Part shown: positions 1 to 64,000 of the stretch, piece by piece
Numbering within the stretch: position 1 is the first letter of the stretch
Layout of the letters: every line of letters starts with the position of its first letter
Assembly (NCBI GenBank): GCA_007644065.1
Contig: VJWN01000002.1
Location: forward strand, 893,831 to 957,830
DNA length: 64,000 nt
Origin: Margaritispora aquatica
Taxonomy: Eukaryota > Ascomycota > Leotiomycetes > Helotiales > Discinellaceae
Direction: 5' to 3'
Notes under the pieces: generated by a model
The model's database searches: none
Told to the model about the DNA's origin: nothing
The model's input: the letters and a program-made list of their open reading frames with translations, nothing else
Program-made: the position numbers and the translations under genes

Positions 1-1873
1 TGTTTTGCCTGCTAGAACTGGATGCAATACCATTTCAAAGAATGGTGTCCTTCTAGCAGCAGTCAATGAATTGTACAGTCCCTGTGCAGTGCTTAAAAGA
101 CTGGTCCACTCCTGAAGTACCCTGTTTGCTTCGTCGTAGTTGATGACACTGAGTACAAATGGCACTGTAGAGAGTTGCTCATATTTTCTTCGTATGATGA
201 GCTTTCCATATGTGGCCATCACCGCTGCAGTGGAAGCGCCCGCACCTGCACCAAACTGGCGTGTTGCCCATGATCTTAGCCATGTGTTTGTGCTGCCTGG
301 GGTTGAAAAGGTAGACATATCATATGCCATATCCAGGAAGTGAGTAATGGGGATCTCCTGTGGAAGTTTAGTTTGTGATTCAAAGCATTATCGAGGATAA
401 TATAAATTACCAAAGGTTTCAAGTCTCCGACATTAACAATCCAGATCTCTCTAGCTTTCCTCTCGTATGCTAAGTGCATCTGCTCCCAAGTTTTTGCAAG
501 TTGAATCTCGTTTATCCATTTGTAATCGCGCGGCGAGCCAACATAATCAAAATGGTAGTAAACTCCAGCTCCACCAGCTCGATTAGTCTCGTTAGAAAGG
601 GGAAGGCGCAATATATTGCCAGTATTGTCATCCGTCCAGAGCAATGTGATATCCTCAGGCACAGCCATCCCTTCCTGGAAGTATCCTCCTACTTCCTGTG
701 GTACAACAGTTAGCCCTTACCAAATAAACCAGTCTTTGCACATACCTTGTAAAGACACCACACCATGGGTACATCTGTCACATTCACTACATCTCGCAGT
801 AGCGTCTCTTGATAGTCAATAATGGTCTCCAGTGTTGGAGCATCGAGTGTTGGCGACGCTTCATCTCCGGCCCCTCGCATTCCCATTGTCCATAATGTTT
901 CCCACTGTTTGGCTCGTGTAACTCCATATTTCATAAAACTTTTCACGTTGGCGGTATTGCTCGGCCAATCCCAATTGGTTCCATTCAAAAAATGACGTGC
1001 CTCATTTGTCGCCCTTGCCATAGGTTCGGTGTGACTCGTGCCAATGACAATGCCATACATGTCTGCTGTAGGTCCGTTGTTGGCATCGTCGACATAAAAC
1101 ATGCTGTCCCACATAGCAGGCCAAATATAGTTGGCCTTCAGCCGAAGCAATAGCTCAAAAACTTTAGAGTAGAACTGTGAGTTAAATCCCGGACCATACA
1201 GGCCATCCGGGTAGTTTGCCCTTATCCAATTATTGAGAGCTGGTGCCTCATCATTCAAAAATATACCTCGATACTTGACAGAAGGTGGTCCTTGAACCTT
1301 GGTCATATTGGAAGCGTAAATAGCAGTAAGTTGTGTTGTTGGTACATCCGCCCACCAGTACCATGGAGAGACCCCAATCTGCTGTGATATGTCGTATACT
1401 CCATAGATTGTACCTCTCTTGTCGCTTCCAAAGATTACCAAAGCAGATTCCACGCCAGATATCGGGTTGCAAACAAGTTGTGATGAGTAAGACTCCCATT
1501 TCCCTTTGATATCCGTGACATTAATCTTTCCAGTTGCAATGAGACCATCAATGAGACTAGACTTCCCAATGGTACCGACAATGATGACAGGGGATGTGTG
1601 TGCGCTTGCTAAGCTTTTCCCGGTGAGATTTATGCTGCCATTTACCCCTGTAACGCGTCCAAAGTCTTGAGCAAGATCTTGAGCCGCTCGTATAACTCCT
1701 GGCCAGTCATTTTTGTCAAGTCGGATTGTCGGGGAATATGATTTCTTGCCTTTGCCTGTGCCAGACAGTTGGAGGGAAGACGTTGTGGCCGTGAATGCAA
1801 TTGAATCGGGTTGAATTGCTGCACCTCCTATGACAGCAAGGGTAAGAGTAAGAATCAACGAAGGGAAAATCAT
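1..1873 (-). CDS. GH115 xylan alpha-1,2-glucuronidase, 3' end beyond window
   Basis: Secreted enzyme expected to remove (4-O-methyl)glucuronic acid from xylan. The ATG at 1873 opens a hydrophobic signal peptide (MIFPSLILTLTLAVIGG). Exons are 1873-746, 695-411 and 357-1, with introns of 50 and 53 nt (GTATGT...CAG and GTAATT...CAG), giving 590 codons before the window edge. GH115 members are usually about 1000 residues, so roughly 40% is missing. Family-typical blocks are visible: PWYWWADVP, GIFLNDEAPALNNW, LRLKANYIWPAMWDSMF and GTSHTEPM, then in exon 2 a DDNTGNILRLP block and VNVGDLKPL. Joining exons 2 and 3 restores the conserved continuation EIPITHFLDMAYD, which supports the second intron. 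A GGCTAAA motif lies about 185 bp upstream. The next genes are GH10 and GH67, which act on the same polymer. The family call is secure from motifs; activity is inferred. Confidence 0.93.
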
Positions 1874-2055
1874 GATTCAGACAATCAAATCGAATGTATC
1901 TGAAAAATATGTGAATTCAAGAACACAAATTTCACAGATGAGATCACTAATACACAAGTCACTTGAAGTCTACTTATACTAAGTACTAGAGGAACTACTA
2001 CAGCAGAAGCCAAAAACCAACGGAAGAATCCCATGCGAATCAACATCGCAGTCCT

Positions 2056-2061
2056 TTAGCC
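2056..2061 (-). promoter_or_regulatory. XlnR/Xyr1-type GGCTAA motif in GH115 promoter
   Basis: Read on the minus strand the site is GGCTAAAGG, matching the XlnR consensus GGCTAAA known from Aspergillus xylanolytic promoters. It lies about 185 bp upstream of the GH115 start. A hexamer occurs often by chance; context is the main support. The rest of 1874-2491 holds no gene; a short GGGGTATGC-type direct repeat is seen near 2360-2400. Confidence 0.4.
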
Positions 2062-2491
2062 TATACCCCTATGGCAAACTTATGATCCACCATTGTTTGG
2101 CAAAGCCGGCAATGAAAGTAATATGAAGCTATTCTCTCTACGCTGCGGCATTTGACGGGATTAGCAGAGTGGATCTGTACTATATTTTAAGTTAAACAAT
2201 ACACTTGATAAAACCTGGAATACTTTTTATCATGCGGATTTTGATTGGGGCAACAGGGTTCTCAAACACCCTGTTAGATCCCGCGGCGCAGAGATACTTG
2301 AAGTGCACCAGCACAATTATTTATCCGTAGCCCACGCGATGTACGAAAAACATATTATATGGGGTATGCGGGGTATGCGGGGTGCGGGATATATGGGGTG
2401 AACATGGGTTGTATCGATATTCGTTGACTTAGGTTACGGATCACAGCCTAATACGAGTGATCAGGCTCCTCGCGGTGCCAAGGTGCTCATC

Positions 2492-3170
2492 CCCTACGGG
2501 AGCAGAAAAGCTAGTGTTTATTTTATTTTGTAATATAGGAAAATCGTATATAAAGGCTACTAAAAAAACTTTCGGTATAACTCCGGGTTAAAGATACGCC
2601 AAATTTTCTTTTTTTTCGAACTTAAAAGTAGGAGCCGCACTCACGACTATTCTACTAAAGTTACTTGACTTTAATTTAATAAAATTAGAATAGTAACTAA
2701 AAATATATACCTTATAAATTTTTTTAGTTTAAAATTAATAATTTAATAGTTTTTAAGTAATTAATTATAGCTAACTAATTAGGTCTAGTTTTAAACTATA
2801 ATTATAACTAACTAATTAAGTCTATTTTTAGATTATAATTTTAATATAAAAAAAGTTAAATATTTACTTTTTAAATAGATATTAATTTTAAACTATAAAA
2901 AATAATCTTAAAAAAAAAACCCGAAAACCTTTTTTTACTTTAAAAAAAAAAAAAAAAAAAAAAAGTTTTAAGTATTTAAAATCTAATAAAAATAAATAAA
3001 AATATTACTTTTTACTTAAAATCTATTAAAAATAAAAAAAAATACTATTTTTATAGTATATTAATATTTTACTTAAAAATAAACGTATAAAAAACGTTTA
3101 GTTTTTCTAGTTTTTATTAATAAATCTAGCTTTTTTATCTACTTTTACTAGCTTTTCTACTCCCGTAGGG
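2492..3170. mobile_element. AT-rich non-autonomous TIR element, copy A (679 bp)
   Basis: The element is bounded by inverted termini beginning CCCTACGGGAG and continuing (N)AGAAAAGCTAGT for about 24 bp. It is flanked by the 3-bp direct repeat ATC (2489-2491 and 3171-3173). The interior is extremely AT-rich with a run of about 24 A, subterminal AAAGCTAG repeats, and no ORF. It is the reverse complement of copy B at 7392-8172 over most of its length. Size, TIRs and TSD fit a MITE-like derivative of a cut-and-paste DNA transposon. The superfamily is not assignable with certainty; 3-bp duplications occur in PIF/Harbinger and CACTA groups. The AT skew may reflect RIP. Compared with B it lacks about 100 bp near one end. 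Confidence 0.85.
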
Positions 3171-3173
3171 ATC

Positions 3174-4560
3174 ACAGTAAGTCATGATGTGTGTGATCAG
3201 TAACCCGTGCCTCTGGACCCCTTACTGTGACGAACATAGCATGTGATGCGTAGCCCTGGGTCGGTAACCCTGTTACACAGTACGCAGGGGACTGGATGTG
3301 ACATCTGGTAACCCATGGTCACGGTGACTATGGAGAACGAAGGTTCTATATAACGAAACAGGTTTCATTCGAAAGTAGCTTCGTGCTCAACTTCAAATAG
3401 CAATTCATACTTGTTAGTAATATACCTGGAATCACTACCGAGTGATTCATCGTATTCTGAATCCTTACCTAGCACCCCCAAGCAGCGACAGGTTCGTTCC
3501 ACTTACCTCCGTTTCGCTTATTAGCCGTGAACTCCTGACCGCTCCCTTGGGTAGGGCCTTGGTTTGACCTGCGCCACGTAGTGACCTACGCCAGCTGACT
3601 AATACCTAACACCTAAATATTTTGAATTCCTAACTTACGGTCTAGATCTTAGCGTTATAGGGATTAATTGATCTAATATATACGAGTACTAGTAGTATTT
3701 CGAATTTGTATAAACATTTTTAAGAATTTGTATATACCAGTTAGTTAGTGTGGGTTATTACGTGGCGTAAGTTAAAACTCGATCTTTTAAAGAGAATCGT
3801 AGCCTAAAGAACGAATAGCTTAACGAACGAAAAGTAATGTCCAAAGGCCTAAGTACTACTGACCAAAAAGAAGAAAGGTTCTATATAATAAGTAGTTAAG
3901 AGTTTCGTGCTTTGCTCTAAATAATAATTTATATTTATTAGTATTATACCTAAATTAACTATCAGTAATTTATTATATTTTAGATCTTTATATTACGACA
4001 TACGTATTAAGAAGTAGGGCTCTAAGGGCTTAGTAGTAGAGAGTTATATAGAGAAGTTATTTGTCAGGGCCCGAGTCACGTGGTGGATTAATTAATGACT
4101 GTATATACAGTTGCTAAACTGATTTCGAGCAATCAAAATCAGTCTACCTTTTTGGGTATGTTTAGCGCAATGATTCAGCTTGGCGACTGCCGCGCCTGAC
4201 ACTTAGCAGCAAGGACTGTATAGAGAAGCCATTGGCCAGCCTTGGAAAAAGGCTAACTACAATTTAACTGGGGTCTATATAGGTCTATAGACTTAAAAGG
4301 GATTTCGTATAGATCCCCTAAGGATCTAGTACTTACGAAAGTTCTATATAACAAGTAGAATAGTTTTATTAGTTTAAAAGCTTTATACTTAATTTAAAGT
4401 ACTGGAATTTGATAAGATATTAAATTCATTGATAAACTATAAATATAAAATTATCACTCCAGTACCACGACATTACAATAATATAGAGTAATAATATAAA
4501 AGTCCAACTTTTTATATAGTTTATACTTTTATAGAAAACTACTCATAATAGTAAATAAAA
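3174..4560. repeat. Decayed retroelement/LTR-like AT-rich remnants
   Basis: No gene is visible. Three diverged copies of one segment beginning with (A)GGTTCTATATAA start near 3343, 3878 and 4336. The first two stay alignable for about 120 bp (TTCGTGCT..., CAATTCATA.TT.TTAGTA.TATACCT...). The later copies differ mainly by C-to-T and G-to-A changes, as RIP would leave. A roughly 25-bp inverted match (GGTTTGACCTGCGCCACGTA near 3563-3582 against 3755-3780) has the same transition pattern. These look like fragments of LTRs or another repeat family. No reverse transcriptase or integrase could be read. Confidence 0.45.
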
Positions 4561-4824
4561 TATTTAACTTATACCACGAATATAATCGCTTACGTCCAAA
4601 AGGTCTAGAACTAAAGTAAGGGAGCAAAATAATATATTGACTGATTTATAAGGAATCAAAAAGGTCGAAGGACCCCCCGGGACACTTCGGAATTGATCGC
4701 TAGCATATGGTTGATGCCTAAGGTTGCAAGGCACCCAGCCATATAACAACGAGCTCTACTTCACTCTTAAAGCCTTTCTCCAACTGTATTCCTTATAACT
4801 TTCCTCCCTATCTCTGTATCAAAT

Positions 4825-6042
4825 TTACCAGTGCGTCCACCACCCATGCCCATCCTTCTCTTCATCATGATCATGACTTCCCCAACCCCCATGTCCTTTG
4901 CTCGTATCATTCTTCAACGCCTCCACCACGCCGTCATACGCGGGGTGTTTGGTGAAATTCCCAAACCACAAACTCGGGCTTCCGTATCCCGCGAAGACAC
5001 CTGGAATCCATGAAACTGGATCCCAGAAATCCCACACGGTGATTCCAACACAGGCATCCACTTGCATGCAGGCGCCGACGGAATTGCGGTAGTCGATAGA
5101 TTGTTGGGCGAGGTTGGCGGTCGTTTCAGGTTCCTTGATGCGGATGTCGAGTCTAGTTTCTCAAAGTCAATACACCTCTAAAGAGGAAAGGAAAAGTAAG
5201 AGCACCTACTCAGTAATTGCAACATCAACCCCCAACTTCGTATAACCCTCCATCGTCCAAATCAACTGATCAATTGTTGGACTCTTGCCAACTATGAAAT
5301 GGCTCTGTAACCCAACACCGTCGATTCGGATGCCATCCGCCTTCAAACTTCTAACCATCTCTCGCACAGCTGCACTCTTGTTGTTTGGCGTCTCAATGTT
5401 GTAATCATTGTAATACAACTTTGCTCTTGGATCAGCCCTAGCAGCAGTACGGAAAGCAATCTTAATGTATTCTGGGCCAATGACTCGTAAGAATATGGAA
5501 TTTCGTAATGTCCCATTATCGTTCAGAGCCTCGTTTAACACATCCCAAGCATAGCACTGGCCGGACCAGTGTCTGGCTTCGTTGTTGATGTGATTGACCA
5601 TTGCTGCTGTGAGAGTTGCATTGGTCCATGGGACGGCAGGTGTTTCAACCCAGGGCGCGAGTTGATTGTGCCAGACTAGGGTATGGCATCGCAAGAGCTG
5701 CTTGTTTTTTCGCGCGAGGGAGGTGACTTCCCTGCCGTAGGTGTAGTTAAAGACGCCTTGTTGAGGCTCAACTGCGAACCACTATTTCGTTTCAATTAGC
5801 ACCATCCACCTCGTTGTCAAATCAAACTTTGGGGGAGACATTAATACCTTCTGGCCATTCGAATGCGTCAACTGTCCAAAGTCCGACGTATTACTCAATA
5901 TCTTGAGGTACGTCTCATTCTTGAACCCGATATCACGACTGTCTGTCGCTGTACCGAAATATAACTTTCCTGCCTTTACAGCGAGGTGGTGGAGCTGTGC
6001 TGTCGCGAGGGGGAGGGCGAGGAGGGCCACGAGGAGCTGCAT
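4825..6042 (-). CDS. Secreted GH10 endo-1,4-beta-xylanase
   Basis: Cuts the xylan backbone outside the cell. Exons are 6042-5848, 5781-5210 and 5152-4825, with introns of 66 and 57 nt, giving 364 aa. The start is followed by a signal peptide (MQLLVALLALPLATAQ). The acid/base Glu is in WDVLNEAL (about E149). The nucleophile Glu is in AITELDIR (about E256); its codon is split by intron 2, and splicing restores the motif exactly. HTLVWHNQLAPW and the C-terminal barrel block GITVWDF are also present. There is no carbohydrate-binding module. Instead the protein ends in a short Gly/His/Asp/Trp-rich tail of about 25 residues, unusual for the family. GH10 products with a glucuronosyl non-reducing end are the classical substrate of GH67, whose gene is divergent from this one. 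The annotation is secure; the tail function is unknown. Confidence 0.96.
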
Positions 6043-6533
6043 CTTGGCTTGACTGGTTCTCGAGGAGAAAAGCTAGTTCAGAGCCAAATTGATGGGATAT
6101 CAGTTGAGCATGAGAAGACAAGAAGAAAGCGAGAGAAGAAGGGAGGACGACAATATATCTTCTTCTCGCCCTACATTCGGCGCAAGCTATCTCAACTTCT
6201 CGCTCCAGTAACTATGATGCACCGAGTCCTCCCAAACCCGTAATCTACACCCCGCAATCCCAATCCCAAGTCCGAGATCATGTTATCCTCACATGTCCAA
6301 CCATGTTCTCGTCCCTGTCCCAAGACCGGTTAAACACCAAATACATCATGCAATGTTATTTTGAGGGGTAGAGCGTGTCCCCCTTCGATATCGTGGCTTC
6401 GTATGTCCGAAATGACATGATTTCTGTTATCACAAACGGGTATAGTTGGGATGGAGAGGAATCTGGCAGTAAGATGTCGTCGATATTAGAACCTACCTAC
6501 CTACCTGGTACCTCGAATAAACCTTGACGGTGA

Positions 6534-6539
6534 GGCTAA
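6534..6539 (+). promoter_or_regulatory. XlnR-type GGCTAA(A) motif in GH10-GH67 intergenic region
   Basis: GGCTAAA lies about 490 bp upstream of the GH10 start in the divergent GH10-GH67 spacer (6043-8787). The stretch 6043-7073 has no convincing gene. It contains CTAC repeats (about 6492-6506) and a fragment near 6715-6745 (TTATATTCAGGCT...ATCCGGGGT) resembling the repeat units that follow. Confidence 0.35.
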
Positions 6540-7391
6540 AAGCCGCTAAACAGCCGGAGTGGAGTGGACGTTTTGCCACTAGCGCAATAACATTTGCCCG
6601 GGAAATCGTCATGATGTTTTTGTTCGTACGATTTAATTCGCTGAATTGAAAATGCCGGCCAAGAGGAGGATAAATGTAAATCTCGGAGCTACTAGGGAGT
6701 GGGGGGCTGGGTTATATTCAGGCTCTTATTAAAATCCGGGGTGAGTGAAGAATACCTTCCGACTTTACTCCGCACTTACCTAAACACCGTTCCGGACGGA
6801 GGTGCCGGGGGTAAGTTTTGTCACCGCCTTGATTCTGCCCATATCAAATAGTTGTGTGGGCAGAACTACCTTATCCATATGCTACAGCACCATTCAAGTC
6901 AACTCAATTGCTAACTCACCTCATATGCGTTCCATACCTTAGGGTTTTTGCTTGCAGATTTGCAGGCCGCCTATCACCAACCCTTGTACCTCCGCTCTGT
7001 AGACTGAAGGCGGTGACGGTGACAAAAAACTTAGCCTCCGCACCTCCACACCTCCCTCCATACACCGCTGCTTCGAAATAGGCGAATACGCCTAGCGGCT
7101 TTTGATATCAAAATCTGGGGTACCTTCCAGGTTATTGCACCAGGGCGCCATGTATTCAGGCTACTTATTACACATCCCGTCCCTTTGTCACTTTGTCCCT
7201 TTGATCAGGTATATCTTTTCGAAAATACGCCTTCGGTAAGGTAGCGAGCGGTCTTTGATTCAAATCCGGGGTAAAGTAAGGTAAGGTACAAAAGGCATTG
7301 ATTGATTGATTGATTGATTTGATTGTATTCAGGCTAATGATTACACGTCACTTTTACAATTCACAATGCGGTCGGAAATATGCCCTCTCGG

Positions 7392-8172
7392 CCCTACGGG
7401 AGTAGAAAAGCTAGTAAAAGTAGATAAAAAAGCTAGATTTATTAATAAAAGCTAGAAAAACTAAACGTTTTTTATACGTTTATTTTTAAGTAAAATATTA
7501 ATATACTATAAAAGTAGTATTTTTTTCTACTTTTAATAGACTTTAAGTAAAAAGTAATATTTTTATTTATTTTTATTAGATTTTAAATACTTAAGACTTT
7601 TTTTTTTTTTTTTTTTTTTCTTAAGGTAAAAAAAGATTTTCGGAGAAGGTTTTTTTAGGTTTATTTTTTATAGTTTAAAATTAATATCTATTTAAAAAGT
7701 AAATATCTAACTTTTTTATATTAAAATTATAATCTAAAAATAGACCTAATTAATTAGTTATTATTATAGTTTAAAACTAGACTTAATTAGTTAGCTATAA
7801 TTAATTACTTAAAAACTATTAAGTTATTAATTTTAAACTAAAAGAATTTTATAAGGTATATATTTTTAGTTACTATTCTAATATTATTAAATTAAAGTCA
7901 AGTGACTTTAGTAGAATGGTCGTGAGTACGGCTCCTACTTTTGAGTTCGAAAAAAAAAAAAAAAAAAACTTTGGCGTATCTTTAACCTAGAGCTATGCCG
8001 AAAGTTTTTTTAGTAGCCTTTATATACGATTTTCCTATGTTACAAAATAAAACAAACACTAGCTTTTAAAGTTAGTTTTTCTATACTTTAAAACTAATTA
8101 AAGTAAGTTTTTCGTTTACTATTATAACTAGGTTTTTTCTTTAGTAAAACTAGCTTTTCTGCTCCCGTAGGG
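7392..8172. mobile_element. AT-rich non-autonomous TIR element, copy B (781 bp)
   Basis: Same element as copy A but in opposite orientation, with CCCTACGGGAG termini and the 3-bp duplication CGG (7389-7391 and 8173-8175). Removing the element and one CGG restores a repeat unit that aligns with the unit before it, so the empty site can be read from the array itself. There is no ORF. Compared with A it has about 100 extra bp between two copies of AAAAGCTAGT near its right end. It contains long A and T tracts and subterminal AAAGCTAG repeats. Confidence 0.87.
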
Positions 8173-8355
8173 CGGTAGGTAGCGGCCTTTGATTCCAAAA
8201 ATCCGGGGGGATGGTAATGTACCTGGTAAGATTACAGCGGGCGTTGTAATCAGGCTAATAATCATACCTAGGTACGATCCCGTCTGGTCACTTTAACAAT
8301 GCTTTGGAAAGACGCCTTAGCGGCTCTTTAATCAAGATTCGGTTCGGGGTGCAAT

Positions 8356-8385
8356 GGGGTACAGTGGGGTACAGTGGGGTACAGT
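8356..8385 (+). repeat. Three exact copies of GGGGTACAGT
   Basis: A 10-bp minisatellite with three perfect units inside unit 4 of the larger array, about 400 bp upstream of the GH67 start. Its purity beside diverged larger units suggests recent slippage. Confidence 0.8.
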
Positions 8386-8787
8386 GCAAGGGGATGTTAT
8401 ATTTAGGCTAATAATTATACCCCACTGGAACAATCGTTTGGAAATACACCCCTGCGGCGCTATCCGAACGTCACTTACCTACTTATCTCATTCATGGTCA
8501 CACAACGACCCCCCCCAAAAAAACAGAACAAAAAAACAATCTACCATCGCTTAATGGTTTTCTGTCCCCATGTCAAACTAATAGATTGGCCGGACATTCG
8601 AACTTTCATCAAACTCTTGTCCGGCGGGGTAGGTGGCGAATGTAAGTACTCCACATGTTGTCAACATCCGAGGACTAAATGTATAATGTACTCAAATAGC
8701 CGTGATTTTCAGTTGATCGTGGGGTTCACACTTCTTTGTCCTTTGTCCTTTGTCATTTGTTAACAGAAAAGAAGAAGTGAGGTTACC

Positions 8788-11394
8788 ATGATCATGATCA
8801 TGATCGGCCGTTTTCTACTTGTAACTTTGTTCGCCAGCTGCGCCGTCGCAGAAGATGGATTAAGCGCTTGGCTCCGCTATGCTCCAATTCCTAATGCCAA
8901 TGCCTGGCTACGCCATCTTCCTACAACAGTCATATCACTGAACACGACTAAAACCAGTCCGGTGTACACAGCAGGAGAGGAGATCAGAGCAGGACTAAAC
9001 GGCATATTTGGTCTGAATGTTACTGTTCAGCATAAACTTCAGAAAGAGTCTAGCAAATGGTCGAAATCGGTTGTCATTGTGGGCACAGTAGATGCTTATT
9101 CTACACAGAAGAAGAACATCCCTGAGTTGAGCGCTGATGGCTTCTACTTCGATAACCGTGGAGCGACGGTCTTGATTCTAGGACAGAATGAGAGGGGAGC
9201 CCTCTATGGCGCGTTCGAGTATCTTTCTCGATTGGCTCAGGGCATTGATACCAAAGTTTCCTACGCTTCAAATCCTGATGCTCCCATACGCTGGGTCAAT
9301 CAATGGGACAATTTGATGAAGGGCGGGACACATGGCAGTGTTGAACGTGGATATGGTGGAAGCTCCATTGTAAGTCCTGTAGTCTTTTTAATACATTTCC
9401 TGCTGACGATGATAAAGTTCTTCTGGGATGGCTTCGTCCGCGATGACCTGACCAAAGTTGCCCAGTATGCACGGATCTTGGCATCCATTGGCATCAATGG
9501 CATAATTGTCAACAACGTGAATGCCAATGCCACTCTTTTGAGCGACCGTAACACAGATGGCCTTGGTCGAATTGCAGATGTTTTCCGCCCTTGGGGTATC
9601 CAAATCGGCGTATCACTGCTATTTTCATCCCCTCGAGACCTGGGAGGTCTTTTAACTTTCGACCCTCTGGATTCGGGGGTTATCTCTTGGTGGCATAATA
9701 TTACCGACCATATCTACACCAAGATTCCTGACTTCGCTGGCTATCTGGTCAAAGCAAACGCCGAAGGTCAGCCAGGCCCACTAACCTACAACCGAACTCT
9801 GGCTGATGGCGCAAATCTATTCGCAAAAACATTGAAGCCTTATGGCGGTATCGTCATGTTCCGCGCCTTCATATACGACTCCAAGACCCTAAACCAGACG
9901 CTCAACTGGAAAGCAGACCGTGCTAACGCAGCTGTTGAGTTCTTCGATGGCCTGGATAGCAAGTTTGATGATAATGTTGTGATTCAGATCAAGTACGGAC
10001 CAATCGACTTCCAAGTACGTGAACCGGTCTCGCCGTTGTTCTCTCATCTTCGTGAGACTGGTTGCACCATTGAGCTGGAGATCTCCCAAGAGTACTTGGG
10101 ACAACAGGCACATGTGGTATATATGGCTCCGATGTGGAAGGAGTCGCTCGATTTCGACCTGAGGGTTGATGGTAAACCTTCTCGCGTGAAGAATATCATC
10201 AATGGCCAGCGATTCAATCAAAAGCTCGGAGGCTATGCAGGTGTGGTCAACGTCGGGACTAACACTACATGGCTAGGTAGTCATCTTGCGATGTCTAATC
10301 TGTACGCCTATGGCCGACTAGCATGGAATCCTGATCTATCTGCTGAGGATCTCCTCGAGTCGTGGACAAAGCTCACGTTCGGCCACGACAGACGTGTCAT
10401 CAACATTATCAAATCCATATCAATGAGCTCGTGGGGCGCTTACGAGAACTACTCGGGCAATCTAGGCATTCAAACCCTCACAAATATCCTTTTGGCTCAT
10501 TACGGACCCAATCCTGCTTCGCAAGATGGCAATCCCTGGGGTCAGTGGACGCGAGCTGATAATGACTCTATTGGCATGGATCGCACAGTGTGGAATGGGA
10601 CGGGGTTTTCGGGACAGTATCCCCCTGAGATTGCAGCGAAATACGAGAAAATCGAGACTACCCCAGATAATTTGCTGCTTTGGTTCCACCACGTGCCATA
10701 CACTCATCGACTCAAGTCCGGCCTGACTGTGATCCAACATTTCTACGATGCCCACTACAAAGGTGCGGCGACAGCCCAGACATATGTGCCTGCTTGGAAA
10801 AGCTTGAAGGGACTGATTGACACGGAGCGATATGAGCATGTTCTGTATCGTTTGATTTACCAAGCTGGGCACTCGATAGTGTGGAGAGACAGCATCAGCA
10901 ATTTTTACCTCAATAAATCCGGGATTCCTGACGACAAGGGCCGCGTTGGCAGCTATCAATACAGAATTGAGGCGGAAGATATGCAGCTAGACGGCTACAA
11001 ACCGTACAAAGTTCTTCCTTTCGAATCAGCATCAAAGGGCGTCTGCATAGTTACATCAACCAATTCCACGCAAAGCACTGCGACTACTACCTTAGACAAG
11101 GTCAAGACTGGAAAGTATGATCTGGCAGTAAATTACTTCGACATGGCAATTGGCAACTCCACTTGGGAATTATATCTTGACAACAGCCTGGTAGGGAAGT
11201 GGAAGGGAGACATCGAGTACAATATGGGAAAAGCTCCAACGCCTTACATTGATGGACAGACCGCCACGAGGATCACTTTTGAGAATGTTAAGGTCAAACA
11301 GGGGGCGGTTCTGAAGGTTGTAGGCACTCCTGATGGCTTGGAGCCTGCGCCGCTGGACTACATATCAATTTTGCCTCTTGGAGTCATCGACTGA
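8788..11394 (+). CDS. aguA: GH67 alpha-glucuronidase, secreted
   Basis: Releases (4-O-methyl)glucuronic acid from the non-reducing end of xylo-oligosaccharides. Exons are 8788-9369 and 9418-11394, 852 aa. The 48-nt intron (GTAAGT...AAAG) has no stop and is a multiple of three, so the unspliced frame stays open; homology wants SSI joined to FFWDGFVRDD, which splicing gives. The start has three in-frame ATGs (ATGATC repeated); the first is used here. A signal peptide follows (GRFLLVTLFASCAVA). Likely catalytic residues by analogy with bacterial GlcA67A are the Glu in KANAEGQPGP (about E310) as acid, and Asp in GPIDFQ (about D391) with Glu in TIELEISQEY (about E413) as base pair. Length matches fungal AguA (about 840 aa). 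Induction by XlnR is plausible from the upstream repeats. Confidence 0.96.
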   Translation: MIMIMIGRFLLVTLFASCAVAEDGLSAWLRYAPIPNANAWLRHLPTTVISLNTTKTSPVYTAGEEIRAGLNGIFGLNVTVQHKLQKESSKWSKSVVIVGTVDAYSTQKKNIPELSADGFYFDNRGATVLILGQNERGALYGAFEYLSRLAQGIDTKVSYASNPDAPIRWVNQWDNLMKGGTHGSVERGYGGSSIVSPVVFLIHFLLTMIKFFWDGFVRDDLTKVAQYARILASIGINGIIVNNVNANATLLSDRNTDGLGRIADVFRPWGIQIGVSLLFSSPRDLGGLLTFDPLDSGVISWWHNITDHIYTKIPDFAGYLVKANAEGQPGPLTYNRTLADGANLFAKTLKPYGGIVMFRAFIYDSKTLNQTLNWKADRANAAVEFFDGLDSKFDDNVVIQIKYGPIDFQVREPVSPLFSHLRETGCTIELEISQEYLGQQAHVVYMAPMWKESLDFDLRVDGKPSRVKNIINGQRFNQKLGGYAGVVNVGTNTTWLGSHLAMSNLYAYGRLAWNPDLSAEDLLESWTKLTFGHDRRVINIIKSISMSSWGAYENYSGNLGIQTLTNILLAHYGPNPASQDGNPWGQWTRADNDSIGMDRTVWNGTGFSGQYPPEIAAKYEKIETTPDNLLLWFHHVPYTHRLKSGLTVIQHFYDAHYKGAATAQTYVPAWKSLKGLIDTERYEHVLYRLIYQAGHSIVWRDSISNFYLNKSGIPDDKGRVGSYQYRIEAEDMQLDGYKPYKVLPFESASKGVCIVTSTNSTQSTATTTLDKVKTGKYDLAVNYFDMAIGNSTWELYLDNSLVGKWKGDIEYNMGKAPTPYIDGQTATRITFENVKVKQGAVLKVVGTPDGLEPAPLDYISILPLGVID

Positions 11395-12306
11395 AGGGTT
11401 TTCTATGGCTATTGTAGATGGGTTCTGTTTCGAATACTACCTTGTAGCGTTCAACAGCCAACTGATATGTTAGCACATCCGAGTTCCAAGATCTTTCAAA
11501 AATCATAACTCTCGCTCCCTCTCTAATTCTTTCTCAATCATTATTTCACAGCTGTTACTTACCAATTATTTCCCCACACGCATTATCACACGATTGCGTG
11601 GAACTGACTTTACATACAAAAATTATCGGTATATTCTACCACTGCCTCTCTAGGAGTAAGAATTAATATTTTAGGCAAAATAGTAGTGTTGGGGATACAG
11701 TTGGCGAATTGACAGAGCATACTGACCCGTGCATCACGCAGCAAGAATTTGGAGTCACGAAAATTTCATTTTATTGCTATAATGTCAGTCATGGTGTTCG
11801 TTTCTTAACAGATGCTGCTTCATAGAAGACGCTCTCAGGATATACACAGCCTCTTATTGACAGACGGATTGCATCCGAGGGAAAACATCTTCCTCATCTG
11901 CAAGGTCTAGAACTCCTGCTTTGCCAGTTGCGCATTCATCTCGCACTATCATTTCCCAGCGGTGAGATATTTGGTGGCAAGACTTGACTGATGTGGGCAA
12001 AGGAGGTGAGGGTCAGGAAGGTTGATCAGTCCGCAGAGCGTTCTAAATGTCGTTCTTGTTAATTCAGGAAAACCATTATGATCAGCCCCGAGAAAATCAG
12101 ATCTACCCAATATAGTGAAGTGTCGTACGCATTACATAGCATTTTCTACACTCGCTTAAGCTGCCTCAAACCCTACAGAAATGCTACATGTGAAGACATT
12201 TCTAAACGGAACCTATAAGTAGCTGATTCTAAGAATATATCTTCAAGATAATACAGTAGTTAACCTCTCAAAACTAAACCTCAACCCCCGTTTGGGACTT
12301 AGAGGT
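11395..12306. other. Intergenic, convergent 3' ends, nothing recognised
   Basis: Lies between the stop of the GH67 gene and that of the NLR gene. No ORF with family features was found. A GTAAGT donor-like sequence 16-21 nt from the NLR stop means the NLR could splice into this stretch to an alternative last exon. Confidence 0.6.
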
Positions 12307-15300
12307 TCAAGCCCTACTTACTTCCACCCTCTCTACATATTCCAATCCGCCCTTAATAATTGCAACATCGTCGTACCGCGCAAATACAATATCCCGCCTC
12401 GCTAATCCACAGATAATGTCTCGAGTACCAGAAAACCAATCGTACGGTACGAAGAAGTGCCGTGAGTATGAAATAACGCTGCCGAAAGTACTCTCAAGGC
12501 TTGCGGAACATACCCATGAGTCTCGGTCAAGGAAGACAAGCATCCCGTTTTCGCTGATGCCGATGATGTGAGAGACGTAGTCGGCTAGGAAGTCGATTTG
12601 CGAGCGTATTCGTGGCTTCAAAATTATGCGTGGAATAGGTGATTGGTGGGGAGCGATGACCTCTCTGGTATTAGTAGAATCATTATTTTGAATCTGTATG
12701 GCGCTGTTGCTGATCTCACTGTTTAAGAGAGCAACATCGATAGAGTATAATTCTCGCGTGTTCGCCGAACCGTTTAATTCGGACATTTCTAGTAGAATTT
12801 GTGGCTTGCACTCCATTATGAATGGAGAGATAGATTTCAACTGTAGCCCCTCGACATCGATGTCAAGACAAAAACAAGCAATTTCCGACCAGTCATCCCA
12901 CAAGTAGATCTTGGCATATGCACCATCAATGCAGATGATGTGAAGTGGTGAGTGTGGATGCTGAATCCATTTTCGAATCTTAGGCTTCGCTAAGCATCCA
13001 AGCACCTTTTCTTCTTGACCGGTGATGTTCCACAAGTGGTCTGATTCACGAGTCGAAAGGATGAACTTACCGACCGCCTCGCCTGATAACACTTGGGTGA
13101 TGGTACTGCTGCAATCAAGACGACACTGCAACAGCTGCGTGCCGAGTTTCCAGCTGTGTTTAACCTGTTGCACTTTCCATGCAAATATGGTATTGGATGT
13201 GTCGACACTCATTACCACATTAGTCGATGGCCACCAGGTTAGAATGCGAACGAGTGATTTGTGGCAATAGAGTGTGCCCATCTGGACACCGTTCCTCATA
13301 TTGTAGACAGAAACCGAGCCGTCTTCCTTGCCGCAAAATACTACCTCTAAATCTTGGTGCAAAACCATGGCACTAATCCTAACCCTGCTATCATATGAGA
13401 TTGCCTCCACAACAGACGTTGATGGGTCCTCGCTGCTATCATCACCAACTATGTCACGCAACAGAACTGACGGCTCCCAGACATTGCATTGAGAGCCTCT
13501 GATATCCATAAAATGGAGACCATCTGGACTGAACGTCAGTTGCTTGATGTAGAAGTTGGATGATTTAACCCTGTAGAGTAATCGTAAAGTGTCAAATTCG
13601 TACACGTGGATGATTCCAGAGCCCGCACCTCCTGCAAGCAGGCGACCATCCGAGCTGGCAGCGAGGGTATGACAGTCTGCCCGGAAACTACACCGATCTT
13701 GATCATTGAAGGGATCAAGAACCGCAAGTTGCCCATCCAGATAAGATACAGCCAGAAGTCCAATATTGACGTTGGGATTGAAGACGAGAGCAGAGATGAC
13801 ATGTGTGCTGGTATCACCGTTGGACAATTTTTTGCCACAGTTGCCATAGAATATGTCTCCGGCAAGGTCCCAAAGTAATATTGGCTTTCCGCTGTAAGCT
13901 ACGGCCAGCATTTGATGGTTTACAGATATTGATATGGCACATGGTCGCTGGCGAAGTTGCGTGGTCGTCTGGTGTGGGGAATCGTTCCATGATCTGTCCG
14001 GCTTCCGTGCCCCATCATTATCCAAATCCCATGTTGCTAAGCTGTTTTGATGCGACGCAGCCATTAATAAATTTTGGTCAAAGGCCAAACAGATGGGGCG
14101 CTGGGGGGCCTGAAAGCTGTGGACCATTTCGCCCCTACGAATGTCCCATATTCTTATATTCTTCATGCCACAGGATGCCATAAGATCGGATTTTCCCTTG
14201 AATTGCAAGAATTTAACAGCCTCGCCATGGTTGAGACTCCTATACTCCTGGTAAGATGCTGCATGGTACAGATTGATTGTCCCGCTTGTGAGGCCAATTG
14301 CCAAAAACTGGTCACCAGCACTGATCGCACTCGTCTGACCTTGGTTGAAGTCAATGCAGGATATTCGATCATCCCACTGACAGTTTGAAAGTCCTAATAT
14401 TGTAAGCCTTCGTCCATTGTTGGCTATTTTGTATACTGAAGACGCTGTGGGACAAAATGGAAGAACCAGAGAATAGATCGCGGCAGGTGACAAAACAAGT
14501 GCGTCTCCAAATTTAGCAGTGATGCGAATGAAATCTGTGGCCCAGCCTCTGATGAGTGATAGCTCTGTGCTGACGAGAGATTGTTCCGTGGAGCATGCAT
14601 TGAGATATGATCGGAAGTGCTTTGCAACGCAGATAAAAAGTATGAGGTCTCGTGTCTGAGCGATGACCTCTATCCACGACAAGACATTGAGTTTGAGGAA
14701 CTTGTTCACATGAGACAAAAGGTCATTTGAGCGGGGATCGGCATTAGCTAGATGGTATGAAAACTTTAGACAAGCGTATTGTGAAAATTGTCCTCTCTTT
14801 AGGGCGATGCTAGATCGACATCTGCCAGTTCGGGGCGGCTTCATCTCATCCCCAGTGAGGTATACGAGACATGTTTTTGCAATTCGGGTATGTGCCTCTA
14901 TTGGCTTGATTGCAAGCTCAGAATTCAAGTTCGCATCCAAAAGAAATTCTCTGGCTGTCTCATGGACCATCTGAATCCTTTCAAATCGATCAGTGGCTAC
15001 TAGTTGCCCACAGAGCGCTGTAATGGTTTGCTCCAGTCCATGAGAAGTTTCAATGTCCTCTAGTTTGAGCGCAATATCAAGCTCCGTCAAAGACATGGGT
15101 CTAGTCGCACATGTTGCCCAAATCAGTATGGCGCGAGCAAGCCCACGTCCATATATGTTCTGTGACATAGTGTATATAGTCCGCTGGTACCAAGGCTTCA
15201 TATTGGAAGGCACATCATTAAGGACCTGGTTGATATCTTCCTGACTGTAACATTTGGACAACTCATTGACGACCAAGACTGCCCAAAGAAATGTCCCATT

Positions 15301-17120
15301 TGACTTTCGCAATATTTTTTCCACTAGAGCAGTACGGTCATCGTTATTTTGGAGACGAAAGGCTTTGGCCTTGGATTGAACAAAGAGCTTGATGTCCGGA
15401 AGGGTGTCTGCCGTTGAGATCTGTTGGAGTTGGTATCGACGGGGGCTGAGGCTTTTGAAATTCTCTTCAAGGTCTCCAGTGATTCGGCTGGCGATAAAAA
15501 CTCGCAATGGTACGGAAGACTCGAGATTGTCCAACATAAGATCAAATAGAGCTTGTGGGTTGGCACATTCATCCAATGCATCAATAATCCAGTAATGACC
15601 AGAAAATTTCGTCTTGAAAATACCGGAAAGAAATAATTTGCGCCAAACGGTACGCTCATTGTCCCTATCGAACTCGATATTATCCCTCTGCATCTCTAGC
15701 AACTTTTGGCAAACTGCAGGATCAGAGCAAGCCATTTGGAAAGCCAAATACCTCAGACAGGTACCTAGTCGTGATTTAGATGTATCTCCATACTTAAAGA
15801 AGAAGAAACTGCAATTTTCATTCTCATTTCGCAGATGATCAAAAGCATAGCCTGCAAGGATCGATTTCCCAGCGCCTGGTTTTGCGCCTATCCACAAAAC
15901 AGTCGGAGCTGGTTGCTCAAAGTTCTTCCAATCAAGGAAGGCACTTTTGTTTGAGAACCATTCACATGTCCCGGATAATCGTGCCTCCTGCGCAGAAGCT
16001 AGATCACTATCGAACTCATCCAACACTCCTAAATAGCTTTTGAGATCCTTTAGCTGGCTATGCCGTAAATCTTGCCGAGATGTCCGCACTGCTGACTTTT
16101 TAGTGGAATAAACGAATCAAATCCAGGATGGGCTATAACTACCCATCTTTGATATTTTAATAACGGTAGTATCAAGAGAATTGCGAAGAATCTGATAGTT
16201 GGGATCCGCTGTTGAGTCAAACTTGCAGATTGAGCGATGATCGGCATTCATGAGCATCTGTTTCTCATCGCGGAAGCCCATGACTGCTGAGTTCGGCGGG
16301 ACAATGATTCGGCTGAAGATTTTCCCCATGCGGAGGGGCAAAGTCTCGTAAAAGGACCAGAGATCGAGGTCTCGCTCATAGTTGCGAAAGTCATCGCTGA
16401 TGGTTTGAATAGTACTGGAGTCTCGTTTGAGCTCTTCGACGTATTCGCGCGGTATCGAGGCGAAATGAAGAATATCGCTTAAGAGCTTGGCAGAGTCGGA
16501 TCCACTGTGCGGAGTGGCAAGAAAGTAGATTGAATGTACGCGGTTGGCTAGCGACTGGTAAGAGGCACTCTGTCTTGCTAGATTGTAAGCCTTTTTAATT
16601 ACCAAACCTCCCATACTGTGCCCGATAAGTACTATTGGTGTATCCGCATCTCTCAAACATGGCAGTGTGCTCATCTGATCCAAAAGAGATTTGCCAAAAT
16701 GACGTATGTTCAGGAAATTGACCTTGCCTTTTGCCCAGTTCGAATCGTATCCGAAACTGTGTATTCGTACATTTTTGAAATCTAGATCTTCAGGAAGCCA
16801 CTCCTGTGGCCAAAAGTCTTTCACCCAAGCCGTCTTGCTCCACGTCTTTCTCGATCCACCGCCGAGGCCATGAACAAAAATGAAGTCAATAAGAGGATCT
16901 GCCGGCGCATATAGAAGGTTAAGACCGAGAGGTCCATTTGGATCTATGGCAAGAAGTTCGTTATGTTTGGCACGCCCATCGAGAAGCAAAGAACCAGGGG
17001 GAAATCCATGGGCTGAGCCGACATGTGGGATGGGCAATTCATTATCTTCGCGTTGAGAAACACTAAATGATTAGCGAGAATCAAAGATAGGGGTATCCAC
17101 AAACACTCTTACGACATCAT
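12307..17120 (-). CDS. STAND/NLR protein: alpha/beta-hydrolase - NACHT - WD40
   Basis: A fungal NLR-type receptor of the class implicated in allorecognition and response to other organisms. The 5' part has no plain ATG in its long frame. A 50-nt intron (GTAAGA...CTAATCATTTAG) joins a tiny first exon (17120-17113) to 17062-16143, and a second intron (16142-16089) leads to 16088-12307: 1569 aa, phases consistent. Residues ~45-300 form an alpha/beta-hydrolase (FVHGLGGG, nucleophile motif GHSMGG, S152) like SesB/DUF676 domains. The P-loop is GAKPGAGKS (~377-385), followed by a NACHT-type WIIDALDEC. From ~residue 900 come WD40-like repeats that are degenerate, not the near-identical repeats of HET-E types. 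The second acceptor has an alternative 3 nt away, and a GTAAGT just before the stop may mark a further intron. Confidence 0.88.
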
Positions 17121-17880
17121 GGGCTATATTTCCAGGCTCGCAGAGCTTATACAGTGTATAGATCCACATGAATGTCGACAGGTGTCGCTTTCCAAAGCAT
17201 TCTCGTAACATTATGATGGCCGAGAATTGTGGCAAAGTATTTCACTGAAGACCAAGTACCGATAGTATTGCAGGGTAATCTTTGCGCCTAAATCCAAAAC
17301 GCACTCAACAACAGAGTGTTGCTAATAAAATCGAGGAATCGGCTCTTCAATTGCTTCGGGCGGCTGTCTAACTTCTCAAGCGCCAGGCCCTACGAATGGC
17401 ATGCTCGAGAACGGGGCCGCAGTATCATTCGATCAATTGTATTGACAACATAGGTGGAGGGCAGGAGCTGCAGTCCTGCAGTCCTGCATTATCGCATATC
17501 CGGTTGACCAATGAGTTCCGGAAGCGCCCACAATCCTAAACGCCAACAACGAGCACCCAAGGCTAACCAATTAACCAGTAGCTTCTCTATATAGCTTCTG
17601 CACTCCCGAGTTTCAGGGCTTTGGGTTCTAAGGTAAAGGATGGGTCATGACATTATAGCGGTATATTTTCCACGATGTGGTTGACGACTCACTAGTTGTT
17701 TGTTAAGTAAAAGTCAGTTGCAGTATGAGGGAGGAGAATCACGAGATGATTACATTTTGTCCCACCAAAAGGGGTTTCTATTTTGTGAAACCATCAACAG
17801 AACGACAAACCAACTCTCACTGTCAAGATGGACCGCCTGCTCTTATTCAACCCAGGACACAGCCTTGCCAAACGAGAAGC
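17121..17880. other. Intergenic between NLR and dynamin-like gene
   Basis: Lies upstream of the NLR start and downstream of the dynamin-like stop (both genes minus), so it presumably carries the NLR promoter. A short CTGCAGTCCTGCAGTCCTGCA direct repeat is seen near 17470-17490. No coding signal was found. Confidence 0.6.
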
Positions 17881-20375
17881 TCACGTTTCTAAGATCTTCT
17901 CCCCTGCTTTCAAAATACAAAGTTTAGTTTCGAGCATATTCCTTCTCTTGATAGTCTCATCCTCATCACCCGCAATCTGATGGAGTTCGATATCTGACAT
18001 CTTGCCAATGAAATGCGGGGAGAATATCCAGAGGGGGCTGGTCTTACCACTAATCAAAAAGTGATCAACTGCCTGTAAACAAATAGCATCAACGAACCTC
18101 TTGCGAGCAACCTTGTAGTAAGACTTCAATATATCATGCAAGTCTTGAATCGTGTGGTCCGTGTTGCTCATAACGACTCCTAATACATCCTTCACGCGCA
18201 AGAGCGGCTCTCTGGACCCTTCTGTCTCCCAAGAATTGAGGGATTCGAGTTGGAGCTTCAGACGCGCTTCTCGTGCTTTGCGTACGTTCTCCGCGAAATA
18301 GTGATTCGTCGTCATCAGATTTCCATGACGCTCAACCTCAACTAAGAAAGAAGCTTGTTGTACAGCTTTCTCATATGATGTAACAAGAGGTTGGACCAGC
18401 TTATTCCACAACCGTTCGCATAGGGCATCGTCATTGCAGCAATACTGAAGGACCTTGTAGTTGAAGTGATGGATTCTGCGTATAACCTTGGTCACGTGGT
18501 TCAGCGCATAGAAACCCCACGCCCGTGATTGTTCAGCAAACAGTGATGGCATGAGAGATGGGTTTATCGTGCCAATTTCAAATCCTTTTGACCGATTGTG
18601 TTTGTATGTGATCCATTCTATGATGCCGTCCTCGACGGGTTTTGGCAGCGCTTCGGCTTGAGCCATGATGCTTCGCAACTCCGGATACTCTGGCAATTCG
18701 GTATCATGATTCGAGGGTTGTACCAAAAATTGCATGTTATCATGATCAAAAAGTCGATCAGGACCTCGCAAGCCTGGAGAGACAGCGCCAGCTGTAGGCT
18801 GGATCCTACTAAAGGCTCGAGTGAATCCTTTCTTGTAGACTGCCTCGGAGAAGTCCTCGTTCATCCCCACGACAAGTGTAGCTAGTCTGAAGATATCGTC
18901 CTTTTCGAAGCATACGTCTCGGTTGTAGTATGCATCAATGGCCTTTGCTGTGATGTCGCGGAATTTCGAAGCGACATTGATGAGGTGGTTCCGCTGCTCA
19001 TATGCTGTCTGCCTCACCGGGCCTATAATCTCCAGCTGTTGCTCGAGCTCTCCACTCAATCTTCGAATATCCACGGCGACTCCTTTGAAGCTTCGTCGAG
19101 TGACGTCGACCAGCAAGTTGTTCAGCCGGTATTTCAAGGCTTTGATGCCTACTCTCTCTTTTGCGATGGAGCTCCAGGGGTCTCGAGTGAAGAAAGCGAC
19201 TTCTTTCATATTGCGCTCATCGAAAGTGATACTGAGGTCGCTCTGACTTCTATTACATACGATTGTATATCCGAGCTCAAACCGGCCTTTGCCCTTCGTG
19301 TTTATAACAAGTTCCAGGACCTGGAATCGTTTTAGCAAACGGTCTTAGGTAATCTTACCTTACCTTTATGAGTATGAGTTTACGAGCACTATTCATCTGA
19401 GGTTTCAACCTTACGATACCTACTTACCTTATCTTCGGCTCCCTTATCGACCAAGTCGGGCTTAGTCAAAACTCCAAGCGTACGTTGCCCATGGGGGTCT
19501 GCATCCTCCGCCATCTGGATGATTTCTTGAGTAGCGATGTCAACGTTGGCGGGAACCACGGCTCTAAAACCTGTGAGCGGCGTCTGACTGAAATGAGGGT
19601 CACCCCATCGCATACGAACAATATAATACTGCGTGGATTGCTCAGATACTTTCCAACCATCTGCCTGACCAAATCCATGTCCTGCTTCGTTGTTTGGCCT
19701 GCCGTGGGTTCTGATATCTATCAGCAAGTCCCAAATCACCACTAGTATTTCCGAAAAGGTATGTGTACTTCGAAATAGACCGGGGAGGTCAACAACACTG
19801 AAGTGCTCATATTCTGGTCCTGAAAGCTCAATCTTTAGGATGTTGTGGGAGAAAGACTCCATTTCAAGTCCACGGCTATGCCCTGGCAATGGAAGGCCCA
19901 TACATTCCGATGCCTGTGTACGAGTGCACGAGAGTGGTTAGTCTGACTCTGGCAGAGCCTGCTTTGAGTGTACGCTTACCTCTGCTAGGATATCCGAGAA
20001 TGTCTTCTGGTCCAAAGCCTCCAACTGCTTTTTACCAAACTTTGATATTGCATCTATCTTCGATCCGTCCTGTCCGTGAGCAGCCATGATACTGGCTTCT
20101 GTCGTCTTGATTTTAGACCGCTTGAAGACAATCTGAGTGGGGAACCGGGTGCAGAGACCGGAATCTCTAGGGAATGGAAGACCAGTTAAGCCTTCGAGTA
20201 CTGAACTTTTTCCGCTCGATTGATCGCCCACAACGACAAGCTATTATACTCTTCATCAGATTTTCCGAAAATTTGCACCGAGCAAACTCACTTGTGGGAG
20301 AGAGATATACTGATCCAGCCGCAAATCGTATAGCTCATCAATCTTTTGCAAACGAGATTGGTCTTCGGCCAGCAT
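17881..20375 (-). CDS. Dynamin/Mx-like large GTPase
   Basis: A member of the expanded family of fungal dynamin-related proteins similar to Mx. Exons are 20375-20292, 20240-19980, 19913-19769, 19710-19620, 19563-19428 and 19320-17881, 718 aa. All five introns are GT-AG; one uses GTTCGT. GTPase motifs: G1 GDQSSGKSS (~33-41), G3 DLPG (~157-160), the switch block [18 protein letters not shown] restored only by splicing, [12 protein letters not shown], and G4 TKPD (~227-230). A helical stalk follows. The C-terminal effector region (~600-718) is weakly conserved and has no clear PH domain. The start is the first ATG in frame after an upstream stop. It lies downstream of an orphan gene's divergent promoter and next to the NLR. 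Substrate membrane and role are unknown; canonical Vps1/Dnm1 identity is unlikely. Confidence 0.88.
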
Positions 20376-20586
20376 CTTGAACTCTGTATTCGTGAGAGTG
20401 TGATTGTGATAACAGATGATGCACTATTATTGCGCTGGCATTGGAGAAGTGACACAGGTCGCTTGTGGTGAAGAGAAGCGCCTTTGTTGTACAAAGGATC
20501 GCGCTAGTCGATGAGATGCACAGCGGATCTCAGCTACTCAAAACGGGAATTTTGTACAGTACAACGAGTGCTCTTGTTCAATTTCA
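20376..20586. promoter_or_regulatory. 211-bp divergent promoter, dynamin-like/orphan pair
   Basis: Start codons at 20375 (minus) and 20587 (plus) are only 211 bp apart, so both genes must share regulatory DNA. No specific factor site was recognised. Confidence 0.55.
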
Positions 20587-21357
20587 ATGATGGAGCCAAG
20601 GATTGCTTCAAGCTGCCCTCCCATGACCTTACGGGAACGTGAAATGCTAAATGCAACACAACTTGGATTCTTGATTCCGCCTCTCCCAAACATCTTTCAA
20701 GCAAGCGCGACGCAGGTCTTGACCAAAACGGTATGCACCTTCAACCTTTTATAAAAACCTCACTTACTGGCTTTCAAGTTGTTAAAAGCCTTTATAAATA
20801 GCCTATTGTCAACGATTCATCAAGACAACTCCTCGACGAAGATCCCCAATGCGAACTGCTGGGGCCTGAAAGGTAATGAAGATAGCTTTATTGATTTAGA
20901 CAACTGGGATCCGCGGCAGACAAGTCAGGGCGTCTATAAGGTGATCGCCTTACCAGTTATGAGCGATCCTGGAACACTCACTCCCATCCATCCACAATGG
21001 GCAGTTCTGGGGGGCAGGTCGTGGTCTTCGCGCATCAAATCTATTCGACTACCGAATCGAGAAGTCTTTGAGATTCAAGGATCACACTTGCTGGTACTGA
21101 TTCACTGTCGACTTAAAGTTGAAAGTTTTGATAAGAAGCGAAGGATGAGGAGTAGGATTGAGGAAACAAGAACCAGCGTATTGATTCCAGCAGATCTGAT
21201 GGTAGTCGATCTGGTGAAAGCGTTTGAAGTTATGGGGAATATAAGACGGGTTTTCGAGATACCCGACTCCTTGAACCATATACAGACGACGGACGCTCGA
21301 ACAGCCACGGATTTAGGTTGGAAGCACGGTACCAACTTGCTGCTAGATATGTCGTGA
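20587..21357 (+). CDS. Uncharacterised 240-aa protein, divergent from dynamin-like gene
   Basis: I recognise no family. Exon 1 is 20587-20730 (two ATGs in tandem, ATGATG) and exon 2 is 20779-21357. The 48-nt intron has GTATGC, a CTTAC branch-like site and a TTTCAAG acceptor. The joined frame gives 240 aa with no signal peptide or membrane segment. The middle has an aromatic/acidic block (WGLKGNEDSFIDLDNWDP) and a basic stretch (DKKRRMRSRIEETR); the C-terminus ends GWKHGTNLLLDMS. The exon 2 frame has no usable early ATG, which supports the two-exon model. Tight divergent pairing with the GTPase suggests co-expression, but that is inference. Confidence 0.55.
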
Positions 21358-21951
21358 GCAATTATTAAGAATTTGGATGATATATATCAGGAAAAAGCAT
21401 GGCCTTTTCCCCCTAAACGTCTGCCTCTTCATGTGCTGATATAATTGTACTATCTGCCTAGTAATAACACGGATCAAATGATTCTCTACTTAGTGGATCC
21501 CCTGTTTCTCAACTGAGCCTTATTCTTCGAGCCTAACGAATCAATCTATCCTATGCTACCCGTTATATCTCAACTCTGGTATGAAAGTCTTCAATTCCCA
21601 TCATGACTTCCAGCCTTTATAAACTCAGATTCAATATCTCGGTTAAAAAGTTAGCCAATGTATATTTCTTTGGATTAAAGTAACTCTAATCATAATCCTA
21701 GGCTTCATTTAGATTATAGATATTAAAAACTATTTGTTGCACCTTTTAGAGGCTTTTGTTGCGTAATCTACTCAGAAAGCAACTCGTAATAGATAAAACT
21801 AGTTATACTAACAGTAAATATAAAACAAAAGAAGTTGGAATCCTGCACTTGTTGGCTACATTTCATCTTATTTAGGCAGATAACCGTGTTTTGAGCAATC
21901 AAGTAGACGCAACAATCTACAACCTGAACAAATATCGATTTATTTAGTAAG
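21358..21951. other. Intergenic, AT-rich, nothing recognised
   Basis: Separates the orphan gene from the receptor relic. Only short chance ORFs are present. Confidence 0.6.
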
Positions 21952-23240
21952 TCACTTCTCAACCTCAAGGCTTTGCTCACTTCCACCACTACTATTTTCC
22001 CCATCGTACAGTTGGAATGTATGTTCATTTTTCACACCAAAGCCAAGTTCTCCGGAACTCGTCTCTCGAACAGCTGACCCTACAGTTTGGCGCATAAGAC
22101 TCTCGTCTCCATTCCCGGTCCCCATTCCCATGGCGTGACCAATGGTGGGCGGAGGCGCAGACGATACTTCTATTGAAGAGGAACAGGAATGACCACAGAG
22201 AGCGATGATCCTGCTGATCCAAGACGACAACAGGGGATTGAGTGGCGGCACACACGCAAAGATTATGCTGGTGCCGACTTCGAAAATTGAACACATGTCC
22301 TATGAACGGAAGCGGGTTAGCATTTTGGATATTCTACTGGACAAGCTCATCCACACACCATGTGGAGTCTAGGTAATTTTTCATTGAGAGCTCCACTGTT
22401 ATTTGACGAGCAATCGTTCCTGTCAAGAACATTAGCCTAGTGTATTCATGGTAATAGAATTGAAAGAAGCCTTATCAACACGGTTCGCTCAATGCAAATT
22501 TGACAGGTTTAACATGGATAACGAACATCCTATAGCGATGAGATCTAAGCTAAATATGATGGATAATGACACTATATGTGAAAATACATTAGTTGTGAAA
22601 AGGATCAGTTGCAAGTGTGTCTCTGTCGACTAACCTTTCTTACTCGTCTTCATCTTCAAACGCGCGAGAACTGTAATGGGCAACACCGCAAGCAATACAT
22701 CCGTAGCTATACACCATCCAGCATTGAAGTGATTCCAAAGCATTATATTGATGCAGTTAGGGCTACCGAAGCTATCATGACCACCTTCCCATATAAGACT
22801 GACTTCGAAATGTTAGTGAGATATCTACACATGGCGGGGTAGAGAGCTAGAGCAGATCTAGACGACTCTCCAAATCTTGCTTCATAGACACATCCAAGCC
22901 ACAAAGAGAAGAGAAGACTTACGTGGACGGTAAACAAAGGCTATATTGACCTGGTGAGGTACTATTAGCATCTCATCTTGGTGGAGGACAGGTCATGGAA
23001 ACATTACCACAACAGTCGCGGTACCCTGTGCAAGGATCAATGGTAGAAGGATCGAAAGCCATGGATGTAGATTTCCACCGAGGACTGATACGGCTCCTCA
23101 TTGTCATCGCTACTGGGGATTTTGGCTAGAGCAAGGACGAATTTCCGACAGAATGAGATGCCTTGCATAGCAAAAGATAAAAGACCCACAGCGGCTTCTT
23201 TGAAGGATACAGAGGTCCGGTTATTCATGAAATCTTCAAG
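21952..23240 (-). pseudogene. Degraded Pth11-like rhodopsin-domain membrane receptor
   Basis: Pieces of a seven-helix Pth11-like receptor can be read, but no intact model exists. The 5' part has SVSFKEAAVGLLSFAMQ...LALAKI (about 23110-23215), then loses frame twice before HPWLSILLPLILAQGTATVV (about 23000-23065). Normal-looking introns then link VNIAFVYRP to LSLIWEGGHDSFGSPNCIN and WCIATDVLLAVLPITVLARLKMKTSKK (to ~22632). The sixth helix expected next is not readable. The seventh-helix block FEVGTSIIFACVPPLNPLL and a Ser/Gly-rich tail end at the stop at 21952. The order and spacing of IATD..L..LPI..L..LKM and FEVG.SI..ACVPPL..L are characteristic of the family. The frameshifts and missing helix indicate a pseudogene; an unusual splice pattern is the alternative. 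Confidence 0.55.
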
Positions 23241-23524
23241 CCATGCCTACAAAAGAAGTCGGGGTGTCGAATCATGTGATGCTTGTGTAGTTATGAATCA
23301 AATGCGATCATGGCGAGCGTTATTGGGTCTGCACTTCCAAATCAACAAAGAGGATGGATACTCTGGCCATAAGGAGTAAATTCCATTTGATGAGCTGATT
23401 GACGAACTATGGTTAATAACACTGTCTAGAGAGATACGACAAAGACATGAACTTTTCAATTTCCAAGGATAGAAGCCCAACCCCGAACATTTCCTCCTTA
23501 TACCACAGGCTTTGCGAACTGATC

Positions 23525-26005
23525 TTAGATCTTTCCGATACCAGCAGAAGCTACAACAGATGCAGGAACGCTCGCGACCTTGAGTAAAAAGTTAGCATGC
23601 ATGGCTTTTACACAATATCAGGGCCGCATGGCAACATGGGTAATTGCTTCAGGCGTTTCTTGGCTATATTCAGATTCAGGAGAGGAGGACGAACCGGCAT
23701 GTGGCCCACCAAAGATGCCTTATATGGTGCAAGCTTTGACAAAGCGGATGCTTTTGTGCTTGAAGGAAAGCTTCCAGAACCTGTGAGGCGGTTCCATTCG
23801 CAGATGTATCCCAGACTGGCAGTGCAACCGCTGGCATCAGGGACTGTGACAACGGAGTATAGATTACTATACAAGACAATCGCTGTTAGTTTAATTTTCC
23901 AAGTGTTTGAAAGTGAAATAAGGTTGAAGTATACAATTTTTCGTGCTCAGGTGGAGAATTATGCAATTTCAAGGCACAGCCGGGACGACAGGAATAAGAA
24001 AACTATGGAGACTAACCTGTTTGTCAATGAGGCGCTTGTGATTGGTGTTGTAACAGTATCAAAGTAGTTGCCCTCAAGTAACACCCATGTATTAACATCA
24101 ATATCGAAAGCGTGTCTAAGAAAGATCTGAGTAAGTTGCTTGGGTTATATAGATTAGGAAGCGGAGGCTGGAGATGATGAAACTGTGAACTGTTTTGCAA
24201 GCTAGACAAGCAAAATACCGGAGCAAATACTCGAAGTGAGGAAAGTTGGAAGCAGGTGACTTACCCGCCAATATTTTTGAAGTAGTTGTTGACACCATGG
24301 AAGATGATCTCCGATGCAGTGTTTGAAGTGCCCACTGTGTAAAGATGTCAGCGACTTTGTATAACAACAGGGCTAGGCCCATCGCCATAGAGGAGAATGG
24401 AACAATCTAAACATAGAAGAGTTCTTACTGTGTGGTGCCCGACCACTCATGTCGTGGACATAGTTTCCAACGAAGGTATAGTAGTCTTTCAAGCCAATAA
24501 GGAGTAGTGCCCCTGTATTAGTTAGAAGGTGATATAATCGCAATTTGAAGATATTAAGCCGCATACAGTAGTGTTTGCCATTACAAGCAGCAGACCAGGA
24601 GGTTACACCATCGAATTCGTTGTTACTGATGGTGACATGGCCAGCAGCGCCCCAGCCGGACACAATCACTAGAATAGAGTTAGATATTGTCGTCACAATG
24701 AGTAAGAGAAAGGTGTGGTGTATGTAGGAGTTAATTCCCCGAGATATTGCATTTGAACGTACTTTGGCGACCAATGAGAGAGACTTGCAACATCAGTTAG
24801 CCTTGTTACTCCTAATTCGGCATATAAACATTGTGGAGGGTAGACGAACATTTGCAGTGATCAATCCAAACTTTATCAGTTCCGTCCAACGTGATAGCAT
24901 CACCACCCCAGACTTCATTGAAGTTAGTATAATTTCCTCACAGGAGCGAGAATAAAGCTGTCGACATAGAGTAGCATATCAAGCATAGATGAATCTTCTT
25001 GCATGGAAAACTCCTTGTTTCTTGGATTGGAGGAGATTAAAATCAACATACCATATTTTGGGTTCAGACCCTGTCTCAGATGTTAGCGAAAGTGAGCAAA
25101 GAGATAGCGAGGCTACAATAAGCACATACAGTAAAGTGAATGTTCTGGATGATCACATTCGTGACTCCTCCAGTCAGACGAATGCCTTTCCCCTTGATCA
25201 CTCCTGCGCTGCCGACACCGACAAGACTCTTGTTGCTCCTAAATCGTATAAAGTCAGCTCTCTTTCATGTGGGTTTCATAACAATAAGCAAATCGCAGAA
25301 AAATGAAACCTCCAATCTCGAAAATATGAATGGAGCCATATCCTGCTCGCTGTAATTACTTACTTTACATCGATGGGCTTTTTAGCAGCGTTGGTATAGG
25401 TACATGCTACCCAGGCTGCTGAACAGGTGTCCATGATCCAGTACTGCCCGTTTGGCTGGCACTGCTTTGGGTGTTAGACGGATTTCCAGGGATAACTTTG
25501 AACCAAATCATCACAAGTTTGATCTGGACGAGAATTCCTCCCATATAGGATTGGTGAATACGCACACTATTAGGGCAGCAATTTGTCGAGGTTGATCCTT
25601 CATAGTTGGTAAAGTCCCCTGTGTCAGTCAGCAAGCAATATTTTGATCTGGAAGAGATGAAGCCGGAATAAGACAGATAAATAGGATCGGTATGCTCAAC
25701 TCAAGAGACATCTGCCTAGCAAGGGCTTGAGAAAGAAATGTCACTAACAGGTTTGCGATATCATGATCACACGGGCAGTGGAATCAGTGAGCAAAGTCAC
25801 CAGACTGGATTTCTGGTTAGCACATGTGCACAAACTACACTGAGGTCCTAAATGATACATACTGAGCAAGACTGGTAGGATACACTGGAGTAGCGGTGCC
25901 ACCTCCCGTTGTTCCCTTTGCAAAGCCGGTTGGTGTCCCTTTCACTTGACCATAAGCGGTCCGGGCAGCGAGCCCAAGGACAAGGAGGCTGTTCAAGAGT
26001 TGCAT
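23525..26005 (-). CDS. Secreted pectin lyase-type PL1 polysaccharide lyase, 14 exons
   Basis: Cleaves pectin by beta-elimination outside the cell. No single long ORF exists; 14 exons assemble with all phases agreeing: 26005-25863, 25804-25749, 25618-25566, 25461-25364, 25238-25130, 25070-25052, 24912-24850, 24783-24763, 24668-24567, 24512-24429, 24334-24265, 24115-24017, 23866-23695, 23578-23525. The product is 380 aa, the usual pectin-lyase size. It has a signal peptide ([19 protein letters not shown]) and the mature start [18 protein letters not shown]1 blocks appear in order: [97 protein letters not shown]. Exons 6 and 8 are only 19 and 21 nt. Pectin lyase rather than pectate lyase is inferred from these blocks. 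Every joint gives conserved sequence, so it looks functional. Confidence 0.9.
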
Positions 26006-27997
26006 AGTGAATAAGTTCACCTTTGAGTAGACAAGTAGGCAGGTTAATCCTCGAAGGAAAATATGATGAAGCTGGAAACAAACAAGGAGATCGGCAGACA
26101 GAGAGCTTTATATAGATATGAAGTGACTGTATTGGGCTGCGATGCTTCGATAACCAACGGCAGAGCGGTCCGTAGAATCTGATTCTTGCAAAAACGGGTG
26201 TTCAGGTCTCGAAGGAGGGGAAGAGGCAAATCCGCAAGCTTTCGCGTTGAATTGACACAATGGGATTGTATGATCATCCACGAATCCTATGATGGCTGCT
26301 GTGCGCCCATATATGCAGCATAGCTTCGCCAAGATCCTTCAGTGGAGACCATGGCAGTTGCCAACTGCACGACCTTACGGCAATTACGCATGTCTTCAGG
26401 TTGAGTTGTAGATTCTGACCAAAATCGGCGCAAATAAGCTAGAAAGGGTAATTTTTAATGTACGTTGGATTTCCAATGCGAATTATGGATCTCATGAACC
26501 CACTTCGGAAGTTGGAGGGGATAGGGAGACAAGCCAAACGGTTAAGCGAACACCAAACACGATGTAACATTTTGCGCCAAGGTTTCCTATATAGGCTTCG
26601 GAGGTTAGCGATCCACATCACCCTGCTTGGTATGAAGACGTCTTGGCGAATTCTTTTGATTCGGGCGCCTGAAATTTGATCAGGTTTAACCTTAATGATT
26701 CCGGGTTGGTGGGAAGATTAATTACTCCCGCTTGGTTTTCTGGTTGAAAGATCGGGTGGAATCTTTTCTGGATCTAGAGGCGCCAAATATACCCACATAT
26801 CTACGACGTGCATATTTACAACGTGCGGGGACATGAGATTTGGGAACTCGGATTGGAATGCGAGCTCTCGCACTCATCTCGTTGCTTACGAGGAGGGCCA
26901 GGATAGAGTCATGTCGATTGACATGTAATGACTCGATATGTTGCTCATGACCACATTAGCTGTAACTTGAAGAGCTTAACACTTCGTCAAGTTCTCTTGC
27001 CGGCACACCATCATCGCGTAGAAACTCTGTTTTTGGACAGATCCAGTGCAAAACTGGCAGTAGTGTTGAGAACCTTACAGAATAACTTGCCACTTGCTAT
27101 CAATAGGTATTCTCTTGCCTTCTACCAATCAAAACAACCACCAAATCAAAATTGATATGGTTGCGAAGATAAAAGACTCCAAGATTGAAATCCAGTAGTA
27201 AGTTATCAACAAAGACCGAGATTGACTATGAATTAAACGATGCGTTTCTGGCATCGTGATACTCGTTCGTGATACTCGAGTCGCTAGAAGAACGTGTGCC
27301 TTTCTCTGAACTGAGCCTATCGTGTCTTCCGCACAGATGTGGTGGCAGTCTTACATGTATTTCCACTATTACCTTCCTTCCTGGCGTGCAATTGATTTGG
27401 CAGTCCATATGCTTACAGATGGAACCAAGTATGAAAATAGCAAGTGCGACAGCTTTCTCGCAGCACAATGATGAAAGAAGCACATCCGCAACTGGCGGTG
27501 AATTTTTGTAATGCAACAATGTGGTTCGAACTTCCATAGCAAAGCGCCAAAACTAAGTTTGCTCCCAATTGATATGTCTAAACACCTATAGGGGTAGAGA
27601 GATGCCCAGTACAGAATGACTTGCCGAGGATGTGTTGAAACTTCTGCCCTGTTTGGCATACAATGGTTGATCGAAAGTAGTAGTTACCTGATCCGTTGCT
27701 GATTTCTTCTGATTGATCTAGGTTCTTCCTCTCTTCTAAATGGAGATCTCAACGTCTTCGCTGGACTTCTGTTGAGATCCCAAATACGCACTGGAACATC
27801 ATTCGAAAGTAGGATCTCCAAAGTGTTACTTGCAAAGTAGCCATGCGCAACTGCATGGGAGATTTTTCGTCTATAGTTGTCGAATGCAATTTATTGGCTC
27901 TCGTGACAATTGATACTGTGATGCGTTGTGTTTGGCTGTAACGCTTGTGAGCTCCATCAACCCCCACTCAAAGCCATTCATCTCAGAGCTATTCATC
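26006..27997. other. Long intergenic stretch, no gene supported
   Basis: About 2 kb between the pectin-lyase start and the F-box gene stop. Only short ORFs without family features; none has a convincing intron partner. The part next to 26005 presumably contains the pectin-lyase promoter. Confidence 0.55.
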
Positions 27998-28762
27998 TCA
28001 GAACCCACTGGTCTGGCTTTCGTATGCGACTACTGCGCCCAACTTATCCGAGATCAATTTTATCCGGGTCCAACCTTCTTTCCTTCTCCACTTGTGCTCC
28101 ACCATAGCCTCATCAGCTTTCCAATATCTCCCAGTGGTCCTCAGGAACTTGCCCCACGAATGATCGAAACTGTAGTTTGGCGCCATCCAGTCTGTCAGAA
28201 GATGTCCAAGACATTTTCTATTTCGACCTTTTGTCCTCGTATGCAGGTTTACCTGGAAGGGATATAAGTGTTCTGTGATATTGAAGAAAGCATGGCAAGT
28301 CAGCCCGAGACAGGTGGCAGTGGTGATGTCGATATATTCTCGACAGAGAGATTCTAAAAGCTCTATTGGAAGCTCGAGGATGTGACATTGAGTTTCCGTA
28401 TGGGATATTAGTTCTGGTGCACGATCTTGGTGCTCTATCGAAGTGGCCGAGGACGTTGTGTCACATGACGAGGACACCTGTACATATGGTACAATCTCAA
28501 CGGGTGCTGTCTCCTGGATGACCTTTGAATTGAATTTGCCTTTATGATATCCTATTGTAGAGTCAGTGGAGTGCGAACATCAGTAAAGGAGAGGATTACG
28601 ATGCGCCAGTTCCGGATGCACGAATCCGGAGGCCTCCTCAGGCACCAGAATCGAGTTACGCTCAGGCAGATTAATCGTCTCCATTGGAATGTGATCAGTA
28701 CGAATATGTTTAGAATCTGTCGAGATCGAATTTGTTGCTATGGTATCTGATGTCTTTCCCAT
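27998..28762 (-). CDS. F-box-like domain protein, 238 aa
   Basis: Probably a substrate-recruiting adaptor of SCF ubiquitin ligases, judged from a single domain. Exon 1 is 28762-28600 and exon 2 is 28551-27998, with a 48-nt intron (GTAATC...ACTCTACAATAG). The second exon alone has no ATG in the right place, supporting the join. An F-box-type motif runs HILELPIELLESLCREYIDI.....CLGLTCHAFF (about residues 125-160). The rest, with several Trp and basic residues, is not assignable. The N-terminal 100 residues are Ser/Thr-rich and look disordered. There is no partner domain such as LRR or WD40, as in many short fungal F-box proteins. The target is unknown. Confidence 0.65.
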
Positions 28763-30094
28763 AGCTGCTCAGTTGCAGCTTTGTGGTGTAGATTTTGTAG
28801 ATGGTATCAATTGATATAGTAGCTGTCTGCCTATGAGGCTATGCCTCACTAAGCTAACAACCGACCGTTTGGAGGCTCTGTTATAATAATTGGGGCTTTA
28901 AGCGAGCTTTCACGGAATTAGATCTCTGTGATTGCAGCGTCGTCAAATCATGACTGATTTTTACAACGATCAAGGCCAGTAGGTACATGTGGATGAGATA
29001 GGATGCTTGATAGAAGTCACGATACCAGCTGTGCTTGGCACCAAGGCAAGCTTGATGCATGAATACCCGAAAGTAAGTTTACCATACCCGAGAGCCCGAG
29101 CGCCCGGTTGAGCCTACGAACCGAAACTACCCAGATCAGCAAAGGCAATCCCTACTATTCTAGGTATCAAAACTCAAAAATTAGTTAGCATTTTGTTCTT
29201 CATACCTGTGATCAGATAGCTGATCTTTAACTTTGAATGTCATCTTGTACATTGAAATTATATACTCTGGAACGAAGCTCGCGCGCATACTGAAAATTGT
29301 TTACAAACATGTTGGCTTCTCAGTTGAAAATGGCCTTTAGGTATCTATGCTGATGGATGTCTAGCATAAATACACTCACTTTAAACAAACAACAACCAAG
29401 TCGCTAAACTTTCTATATATCCTCAGTCCACCCCCATCACGGATTCATCGTCGAACAGCGAGTATTAAACCCGAGACCGATATCAATGCCAGTATTCCTC
29501 TAACATCAATGTCAACGTAGCTCTACTCTCCTCGCGAGATAAGACTAAGTAAGATAATGACAATGAATTGATGCAAACCGACAAAGCATAAGCTTGGTGT
29601 TGCAAACAGAGTTTATGACTGTAGAATAGGAAGATCGAGTTTGTTCATGTCGAAACTGCAACCTTTCCTCTGAACAATTGAGGATGTATTTTACATCCAA
29701 CAAAGCCATCTGTTTATCTTTCAAGTGAGCTCAACAGCAAGACCCATATTGGTAACTTTAAAATAAAGTTGACATTGATGAAAACAAAATTCGCCAAAAA
29801 TCTTCTTTACCACCAGTCTCCATGCACACAAGTATCACCATTGTGTACAGTAGTATCGTTGTTTAAACAGGGACCATGAAAATCGTACACTGTGATGAAT
29901 GTCCATTGATGCTGTTGTACATTGATGAAGCGATCCTGCTGCAGGGTACACCAGGCAGCTCTTCACTAGAGATCATGTTGATCAATGGGAGACTGTGAGT
30001 GCGTATCGAAGATCATCAATTCTTTTCCAATATAACACCTAGGTATCTATCTCAAGTATATAAACAATTGACAATCTCTATCATTACATGCCAC
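28763..30094. other. Intergenic, nothing recognised
   Basis: About 1.3 kb between the F-box start and the MFS stop. No supported gene or RNA was found. Confidence 0.55.
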
Positions 30095-31967
30095 CTAAAC
30101 AGTATATCTATAGAAGGTAGCGTTGTCACCCTTCTCTCGCTCAGCATCCTTATCCTCATCACTGTAGTTCTCTGGGAGTCTGTTGTTGTCAACAGCCCAC
30201 TTATTACGGCGGGCGTTCTCGCGACGGAGATACATGGTCATGAAGATGGTGAGGCAGAACGACATGGAGACAGTGGAGGCGAGAGTGACGTGGCCAGGAA
30301 TGAATCTAATAATGTTAGGGAGGAACTTTTGTTTAGAGGAGAAAAGTCATACCTAGGAGAGTACTTTGGCAAGAAGCAGTATGCGGAGATAGCACCACCC
30401 AAGTTACCGAAGCCGACGTGCATGGCAATACCTACACCACGCTTGAGGGAGCCACCGATGTTGTTACCGTTCCAGGCGACACCCATGGGGACCAATGGGT
30501 AGATACCAGAAGCAGCAAAGAAGGTTCCAGTGTATTGGATGGCAGGCTTTCCGGAGCAAGCGAGGAGGACAAATCCGAGGATGGCAGAGAGCTCGTGAGC
30601 AAGCATGAAAACTCCACGTTGCTTAGCTCTGTCTGCAAAGAATCCAGTGCCGATGGTGAAGATACAGGCAACTAGTTAAGAGTTAGTGATTTGCAACAAA
30701 AGCAATAATGTGGCAGTATTGACTTACCAACATAAGGAGGAACGGTCATCAGTTGACTCTTCTCGTTAGAGTATCCCATGTTCTTGACGATACTACCAGG
30801 GCAGTTAGTATTGATTTTCGTAGCTAGTTGATCCGTGATGCTTACGTTGGGAGGAAAAGAGAGATGGAGTAAAGAGGTGTGTAGATGCCGATGGTGATCA
30901 ACATGTGAACGTAGATTTTCCAGTCAGTGAGCGCATCCTTGGCGTATTTGAGATCGAACTCATCGGCGAGATGGCTTCGGTCATGCTTGAGACGACGCTC
31001 GACCTCAGTTCGCTCTTCCTCGGTAAGGAACTTGGCACTATATGGTGTTAGTGACGTTATGACAGGATATTCTATTATTGAGCATGTTGAATAAGAAAGA
31101 CTTACGTGCGAGGATAGTCGTTGATAGCCCAGTACGCAATGAAGGCAACGACAAGAGTAAGAAGACCTTCGAGGATGAAAATCCAAGACCATCCACCACG
31201 ACCAGCAACACCCTTCATTTTGCCAATGGCGAAGGCGAGGATACCACCGAAGGCTCCGGCAGCTGTGGCGGCAGAGAAGAAAAGTGCCATCCTAAGACCA
31301 CACTCATGGCGAGCGTACCACATGGTGATGTAGTATGTGACACCGGGGAATAGACCACCCTCGCAGATACCGAGGAAGATACGGACAACGAGGAGCTGGT
31401 GGAAGTTCTTCACAAAACCTAAGCAAATCGTGCAGATAGCCCATCCACTTTTGTACGTGTTAGTGAGGTTCCCAAGGTTTTGTGAGGTCGCGGACACTTA
31501 CATCATGATGATTGTCAGCCAAAGACTAGGCCGGAGACGCTTCATCATCATGTTGGATGGAATTTCGGCAGCAACATAGAATGGGAAGAAGACGGCAAGC
31601 GCGTGGTTGTATTGCAGCGCGCCATTTCCCGTGAGAGGCATTCCCAAGTCTTTCTGGAGGTTGAACAGCTTAGCATTTCCAATATTCGTACGATCCAAGA
31701 AAGAAAGCCTGCATGTGCATGTTAGCCTGTATTCTAAACGTCCACGTGGATTTGGAATAGCATGTCGTACAAGTAAAGCAATGACAAAAATGGAACGAGA
31801 TGCCAATCCAGCTTTCTAAGAAGCGCCTTGGTCCTCTTTGCGTCGAAGAGAGGAGCATCATCATGCTCTACTGGTGTCGACGCTGGGTTGGAAGAAACCT
31901 CGACATCATGGACATTTCCCTTGGTGTCCAAGTCCATAGACGTATCGCTGTGGTTGTTTTTCTCCAT
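30095..31967 (-). CDS. MFS transporter, anion:cation symporter (Dal5/Tna1-like) family
   Basis: Plasma-membrane proton symporter for a small organic anion; the substrate cannot be told from sequence. Seven exons: 31967-31771, 31708-31502, 31447-31106, 31037-30846, 30792-30728, 30671-30353 and 30305-30095, giving 510 aa. All introns are short GT-AG with clear CTAAC branch sites. The ATG at 31967 precedes an acidic, Ser-rich cytosolic N-terminus, then the family start KALLRKLDWHLVPFLSLLYL. The hallmark LSFLDRTNIGNAKLFNL is restored across intron 1. Other ACS-type blocks are RIFLGICEGGLFPGVTYYITMWY, EEERTEVERRL and GGSLKRGVGIAMHVGFGNLGG. Length and 12-helix pattern are normal. Nicotinate, allantoate, pantothenate and others are all possible. 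Confidence 0.92.
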
Positions 31968-34780
31968 GGTGACTCGAGACTTGACTGTAATGCCGGACTC
32001 GCCTCTAAGGTAGCAAAGGTAAGAGAGGTAACGAGGTACAGAAGCAAGCAGGAATCCTGTGAGGGGAGGCAGGCTTAAATATATTTCATGCAAGAAGGTG
32101 ACTTGCCTTTCCGCACACCCTCGCACCCTTTCACCTCCCACAGACCACAGAGTCTGTGCGAGTCTCCATGGGGCCCCAGATATCAAATGTCTTAGTGCCC
32201 TTGGCAAACCTCGAATAATTTGAGGTCGCTGACCATGCCGCATGCACCTTCAAGGTTAAAACGCCCAACAAACCAGCTTCCAGTCAGTGGCACAGAAATG
32301 GCACAGTTGCATCTTGAGAAATATGCGCCTCGTGTCTCGGCGTAACACCAGTAACTTATCCAGCTGGGACAAAGGACTGCTGGGGTCCACTGGACTGGCA
32401 AAATACCACGGGCAGCAGAAGCAACTCACATACGGTACAAAGCCTTCTGTTGTACAGTACAGCAGCACGGATGTACTATCTCATTCGGATGAGAACATAC
32501 ATGATGAGCAGCCTGGACATTCTACAGCTTCATCAGCCAAGATTATGTCAACATGCCATGACTCAAGGATGTATTTTCGTCAGCGAGATAGATCTCCAAT
32601 ACATTCTTATTCGTGCTTCCTCCCGCATATGATAGGCAAATATACCAGCACAGACGGAATTGCAGGCAAGGTCGAGCCTCGAGCATTGAAATGAGGTGTC
32701 CTATCACAGACAAACATGAACCAGGAGTTGGAAGCCGGGTATCGAATCCGATGTAACAGCCACTTGGCCTTGTTGTTTGCAATTTCACAACTGGTGGTAA
32801 ACAGCTCGATTCGCTCTTACGAAAGATTGTGCTTGCGCCTGTGCGGTAGCTTACCTCAGTCTTACTATTCCCCCCTTACCAATGGCTCCTCTCAATCCTT
32901 TTTCTGCGTTGTTATGCCTGATTTAGAACTCCAGTAAGCAATTTCATCCACTGTTTCCCCAGCTTTCACTAGTCGTAGGGACTTTTCCGCTCGCTAGAAT
33001 AAACATCTGGGGATATAGTCTGTTGAGGGGGGATGGATCATTGACTTTGGCCCCACGCCTTGACGGAGGACAACGCGCAATCAGGACGCTTCCCAATCTT
33101 CTTGCGCCTTGATATGTTCCGGATTGGATAGACCGTCGTCTAAATTATCCACATGGTGCATGGAACACTGCATGCTGGGCGAGTATCTCTTCCATTTCTT
33201 GCTTCCAGAGGTGTAAAGATACGGTAACCTCAAGGATGTCTCGCAAATGATCCAAATACGTTCGGAGCGAGCAGATATTGCCAGGGTTTGTTTTGGTTGT
33301 CTCATTAGCCAGGGTTTCTCATAGAGAAGTTGGCGTTGCTTGGCCAAATCAGCCCCGATGCCGGTTAAATGCCACATTTATTGCGAAAGGATTCTGTATG
33401 GCTGGATGAGAGGCGACGATAGCACTTCCACCACTTCCATCACCATCCAACATCTTGCCAAGGAGAATGGCTTCACTGGCCAAGCCGGGCCGATGGAAAG
33501 GATCTATAATCTAGAAAAACATGCGAAAGAGGAGGAGGTGTCCTCCTGCAATAGTGAAATCGAGTGAGACTTGGACGGTGAAACTGGTATGTGGCGGGCA
33601 TCTTGATATGATATCACGACTACGCTGATATATCGATATGAAGTTTTGTATAGTAAAGAAACGAAGGTGTGATAAACGACCAGTATGAACTTTGCTATTG
33701 TGCCATTGCAAGACCAACCAAAGTCTAATACCTCGATACGTGCCGGATCGGCATTGGTTTTGGTTGTGGTTGCGAGAGTGCGGCGTGCGGCGTTGGTGGA
33801 AAAATAAGCAACGGCCTCTCTTCTCCTGATGGCTTTCGCTCTCTTTGGCTCTGCTTGTTTCATTGACTTTTTTTTTTCAAGTTTCTCGGCTCCCTTTCTT
33901 TGCTGTGCGTACAGTGCTGTGCTGTGCTGTGCCTGTGCCACCGGACCCAATTCGATCGATCGAATGGAACCTGGAAGAGCTGCTCTGCTAGTGTCACGTG
34001 TATCATGCAAACGTCTCACATTTATCCTTTTGTCCATTATGCCAGACATGCATAAAAGCATGCATGATAATGCATTGCATTCTCTTCCAGGACTAGTCCC
34101 TCGATCCTACTGGCTCAAGTGATTCACTTGCCACGAGTCTCTGGAGATCGTGGGAATGTCGCCAGGACGCAAGGGCCCAGATGTGAGTAGCCGTCTCAAA
34201 CAAGTTGGTGGAGGCACTGAGAGCGTGTGGAGGTGCAAAGATTTCAGTGCGGTGACACCAGCGGCGGTAGGTTTCTCCCGTGGTCCAGAAAGGAAGAAGC
34301 GAGGGAAACTTCGCGGGTTCGGTTACGAGGACACTATATCGGTTATTTGGTCAGAGGATGAGGGGGTGAACGCGAGGAGAAGCAGAAATGGACAAGAGCC
34401 CGTGTTGAGGGCCCGAGAAGTTGGTTCTGGCTGATGCCAAGACCGGAGCTCTTCATCGCTTTAGTATGGCTCATTTGTATTGCCTACGCTGGGTCTAGCT
34501 TTGTTTAGACATCTTCTTACCCTGCTCGCTTAGGCTGGGTTGGTCCTCTGTCTCCAGGACTATAGAGACTCTTCAAATAAAGGTGGATTTTAATTATTGA
34601 AATTGCTAAGGCTTGGGACATTCATTGATAGGTACAGAACAAACAATGTTACTTTACATGAACCCCACTCGAGTACATATTGACAAACACAGCTCGAATC
34701 AGATGTCGCCATCCCCACTGTCCTCGTTGTCAACTTCATCTACATCTCCATATCCTCCTCGTGACCTAAGCCATCTTCAC
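31968..34780. other. 2.8-kb gene-poor region
   Basis: Between the intact MFS gene start and the decayed MFS gene end. Several ORFs of 130-190 codons occur on both strands (for example 32287-32694 plus, 33504-34061 minus), but none has a recognisable domain or supporting splice structure. A GTGCTGTGCTGTGCTGTGC run is seen near 33910-33930. Confidence 0.5.
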
Positions 34781-34784
34781 CACT

Positions 34785-36450
34785 GGAAGGAAGCAAATGG
34801 AATTGGTATCATAAGGAATGCCACACCCGCAAAAACACTCGAAGCAAGGCCTCTTCCCATTCCTTTACACACAGCCAAGATCAAAGCTGGGAACGTGGCA
34901 GAGAGGATACTTCTCAGAAAGGTATTTGCCGCGATAGCCGAAGCGCTCCAGGCCTCGAGGGTATCAATCCAGTAATTAAGCGCCGATTAAAAGATCGTTT
35001 AGTAAGAGAACCCAACGAGTATCGCTCTCGAGATGGGAAACATCCAGTGTGTGTCTGGATTCGAAGATCGGCATCAGAAGACTTACTGTGAAGGATAACG
35101 AGCCTAGCATCATCGGTAGCAACCGATCCACTGACTAAGGTAAGCCTTGATGTACCTTTGGAGCCGTCGATTGTAAAAGTAGTGCTGGTTCATGATGTTA
35201 GTCCCCCAGCCTAGCAGGATTCCAAATGGAGGTGCCAAGAAGGGGAGGGAGCCTAGAAATGGATCCTATCCTCGGTCGTCCTGAAAGAGAATGGGGAACG
35301 AAGCTAGAGATGCATAGAAAACACCATAGATGAAAGATGCATACAGAGCAACGAGGCCACAAATTGGCGTGAATAGAAGTTGAATAGGTCTCGTGCCTAA
35401 TCTATGGAACAGCTCAGATGCTGTCACACCGCACTCTTCAAATCGCGCATGCAAAACCCAATGACCAGTCTTGATACAAAGAAGCTGTGCCTTTCTGACT
35501 AGAATTCGTGGTGCATAGGACTCGGACATAAGGATACAATTGAGCAAGACTATGAGAAGCTGGATTAGTACCCAGCCGATTTCATATCTCCGAGACCTAA
35601 CTCACATACTCGGTTCACCTCCACGAGAGCTTGTTCACAACGAGAGTTCCCCAACCATTGGTCCGAATATCTAGACAGGTTCAATTTTTATACTCCAAAT
35701 TTCACAGGTAGCACTAACTGGACCAGCTGCTGCATGTGAATCAGAACCCGGGATCAGCTTGTGCCGTGTGGATACGCTAGAGACAAACGCTTTGAAACAG
35801 AATGATTGCAGAGAGTCATCATCGACCAATTGTTCTGACAAAAAAAATCCCACGTACCGCGGGAGAATATCTAGCAATGGCGTGTCCACGATGATGATGG
35901 GCTGTCCAAACATCACCCTACATACCACCCATCGATATGAGCGGGAGCCGCCCCAAAGAAGCCACAAGGGAATTGAGTCACGAAGGCTGTCTCAATTCTT
36001 TGAGCCGTGCCTGTGCCAAAAGAAAAGGTGCAGCAATAAAACATGGGATCACTGTGGGCCACCTCCTCCCATAGATCTCAGTCAACGGGGCCCAGACTAG
36101 TGAGCTGAATCCAAAACTGTGTTTCAATTTTAGTTCCCACCACAGAAAGCTTATTGGGGGTCATAGTGGCTCTAAGGAACTCACCCAAGCGGGCGAAGGC
36201 TCGTTCCCAAAACAGCCAATTCTCTGCTCATATCAAACTCACGGGCAACCTGGTCGTTGACTGGAGAGTATCTATTTCAGAAAGTCAACACCTCGGAGTC
36301 TTAATAAGGCAAGAGCGTTACCTACACAGCACTTGCCCAAATCGAGGATAGTATACTTAACCCATAGAGTAATGTGATACCAGTCTTCTTCCAGAGCGAC
36401 CAGTTCCTAGGGTGTTACATATCGTTGATCCCATCAAAGCCCACAATCTC
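34785..36450 (-). pseudogene. Decayed MFS multidrug (DHA1-type) transporter
   Basis: Pieces of a polyamine/drug MFS carrier lie in the right order but cannot form an intact ORF. From 5' to 3': HPRNWSLWKKTGIT preceded by an in-frame TAA (about 36405); YSPVNDQVAREFDMSRELAVLGTSL (about 36210-36285); LVWAPLTEIYGRRWPTVIP (about 36030-36095); then a stop and frame changes where the GGFFG-AAP motif should be (35920-36000); SESYAPRILVRKAQLL and RPIQLLFTPICGLVALYASFIYG (35270-35547); and a C-terminal half with two TAA codons before SALNYWIDTLEAWSASAIAANTF (34785-35050). Several independent lesions argue against sequencing error. Confidence 0.8.
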
Positions 36451-37571
36451 GGTTGTCAAAAGACAACCATCGACATCAATCAACAACTGGCCATGACGAG
36501 AAAGGCGAGAGCAGGACATCAGCTATCGTTGGGCGAGAAATATTTACCAAATCACAGGTAACCTCTCCAGATAGAGCTACTGGCAACGAGCCCATGGCAG
36601 TAATGAACTGTGATTATTTACTCACTGTAAATGCTTTGCCTGTTGTCAAACTGCATCTCGCTTCGAGGAAACACCCCTGAGCTGGTTAGGGAGCAACACC
36701 CTCGTGCCTTAGGTTGCTTGGACTTTCTTCTACTACAGCATACCTTTGGGCATCTCATATTTGCAGCCAGGCGCATAAGCACAAGGTAGGCATGGTTTGC
36801 GTGCAGCCATTGGAAGAGGCGAGATATGTCGTGTAACAGGCAAAGGAGGTGGGCAATTTAGATCTCGGAACTCCAAGGATTGCCGCCTGGTGAAAGTTTT
36901 CATCTGATCATCAATGTACATGCATGTCCCGAGCTGCATGGTGTAAATGAAGAACTCATTCTGTGGCTATTGACCCGCTATTCAAGACCAAAAAAAAAGG
37001 ATTTTCGTCGCAATGAGTGTAATTCAATAATTCTTGTACCACATTGGCTGATTGAACTGACTTCAGCTGAACCCAAACGAGCCCAGAATGAAACAAAAGT
37101 ATCGGAGGTCGGTCAGTCGCCGCCTGTGAGATGAAGAGAAAACGCGATAGCGTACGACCCACGTAGTTGTATTGCAGCTGCGCCAGCGGCTGTGAGGAGA
37201 AAATATCAGATGAAGTTCATCTAAATCACTGCGAAGATACCTAAGATCAGTAAATATCATTACTTCTCCTTGATCCGCCTCAAAATACGAACTCATACGG
37301 CTTGTCATGTCAGAATATGATACCTCACTTGAGAATCTCGCAGCCCGCTCTCGCTTCCAGCAATGTAAGATCTCAGTAACGAAGTTGATAAATAAGGCAA
37401 AATGACAAGCAACTTTCTCGAATCGTCACCAGATCAAATTGGATACAATCAGACAAATCCCCAAGAAGGTGTAACAATCTCATTATTTCTCCTTCTCAAA
37501 ACTCCCAAGTCAGAAACCCAATACCGCCGTCCCCTATCAAATCTCCAAGTCCGCAACGAATTTCAGACACC
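36451..37571. other. Intergenic, nothing recognised
   Basis: About 1.1 kb between the MFS relic and the oxygenase gene; only chance ORFs. The last 150 bp are C-rich and presumably hold the oxygenase promoter. Confidence 0.5.
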
Positions 37572-38677
37572 ATGATCAACCCCGACCCAACCTCCAACAC
37601 GGAAATGGAAATACCCCATCGCCCAACTCGGAACCATTGACTTCGCCAAACTCCTCGCCCAAGAGGAACCTGAGCTCAAGCGACTCCTCGCCGCCTGCCA
37701 GACCGCCGGCTTCTTCTACGTCGACATTCAGGGACAATCGGCACGCAGTGTCCTCGAGGACGAAGACAAGATGTATGAAGTGATGCAGAAGTATTTCGAC
37801 CAACCACTCGAGAAGAAGATGAAGGATGAGCGCGGATCGCACAAACATGGCGATAAACGCCCGGGCGTGTTTGCTGGCGCGACGGATACTTCGCGTGATC
37901 ATTATGAGACGCTCAAGGTGAGTGATTGCCCTTCCTGGCATGCCACTTGGGCGGAAGAATGTCGATGCTAAGATGAGGGGAAAAGGTTGGGCACGATGAG
38001 ATGAACGTCAGAGAACCTCTCTTGCCTGCTGTTGTCCATGCCCAGCCAAGACTCTTGGATGATTTCATCTCCAAAGCACATATCGTCAACATGACCATCC
38101 TCTCCGCCCTGTCCAACGCGCTTTACATGGACGAAAGTGCTCGTTTCGAGCAGAACCACCGCGAGGGAGTCGACGCGAACACCACGCTCGTTCCATTGCG
38201 ATATCCAAAGGATATGACGTCCGCAAATGTTGGTCACAACAAGGTGAGAAGAACCCACCCATCTTAACCCTGCTGAGTTAGGAGAATAAAAACTGGTCCT
38301 TTGTACAACGACAGCACACAGACATCGGCTCTCTCACCTTGCTCTTCAGCAAGCAGCGCGGTCTCCAGCTCATCGATCCTGAGACGAACCAATGGCAATG
38401 GGTGATGCCGCGCCCCGGCCACGCGATCATCAACGTAGGCGACTCGCTGCGATTCTTGTCGGGGAAGAGACTCGCCTCATGCATGCACTGCGTGGTTCCC
38501 ACGACCGAGCTGTTGACCGAGCATCGCTACTGTAAGCTCATCCATATCCTTTGCTTGCCATCAAGTATCGCACCGAGTAGAGTAGAGTTGAGTTGAGCGA
38601 CGACTAACAAACGAGCAGCAATTGCCTACTTCTTGCGTCCCAGGGACCAACTGACGTTCAAGGACCCCGAGGGCTAA
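37572..38677 (+). pseudogene. 2OG-Fe(II) oxygenase, IPNS-like, damaged at both ends
   Basis: Isopenicillin-N-synthase-like dioxygenase; these usually oxidise small metabolites. Exons are 37572-37917, 37986-38243, 38315-38531 and 38619-38677. The core is good: the DIOX_N-type start GTIDFAKLLAQEEPELKRLL, GFFYVD, then HTDIGSLTLLF with the metal HxD, the second His in SCMHCV, and RYSIAYFLRP with the 2OG-binding RxS. The only upstream ATG (37572) is one base out of frame with this core. Dropping one base from the C run at about 37605-37608 would align them; I read this as a frameshift. The 3' end stops at TAA after FKDPEG, yet the same frame continues with family-like SAKEWHNNKYHTFAETHE before a TAG. 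Recent pseudogenisation or assembly errors would both explain it. Confidence 0.7.
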
Positions 38678-38768
38678 GCGATCTCCGCGAAGGAGTGGCA
38701 CAACAATAAGTACCACACATTTGCAGAGACCCACGAGTAGCAGGCTAAGCGCACCGTTCTGATTTGGT

Positions 38769-38786
38769 GGGGGGGGGGGGGGGGGG
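38769..38786 (+). repeat. Run of 18 G
   Basis: An uninterrupted G18 tract directly after the family-like 3' continuation of the oxygenase relic. It could form a G-quadruplex on the plus strand and is a likely site of length error. The remaining 38787-39465 is AT-rich and holds the Snt2 3' end but no gene. Confidence 0.9.
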
Positions 38787-39465
38787 TGGAGAAGGCATGA
38801 TTGTGCTCAGTATGAGATTGCACTCAGTGTTGAGACATTTGTATCGGGCGAATTGGAAAAGGAAAGTGATAGATTTTGTCATAATGATAGACACGATCAT
38901 TTCAATTCCAATAGTAATTCGGTAATAATCTTCGAAAAAGCTCCAAATTCTTGAGGAATTTTCTTTATTTCTTTATTGTAAATAACAAGATTGAAAATAT
39001 CTTGACTGTATGAAAAACAGAGACAATTGCACAACTTATTGCCAGCAGAAATTCACAGGTTGAAGTCGCTGAAGTCCCAAAATTGACCTGTTTATTCCAC
39101 TCCGTGGAGGCTACATAAAACACCACTCGATGTTGAAATACTCCTATTAGGCGAATAGTCATAATATCATAGATAATTTGTTCAAATTGATTGCATACAA
39201 CTTCTAATGCCGATCTGAACTTCGAACCAGTACTCCTGTACATCTATGCTACCTAAAGCCCAGTCAAAGATGAATGCTACTACCGCTGTGGTATCACATC
39301 TACTTGTACAATGTCCAGGTCTCTGAACGCCATGCTTGAAAACTCCGACCTTCTCCTATGTCCCGTAAAATAAAGGTGTCACCCATGCCGACGCTCCAAT
39401 ATTCCAATAAATACATTTAAAAAAGAAAGAACGCTTTTACAAAAGCTCTTCAGAGGCTTTACATC

Positions 39466-42400
39466 TCAGGAAAGCAAGTTCCTAAGCGACGGGCTCGCAC
39501 TAGCTCCGCCGTTCACTCGCCCATCATTTGGACGGCTGCTATTGTTTGGTTGATGGGTAGAGTCCCTATTTGGAGGATGAGAATTGTGAAGTAGAGGTGG
39601 ACTCCCTTGAGGGTTTCCATAGGCTGACCGATAGTGCATAGGAGGTGCATGATTTTGAGCAAATGCATGTTCGTCAACTCGAGGAGGTGGGCCACCATTA
39701 GTGACATGTTGTGTTGAGTTTCGTGATGAAGAATATGGGGGATATGGGCCATTCATGTGTATAGGTGGCGACCTCATGTCGTGAAGTGGAGAAGGCGAGT
39801 GGGTATGAGGATATCCGTTTGTTATTTGACCATGATGGCCATTTTGACGAGGAGATGGCGGCAGCCCATGAGAAGATTGTCGCATCGTGTTGTGTGTGTT
39901 GATTGGCGGTGGTATCCCCTGGCTGATTCGAGGTGAATGATTTCCATTCAAAAGATGCACATTCTGAGGCGCCGATGATCGATGTGGCCAACTGTTGTAA
40001 GATTGAGCACTAGTTACCGGATATGACGGAGGAGCAGGCCACTGGTAGGGAGGCATTGATGGTGGTTGCTGTGGCTCGGGATCATGCGAAGAAATATGCA
40101 TCAACGCTGCAGGCATGCCCATTGCAAGTCTAGGAGAGTCTCGAGCAACAGGTGGCGCGGGTATAGACTGAGCAACCGGAGCCGGAGGTGGGGGTGGGGG
40201 TGGAGGAGGTAGGGGCGGAGGAGTCGGCTCTTTTCGAATACCATTCCAATGACATTTATGACACTGATATTCGGTAGGAATAGGCTCTGGCTTGTTAGGA
40301 ATAGTCTCTTGATGTAAAGCAGCTACTGCAAGAGCAACTTGACTCTCACCGCTTTCTCTTGCGACGTCCTGAGTTCCGCCATTTGTCATGGCGGTATCAT
40401 TACCATTCGCAAAAGTGTGGTCACCATTTTTCAATGGAATGCTTTCACCTCTAACAACCAACTTCTTAGGTTCTTCTGCTGGGAATGGCCACCACTTCGG
40501 ACTAACATCGACCTCGCAAGTAATACAAATCTTAGCAAAGTCTGGGCTTGCCTCTGATGCTTCGGATTCCTCCACTTTTGTATGGGAGGCAGATCCACGA
40601 CGATTATTGTTATTTGTACTGGTAGTTGTAGATGTTCGGCGGTTGATGTTTTGAGGCTGTGACGTGGAAGATACATTCGCAGCCTTTGTGGACTGGCTGA
40701 CGAGATTGGCCTTGCGGACAGTTCCTGTGAGCGCTAAATCCGCCTGTTTGAATTTTCGAACATAGAGCTGTAGAGCGTTTAAGCCAGTCTCAACCTCGAC
40801 GATATCTTGCATCCGATGAACAATAGTCTTTGTAGGAATATGATCCTTACACCATACCGCAGCTGTCATTGTGCCAGATTCACCATTAATGCTAACAGTG
40901 TTGGTTTGGTCCCGGCGAGAACCTTTCACCGGCACAATGTCGAATCCTAGGACCCAGCCTCCTTGATGCGCACACTCAACATGAACTAATTCATTAGCAT
41001 GTATTCCTAGGTTCAAAAGGGGTCGAGATTGCTTACCAGGTGCTTTACACGAATGACAATTAACACATGCACCACGGCGATTTTGCTTACACAACTTGCA
41101 AGTTTCTTCGTACTTGAAGTAAGGAATTGATGGAATCCCTTCGGAAGGCTCTAACGCATTTGAGTTGCCAAATTTTACTTCTGGAGTGAACACGGCACAG
41201 GTAACATGAACCCAATTGTTGTTTGCGGTGCGCTTCAACGGCTCTCGAGGATTCACAGGTTTGTTCATCTCCTCCTGCTTCTTGCGGAAGAATTCGGCGT
41301 TCTTTAGGGCGTTCTCCCTCTCAAGACGTTCCTTTTCACGATCCTTCTCATTTTTCTTCTTATGCGATATCTTTGGCGGTTCAACAAAATCATGCTCCGT
41401 GTACTCGACTGGGCAGAGCATACATTTGTATTGCTGAAGACATATGTTAGTACGCATAATATTAGGCATAGGGTTATTCTTACTATAGAAACTTGAGGAT
41501 TCTTGTCATTCGAGCACATATCGCACACCCATTTGTTTGGACTTCGATTTTCACTAACAACGCCGTAACAGTTTCGATGAACTGACATTCGGCAATCTCT
41601 GCAAGAGAGGTGCTCGGTCATAGGCTCAATTTGTTCGCACACCGCGCAGGGCATTATCTTTGGCTTGGGTGGTTCTGGAGGCGGGGGTGGAGGTGGAGGA
41701 GGAGGTGGCGGTGGAGGAGGTGGAGGTACTGGCTTTTCGACAATAGGCTTCTTCTTCTGAACTATAGGAGGTGGACCACTATTTTCCATAATAGAATCGG
41801 TCGAGTCCCGTTCAGCATTCACCTTCACCTTCTTTTTTGGTGGTTCGACCACTCCCTGTGCAAGCATGGGGACTGATGGAGCTGGAGTTCCGTTGGCAGA
41901 TGTCGAAACGGTTGAAGCAGCTTGCATCTCGTTGGCAGCTTGCAATTCCTTGAGCAGCTCCTCGTCAATCTTTCGTTTCCAGGCTCGACCTCCTGCTTGA
42001 GAAGCTTTCTTTGATACCTCATCAATATCCTCCCACTGAATGGCATATCGGCGCCAAAGTTCTGCACATCGCCTACATAACGCAACCATGAGTTGATTTC
42101 CCTTATCCTTCCCAGAAGTTTTCGAGCCCGGGTTTTCGGGGACCATTTTCCCTGCTGCTGTGTTTGGTGCTCGCCTCCACTGTCGTGATTGACGGGTTGC
42201 ACAAAATTTACACTCAAAACCCCTGCTCTTCACTCGGGCCTTTTCATTGTCAAATGCAGAATCGTCATGGTCATCAGCAACATCATCTTGTAGCTTGCCA
42301 GCCGTTGCTTCTGCAAGCTTGGCCTCTTTCTTGCCCTTCCGCGCGGGATAGCTTCCCCATACCTGCTTTCCTCGAGGCGTCTTCTTCCATGTATAATAGT

Positions 42401-44793
42401 ATCGCACAACGTCTCCAGGTGTCATTGTCTTAACGTGCTTTTTGATACTGTGCCACTCCGAGCCGAATTTAGTGACTGCATCCTCAAACTTTTTGCTTTC
42501 AAGTGCGCTCAAAGATGGTTCCTTGAAGGCTTCCTTCGGTGTCGCACGGACAGCCTCAAGTGCTTTTTCCTCGTCGAAATTGTGAGCATACAATTGCTCC
42601 AATAGAACGTCACGTAGATTCGTGGATCTCGCAGGTAATTTCAACTCATTGCACAGGATCTCCGCGTGCCGATCAATGTACGTAGTTATCGTCTCCTCTC
42701 GGCCAGCCTCGTCCATAGTCTCCGAGGTTTCATTTTCTGTAGGAAGTTTGTAGAGCAACCTGGCAGTATTGTTTGGGTCGTCGTTGTGAAAATCATCCCC
42801 TCGGTGGACATACCCAACTGGCTCATCCATAACCCACTTCGGGCGTTTCTCCCGAGCAATTTTGTCAGCCTCAATCGCAGCGAGGGAGTCCTTGGAAAGT
42901 TTCGAGTCCTTCTTATGACCACCACCCTTGAGATACTTCCGTTTGATCTCGAGTGGCTTCACATACTCCACGGGGCGTCCTGGCCAATCTGGTATATTTG
43001 CCTGATGCCTTGGGCCTAGGCGAGAACTTGCTCTGGGGTAAATTCTATCATCATAATCGAGTGCGTCTTCAACCTGACAATGTATGCCTAAGTATCTGAA
43101 TTGCCACAAACTGGCTTGGTGTATTTGCTCGGCCGTACCTGGCTGAAATGACACCTCAGCTTCGCTAGACGTAGTTGGGCTGGTCTCGCTAGTATTCGCA
43201 GTGCCACTTTCTTCCTCGTTGAGATCCTCTTCCTCTGTTTCGCGAAATGGATCTGTGATATTTGGTGTATTCCGAGCTTCCAGCTTCTTCTCTTGTGCCT
43301 TGCTACATGGCCCACAAGCCCAAGCAAAGCCTCGGGAAGGCTTCTTGAGCAGTGGAGGGCTCACACAACTCATATGATAGGTATTTTGACACACAGCACA
43401 ATCTACAGAATCATTACTAGAAATGAATATTAGCTGGCGTCCAACAACGGAAATCATTTAGACCAACCTTGCGCAGTATTTACTGCATCGTTTACATGTT
43501 TTAACAGCGCTCGTCAACTCTTTTCCGCGACCAGGTTCAACAATTATGTACCTCCACCTCTCATCAAGCACCTTCTTCACCTCGACTGGTACGTTTATCA
43601 CTTGGCTGGTTGGGATCACATCATAATACCGGTGAATATACCGATCGTAGAGTTTTTCATACCAAAACGAGTCTTTCACCTTTCTCAGTTCTTCTAGGCT
43701 TTGTACATCGCTCTTATGCTTGATTTGGCATTTCCCTCGGAGTGCTGTCAATGGGCTTATATCTGAGTGCATAGAAGCAAAGACTTGGCGAGTATCGTTG
43801 ACCTTGCGACCAATGTCCTTTGGTCGATAATACCAATTTAGGCGCAATGCATCGATTGGTTGTGATGAATCATTTTTGACATGAAGAAATTCCATAATGC
43901 GGCCAAGATAATATGGCTCTCCGGGCGGCTCACATACGAGATAGGCATGATCTTACCAAATATTAGCGTCTCTCCAGCAGTTGCGATTGACAAACATATT
44001 ACTCACCATTGACTGCCAAAACAGTCCCATCATCAGCGACCAGCTGGCTTTCACCATTGAGCCGTGCAGCACAAGTCTCAAAACTGAGCATATTTGAATC
44101 CTGAAAGCCGTTCGAGATGCCTACATTAGCTGAAGGAACCATTGCGCTTTGAGATTGTAGTCGTTGTTGAGACTGAGCATTTGAATGGTTTGTCGACTTC
44201 CGCTTTTTGGAAGACGAAGATGCATTATTTGAAGCAGCTGGCTTGGAGGAAAAGGTCGATGTTCCCGGAATAGGATCTTTTGGGATATTCAGCAGAGGAA
44301 GAGCAGGTTCGATAGGAACTTCAGCCGGTTTGCGGGAATTATTGCTGGGTCGAGCTGCTTCGGTATCTGCTTGTTCGGTGGGCCCCTTTGCTTTGCGCCC
44401 AGTGTTGTCCTTCAGGGCATTCAACTCAAATTCAGCATCCAACTCCTTGTCCTCGGCATAGTTCGGTCGTGACGCTCCCGTCCTATTCCGCGACGAGCGA
44501 GTGCCATAAGTAGCAGTGCTTGTGCCATTGGCAGTCGCCTCTTTGGCGGTAGAGGGCTGTGAAGACGCAGAGGTAGATGCGGTCATCGGTTGCGATTCCA
44601 CGGCGCGTGAAGGAACTACGTCCACATCCATTTTATCAGCCAGTGTCGCTGCTGGTTCAGAGATTTGGACATTGGCAGACGTGTCATCGATGGGTTTCTG
44701 GAGTTCTGAATCTGCGACTTCTGTGTTGACCTCCGGCGAGTTTGCATGGACGGAGCCTGCAGCGCTGGAGCGACCAGATGCATCCTTTGACAT
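39466..44793 (-). CDS. snt2: Snt2-type chromatin regulator (BAH-PHD-ELM2-SANT-GATA-PHD-ePHD)
   Basis: Nuclear histone-reading protein; in yeast Snt2 works with the Rpd3L-type deacetylase (Snt2C) in stress responses, and in filamentous fungi it affects development. Four exons: 44793-44007, 43951-43468, 43416-41484 and 41433-39466, 1723 aa. A disordered Ser/Ala-rich N-terminus (1-262) leads to a BAH domain (~263-400). A PHD finger (~424-470, CAVC..TYHMSCVSP) follows, then an ELM2-like block (~548-620), a SANT domain (~727-772, EWHSIKKHVKTMTPGDVVRYYY), a GATA-like finger (~822-880, CKFC...LCRRC), a second PHD (~1020-1065) and an extended PHD (~1069-1290). Two long poly-Pro runs and a Pro/His-rich tail complete it. 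The start is the first ATG in the frame. The domain order matches the Snt2 family exactly. Confidence 0.94.
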
Positions 44794-46264
44794 GACGGTA
44801 GTCCAAAGACTAGAGACCACCGCAGACTACAAAACCGCACCTCAGGAAATAGCAGGAGTGTGAAAGCGCTTCCCGCAGATTGATTGAGCGAGAAGCGCTG
44901 GTGATGAGGCTATCGGGCAATGGCGTTAACGCAACAACCCATCAGAGTAGAAATATGCGCGATCCGAGGCGTGAGATATCGTAAAGAGCAAGTTCTAGCC
45001 CCAAAAAGATATTCACTTCTTCCCAAGGTGGTGCCGTGGTCTGGGTTTTATAGTATCCCTTCCGAATTCCCTTCAAAATATGAACCTATCCAATCCAATC
45101 GAATGGAACGAGACCAGACGCGCACAAGGCTTGGTAAGGTGCAATGCGTTCTGGGGGTCTGTAGCCGTAGCCGTGGAGTGACTGTCAATGCCGTATAACA
45201 GCGACAAAGGTGAATGAAGGTGAATATCAAATTGAATCTCGAATGGACAGACGGGATGGTCGCCTGAGCAGGGACGATATTCGTTGTCTGTGGTTCAACG
45301 TGGTTCAGAGGGGTGGTGGTGGTGGTGGTGGTGGTGATAATTTGGGTTGGTGGCTGTGAGAATGGGTAAGGTACGTTTAGTTATTGGTATACCCTGCCTG
45401 GCTGGCCGCCCATGGAGGAGGAGTAGGAGGAGGAAACTTTAGTGGTGGGCGGAACATCCACCTAGACACTGCCTTACCAAAGGTATTCGGTACTACCGTA
45501 GCCAGGGCACCGGCCAAGGTAAAATCAACCTCCAACTACAACGAACTCCCTCAGGTACCTTATAATATGGAGATATAAATTGCCATCAATCAATATTGAA
45601 GTGGAGTGTACGTAAGTTGAGTAAATTCAACAAAACTCATAACAATATTTTAACACTTTTGATCACTCAAGACTTACCTATTGAGCAAGTAGAAAACCCA
45701 TCATGCACAAACGTGGGAAATACCAACAGAAAACGGCTGAATGCCTGGCGTTAGAATGATAATCAAGATTGAGTTAAGGTAGGTAGGTATATTGATTTTG
45801 CTCTGTGTATGTTTTCTCCTAAACTACTTCCTTACCCTATCTTACCTTACCTTACCTTACCTTAGTTTAGTCTTATGTTCTCCTTGATACATACTGTAGT
45901 GCTGTAGTACTGTAAAGGTGAGGTGAAGTTCAATCTAGAAGAAACCTGAAGTGAGGCGGCTCTGATGATCGCACGTGACACACCCTGAACCGGACAGAAC
46001 CTCCGAGACTCCGATCCAAGTACCTAAAGGAAAGATACCATCATCACCTAAGGTATTATACCTACCTACCTACCTACCTAATGATGCCTGGTGTTAGTTC
46101 CAATTTCCATCACCTATCACCTATCACCCATCACCCCATCAATTCCTCAAGTCTTTGTTGTTCTACTTTTGCGCACATTGGATGCAAAATCTTAACCTCA
46201 AATAAGAACATTTCCATGTCTTGCCTTGCTTTGCAACAGTTCCTTTCCATTCCTCTCGGCTACG
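44794..46264. promoter_or_regulatory. Divergent promoter region, snt2 and HELQ-type helicase
   Basis: 1.47 kb between the two start codons. It holds a (GGT)n run at 45312-45336, repeated CTTAC motifs near 45835-45863 and CTAC repeats near 46060-46080, but no supported gene. Long leaders for both genes are likely. Confidence 0.5.
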
Positions 46265-49200
46265 ATGAATGTCAACAAACGTTCCGGCCCGGGACTCGGA
46301 TCCGTTGCTACCCGACATACCACTTCGATTGATGTCGCAAGAAACACCAAGACAACCATTGCTCTTACTCTTGCTGGTCAAAAACGAACTTACAATGAGT
46401 TCCGAGCCCCCTCAGAGAATATCATAGCACCGGTCACCGTTACGAATGAAGCAATCCAGAGAGATTTCCATCGACCATCTCTCAAAGCAAGCTGTTATCA
46501 ACCACTGCAAGCTGGTGACATTCGGAATTTTGTCACTTCTAATCATGCACCTTCACAGTCAGAGTACACGCAAAGAAAGGCGTTAGCTTTAACTCCATCA
46601 GGAACGGCAAATCCTCTGCTTGATTTGTCGCATGCGTCGTATGCACTACCGAAGAAACTGGTCCAGAACTTTGCGAGTCTTGGCATAAAATCCATCTATC
46701 CATGGCAATCGGATTGTCTACTGCGGAGTGGTGCTTTAGAAGGACGAAAAAATCTTGTCTACACCGCTCCAACAGGAGGTGGTAAATCTCTCGTGGCTGA
46801 CATCCTCATGCTGAAGAAAGTAATTGAGGATCCCGAGAAAAAAGCTTTGCTTGTTCTCCCATATGTTGCTCTCGTGCAAGAGAAATTGCGATATATCAGG
46901 AAAGTAGTCGATGGGATAACTAAGGATTTCGATCCTCAGAATCAGCCGAATGCTAACCGTCGATCACATATTTACCGCAATCGAGGCGATGAAAACTCGG
47001 TGAGAGTTGTTGGGTTTTTTGGAGGGAGCAAATCAACAGCCACGTGGAGGGATATGGATATTGCAATCTGTACAATAGAAAAGGTATATCTTTGCTACTC
47101 GGTTCTAGAGCGTTTCTTTAACCTCTAGTTAGGCAAATAGTTTGGTCAATGCATCTATCGAGGACAAAACAATCGGCAAGCTTGGGATAGTAGTCATGGA
47201 CGAGTTGCACATGATTGACGACGAAGCTCGTGGGTATATTTTAGAACTTATGGCGACAAAACTGCTGAGCATCGGTGAGGAAGTGCAAATAATGTAAGCT
47301 GATTTCACTATGATGACCTTGTAGAATGTTAACATAATCGACTAGCGGAATGAGTGCCACTTTGAATGTAAGTGCCTCAAATCATGATTGAGATGATGGA
47401 CTGACTAGAGTAAGAATGCCAGTCTCCTTGCCACTTGGTTAAACGACGCCAAATTTTACATCTCAAAATACAAACCCGTTCCGGTCGAGGAACATCTAGT
47501 CTTTGATAATGCAATTTATCCAGCATCCAGTGCGAAGTCATTTTTCCAAACCGCGGCTCAGCTTAATTCACAAGCTTCTTGTCATACTCAAGCTGAGACG
47601 GAGTCGAAGAACACTCTTGATCCAATCAAGATCATTCAACAATCACCTTGCAAGGAACTCAATAGTCCTTTGGTCAATGCAGTTATTTCGCTTGCAAATG
47701 AGACGGTGCGAGCTGGCTATGGCGTTTTAGTTTTCTGTAGCAGCCGTGTAGGCTGTGAAAGGGATGCAGCATTGTAGGTCTCCTTCTTCAATACTTCTTG
47801 CTTGTGGTGATACTACCTCTATGTCGATATTTTGTTATGTGATATATATTTTCTTCCTGGCACCATAAGTAGAATCGCCCACTAACAACCTCTTCTTACA
47901 GAATCAGCCAGGTTATGCCTCGTCCAGAGGAAGTCGACGCTTTCCTCATGGAAAAGCGTGTGGATTTACTGAATGATTTGAGAAGTACAACTACTGGGCT
48001 TGATTCTATGCTTGAGAAAACGGTTCCAGTTGGCGTCGCATATCATCGTAAGCTCGCTTGTCTTCGTCGGTTGGATGATCTTGTGCTAACGTTGATAATT
48101 TCAGATGCAGGTCTAACTACAGAAGAGCGAGATCTCTTGGCAAGCGCTTACGATAACGGCATTTTGAAAGTCATTGTAGCGACCTGTAGTCTTGCTGCAG
48201 GAATTAACTTACCCGCAAGGCGGGTAATTCTCCATGGCGCGAGAATGGGGGCAGATTTAGTTGGACCAGCAATGCTGTGAGTGAGCCCAAATCATCAACT
48301 AATAAGACATTACTGATTTCATTTCAAGTCGACAAATGCGAGGGAGAGCTGGTCGAAAGGGGAAGGATGAAATTGGCGAAACATACCTGTGTTGTCAGAA
48401 AAGCGACCTTGAAGCTGTTGCGGAGCTTATGGAAGCAGAAATTCCAAGCGTGGTCAGTTGTTTGGTCCCTGAAAAACGTGGAATTAAACGGTAAGATACA
48501 TTTTCTCTACCGAATTTCATTCAAGCTTATAAATCCAGTGCTCTACTAGAGGTTTTAGCTACAAAACTTGCCAACAGCGATGATGCACTAGACGATTATG
48601 TCAAAAAGACTCTCCTCTATCATTCAATGAATCGCGATGAGCTCTCATTGATGGTCAAGGATACATTAGAAGATCTCATTCAAGACGAGCTCATTCAGTG
48701 CGTGGATTCTGAGTATACTGCGACATTGATGGGTCAAGCAATCGTTGCATCGTCCTTAACTCCCGAGGATGGATTATTCGTACACCGAGAATTATACAAA
48801 GCATCACAAGCATTCGTCATGCTTGGAGAAATCCACGTCTTGTACGCATTCACGCCAGTGCAAGCTGCGCAAGGAATCGTAAACTGGCAAGTTTTCCGCA
48901 AAGAGGTGGAACGGTTAGATGAGCACAACATGCGGGCACTGAGCTTCATCGGCCTCAAACCCACCATTATCAACAAAATGTGAGTACTAACCCCTTTTTT
49001 TCTCCTTTCCACCTCCTACAGCCAGTCAGACTAACATAAGACAGGGCCCAAGGCGGCAAAATGCCAGAAACCACCCCCTCCGACCTCGAAACCATCCGTA
49101 TCTACCACCGCTTCTACGCCGCCCTACAGCTCCGCGATCTCTGCAACGAAATGCCCATCCACGCCGTTGCCACCAAATACGACATCGCGCGCGGATCCGT

Positions 49201-49609
49201 CCAATCCCTCTCACAAACCTGCCACGGCTTCGCAGCCGGCATGATCAAGTTCAGCAAGTGCATGGACTGGGGTGCTCTGGCTTCCGTGCTAGACCACTAC
49301 AGCGACCGACTCAAGGCGGGAGCTAAATCGGACTTGCTGTCCCTGGCTAAGATCACGCACATCAAGAGCCGCACCGCGCGTGTGTTCTGGGAGAATGGCT
49401 TCAAGACCGTTGCGTTGGTAGCGGCGGCGAGCGTGCAGGATATCGTGCCTGTCCTGTTGCAGGCGCAGCCGAGGAAGATTCGTACGAGTGGGTATGACGA
49501 GGAGATGTTTTTAGAGAAGTTGGTCGCGAAGGCGGAGGTGATCTTGGACAGCGCGAATCGCATTTGGGAGATGGAGGTTAGGGCTGAGATGGATGCTTGG
49601 GAGGAGTGA
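46265..49609 (+). CDS. HELQ/Mus301-type superfamily 2 DNA helicase
   Basis: A 3'-5' repair helicase of the HEL308/HELQ/POLQ group, expected to act at stalled or broken replication forks. Nine exons: 46265-47083, 47133-47293, 47346-47367, 47415-47773, 47902-48047, 48105-48276, 48329-48490, 48539-48979 and 49045-49609; 948 aa, all phases consistent. Motif I is TAPTGGGKS (~167-175), motif II DELH (~296-299), motif III MSATL (in the 22-nt third exon), then FCSSRVGCERDA, YHHAGLTTEER and the motif VI block LRQMRGRAGR, which is restored by splicing. The C-terminal helical and ratchet regions follow. There is no polymerase domain, so it is HELQ-like rather than full POLQ. The ATG at 46265 is the first in frame. 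Confidence 0.93.
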
Positions 49610-49907
49610 AGAAGAGTATGTATGTTTGGGGAGGTGGTGGTAGTCGTGTCAAAGGCGAGAGATGAAATCGGCATCTTTGTGAGAGCACGAGTCTATCTGG
49701 CGAATTGTGAGTGTGCTGCTATGGTATCTTGAGCAATAGACGAGAAGATTCTTAGCTACTTGACAGGTTGGGACGGGTTGATCCACCAAATGGGGACGTT
49801 GGCAGGTTGGCAGGTCGGATTGGATTAGTAAGGAAGCGAGATCCATAGCATCATCATTATTATCATGGGAAGACGATCAACCTCCCTAAATAAACTCCCT
49901 ATACTAT

Positions 49908-49959
<52 letters not shown>

Positions 49960-50695
49960 AAATAAAATAAAATTCTCCAATTCACAGCCTTCACATCACA
50001 CATCACACATTATTACACTCTTGAGCATGACCACGACCACCACGACCACCACCAAAATTCCACATCTCACACAATCAAAACGCACAATGCACAACGCACA
50101 ATTACCCAACTCCAAATCCAACTCAAAGCACGAACCCAAGGCCGTCTTGTGCTTACATTTGCATGTACAATGTAAATGAATGGATGAATCAAGTCCATCC
50201 CATTCCATTCCATTCCAGACACTAAACTTCAATTCTTCGCTCTGTGCCGAAATCTTCTCGATCATTGATTCCTGTGCGTGAAACCTTGGCTTACTTTTCA
50301 TGCATCACTAGGTACCTAACTAGCTAGCTACTGTGTATAGGTACGCTCGTATGATCATGTGTATGTATGGATGGATGGATGGATGGATAGATGGATTTTT
50401 TGTAATAAGCTTATAAGGGAACAAAATTAGACGTAGTGGACCTAATTTGCACGTGTGATATATGCACTCGGCGTCTCTGGCTGAAAAGTGTTCCTTCTTG
50501 TTATTCGCGGGACGATAAATCGTTATAGCACTAGCACTGGGGTGAGAGATGTTAACTGAAGGAAAGATGAGTTACACAAACATGTCACGTCACCATTCAG
50601 ATCATACGAATGAGTTCGGGACTCGATTTTGATTTGAAAACGCCAGTAATGCTTCATTGGTTATCATCAAATTGTGACTCTCTCTCTACTATCGA
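49610..50695. other. Intergenic with microsatellites
   Basis: Between the helicase stop and the extended end of the flavodoxin-like gene. It contains (AC)n and, at about 50365-50390, an (ATGG)n run. No gene is supported. Confidence 0.6.
49909..49954 (+). repeat. (AC)23 microsatellite
   Basis: 46 nt of pure AC repeat downstream of the helicase gene; likely polymorphic and able to adopt Z-DNA. Confidence 0.95.
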
Positions 50696-50863
50696 TCACA
50701 AGATCGTGCAACTGCTGCACAGACCCTCTTTGTCCTTCTCATCATGCTCATGTGTTTTTGGTTGTGGCTTGGCCTCCACTGGTTTTGATACCGTTTCCTT
50801 CTTGCTTTCTGCACCGTTTCCGTTCACCGCTGGCGCCGCTTCCTTAGGGGTGCCATCTAGTCA
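50696..50863 (-). other. Predicted stop-codon readthrough extension ending in CaaX box
   Basis: The reductase stop reads TTT TGA CTA GAT: UGA followed by CUAG, the best documented leaky context in fungi and animals. The same frame then has 54 sense codons (50860-50699) and ends at TGA (50698-50696). The extension starts LDGTPKEAAPAVNGNGAESK, is rich in Lys, Glu, Pro and Ala like a flexible linker, and ends EGLCSSCTIL. The last four residues are a CaaX motif with Leu, which favours geranylgeranylation, and the Cys three positions before the CaaX cysteine could be palmitoylated. Readthrough would give a 257-aa membrane-anchored isoform. An alternative, splicing from GTCAAC in exon 5 to the TAG before ATGGC, keeps frame but would delete conserved core. 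Confidence 0.7.
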
Positions 50864-51791
50864 AAATGTGACCTTGCTGATAGCCTTGCCGAAGGACTCG
50901 CCCTGGATGGTGGCGATTTCGAGCTCAAGGGCAGTTGGTTGACGGGATCCGTCGGCAGCCTGTGATTTGATTGTCAGTTACCACTCAATCGATAGAGTAT
51001 GTATGTGTATAGGAAGAGAGGCCGAAGACTTACAGCAAAGGTTCCAGCACCCCATGGAGAACCACCGTGAACCTCAGAAAGGTTGGCGAGCTGACCGAAC
51101 GAGGTGGCGTATCCGAGAGGAACATAGATGATACCGTGGTGAGTCAAAGTTGACATGGCAGCCAAAGCAGTGCTCTCCTGTCCACCTCCCTGGGTACCGG
51201 TCGAGATGAAAATACCAGCGTACTTGCCCCAGTAACCTCCTGAACCCCATTGTCCACCGGTGGAATCCCAGAAGGCCTTCCATTGTGCTGGGAAGTTACC
51301 AAAACGGGTTGGGATGCCGAAGAGGAAAGCATCGTAGGATTCGAGGGTCTTGGGGTCAATGACTGGGTATTCGGACTTGGCTGGTGCGTGCATCTGTGGG
51401 TGGCATGTTAGTGTTTTTGTTGGATTGTGATGGGAGCAGGTTTTGGGAAAGTGAAAGATGGAATCTACCTTGGTCAGGACTTCCTCGGGGAGAGTCTCTG
51501 CGACTTGGAAGATGTCGGCGGTGATGCCAACCTTGGCAAGACCAGCCTTCTCGGCCTCAGCGACTGGGAGAGAGTCAATATCAATTTATTCGTGAGTGAT
51601 GGATGAGCTACTAACGTTGCTTGATGTGGCCATACATGGAGTACTATAAGATGTTAGCTTCATATTCGTTGTTCCGATCTCTGAATAGCTTCAAGCTTGG
51701 TATTGCAGAAATCACATGAAGCTGTGTTCTAGAGGGCTAACATGGCGGGGTAAAAGTGACTTACGTAGACGATTGCGACCTTTGGAGCCAT
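50861..51791 (-). CDS. WrbA/Pst2/Ycp4-type flavodoxin-like NAD(P)H:quinone oxidoreductase
   Basis: Two-electron quinone reductase with FMN, protecting against semiquinone stress. Five exons: 51791-51765, 51643-51616, 51563-51469, 51393-51034 and 50959-50861; 202 aa. Features: [16 protein letters not shown] (flavin phosphate loop), the family block [44 protein letters not shown], and a final core block ending [13 protein letters not shown]. The normal soluble form stops at TGA (50863-50861). That TGA is followed by CTAG and a further 54 open codons, described separately. Short exons 1 and 2 (27 and 28 nt) are supported by restored motifs and CTAAC-type branch sites. Yeast Ycp4 is a longer, membrane-associated relative with a C-terminal extension. 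The core annotation is secure. Confidence 0.93.
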
Positions 51792-52864
51792 TTTGAATGA
51801 TTTATGAGTGAAGGTTGAGGTGACTTGAGATGGTGTAAGAGAAGAGTGTTGTATTGTAGTATGAGTGAAGAGAGAATTGTTTGGATATGGCCAGAGGAAA
51901 GTCTTTATATGAAGATGGAGAGTAGTCAAAGTTATAAGGTGTAAGGTGTGAGGTGAGTACCAATTGTGTAGGTATGCCACTGTATACCATTGTATGCAGC
52001 TGTATGCAACTCGAAGCGGTTACCTTAATATCTCGGTTAATGGAAGTGCGAGCTCTCCCCTGTCCAAGACACAGATTGACCAATTATACGCGACCGAGCT
52101 ACGCCTTTTCCAGGCTTAGTGGCATGATTACTACTCTTTAATAAGCATTTGGCAGGTGCGAACCATTCTGACCAAACAATCAGTCAGGAAGGAAGGAATC
52201 AAGAAACGACCCCCCCCCACTGCGAGACGCTGACTTCTGAGACTTGAAATGAAAATTGCTGAGACCAGATCTTAAATCGATGACCAAAGCATCACCAAGC
52301 ATTTCTCACCAGCCATTACTTACAAGGTGATGATAGAGCTACACAGGGTACATACAGTAGGTAGGGGTATCCGAGGGTGGATTATATTTCAATTTGCAAC
52401 AATTAATCATAATCATTACGTGCGTCAGGTTCGTGAAATCAGAAGAATAACAGGTTGTAACGTTCACCAATACAATACAATACAATACAATACAATACAA
52501 TACAATAATACCATTAGAATTATTATTATATAATTCTCTTGCCTTAAACGTCGCTTGACATCGCATGTGCATCGGCAGATTGAGGATTACCTAATAGAAG
52601 ATAGATTAGGTTTGTCCATTCACAGTTCCAGAAATATTCTGACAACGACCACGCATCCTCATGCGACGTGCAACAAATCGAGGAGATTGTCTTTGATGCT
52701 TCGCTATTGGATGAAGCGAACCCGAGCCGCCAAGCCAGAAAGCTACCCCTAATATCACATGATTTGGCGATGACCTCGAGAATTTCAAAGTCACGTTTTC
52801 CTCTTTCCCTACCGCGTGTCTCATCCACCTCAGCTACCCGCGTCTCCAAGCATGCATAGTCCTC
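51792..52864. promoter_or_regulatory. Divergent promoter region, reductase and MSH1
   Basis: 1.07 kb between start codons. No gene is supported; overlapping short ORFs near 52540-52920 look like chance. It includes a TACAA microsatellite at 52471-52506. Confidence 0.5.
52471..52506 (+). repeat. (TACAA)7 microsatellite
   Basis: Seven uninterrupted TACAA units in the reductase-MSH1 spacer, followed by AT-rich sequence. Confidence 0.95.
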
Positions 52865-55800
52865 ATGATTCTCTCTCCTCACTACATGCGAGCCGTGAAA
52901 CCTCGTCGACTGCTTCATCTACCAAAACGACATCTTCAAATACTTGGTCGTCGATATCAAACGCGTCCACGAGTACACGATGGATCACATCTACTCGCAT
53001 CTCGGGTATGCCAACCCCAGAGCAGAGGAAAGAAGACTAAGTCCTCCATAAAACTCGATGACCTTCCCCAAGGCGTTATTCCCTTGGATCCTCTTCCATT
53101 GGAAGAGAAACCACCAGGGCTACCCACCGTGCTGGCACAAGCCAGAAGCAATATGCTTAAATTTGAGAACTGCGTGCTTCTCACCCGAGTTGGTGGGTTT
53201 TATGAGCTGTATTTCGAACATGCGGATGAGTTGGGACCGTTGTTGAACCTCAAGGTTGCGGACAAAGCGATCCAACCCAAGGGGACTTGCGTGTCGATGG
53301 TATGGCCTTTCTTGCTCAATATGATCTAAACATAACACTAAGATGATACAGGCTGGATTCCCATTCTTCCAACTGGATCGATATCTGAAAATCTTAGTCC
53401 AAGATCTAAATAGATACGTTGCCATTGCTGAAGAATTCCCCAATGATGCATCTGATAAGGTCAAGGCGGGAGGATTAATGCACGACCGCCGTGTCTCACG
53501 CATCATCACGCCTGGCACCCTTATTGACGAGAATTTCATTGATCCATTTAGCAACAACTATGTACTTTCCATACATATAGATCATCTCGATCCAGAGGCC
53601 GGACAAGCCAGTCTCACTCCAAGCCAGCAGCAATCTCTACCGGTTGGTCTTGCTTGGTTGGATTTATCCACCGGCCATTTTTTCACGCAGTCTACAACGC
53701 TATCAGCATTGCCTTCTTTCCTTGCTCGCGTCGCGCCATCTGAGATCGTATTGGATGAGGATCTGCAAGCCTCGAAAGACCATGGGATTTTCACTGTCCT
53801 AGCCGAAGATCACCACCTCATAAATTACACAACACCAGGAGAAATTCGACCTATTGTCGAATGGACATCTATGCTTGAATCTCCTCTTTCAAGTCAAGCG
53901 ATCGAGGCGTTCACCTATGAAGAGATTGCAGCAGGCAGTTGTCTCTTGAAGTATGTTGAGACTCGACTTCTTGGCTCAAACATGAAACTCCAACCTCCCG
54001 TACGGCAATTAGATATGATGGGTATAGACAAGAACACAATGCGAGCACTTGAGATCAAGAAAACCATGAGAGACGATGTCGTGACGGGCAGTTTACTACA
54101 TATAGTTCGACGAACTGTCACCAAGGGTGGTGCGAGACTACTTGATAGTTGGCTGAGTAAGTATTCCTTTGGTCAGATCGATATTACTCTAACAGAAACA
54201 GGCTCGCCCTCAACGTCATTAACAGTAATCAACTCTCGACTCGACCTAGTGACACATACGCTCACCAACACTCTTCTCCGCGAACGAATTATAACCCTCC
54301 TCAAACGCACCCACGACTCGCACCGACTCCTCCAAAAGTTCGCCTTTGGTCGTGGCGACCCAGACGACCTCCTCGACCTCGCTAAAACCATAACCGCGAC
54401 TCAAGACCTCATCTCCACTCTCCAGACCGACTCGTCACCCTCTTCATCTTGCATCACTGCCCTCCTCTCTCGGACCTCACTCACCGGTCCATCTGCCCTC
54501 GCCAAAAAAATCACCGCCGCCATCGACGAAGACGGCATCCTCCAACACCAACACATAGCCGAAGCCGAAGCAAGCGAGATGCAAGCGCTCGCCACAAGCA
54601 TCGTAACCCTCTCCGGCACGCCAGACGACACACGCATCCTGCCCAAAGGTGTTCGGAAAAAGAAACAGCCCACCGGCATCCGAGACGCATACTTCGTCCC
54701 CGACGACGCCTGGATCATGCGACCCGGCGCCTCACCCATTCTCACGCGCCTACACAAGGAGCTCGCTTCCCTCCTCGCCTCAAAGCAGAGCCTGGAGCGA
54801 GATCTTGCCATCCGGCTAGGCGCTGAGAGCTTGACGCTCAAGTTTACCCCAGGAATGGGGCATATATGTCACCTGAAAGGCAAGGACGTCAAGATCGACC
54901 TGTCCTCCATATCAGGAGGGACGCTCCGCTCCGTCGGAGCAAGCAAGTCGACGCGATCGTTCCATCACCCTGAGTGGAGCGCTTTGGGACAACGCATCGA
55001 TCACTGTAAAGTACACATCAAGAGTGCTGAGATGGCAGTTTTCCAATCGTTGCGTGAGGAGGTGATAAGGAACATCATTGCATTGAGACGCAATGCCGCT
55101 GTGTTAGCGGAGCTGGATGTAGCGTGCTCGTTTGCAACGCTTGCGGAGGAGAAGGGCTGGACTCGTCCGATCTTGAATAATGGTATCGCGCACAAGATCA
55201 TTGGGGGCAGACATCCGACTGTTGAAGGTGGATTGGAAGTCGAAGGTAGAACTTTCGTCAGTAATGACTGTTTCGTCAGTGGGAGGGGCAGCGGTAGCAG
55301 CAACAACACTCAAGCCCCAACACAGACACAAACACAAAGCCAATCCATATGGCTTGTCAGCGGCCCGAATATGGCAGGCAAGAGCACATTCCTACGCCAA
55401 AACGCACTTATCACCATCCTCGCGCAAACAGGGAGTTACGTGCCGGCCTCCTTCGCCGAGCTCGGGATCGTCGACCAAATCTTCAGCCGCGTCGGGAGCG
55501 CAGACAACCTGTACAAAGACCAGAGCACGTTCATGGTTGAGATGCTCGAGACGGCCGCGATCCTGCGGAATGCCACAGAGCGCAGTTTCGTCGTCATGGA
55601 TGAGATTGGGAGGGGCACGACGCCGAGTGATGGCGAGGCGGTGGCGTTTGCGTGTCTGTCGCATTTGTATTGGAAGACGGGGTGTAGGACGCTTTTTGCG
55701 ACGCATTTTCATGGGTTGGTGGATTTGGTGGAGCAGGAGGGTATGGCAGGTGTGGGGTTTTGGTGTACGGATGTCAAGGAGGATGAGAGTGGTGATGGGT

Positions 55801-55937
55801 TCAGGTATGTGCATAAATTGAGGGAGGGGGTGAATCGGAGGAGTCATGCGCTGAAGGTTGCGAGGCTAGCCGGTATGCCTGAGGAGGCGATTGCGGTTGC
55901 TAAGAGGGTGTTGGAGGGGGACTTAAAGGGGAAGTGA
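52865..55937 (+). CDS. msh1: Mitochondrial MutS homologue MSH1
   Basis: DNA mismatch-binding ATPase that maintains mitochondrial DNA. Exons are 52865-53299, 53352-54156 and 54202-55937; 991 aa, close to yeast Msh1 (959). The N-terminus has Arg/Lys and Leu but almost no acid (MRAVKPRRLLHLPKRHLQIL), a typical mitochondrial presequence. The mismatch-contact motif GGFYE is at ~111-115. The second intron is only 45 nt, a multiple of three and stop-free; homology wants WLSSPSTSL, which splicing gives. The ATPase has SGPNMAGKST (~800-809), Walker B FVVMDEIGRGT (~877-886) and the ATHFH block (~914-918). A Gln/Thr/Ser-rich insertion sits just before the P-loop. There is no sign of an MSH2-6 nuclear role. 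The start could also be the ATG 21 nt further on. Confidence 0.94.
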
Positions 55938-56441
55938 AGTGTGAGGTTGTATAGATAGAGTAAGATCACAAGCGCAGGAAAGGTTTACATGGGGGCATAG
56001 AGCGAGATGGAAGAATGGAAGTACAAAGGACATTTGTAGTTGGAAGGGTAGGAGGTATCTGTATTGATAGTTAGCATTTTGTACTGATAGACTTTCTTGA
56101 ATACCGAGAGAAAATATAACAAGAGCAGTATCAGGAAAAAATTAGAGTTGTGTTTTTTGGTCTTCAAGGAGTTGCCTCCATTAAGGGTTAAAAAGCTTTT
56201 GAATGTTCATCATAAAATGCTGGGGAAGTGTAAGATTAGAAAGAAGTTGTGACTAACCATTTGGTTTATGCATGCTCGAGATCTAAAAGATCACATCACA
56301 GTACCGGCATATTGAACAAGTTGAAATGCTTGTGAAGTCTACATTTCGTGATTGCAAATATGGTATGAAGTCGTGGTCATTTCTCATGAAAAACGCCAGA
56401 GAGCCTCATGAATCATCTATGCAGAGACAAGACCGACTACT
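55938..56441. other. Convergent 3' spacer, MSH1 and P0
   Basis: About 500 bp between two stop codons, AT-rich towards the middle; presumably 3' UTRs of both genes. No other feature seen. Confidence 0.65.
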
Positions 56442-57464
56442 CTAATCGAAGAGACCTCCGAATCCCTCATCTCCGGACTCCTCAGCCTCCTCCTCGGCCT
56501 CGGCCTCCTCAGCAGCAGCTGGAGCGGCCTCAGTGGAGGCAGCGGCAACTGGTGCAGCAGAAGCGTAAGCATCTGGGTTAGCAATGCGGTCCTTGAGCTC
56601 CTCAATGCCCTCCCAGCTGTACTCGGTGGAGATGGCGACGGAGAGGATCTTCTTGTAGCTGTTGACAACGGAGTGGATGACGGATGGCAGGGTTGGGAAG
56701 TTGGCGGCCAAGGAGATACAGGCAATAGTGGTGATTGCGCTGGTGAAGGTCTTCAAGAGCTGGGACTCCTCGATGTCCAAAACGTTGGGTGGGAAGCAGT
56801 TACCCTGGTCGTAGACCTGGGAGATACCCATACCGTAGGTGAATGGAGAGATGTTCAACATGTTGAGCAGGGTAGCCTCGGAAGCTCCAACCTTGGTACC
56901 AGCCTCGACCAACTTCAAGTCGGCGGTAATTTCAATGGTACCACGGGCAATCTTGGTGGGGACACCGAGAGCCTGGAAGAAAGAGGTCTTTCCGGGTTCC
57001 ATACCAGTGTTACCAGCTGGGATGTAGACATCGGCTGGGGCGACGGCACCAGCACGAGCTGGGGCAGCGACCTTGTTGGCAAGAATCTTGTCACGGATGC
57101 TCTTGAGCTCGGAGTTGGTGAAGACAAATCCGACGTTACCCTTGACGTATGGGAGGAGACGCTCGTACTCTGGGTTATCACCGACGAAGCCCTTGATGGC
57201 GCGACGGACCTGTACAGAGGGACAATTAGAATATGTGCTTTAGAGTTGTAATATTGCAGCTTTGCAAATCTGCGAGCAAGGTTTGCATACCATGGTGTTC
57301 TTTCCCATCAAGACGACACCCTCACCACGGAGGGATTGTCTGATCTCGTGCATCTGTTGAGAGCTGACATTGTCGACGGTGACAATGAAGATGCTGGAGT
57401 ACTCCTCGAGGAGACCCTTGAGCTTGTCGAAGTAGCCGGCCTTGTTGTCTGACTTGCCCCCCAT
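56442..57464 (-). CDS. rpp0: 60S acidic ribosomal protein P0 (uL10)
   Basis: Base of the ribosomal stalk that recruits elongation factors with P1/P2. Exon 1 is 57464-57291 and exon 2 is 57209-56442, with an 81-nt intron; 313 aa, matching yeast (312). Diagnostic blocks: [22 protein letters not shown] at the start region, [15 protein letters not shown] continuing after splicing into [37 protein letters not shown], and [18 protein letters not shown]. It ends with the Ala/Glu hinge and the acidic tail [11 protein letters not shown], the stalk peptide bound by translation GTPases. Codon use is strongly C-ending, as expected of a highly expressed gene. Confidence 0.98.
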
Positions 57465-57839
57465 ATCTTCGTATTTTCAGAAGTTAGGATGTTTAAGGGT
57501 CAAGTTGATGGAATTGCGAGGGAGAATTTCTCGTGCGATTGAGAAACTGTTGATGTTGTTGATGTGAAAATGGAAATCTTGGGGAAAATAATGATGCTAT
57601 TGCCGATATTCTGTGTGGCCCCACTTTCTAAGCTAGTACTTGCGACCATGCTTTGATTGGGTGGATCATGTGATCGTGTTAGGAGAGTGACTTTTTCGTG
57701 CCTCGCCAATATAAAAATATTTATGAGACGAGAACTTACTATACAGATGATGAGTCGGAATAAGTCGACATCAATTCTGAGAAATTTATGACAGAAAACT
57801 CCGAAAATCAGTAGAATCTCTCACAGAACCTATTTCAAA
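57465..57839. promoter_or_regulatory. 375-bp divergent promoter, P0 and Trm82
   Basis: Shared upstream region of a ribosomal protein gene and a tRNA-modification gene. Pyrimidine-rich leader sequence is seen on the P0 side. No factor site was identified with confidence. Confidence 0.55.
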
Positions 57840-59599
57840 ATGGTTCAATCACGAATGCCATACCAATGCATGGCCAAGCTGGGAAATGTCTTGCTTGCAG
57901 CTAGAGGATCCAGCATAGACAGTCTTAATATCACGGATGGCTCAATCATCTCAACCTGGACTTGTCCTTCAAATCCAATCCCCATAAACACCAAGAAAGC
58001 GACGTCAACCCCAAAACCCGAGTCAGAAACAGAACCCAAACCCAAACCAGTTCTGGAAAAGTCAGAGTCATCGTCAGTAGAGATCACTCTTGATGCTGAG
58101 CCACCAGCTAAGAAGAGAAGGATCACGAAGGATGAGAATGAACCAATTGTTGAATCAAAGGAGGAGAAAGAGAACCTAAAAGTCGATGGGGAGAAAGCAT
58201 CGCCTAAAATCGAGGCGAAGCCAGTCAAAGAACCCAAGAAGAAGAAGGAAAACCGCTCAGAAGCAGTTACGAGCGGACTTGGAAGCCCAGCTGTCATCAC
58301 TTTAGCAGTTACAGAAGACGGACAGCATGTTGTTGCTGTTACGGGAGAAGACAAGTGCATTCGGGTTTTCGAGAGCATTTTAGAAAATGGACAGCATTCT
58401 CTGAAGCAACTCAGTCAACGGTATACCTCCTCTGTTCACCCTTAAGAATACAACTAATAAAATCCAGGCCAATGCCCAAGCGTCCTTGTGCCTTAACCAT
58501 CACATCAGACAGCACAACTATAATCAGCGCCGACAAATTCGGCGACGTCTACTCCATCCCTCTCATCTCTTCAGAACCACCCACCACCACCACTACTACC
58601 AGCGCACTTACCCCGACCACCAGCTCACCTGCACCAGAAGCATCCACCGAGCCAATAAAAACCTTCGCCCCTGCTGCCAACGAGTTCACAATCCACTCAA
58701 TCCGCAACCTCCGCGCACTCGAGAACCAACGCCGCCAACCAGCTCCAATCCCCACTCTCCCCGTACACAACTTCACGCACACCCTGCTGCTGGGGCACGT
58801 CTCCATGCTCACAGATGTGATCCTCGCTTCTTCCCCGCATGGAACTGGGAGAGGATACATCATCACCGCCGACCGCGACGAGCATATCCGCGTCTCGCGA
58901 GGCATTCCTCAGACGCACGTCATTGAGACGTACTGTCTCGGGCACACAGAGTTCATCTCTCGCCTCTGCATCCCCGCCTCGCATCCAGAAATCCTCATAT
59001 CAGGAGGAGGCGACAACGAGCTATTCGTCTGGGAATGGCTACCTGGTCGATTAGTCTCAAAGGTTGACATTGCCTCGCAAATCAACCACGTGCTGCAGAA
59101 AGATGGCGAAGATGCCATCAAGCCCGCGATTTCATCCATCCAATACACGAAGCTGGCGTCAGGAACAGATATCATCATCGTGACATCCGAAGGCGTGCCT
59201 GCTGTCTTCATATTCACCCTCTCCTTAACACCCACTCCCACCCTAACGCACACACAAACGCTGCTCCTCCCAGGAAACGCACTCACAGTCATCCTACACG
59301 GAGAAGCAATCCTCGTCTCAATCGACACGATCCACAAGTCCGGGTCGCCAGCCGAATCGGCCAACAAGCCTGGACGGAAAGAGGAGCGCGAGCGCAGAGA
59401 CGAGAGCGATGTCGTGGATTCGGTGCTGTTGTTTAAGTGCGATGGGGAGAAGTTTGGCGAGAGTGAAGCTTTTATCAAGGCTGTGGTTGCGGTGGATGAT
59501 GCGGAGATTGAGAGTGGAAAGAGCGCGGTGGGAAGATTGGGGAATCTGCTTTACACGATTGAGAATTTGCGGAAGCGAGAAGGAGAGGCAGAGGATTGA
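57840..59599 (+). CDS. trm82: Trm82, WD40 subunit of tRNA m7G46 methyltransferase
   Basis: Non-catalytic partner that stabilises Trm8 for N7-methylation of G46 in tRNAs. Exon 1 is 57840-58420, exon 2 is 58468-59599, 570 aa, with a 47-nt intron containing CTAAT. The N-terminal beta-propeller strands are interrupted by a charged, Lys/Glu/Pro-rich insertion (~55-145) typical of fungal members. Family-specific blocks follow: KRPCALTITSD, ADKFGDVYSIPL, LLLGHVSMLTDV, YIITADRDEHIRVSR, ETYCLGHTEFISRLCIP and GGGDNELFVWEW. The ATG at 57840 is the first in frame. Confidence 0.94.
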
Positions 59600-59752
59600 G
59601 ACTGTATCGCGATTGCATTCGCGCTGGCATAAAAATGGTGGGGGCCCCAAGCTGTATATCAGATCAAACGAGGGTCAAATCCATCAGACACATGGTACCA
59701 ATCATGTTCAGATGCACCATTGGTCCAAGCTTTATACTTTGTACATTCATAT

Positions 59753-61864
59753 CTAGTTTATATGTCCAACATCCAGTGGATTTCTCCTCCTCCTCTCCTC
59801 AGACTGTTGGTTTGCAATTCTCCCATTCCAATGCTCAACAACGTCAGCAGCCGTATCAGCAGCTTTCGTGCCTTCAGCTCTCTCGACCAAGTCCAACGTC
59901 CACGCCATCCTCTCCTTAGGAACCCATTTGCCTTCTCTAATCTTGCTCACTATGCCAGATTTCGTGATCGCACTCGTGAGAGCTGGACTTAGAGGTGCGC
60001 CGTGTCTCCGAAGATGGTGCACACATTGCTCAACATGGCGAAACGCTACCCGTGGTAGACGTTTGGAATGTGCGAATGTTATTGCCATGTTAGTGATCAT
60101 CTTGACTGTCGTAGGTGAGAGCTTCTTGTTTGAAAATGCGAACCGCTTTTGGCGAGCCATTGCCTCGTAGAGAGGTATACCCATAATTTTCCAAATAGTT
60201 TCCGGTTTGATACTAGGATCTTCAATCATTGCAGTAACAAATTTGGGACACAGTTCGAGTCGAAGAGGGGCAAAGTTGAGCTTCTTCGAGAAATATAGGT
60301 AATACAGATCCAATGCCAACTGAGCATCGAATTTGCCCACGCTCTCGATGATAGGACCCATGATGTCTGCCGGTAGATTTACATGCGCATTGTGCATTCG
60401 AACAGCAGTCTGGTAAATCATGCGCTGCTTGCCCAGATTATCGAATAGAAGTATAAGTCTCCTTAGTCTTGTCCAGCACATGTCTTTGTGTTTGTCCACG
60501 GCGCATAGCAGCGTCGCTATATCTCTGTGTCCTGTGGAAGCTACCATCATCTCAAACGTGCCTCTAACAAATGCGGCGTTCTTTAGATAGCTTTGACTAA
60601 CCCACTGGTCAAGTACAAGGCCACTGAAGAATGACGATTCTATAGAGCATGTCGTCCTTTTCAGAATACTCTCAAATTCCTGATCCCTAATAGCAGGAAT
60701 TCGCGCGACTAAGGTCAAAAAATGAAGCTGTAGTATTTCGTTTGTTTTCTCTATGCCACCGAAGTTGTTGTTCACAAAATAGTGTGCTGTAGATCGGAGA
60801 ACACTACGCACCATGGGATCTGGCAGGTAACTTAACAATTTCCCCAGGTTAGTGGTTGGTGTTGCTGTAGAACCCATGGTATATTCCTTGGTATGCATTG
60901 CCTTTTCCTTTTGGGTAATCTCCGAGCTATTCGACATGGCGAAATGTGACACAGAATACTCGTAGGCCCTCGGTCGCCCATCGTGAAGCATTGTTCGAAT
61001 CCAATTGACCACGAAACGATCGATGCTATCCTTGAGATGAGTCAATTGAGTGCTTGAAGCGGCACGTATCACGCTAGACCCCAGATCTTGGGAGGCGGCA
61101 TTCATCGGGAGATCGCAAATAAGGCCGAGGAGTCTGTTCAGGGTCTTGCCGTGTAATGTATCGGATCGAATCACTGTACAAGATTCGACGCCAATCCACA
61201 TGGCTTGGTACAGTTGGAGGCAGAGTGAATAGGCTTCCATTCGACTATTGGCATGGTCCATAATTGCTTCCGGAGCTGCCTTGAGCACATACTTCAAGGT
61301 TTCCTCTGGTAATATCCCAAGGTTGAGGCTTTGTCGGATGCGTCGAATAAAAGTATCTATAATGAGAGAACTGTCTCCCAAGGACGTTTCCAGCTCCAGA
61401 CAGAAAGCTGCGACTTCCTCCGCGCGGAAAGACAGCCTTTTCCTCCGATCTCTCGCATGTATTGTGACCACGGGAACAGTTTTGTCTTCCTTCGCAGGCT
61501 TCGTCCATTCCAGCAACCAAGAAGGTAGAGCTTTCTCCGCCGCCTCGATATTTGGCAGACGTGCTGTAGGTGCCTCCCATTGCCATTGGGTCCTATCCTT
61601 CTCTCCAAACCACCCTCTAAACATCCCAGGATCAAAGACCGGCATAGAACTCGCGTCTGATTGCAAGGTCATCCGTCTCTTGCCCAGCCGTCGCCGGCTC
61701 TCCATAGGTCCTGGCACGAAGCTCCCATATCTTCTCCCAACCTTCGACCCTCTGGAAAATTGCTGGAAAGCCTGCTGTACAGCTTGGTCGGAGATCCATA
61801 TCGAGTCTGTCGGCGAGAGCAATTGTCGCTGCACTGCTCTCCGGCAGGCAGGTTGGGGGAGCAT
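59753..61864 (-). CDS. Uncharacterised 703-aa protein, probably mitochondrial
   Basis: A single uninterrupted ORF from ATG 61864 to the stop at 59753. The N-terminus is Arg/Gln-rich with few acids (MLPQPACRRAVQRQLL), suggesting mitochondrial import. The remainder is predicted by eye to be mostly alpha-helical, with many short amphipathic segments and basic character. The pattern recalls the helical-repeat (PPR-like) organelle RNA proteins of fungi, but I could not identify clear 35-residue repeats, so no function is assigned. The C-terminus (RRRRNPLDVGHIN) is strongly basic. It is divergent from the haem biosynthesis gene and convergent with Trm82 (154 bp between stops). Confidence 0.8.
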   Translation of the reverse strand: MLPQPACRRAVQRQLLSPTDSIWISDQAVQQAFQQFSRGSKVGRRYGSFVPGPMESRRRLGKRRMTLQSDASSMPVFDPGMFRGWFGEKDRTQWQWEAPTARLPNIEAAEKALPSWLLEWTKPAKEDKTVPVVTIHARDRRKRLSFRAEEVAAFCLELETSLGDSSLIIDTFIRRIRQSLNLGILPEETLKYVLKAAPEAIMDHANSRMEAYSLCLQLYQAMWIGVESCTVIRSDTLHGKTLNRLLGLICDLPMNAASQDLGSSVIRAASSTQLTHLKDSIDRFVVNWIRTMLHDGRPRAYEYSVSHFAMSNSSEITQKEKAMHTKEYTMGSTATPTTNLGKLLSYLPDPMVRSVLRSTAHYFVNNNFGGIEKTNEILQLHFLTLVARIPAIRDQEFESILKRTTCSIESSFFSGLVLDQWVSQSYLKNAAFVRGTFEMMVASTGHRDIATLLCAVDKHKDMCWTRLRRLILLFDNLGKQRMIYQTAVRMHNAHVNLPADIMGPIIESVGKFDAQLALDLYYLYFSKKLNFAPLRLELCPKFVTAMIEDPSIKPETIWKIMGIPLYEAMARQKRFAFSNKKLSPTTVKMITNMAITFAHSKRLPRVAFRHVEQCVHHLRRHGAPLSPALTSAITKSGIVSKIREGKWVPKERMAWTLDLVERAEGTKAADTAADVVEHWNGRIANQQSEERRRRNPLDVGHIN

Positions 61865-62279
61865 AGGTTACCGATGTTGCTGGCTCATTGAGCTGTTAAA
61901 GCGAGTATGTCGAGTTGCGGAATTCTATAGCTGAGCCAATTGACACGAGGTGATCCAAATGCAAAGTCCGGTCTTCCCAAGTAATTGATGTAAAGCTTTG
62001 CAGGACAATAAAAGCGCGTGTGGTGAATTGTGGTGAATTGCATACCAACTGCAGAAAGTGTTGCTGAGGTTCCAAACCTCATGGTGGACTGAGGCATCAA
62101 TCTGATTTACCCCTGCCGTCCTAACCCTAATTGGAATCTAGCTTCAGACCCCCTGTACATATGCCGAGGTGGGGTCATGGTGGGATATCAAACCTCAATA
62201 AGGTGGTATTTTGTATACTCGATCATTGTTTTGTTTTTGGAAGAAACTGTCCTTATTGACAACAAACATAACAGACAAG
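61865..62279. promoter_or_regulatory. 415-bp divergent promoter, mitochondrial-type protein and UROD
   Basis: Shared spacer between start codons at 61864 (minus) and 62280 (plus). GTGGTGAATTGTGGTGAATT is a short direct repeat near 62020-62040. No factor site was assigned. Confidence 0.5.
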
Positions 62280-63534
62280 ATGGAGCACAACTTTGAACCT
62301 CTGCAGAATGATTTGATTCTGAGGACAGCATGGGGTAACCACTCAGTCCTCTGTAATACTTCTTGCTCACAAGTGCTCCAGGTGAGAAAGTCGAGAGACC
62401 ACCAATGTGGGTGATGCGCCAAGGTATACTCTACAGCTTATGTTGAACTGGAAACTTGTATACTGATCATGCCCAGCTGGACGATATCTCCCAGAATACC
62501 ACGAAGCAAAAGGCACAAACGACTTCTTCGCTTGCTGTCGCTCACCTGAAATTGCTTCAACCCTCACTCTCCAACCTATCGACCGCTATGCCGGACTTGT
62601 GGACGCAGCCATCATCTTCTCCGATATTCTCGTTGTGCCACAAGCACTCGGCATGATTGTCGAGATGGTAGATAAGAAGGGTCCTCATTTTCCCGAACCA
62701 TTGAAGTCTCCAGACGATGGACAGTATGAGAAAGTCATGAGCAAGAAGGTTGATGTTGCGATGGAGTTGGACTATGTGTACAAAGCTATTACGATGACGA
62801 GACATAAGCTGAAGGGAAGAGTGCCTCTGTATGGCTTCTGTGGTGCACCTTGGACTCTGTTCTGTTATATGGTGGAGGGTGGTGGCAGCAAGCTGTTTAT
62901 TGAGACAAAGAGGTGGATATACAAGTACCCAACCGAGGCAAAGGCTCTGTTACAAAAGATAGCAGAGGTTTGTGTGGAATATCTGGCTTTGCAAGTCAAG
63001 GCTGGAGCTCAGGTAAGCCACTCTCGCAACTTCTACAAACCTAAAACAAATATCTAATTCCCCTAGCTCATCCAAGTCTTCGACTCCTGGGCCGACTCTC
63101 TTGGACCCAAAACCTTCAAACAATTCTCCGGTCCCTACCTTGCCTATATCTCGACACACCTGCCCCTCCGTTTGAAAGAGATGGGACTCCCCCTCGTCCC
63201 AATGGTCGTCTTCGCTAAGGGCGCCTGGTACGCCCTCGACGAACTGTGCTCCATGGGTTACCAAGTTGTCGGACTTGACTGGCTACAGGATCCCGCTGAG
63301 GCAGTCAAGATCCGAGGCGATAGACCCGTCGTCTTTCAGGGCAACGCTGATCCCGGAATTCTGTACGGGACGCACGAGAACATCACATCGGCTGTGGAGG
63401 ACCTGTACGCGGGCTTCGGAAGCGGAGGCAAGCAAGGATGGATTGCGAACTTGGGACATGGGATCACGCCTGGAGTTAACCCAGAGGATTTGAAATTCTA
63501 CTTTCAGGAGTTGCATCGCTTGGCTGGGAAATAA
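62280..63534 (+). CDS. hem12: Uroporphyrinogen decarboxylase
   Basis: Fifth enzyme of haem synthesis, converting uroporphyrinogen III to coproporphyrinogen III in the cytosol. Exons are 62280-62334, 62382-62423, 62477-63012 and 63067-63534; 366 aa, the normal size. The family signature [18 protein letters not shown] is recovered only by joining exons 2 and 3, which fixes both small introns. Also present: [21 protein letters not shown] with the catalytic Asp, [38 protein letters not shown] and the C-terminal [14 protein letters not shown] block. Start at the ATG at 62280 ([19 protein letters not shown]). Confidence 0.97.
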
Positions 63535-63828
63535 AAGAGATGGGTGTGGGCCAGAAAAGCGTTTGATTCCATTGTAGAAAATAGACATAAAAAAGATTGC
63601 ATTATAGCGAAACATTGCTGATCAACAAGGAGAATAGTTTTGTTTGTCATTAAACCGCCACCATGAACCGAAGCCCTGTGCGAAAATTCGTGAGATATAC
63701 CGTCTACCAAACATCAACACCAAAAGAAAACTTCACCCCAACCCAAACTAAGGTAATCAAGCGAATAATCACCACATCCTCCCCGGCATACCTTTCTTAA
63801 GCTGAAAGCAGCGAAACGTAACCTTAAC

Positions 63829-64000
63829 CTAGAAATGAGGAAACTGCCAATTCGAATTCGCCTGATCGAACAAAGGTTGTGGCCTATCTGGCGGGAATAA
63901 CGCATCGAAGGCATCCTAAGTAAACACAACAGATTAGCCATGATCTCTCTCTCACCATTTTCCAAAATCTCCGCCCTTTCCTCCAAAGACAAAAATTCCC
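63829..64000 (-). CDS. 3' end of an unidentified gene running off the window
   Basis: Reading minus, a possible exon (64000-63956) ends at ATG|GTGAGA. A 41-nt intron ends CTTAG, and 63915-63829 reads DAFDALFPPDRPQPLFDQAN followed by about eight residues and TAG. The last exon has coding-like composition and correct splice signals, but no family was recognised and most of the gene lies outside. The spacer 63535-63828 holds UROD 3' sequence only. Confidence 0.35.

Follow-up and report, generated by a model that had tools for sequence, protein, structure and literature searches.

In the available text of the papers cited here, a UGA stop codon followed by CUA marks several metabolic enzymes, among them fungal TPI and PGK and human LDHB and MDH1, in which readthrough adds to the cytosolic enzyme a small, C-terminally targeted fraction (PMC4207609, PMC3798809). 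UGA CU is described as sufficient for efficient readthrough in Ustilago and acts in HeLa cells also, with A and then G at the following positions being favourable or frequent (PMC4207609), and fungi use both readthrough and alternative splicing for their peroxisomal enzymes (PMC3798809). The stop codon that we describe here has the same UGA CUA (G) context on an enzyme, but in place of the peroxisomal PTS1 of those isoforms there is a CaaX membrane box, at the end of a 54-codon extension.

The enzyme family itself offers a second point of comparison. C. albicans has four flavodoxin-like quinone reductases, Ycp4 together with Pst1-3, and its Ycp4 has a C-terminal extension of ~90 aa that ends in a CAAX box (PMC4556627), and Ycp4 of S. 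cerevisiae undergoes palmitoylation (PMC7943015). In the Ycp4 case a gene of its own encodes the tailed protein, and the available text mentions no stop ahead of the tail, whereas here a single gene would give both forms, split by a stop. Bypass of a stop to reach a lipidation signal also has parallels outside fungi. A table of 2013 lists a readthrough extension of Drosophila Syx17 for which a farnesyltransferase signal is predicted, with a positive PhyloCSF of 290.83 (PMC3840789, Table 2), although this is an animal gene and a prediction only, against a fungal enzyme here. The hepatitis D large antigen is a second form of its protein that gains a farnesylated CXXX tail through stop bypass, but in a virus and by ADAR1 editing of a UAG, in contrast to the ribosomal readthrough proposed here (PMC10459925). 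Human readthrough extensions have been screened for prenylation sites, with the result not stated in the available text (PMC4359377).

We analysed a window of 64,000 nucleotides from Margaritispora aquatica (the whole stretch of DNA under study; contig VJWN01000002.1), in which a five-exon gene on the minus strand (51791-50861) encodes a 202-aa quinone reductase of the WrbA/Pst2/Alt a 7 type (Table 1). The joined protein scores 208.7 bits against TIGR01755, for which the curated cut-off is 132.5, and is thereby assigned to NAD(P)H:quinone oxidoreductase type IV (WrbA/Pst2/Ycp4 family), the activity itself being predicted. It matches the yeast Pst2 structure 5mp4 with an E value of 8.4e-77, its relatives in fungi go by the names Alt a 7, WrbA or benzoquinone reductase, and the closest named relative among the matches listed, Leptodophora P0013, is 91% identical. 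No second WrbA-type gene was found in the genome, where flavodoxin matches at other places miss TIGR01755, and this one reductase gene would thus have to serve both compartments. The gene converges on the end of a PolQ-type helicase gene (POLQ_helical, DUF7898; 48627-49609, plus strand), with a CA/TG dinucleotide repeat at about 49910-49955 in the intergenic gap between the two, and a MutS-family gene (53343-55937, plus strand) forms its other flank.

Table 1. Coordinates, within the window, of the quinone reductase gene and its putative readthrough extension.
Feature	Position	Strand	Remark
Exon 1, with quinone reductase start codon	51765..51791	-	next intron starts GTAAGT
Exon 2	51616..51643	-	
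Exon 3	51469..51563	-	
Exon 4, bulk of flavodoxin-like domain	51034..51393	-	
Exon 5 through first stop, terminal ...GKAISKVTF*	50861..50959	-	
Candidate leaky stop context TGA CTA G	50857..50863	-	high-readthrough context in PMC4207609 (available text)
Putative 54-codon readthrough extension LDGTPK...CSSCTIL	50699..50860	-	open frame, tail profile, read-through-frame relatives P0022, P0121, P0122
CaaX box Cys-Thr-Ile-Leu	50699..50710	-	
Second stop TGA, immediately 3' of CaaX box	50696..50698	-	

At the end of exon 5 the minus strand reads ...AGC AAG GTC ACA TTT TGA CTA GAT GGC..., with the TGA at 50863-50861, and so presents the features of the UGA-CUA readthrough genes, namely UGA, then CU(A), then the favourable G. 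A first-pass annotation, made from the letters alone, had placed a TGA-CTAG stop after ...SKVTF, followed by a frame open for 54 codons that closes at a TGA after CSSCTIL and would yield an extended form of 257 aa; the strand reads exactly so, the frame and its closing stop fall where Table 1 gives them, and 202 + 1 + 54 residues add up to that length. Its description of UGA CUA(G) as a high-readthrough context likewise agrees with the available text of PMC4207609. The extension, LDGTPKEAAPAVNGNGAESKKETVSKPVEAKPQPKTHEHDEKDKEGLCSSCTIL, within which lies the peptide ETVSKPVEAKPQPK, ends in CTIL and thus in the C-terminal Cys-a-aliphatic-X of CaaX prenyl proteins. No stable RNA structure was found 3' of the stop (z 0.97 over the 100 nt from the stop), which rules out such a structure as a readthrough stimulator. 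Selenocysteine at the UGA was set aside, as fungi are without the machinery according to the available text of PMC4207609.

From these features and from the homologues described below, we consider it probable that one gene and one mRNA give rise to a soluble reductase and to a minor, prenylated and membrane-bound readthrough form. Most ribosomes would halt at the UGA, giving the soluble NAD(P)H:quinone reductase of 202 aa, and a small fraction would decode the UGA in its UGA-CUA-G context as an amino acid and go on to add the 54-residue tail, a charged and probably flexible linker that leads to the CaaX box. As a rule, a CaaX box with a final Leu is a substrate of GGTase-I, and the last residue of CTIL suggests geranylgeranylation by this enzyme, while a second conserved Cys just upstream of the box may be palmitoylated. 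The lipid would bring this readthrough product to a membrane, where it could reduce lipid-phase quinones as would the CAAX-ended yeast Ycp4. Prenyltransferase sequences are present in the genome, with PF00432 matches at three places; compared with solved structures, two of these look like fragments of an FTase-beta-like gene (4l9p, 3.9e-64) and a GGTase-I-beta-like gene (1n4p, 7.8e-13). When translations were judged by eye, no CTA codon followed the stop of PGK, TPI or one GAPDH (contig 2), and these genes thus provide no in-genome positive control for the use of readthrough; the PGK frame past its stop ends in SEL, and the TPI and GAPDH frames have no SKL-like end.

A homologue search returned 5993 proteins at E <= 1e-10, of which 120 were used, and a tail search with residues 172-257 of the long homologue P0022 as query kept 38 of 68 candidates at E <= 0.1; combined, the two match lists hold 135 distinct proteins. 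With residues 195-257 of the window's own extended form as query there was no match at E <= 10 among 14 candidates, because its linker has diverged and the GLPxx stretch is absent from it. Among the 135 listed homologues, 24 have GPCGLP near the C terminus, in tails of the form GPCGLPxxC-a-a-X, a criterion that would miss tails as altered as that of the window. Another 89, of 180-230 aa, lack GPCGLP and are short forms, which leaves 22, namely 21 longer proteins (388-447 aa) and P0069, a long model with a different tail. Every one of the 89 short homologues terminates in [VILA]x[FL] plus 0-2 residues, which is the place of the window's stop, and the position of this stop is therefore old.

The tails end in a narrow choice of residues. 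In 24 of 24 a Cys stands two residues past GPCGLP, at the CaaX place; the penultimate residue is Ile in 17 and Val in 7, and the last is Leu in 13, Gln in 10 and Ile in 1, counts that are not independent given that Fusarium P0131, P0133 and P0134 have identical tail ends. To judge by these sequences, such limits are the constraint expected of a prenylation box. The sources of the listed relatives include Botrytis, Sclerotinia, Rhynchosporium, Lachnellula, Hyaloscypha, Halenospora, Penicillium, Fusarium and Glutinoglossum, genera that we take to fall in four classes (Leotio-, Eurotio-, Sordario- and Geoglossomycetes). DNA of fungal relatives was absent from the contig matches (best 80 of 228 loci, with titles that are all bacterial; no match among viral contigs). 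The first-pass annotation had named a frame and CaaX end conserved past the stop in relatives as the evidence to look for, and had proposed a soluble and a prenylated membrane product of the same gene: the conservation is there at the protein level, in 24 of 135 homologues and in four of them in the read-through frame itself, and it supports the dual product, with readthrough and lipidation both remaining predictions.

The four that carry the read-through frame are environmental sequences (P0022 and P0122 from JGI, P0121 from Logan and P0127 from ENA), the other 20 long forms being genome annotations. All four have a Trp at the normal stop position and run straight on from it, and in P0022, P0121 and P0127 a second Trp follows directly on the CaaX box: they read VNFA-W-LDGSSSE...CAVL-W-DIND (P0022), VNFA-W-LAEGSAKE...CTIL-WK (P0121), VNFGSSA-W-LDGSKAE...CTVL (P0122) and VNHQ-W-IHGSD...CNII-W (P0127). 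A translation table with TGA as Trp gives just such a Trp at the stop and another after the box, which makes UGA at both sites the natural and likely reading of these proteins, with UGA deduced from Trp and CUA from Leu, although the Trp of P0122 could be a true TGG. Going by the protein letters, the stop is followed by Leu in P0022, P0121 and P0122 and by Ile in P0127, and the W-LDG of two of them matches the window's TGA-CTA-GAT-GGC (*LDG). P0022, on a contig of 1349 nt, aligns from the start Met without inserts at any of the intron positions of the window gene, and is for this reason most likely the cDNA of a spliced mRNA that retains the stop. The others begin in or contain intron-like sequence and are probably genomic, so that they carry no information on splicing and P0022 alone bears on the mRNA.

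We regard UGA-CUA readthrough that adds a prenylation signal as the best explanation of these sequences, although two details sit less well with it, the Ile, rather than Leu, after the stop position of P0127 and the window tail itself, which is shorter than the conserved form, is without GLPxx and reaches only 12.8 bits against a profile of its relatives. A frame that is open by chance and has its CaaX end by chance is one alternative, for which the length of the frame gives some room: at least 54 open codons follow 224 of the 2429 TGA triplets in the window (both strands, any frame, coding DNA included), 4-13% of Markov sequences show a 54-codon open frame, and an open frame of this length is by itself unremarkable. 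The conjunction of context, length and CaaX-like end is rare, however, as CTAG directly follows only 3 of the 2429 triplets, at least 54 open codons with a CaaX-like end follow 3 of 2429 with the quinone reductase stop included, and this stop is the sole TGA in CTAG context with at least 54 open codons in the window. The first-pass view that a random 54-codon frame with such an end is unlikely thus stands for the conjunction and falls for the length. The homologues weigh more: similar tails lie at the equivalent place in 24 relatives, and the profile score of the window tail (against 22 tails, that is, the 24 without two of the three Fusarium entries, and with the window tail left out) is reached by only 2 of 2000 residue shuffles. 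The window tail keeps KDKEG, the two cysteines and CTIL, and its end, CSSCTIL, stands against CGLPxxCaaX in the 24. Judged by these homologues the tail is not chance, an origin that we consider hardly credible. That same absence of GLPxx, present in all 24 motif-bearing relatives, would suit a relic, in which an ancestor made the long form only, a stop arose and the frame persists because this was recent; the stop is old, being shared by all the short homologues, and yet the CaaX end is conserved in genera of what we take to be four classes, which makes a relic very unlikely. Recoding of the stop from UGA to UGG by A-to-I RNA editing would give the Trp that the environmental readings have at the stop, and its outcome has a precedent in the hepatitis D antigen (PMC10459925). 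The second Trp after the CaaX box in three of the four, however, accords with a TGA-as-Trp translation table and not with editing confined to one site. In fungi, A-to-I editing favours an A that follows U, whereas here the A follows a G, and we give editing scarcely any weight.

The main rival to readthrough is alternative splicing, in which a small intron starting at about the Val codon after the last Lys would remove the stop and its retention would give the short form. Of the 20 genome-annotated long forms, 19 lack some or all of the usual VxF end, as would follow from removal of an intron (for Fusarium, where no short form was seen, the gap is deduced from the lack of VxF alone), and 11 of these 19 continue straight from the Lys in front of the Val. 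Fungal PGK and GAPDH use alternative splicing for the same purpose, according to the available text of PMC3798809. In the window itself there are 11 in-frame GC-AG options, with donor GCAAGG, and, with introns of at least 32 nt enumerated, 15 in-frame GT-AG introns would remove the stop; the latter, however, have only GTCAAC, GTCCTT and GTCACA as donors, unlike the gene's own GTAAGT, GTTAGT, GTAGAT and GTAAGT. The annotated introns also look doubtful on comparison with one another. Halenospora P0050 is without exactly 13 residues (39 nt) of the otherwise near-identical P0121, from which it differs in the compared part by one residue and by the absence of the block VNFAWLAEGSAKE. For an intron in these fungi, 39 nt is very short, and it equals the lower bound of a common gene predictor; the missing 13 codons look like a prediction artefact. 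The Sclerotinia models are cut differently, after EEF in S. sclerotiorum and after SK in S. nivalis, Lachnellula hyalina P0069 has a tail that resembles the conserved one translated in a shifted frame, and P0022, the only cDNA-like long form, keeps the stop. Splicing is on this evidence unlikely, though it may operate in some relatives, and we hold readthrough to be probable and go no further because just one of the four environmental forms is mRNA-like and GC-AG options exist.

Some deposited models call for separate mention. Lachnellula suecica P0029 is the only annotated long form with GPCGLP that has a full INFA and runs straight on (INFA-TAGGKG); it could represent a species that has lost the stop or another model artefact. 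Clarireedia is annotated as a short form beside the long-form Rutstroemia. Models with short introns that skip the stop (P0050, P0079, P0111, P0069 and others) and short-form models both seem to hide a dual product, and if readthrough holds, deposited fungal models of this reductase family may stop short of the true end or contain doubtful introns.

Syx17 is not an enzyme, and among the matches listed in the open-licence papers we found no conserved readthrough of a fungal enzyme that adds a lipid anchor, nor, in the open-licence PMC literature, any title among the matches listed on readthrough of a fungal flavodoxin-like protein. The first-pass annotation had called a lipid anchor added by readthrough a new use of the mechanism: this may hold for a conserved case in a fungal enzyme and has to be toned down in its general form, as the signal predicted for fly Syx17 in 2013 is, as far as the available text goes, the nearest printed precedent that we found (PMC3840789). 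The enzyme readthrough isoforms in the cited papers add peroxisomal signals, and a conserved lipid-anchor case, if true, would widen the uses of leaky stops; it would also mean that one gene with a leaky stop can replace a separate gene such as Ycp4 beside Pst1-3. It is quite possible, though we put it forward tentatively, that UGA-CUA readthrough is an ancient switch of filamentous ascomycetes by which one quinone reductase gene supplies a cytosolic and a prenylated membrane pool, for which yeasts have the separate Ycp4. An oxygen-responsive membrane share of this oxidative-stress enzyme is possible too, because a link has been drawn between oxygen-dependent ribosome hydroxylation and termination at stop codons that have C as the next base (PMC4207609, available text).

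Elsewhere in the window, 8788-11394 (plus strand) encodes a glycosyl hydrolase of family 67 that has the N-terminal, middle and C-terminal domains, and a 703-aa open frame at 59753-61864 (minus strand) has no Pfam match at E <= 0.001. An NPHP3_N domain protein with WD40 repeats lies at 12307-16089 (minus strand), presumably the architecture of fungal NOD-like receptors.
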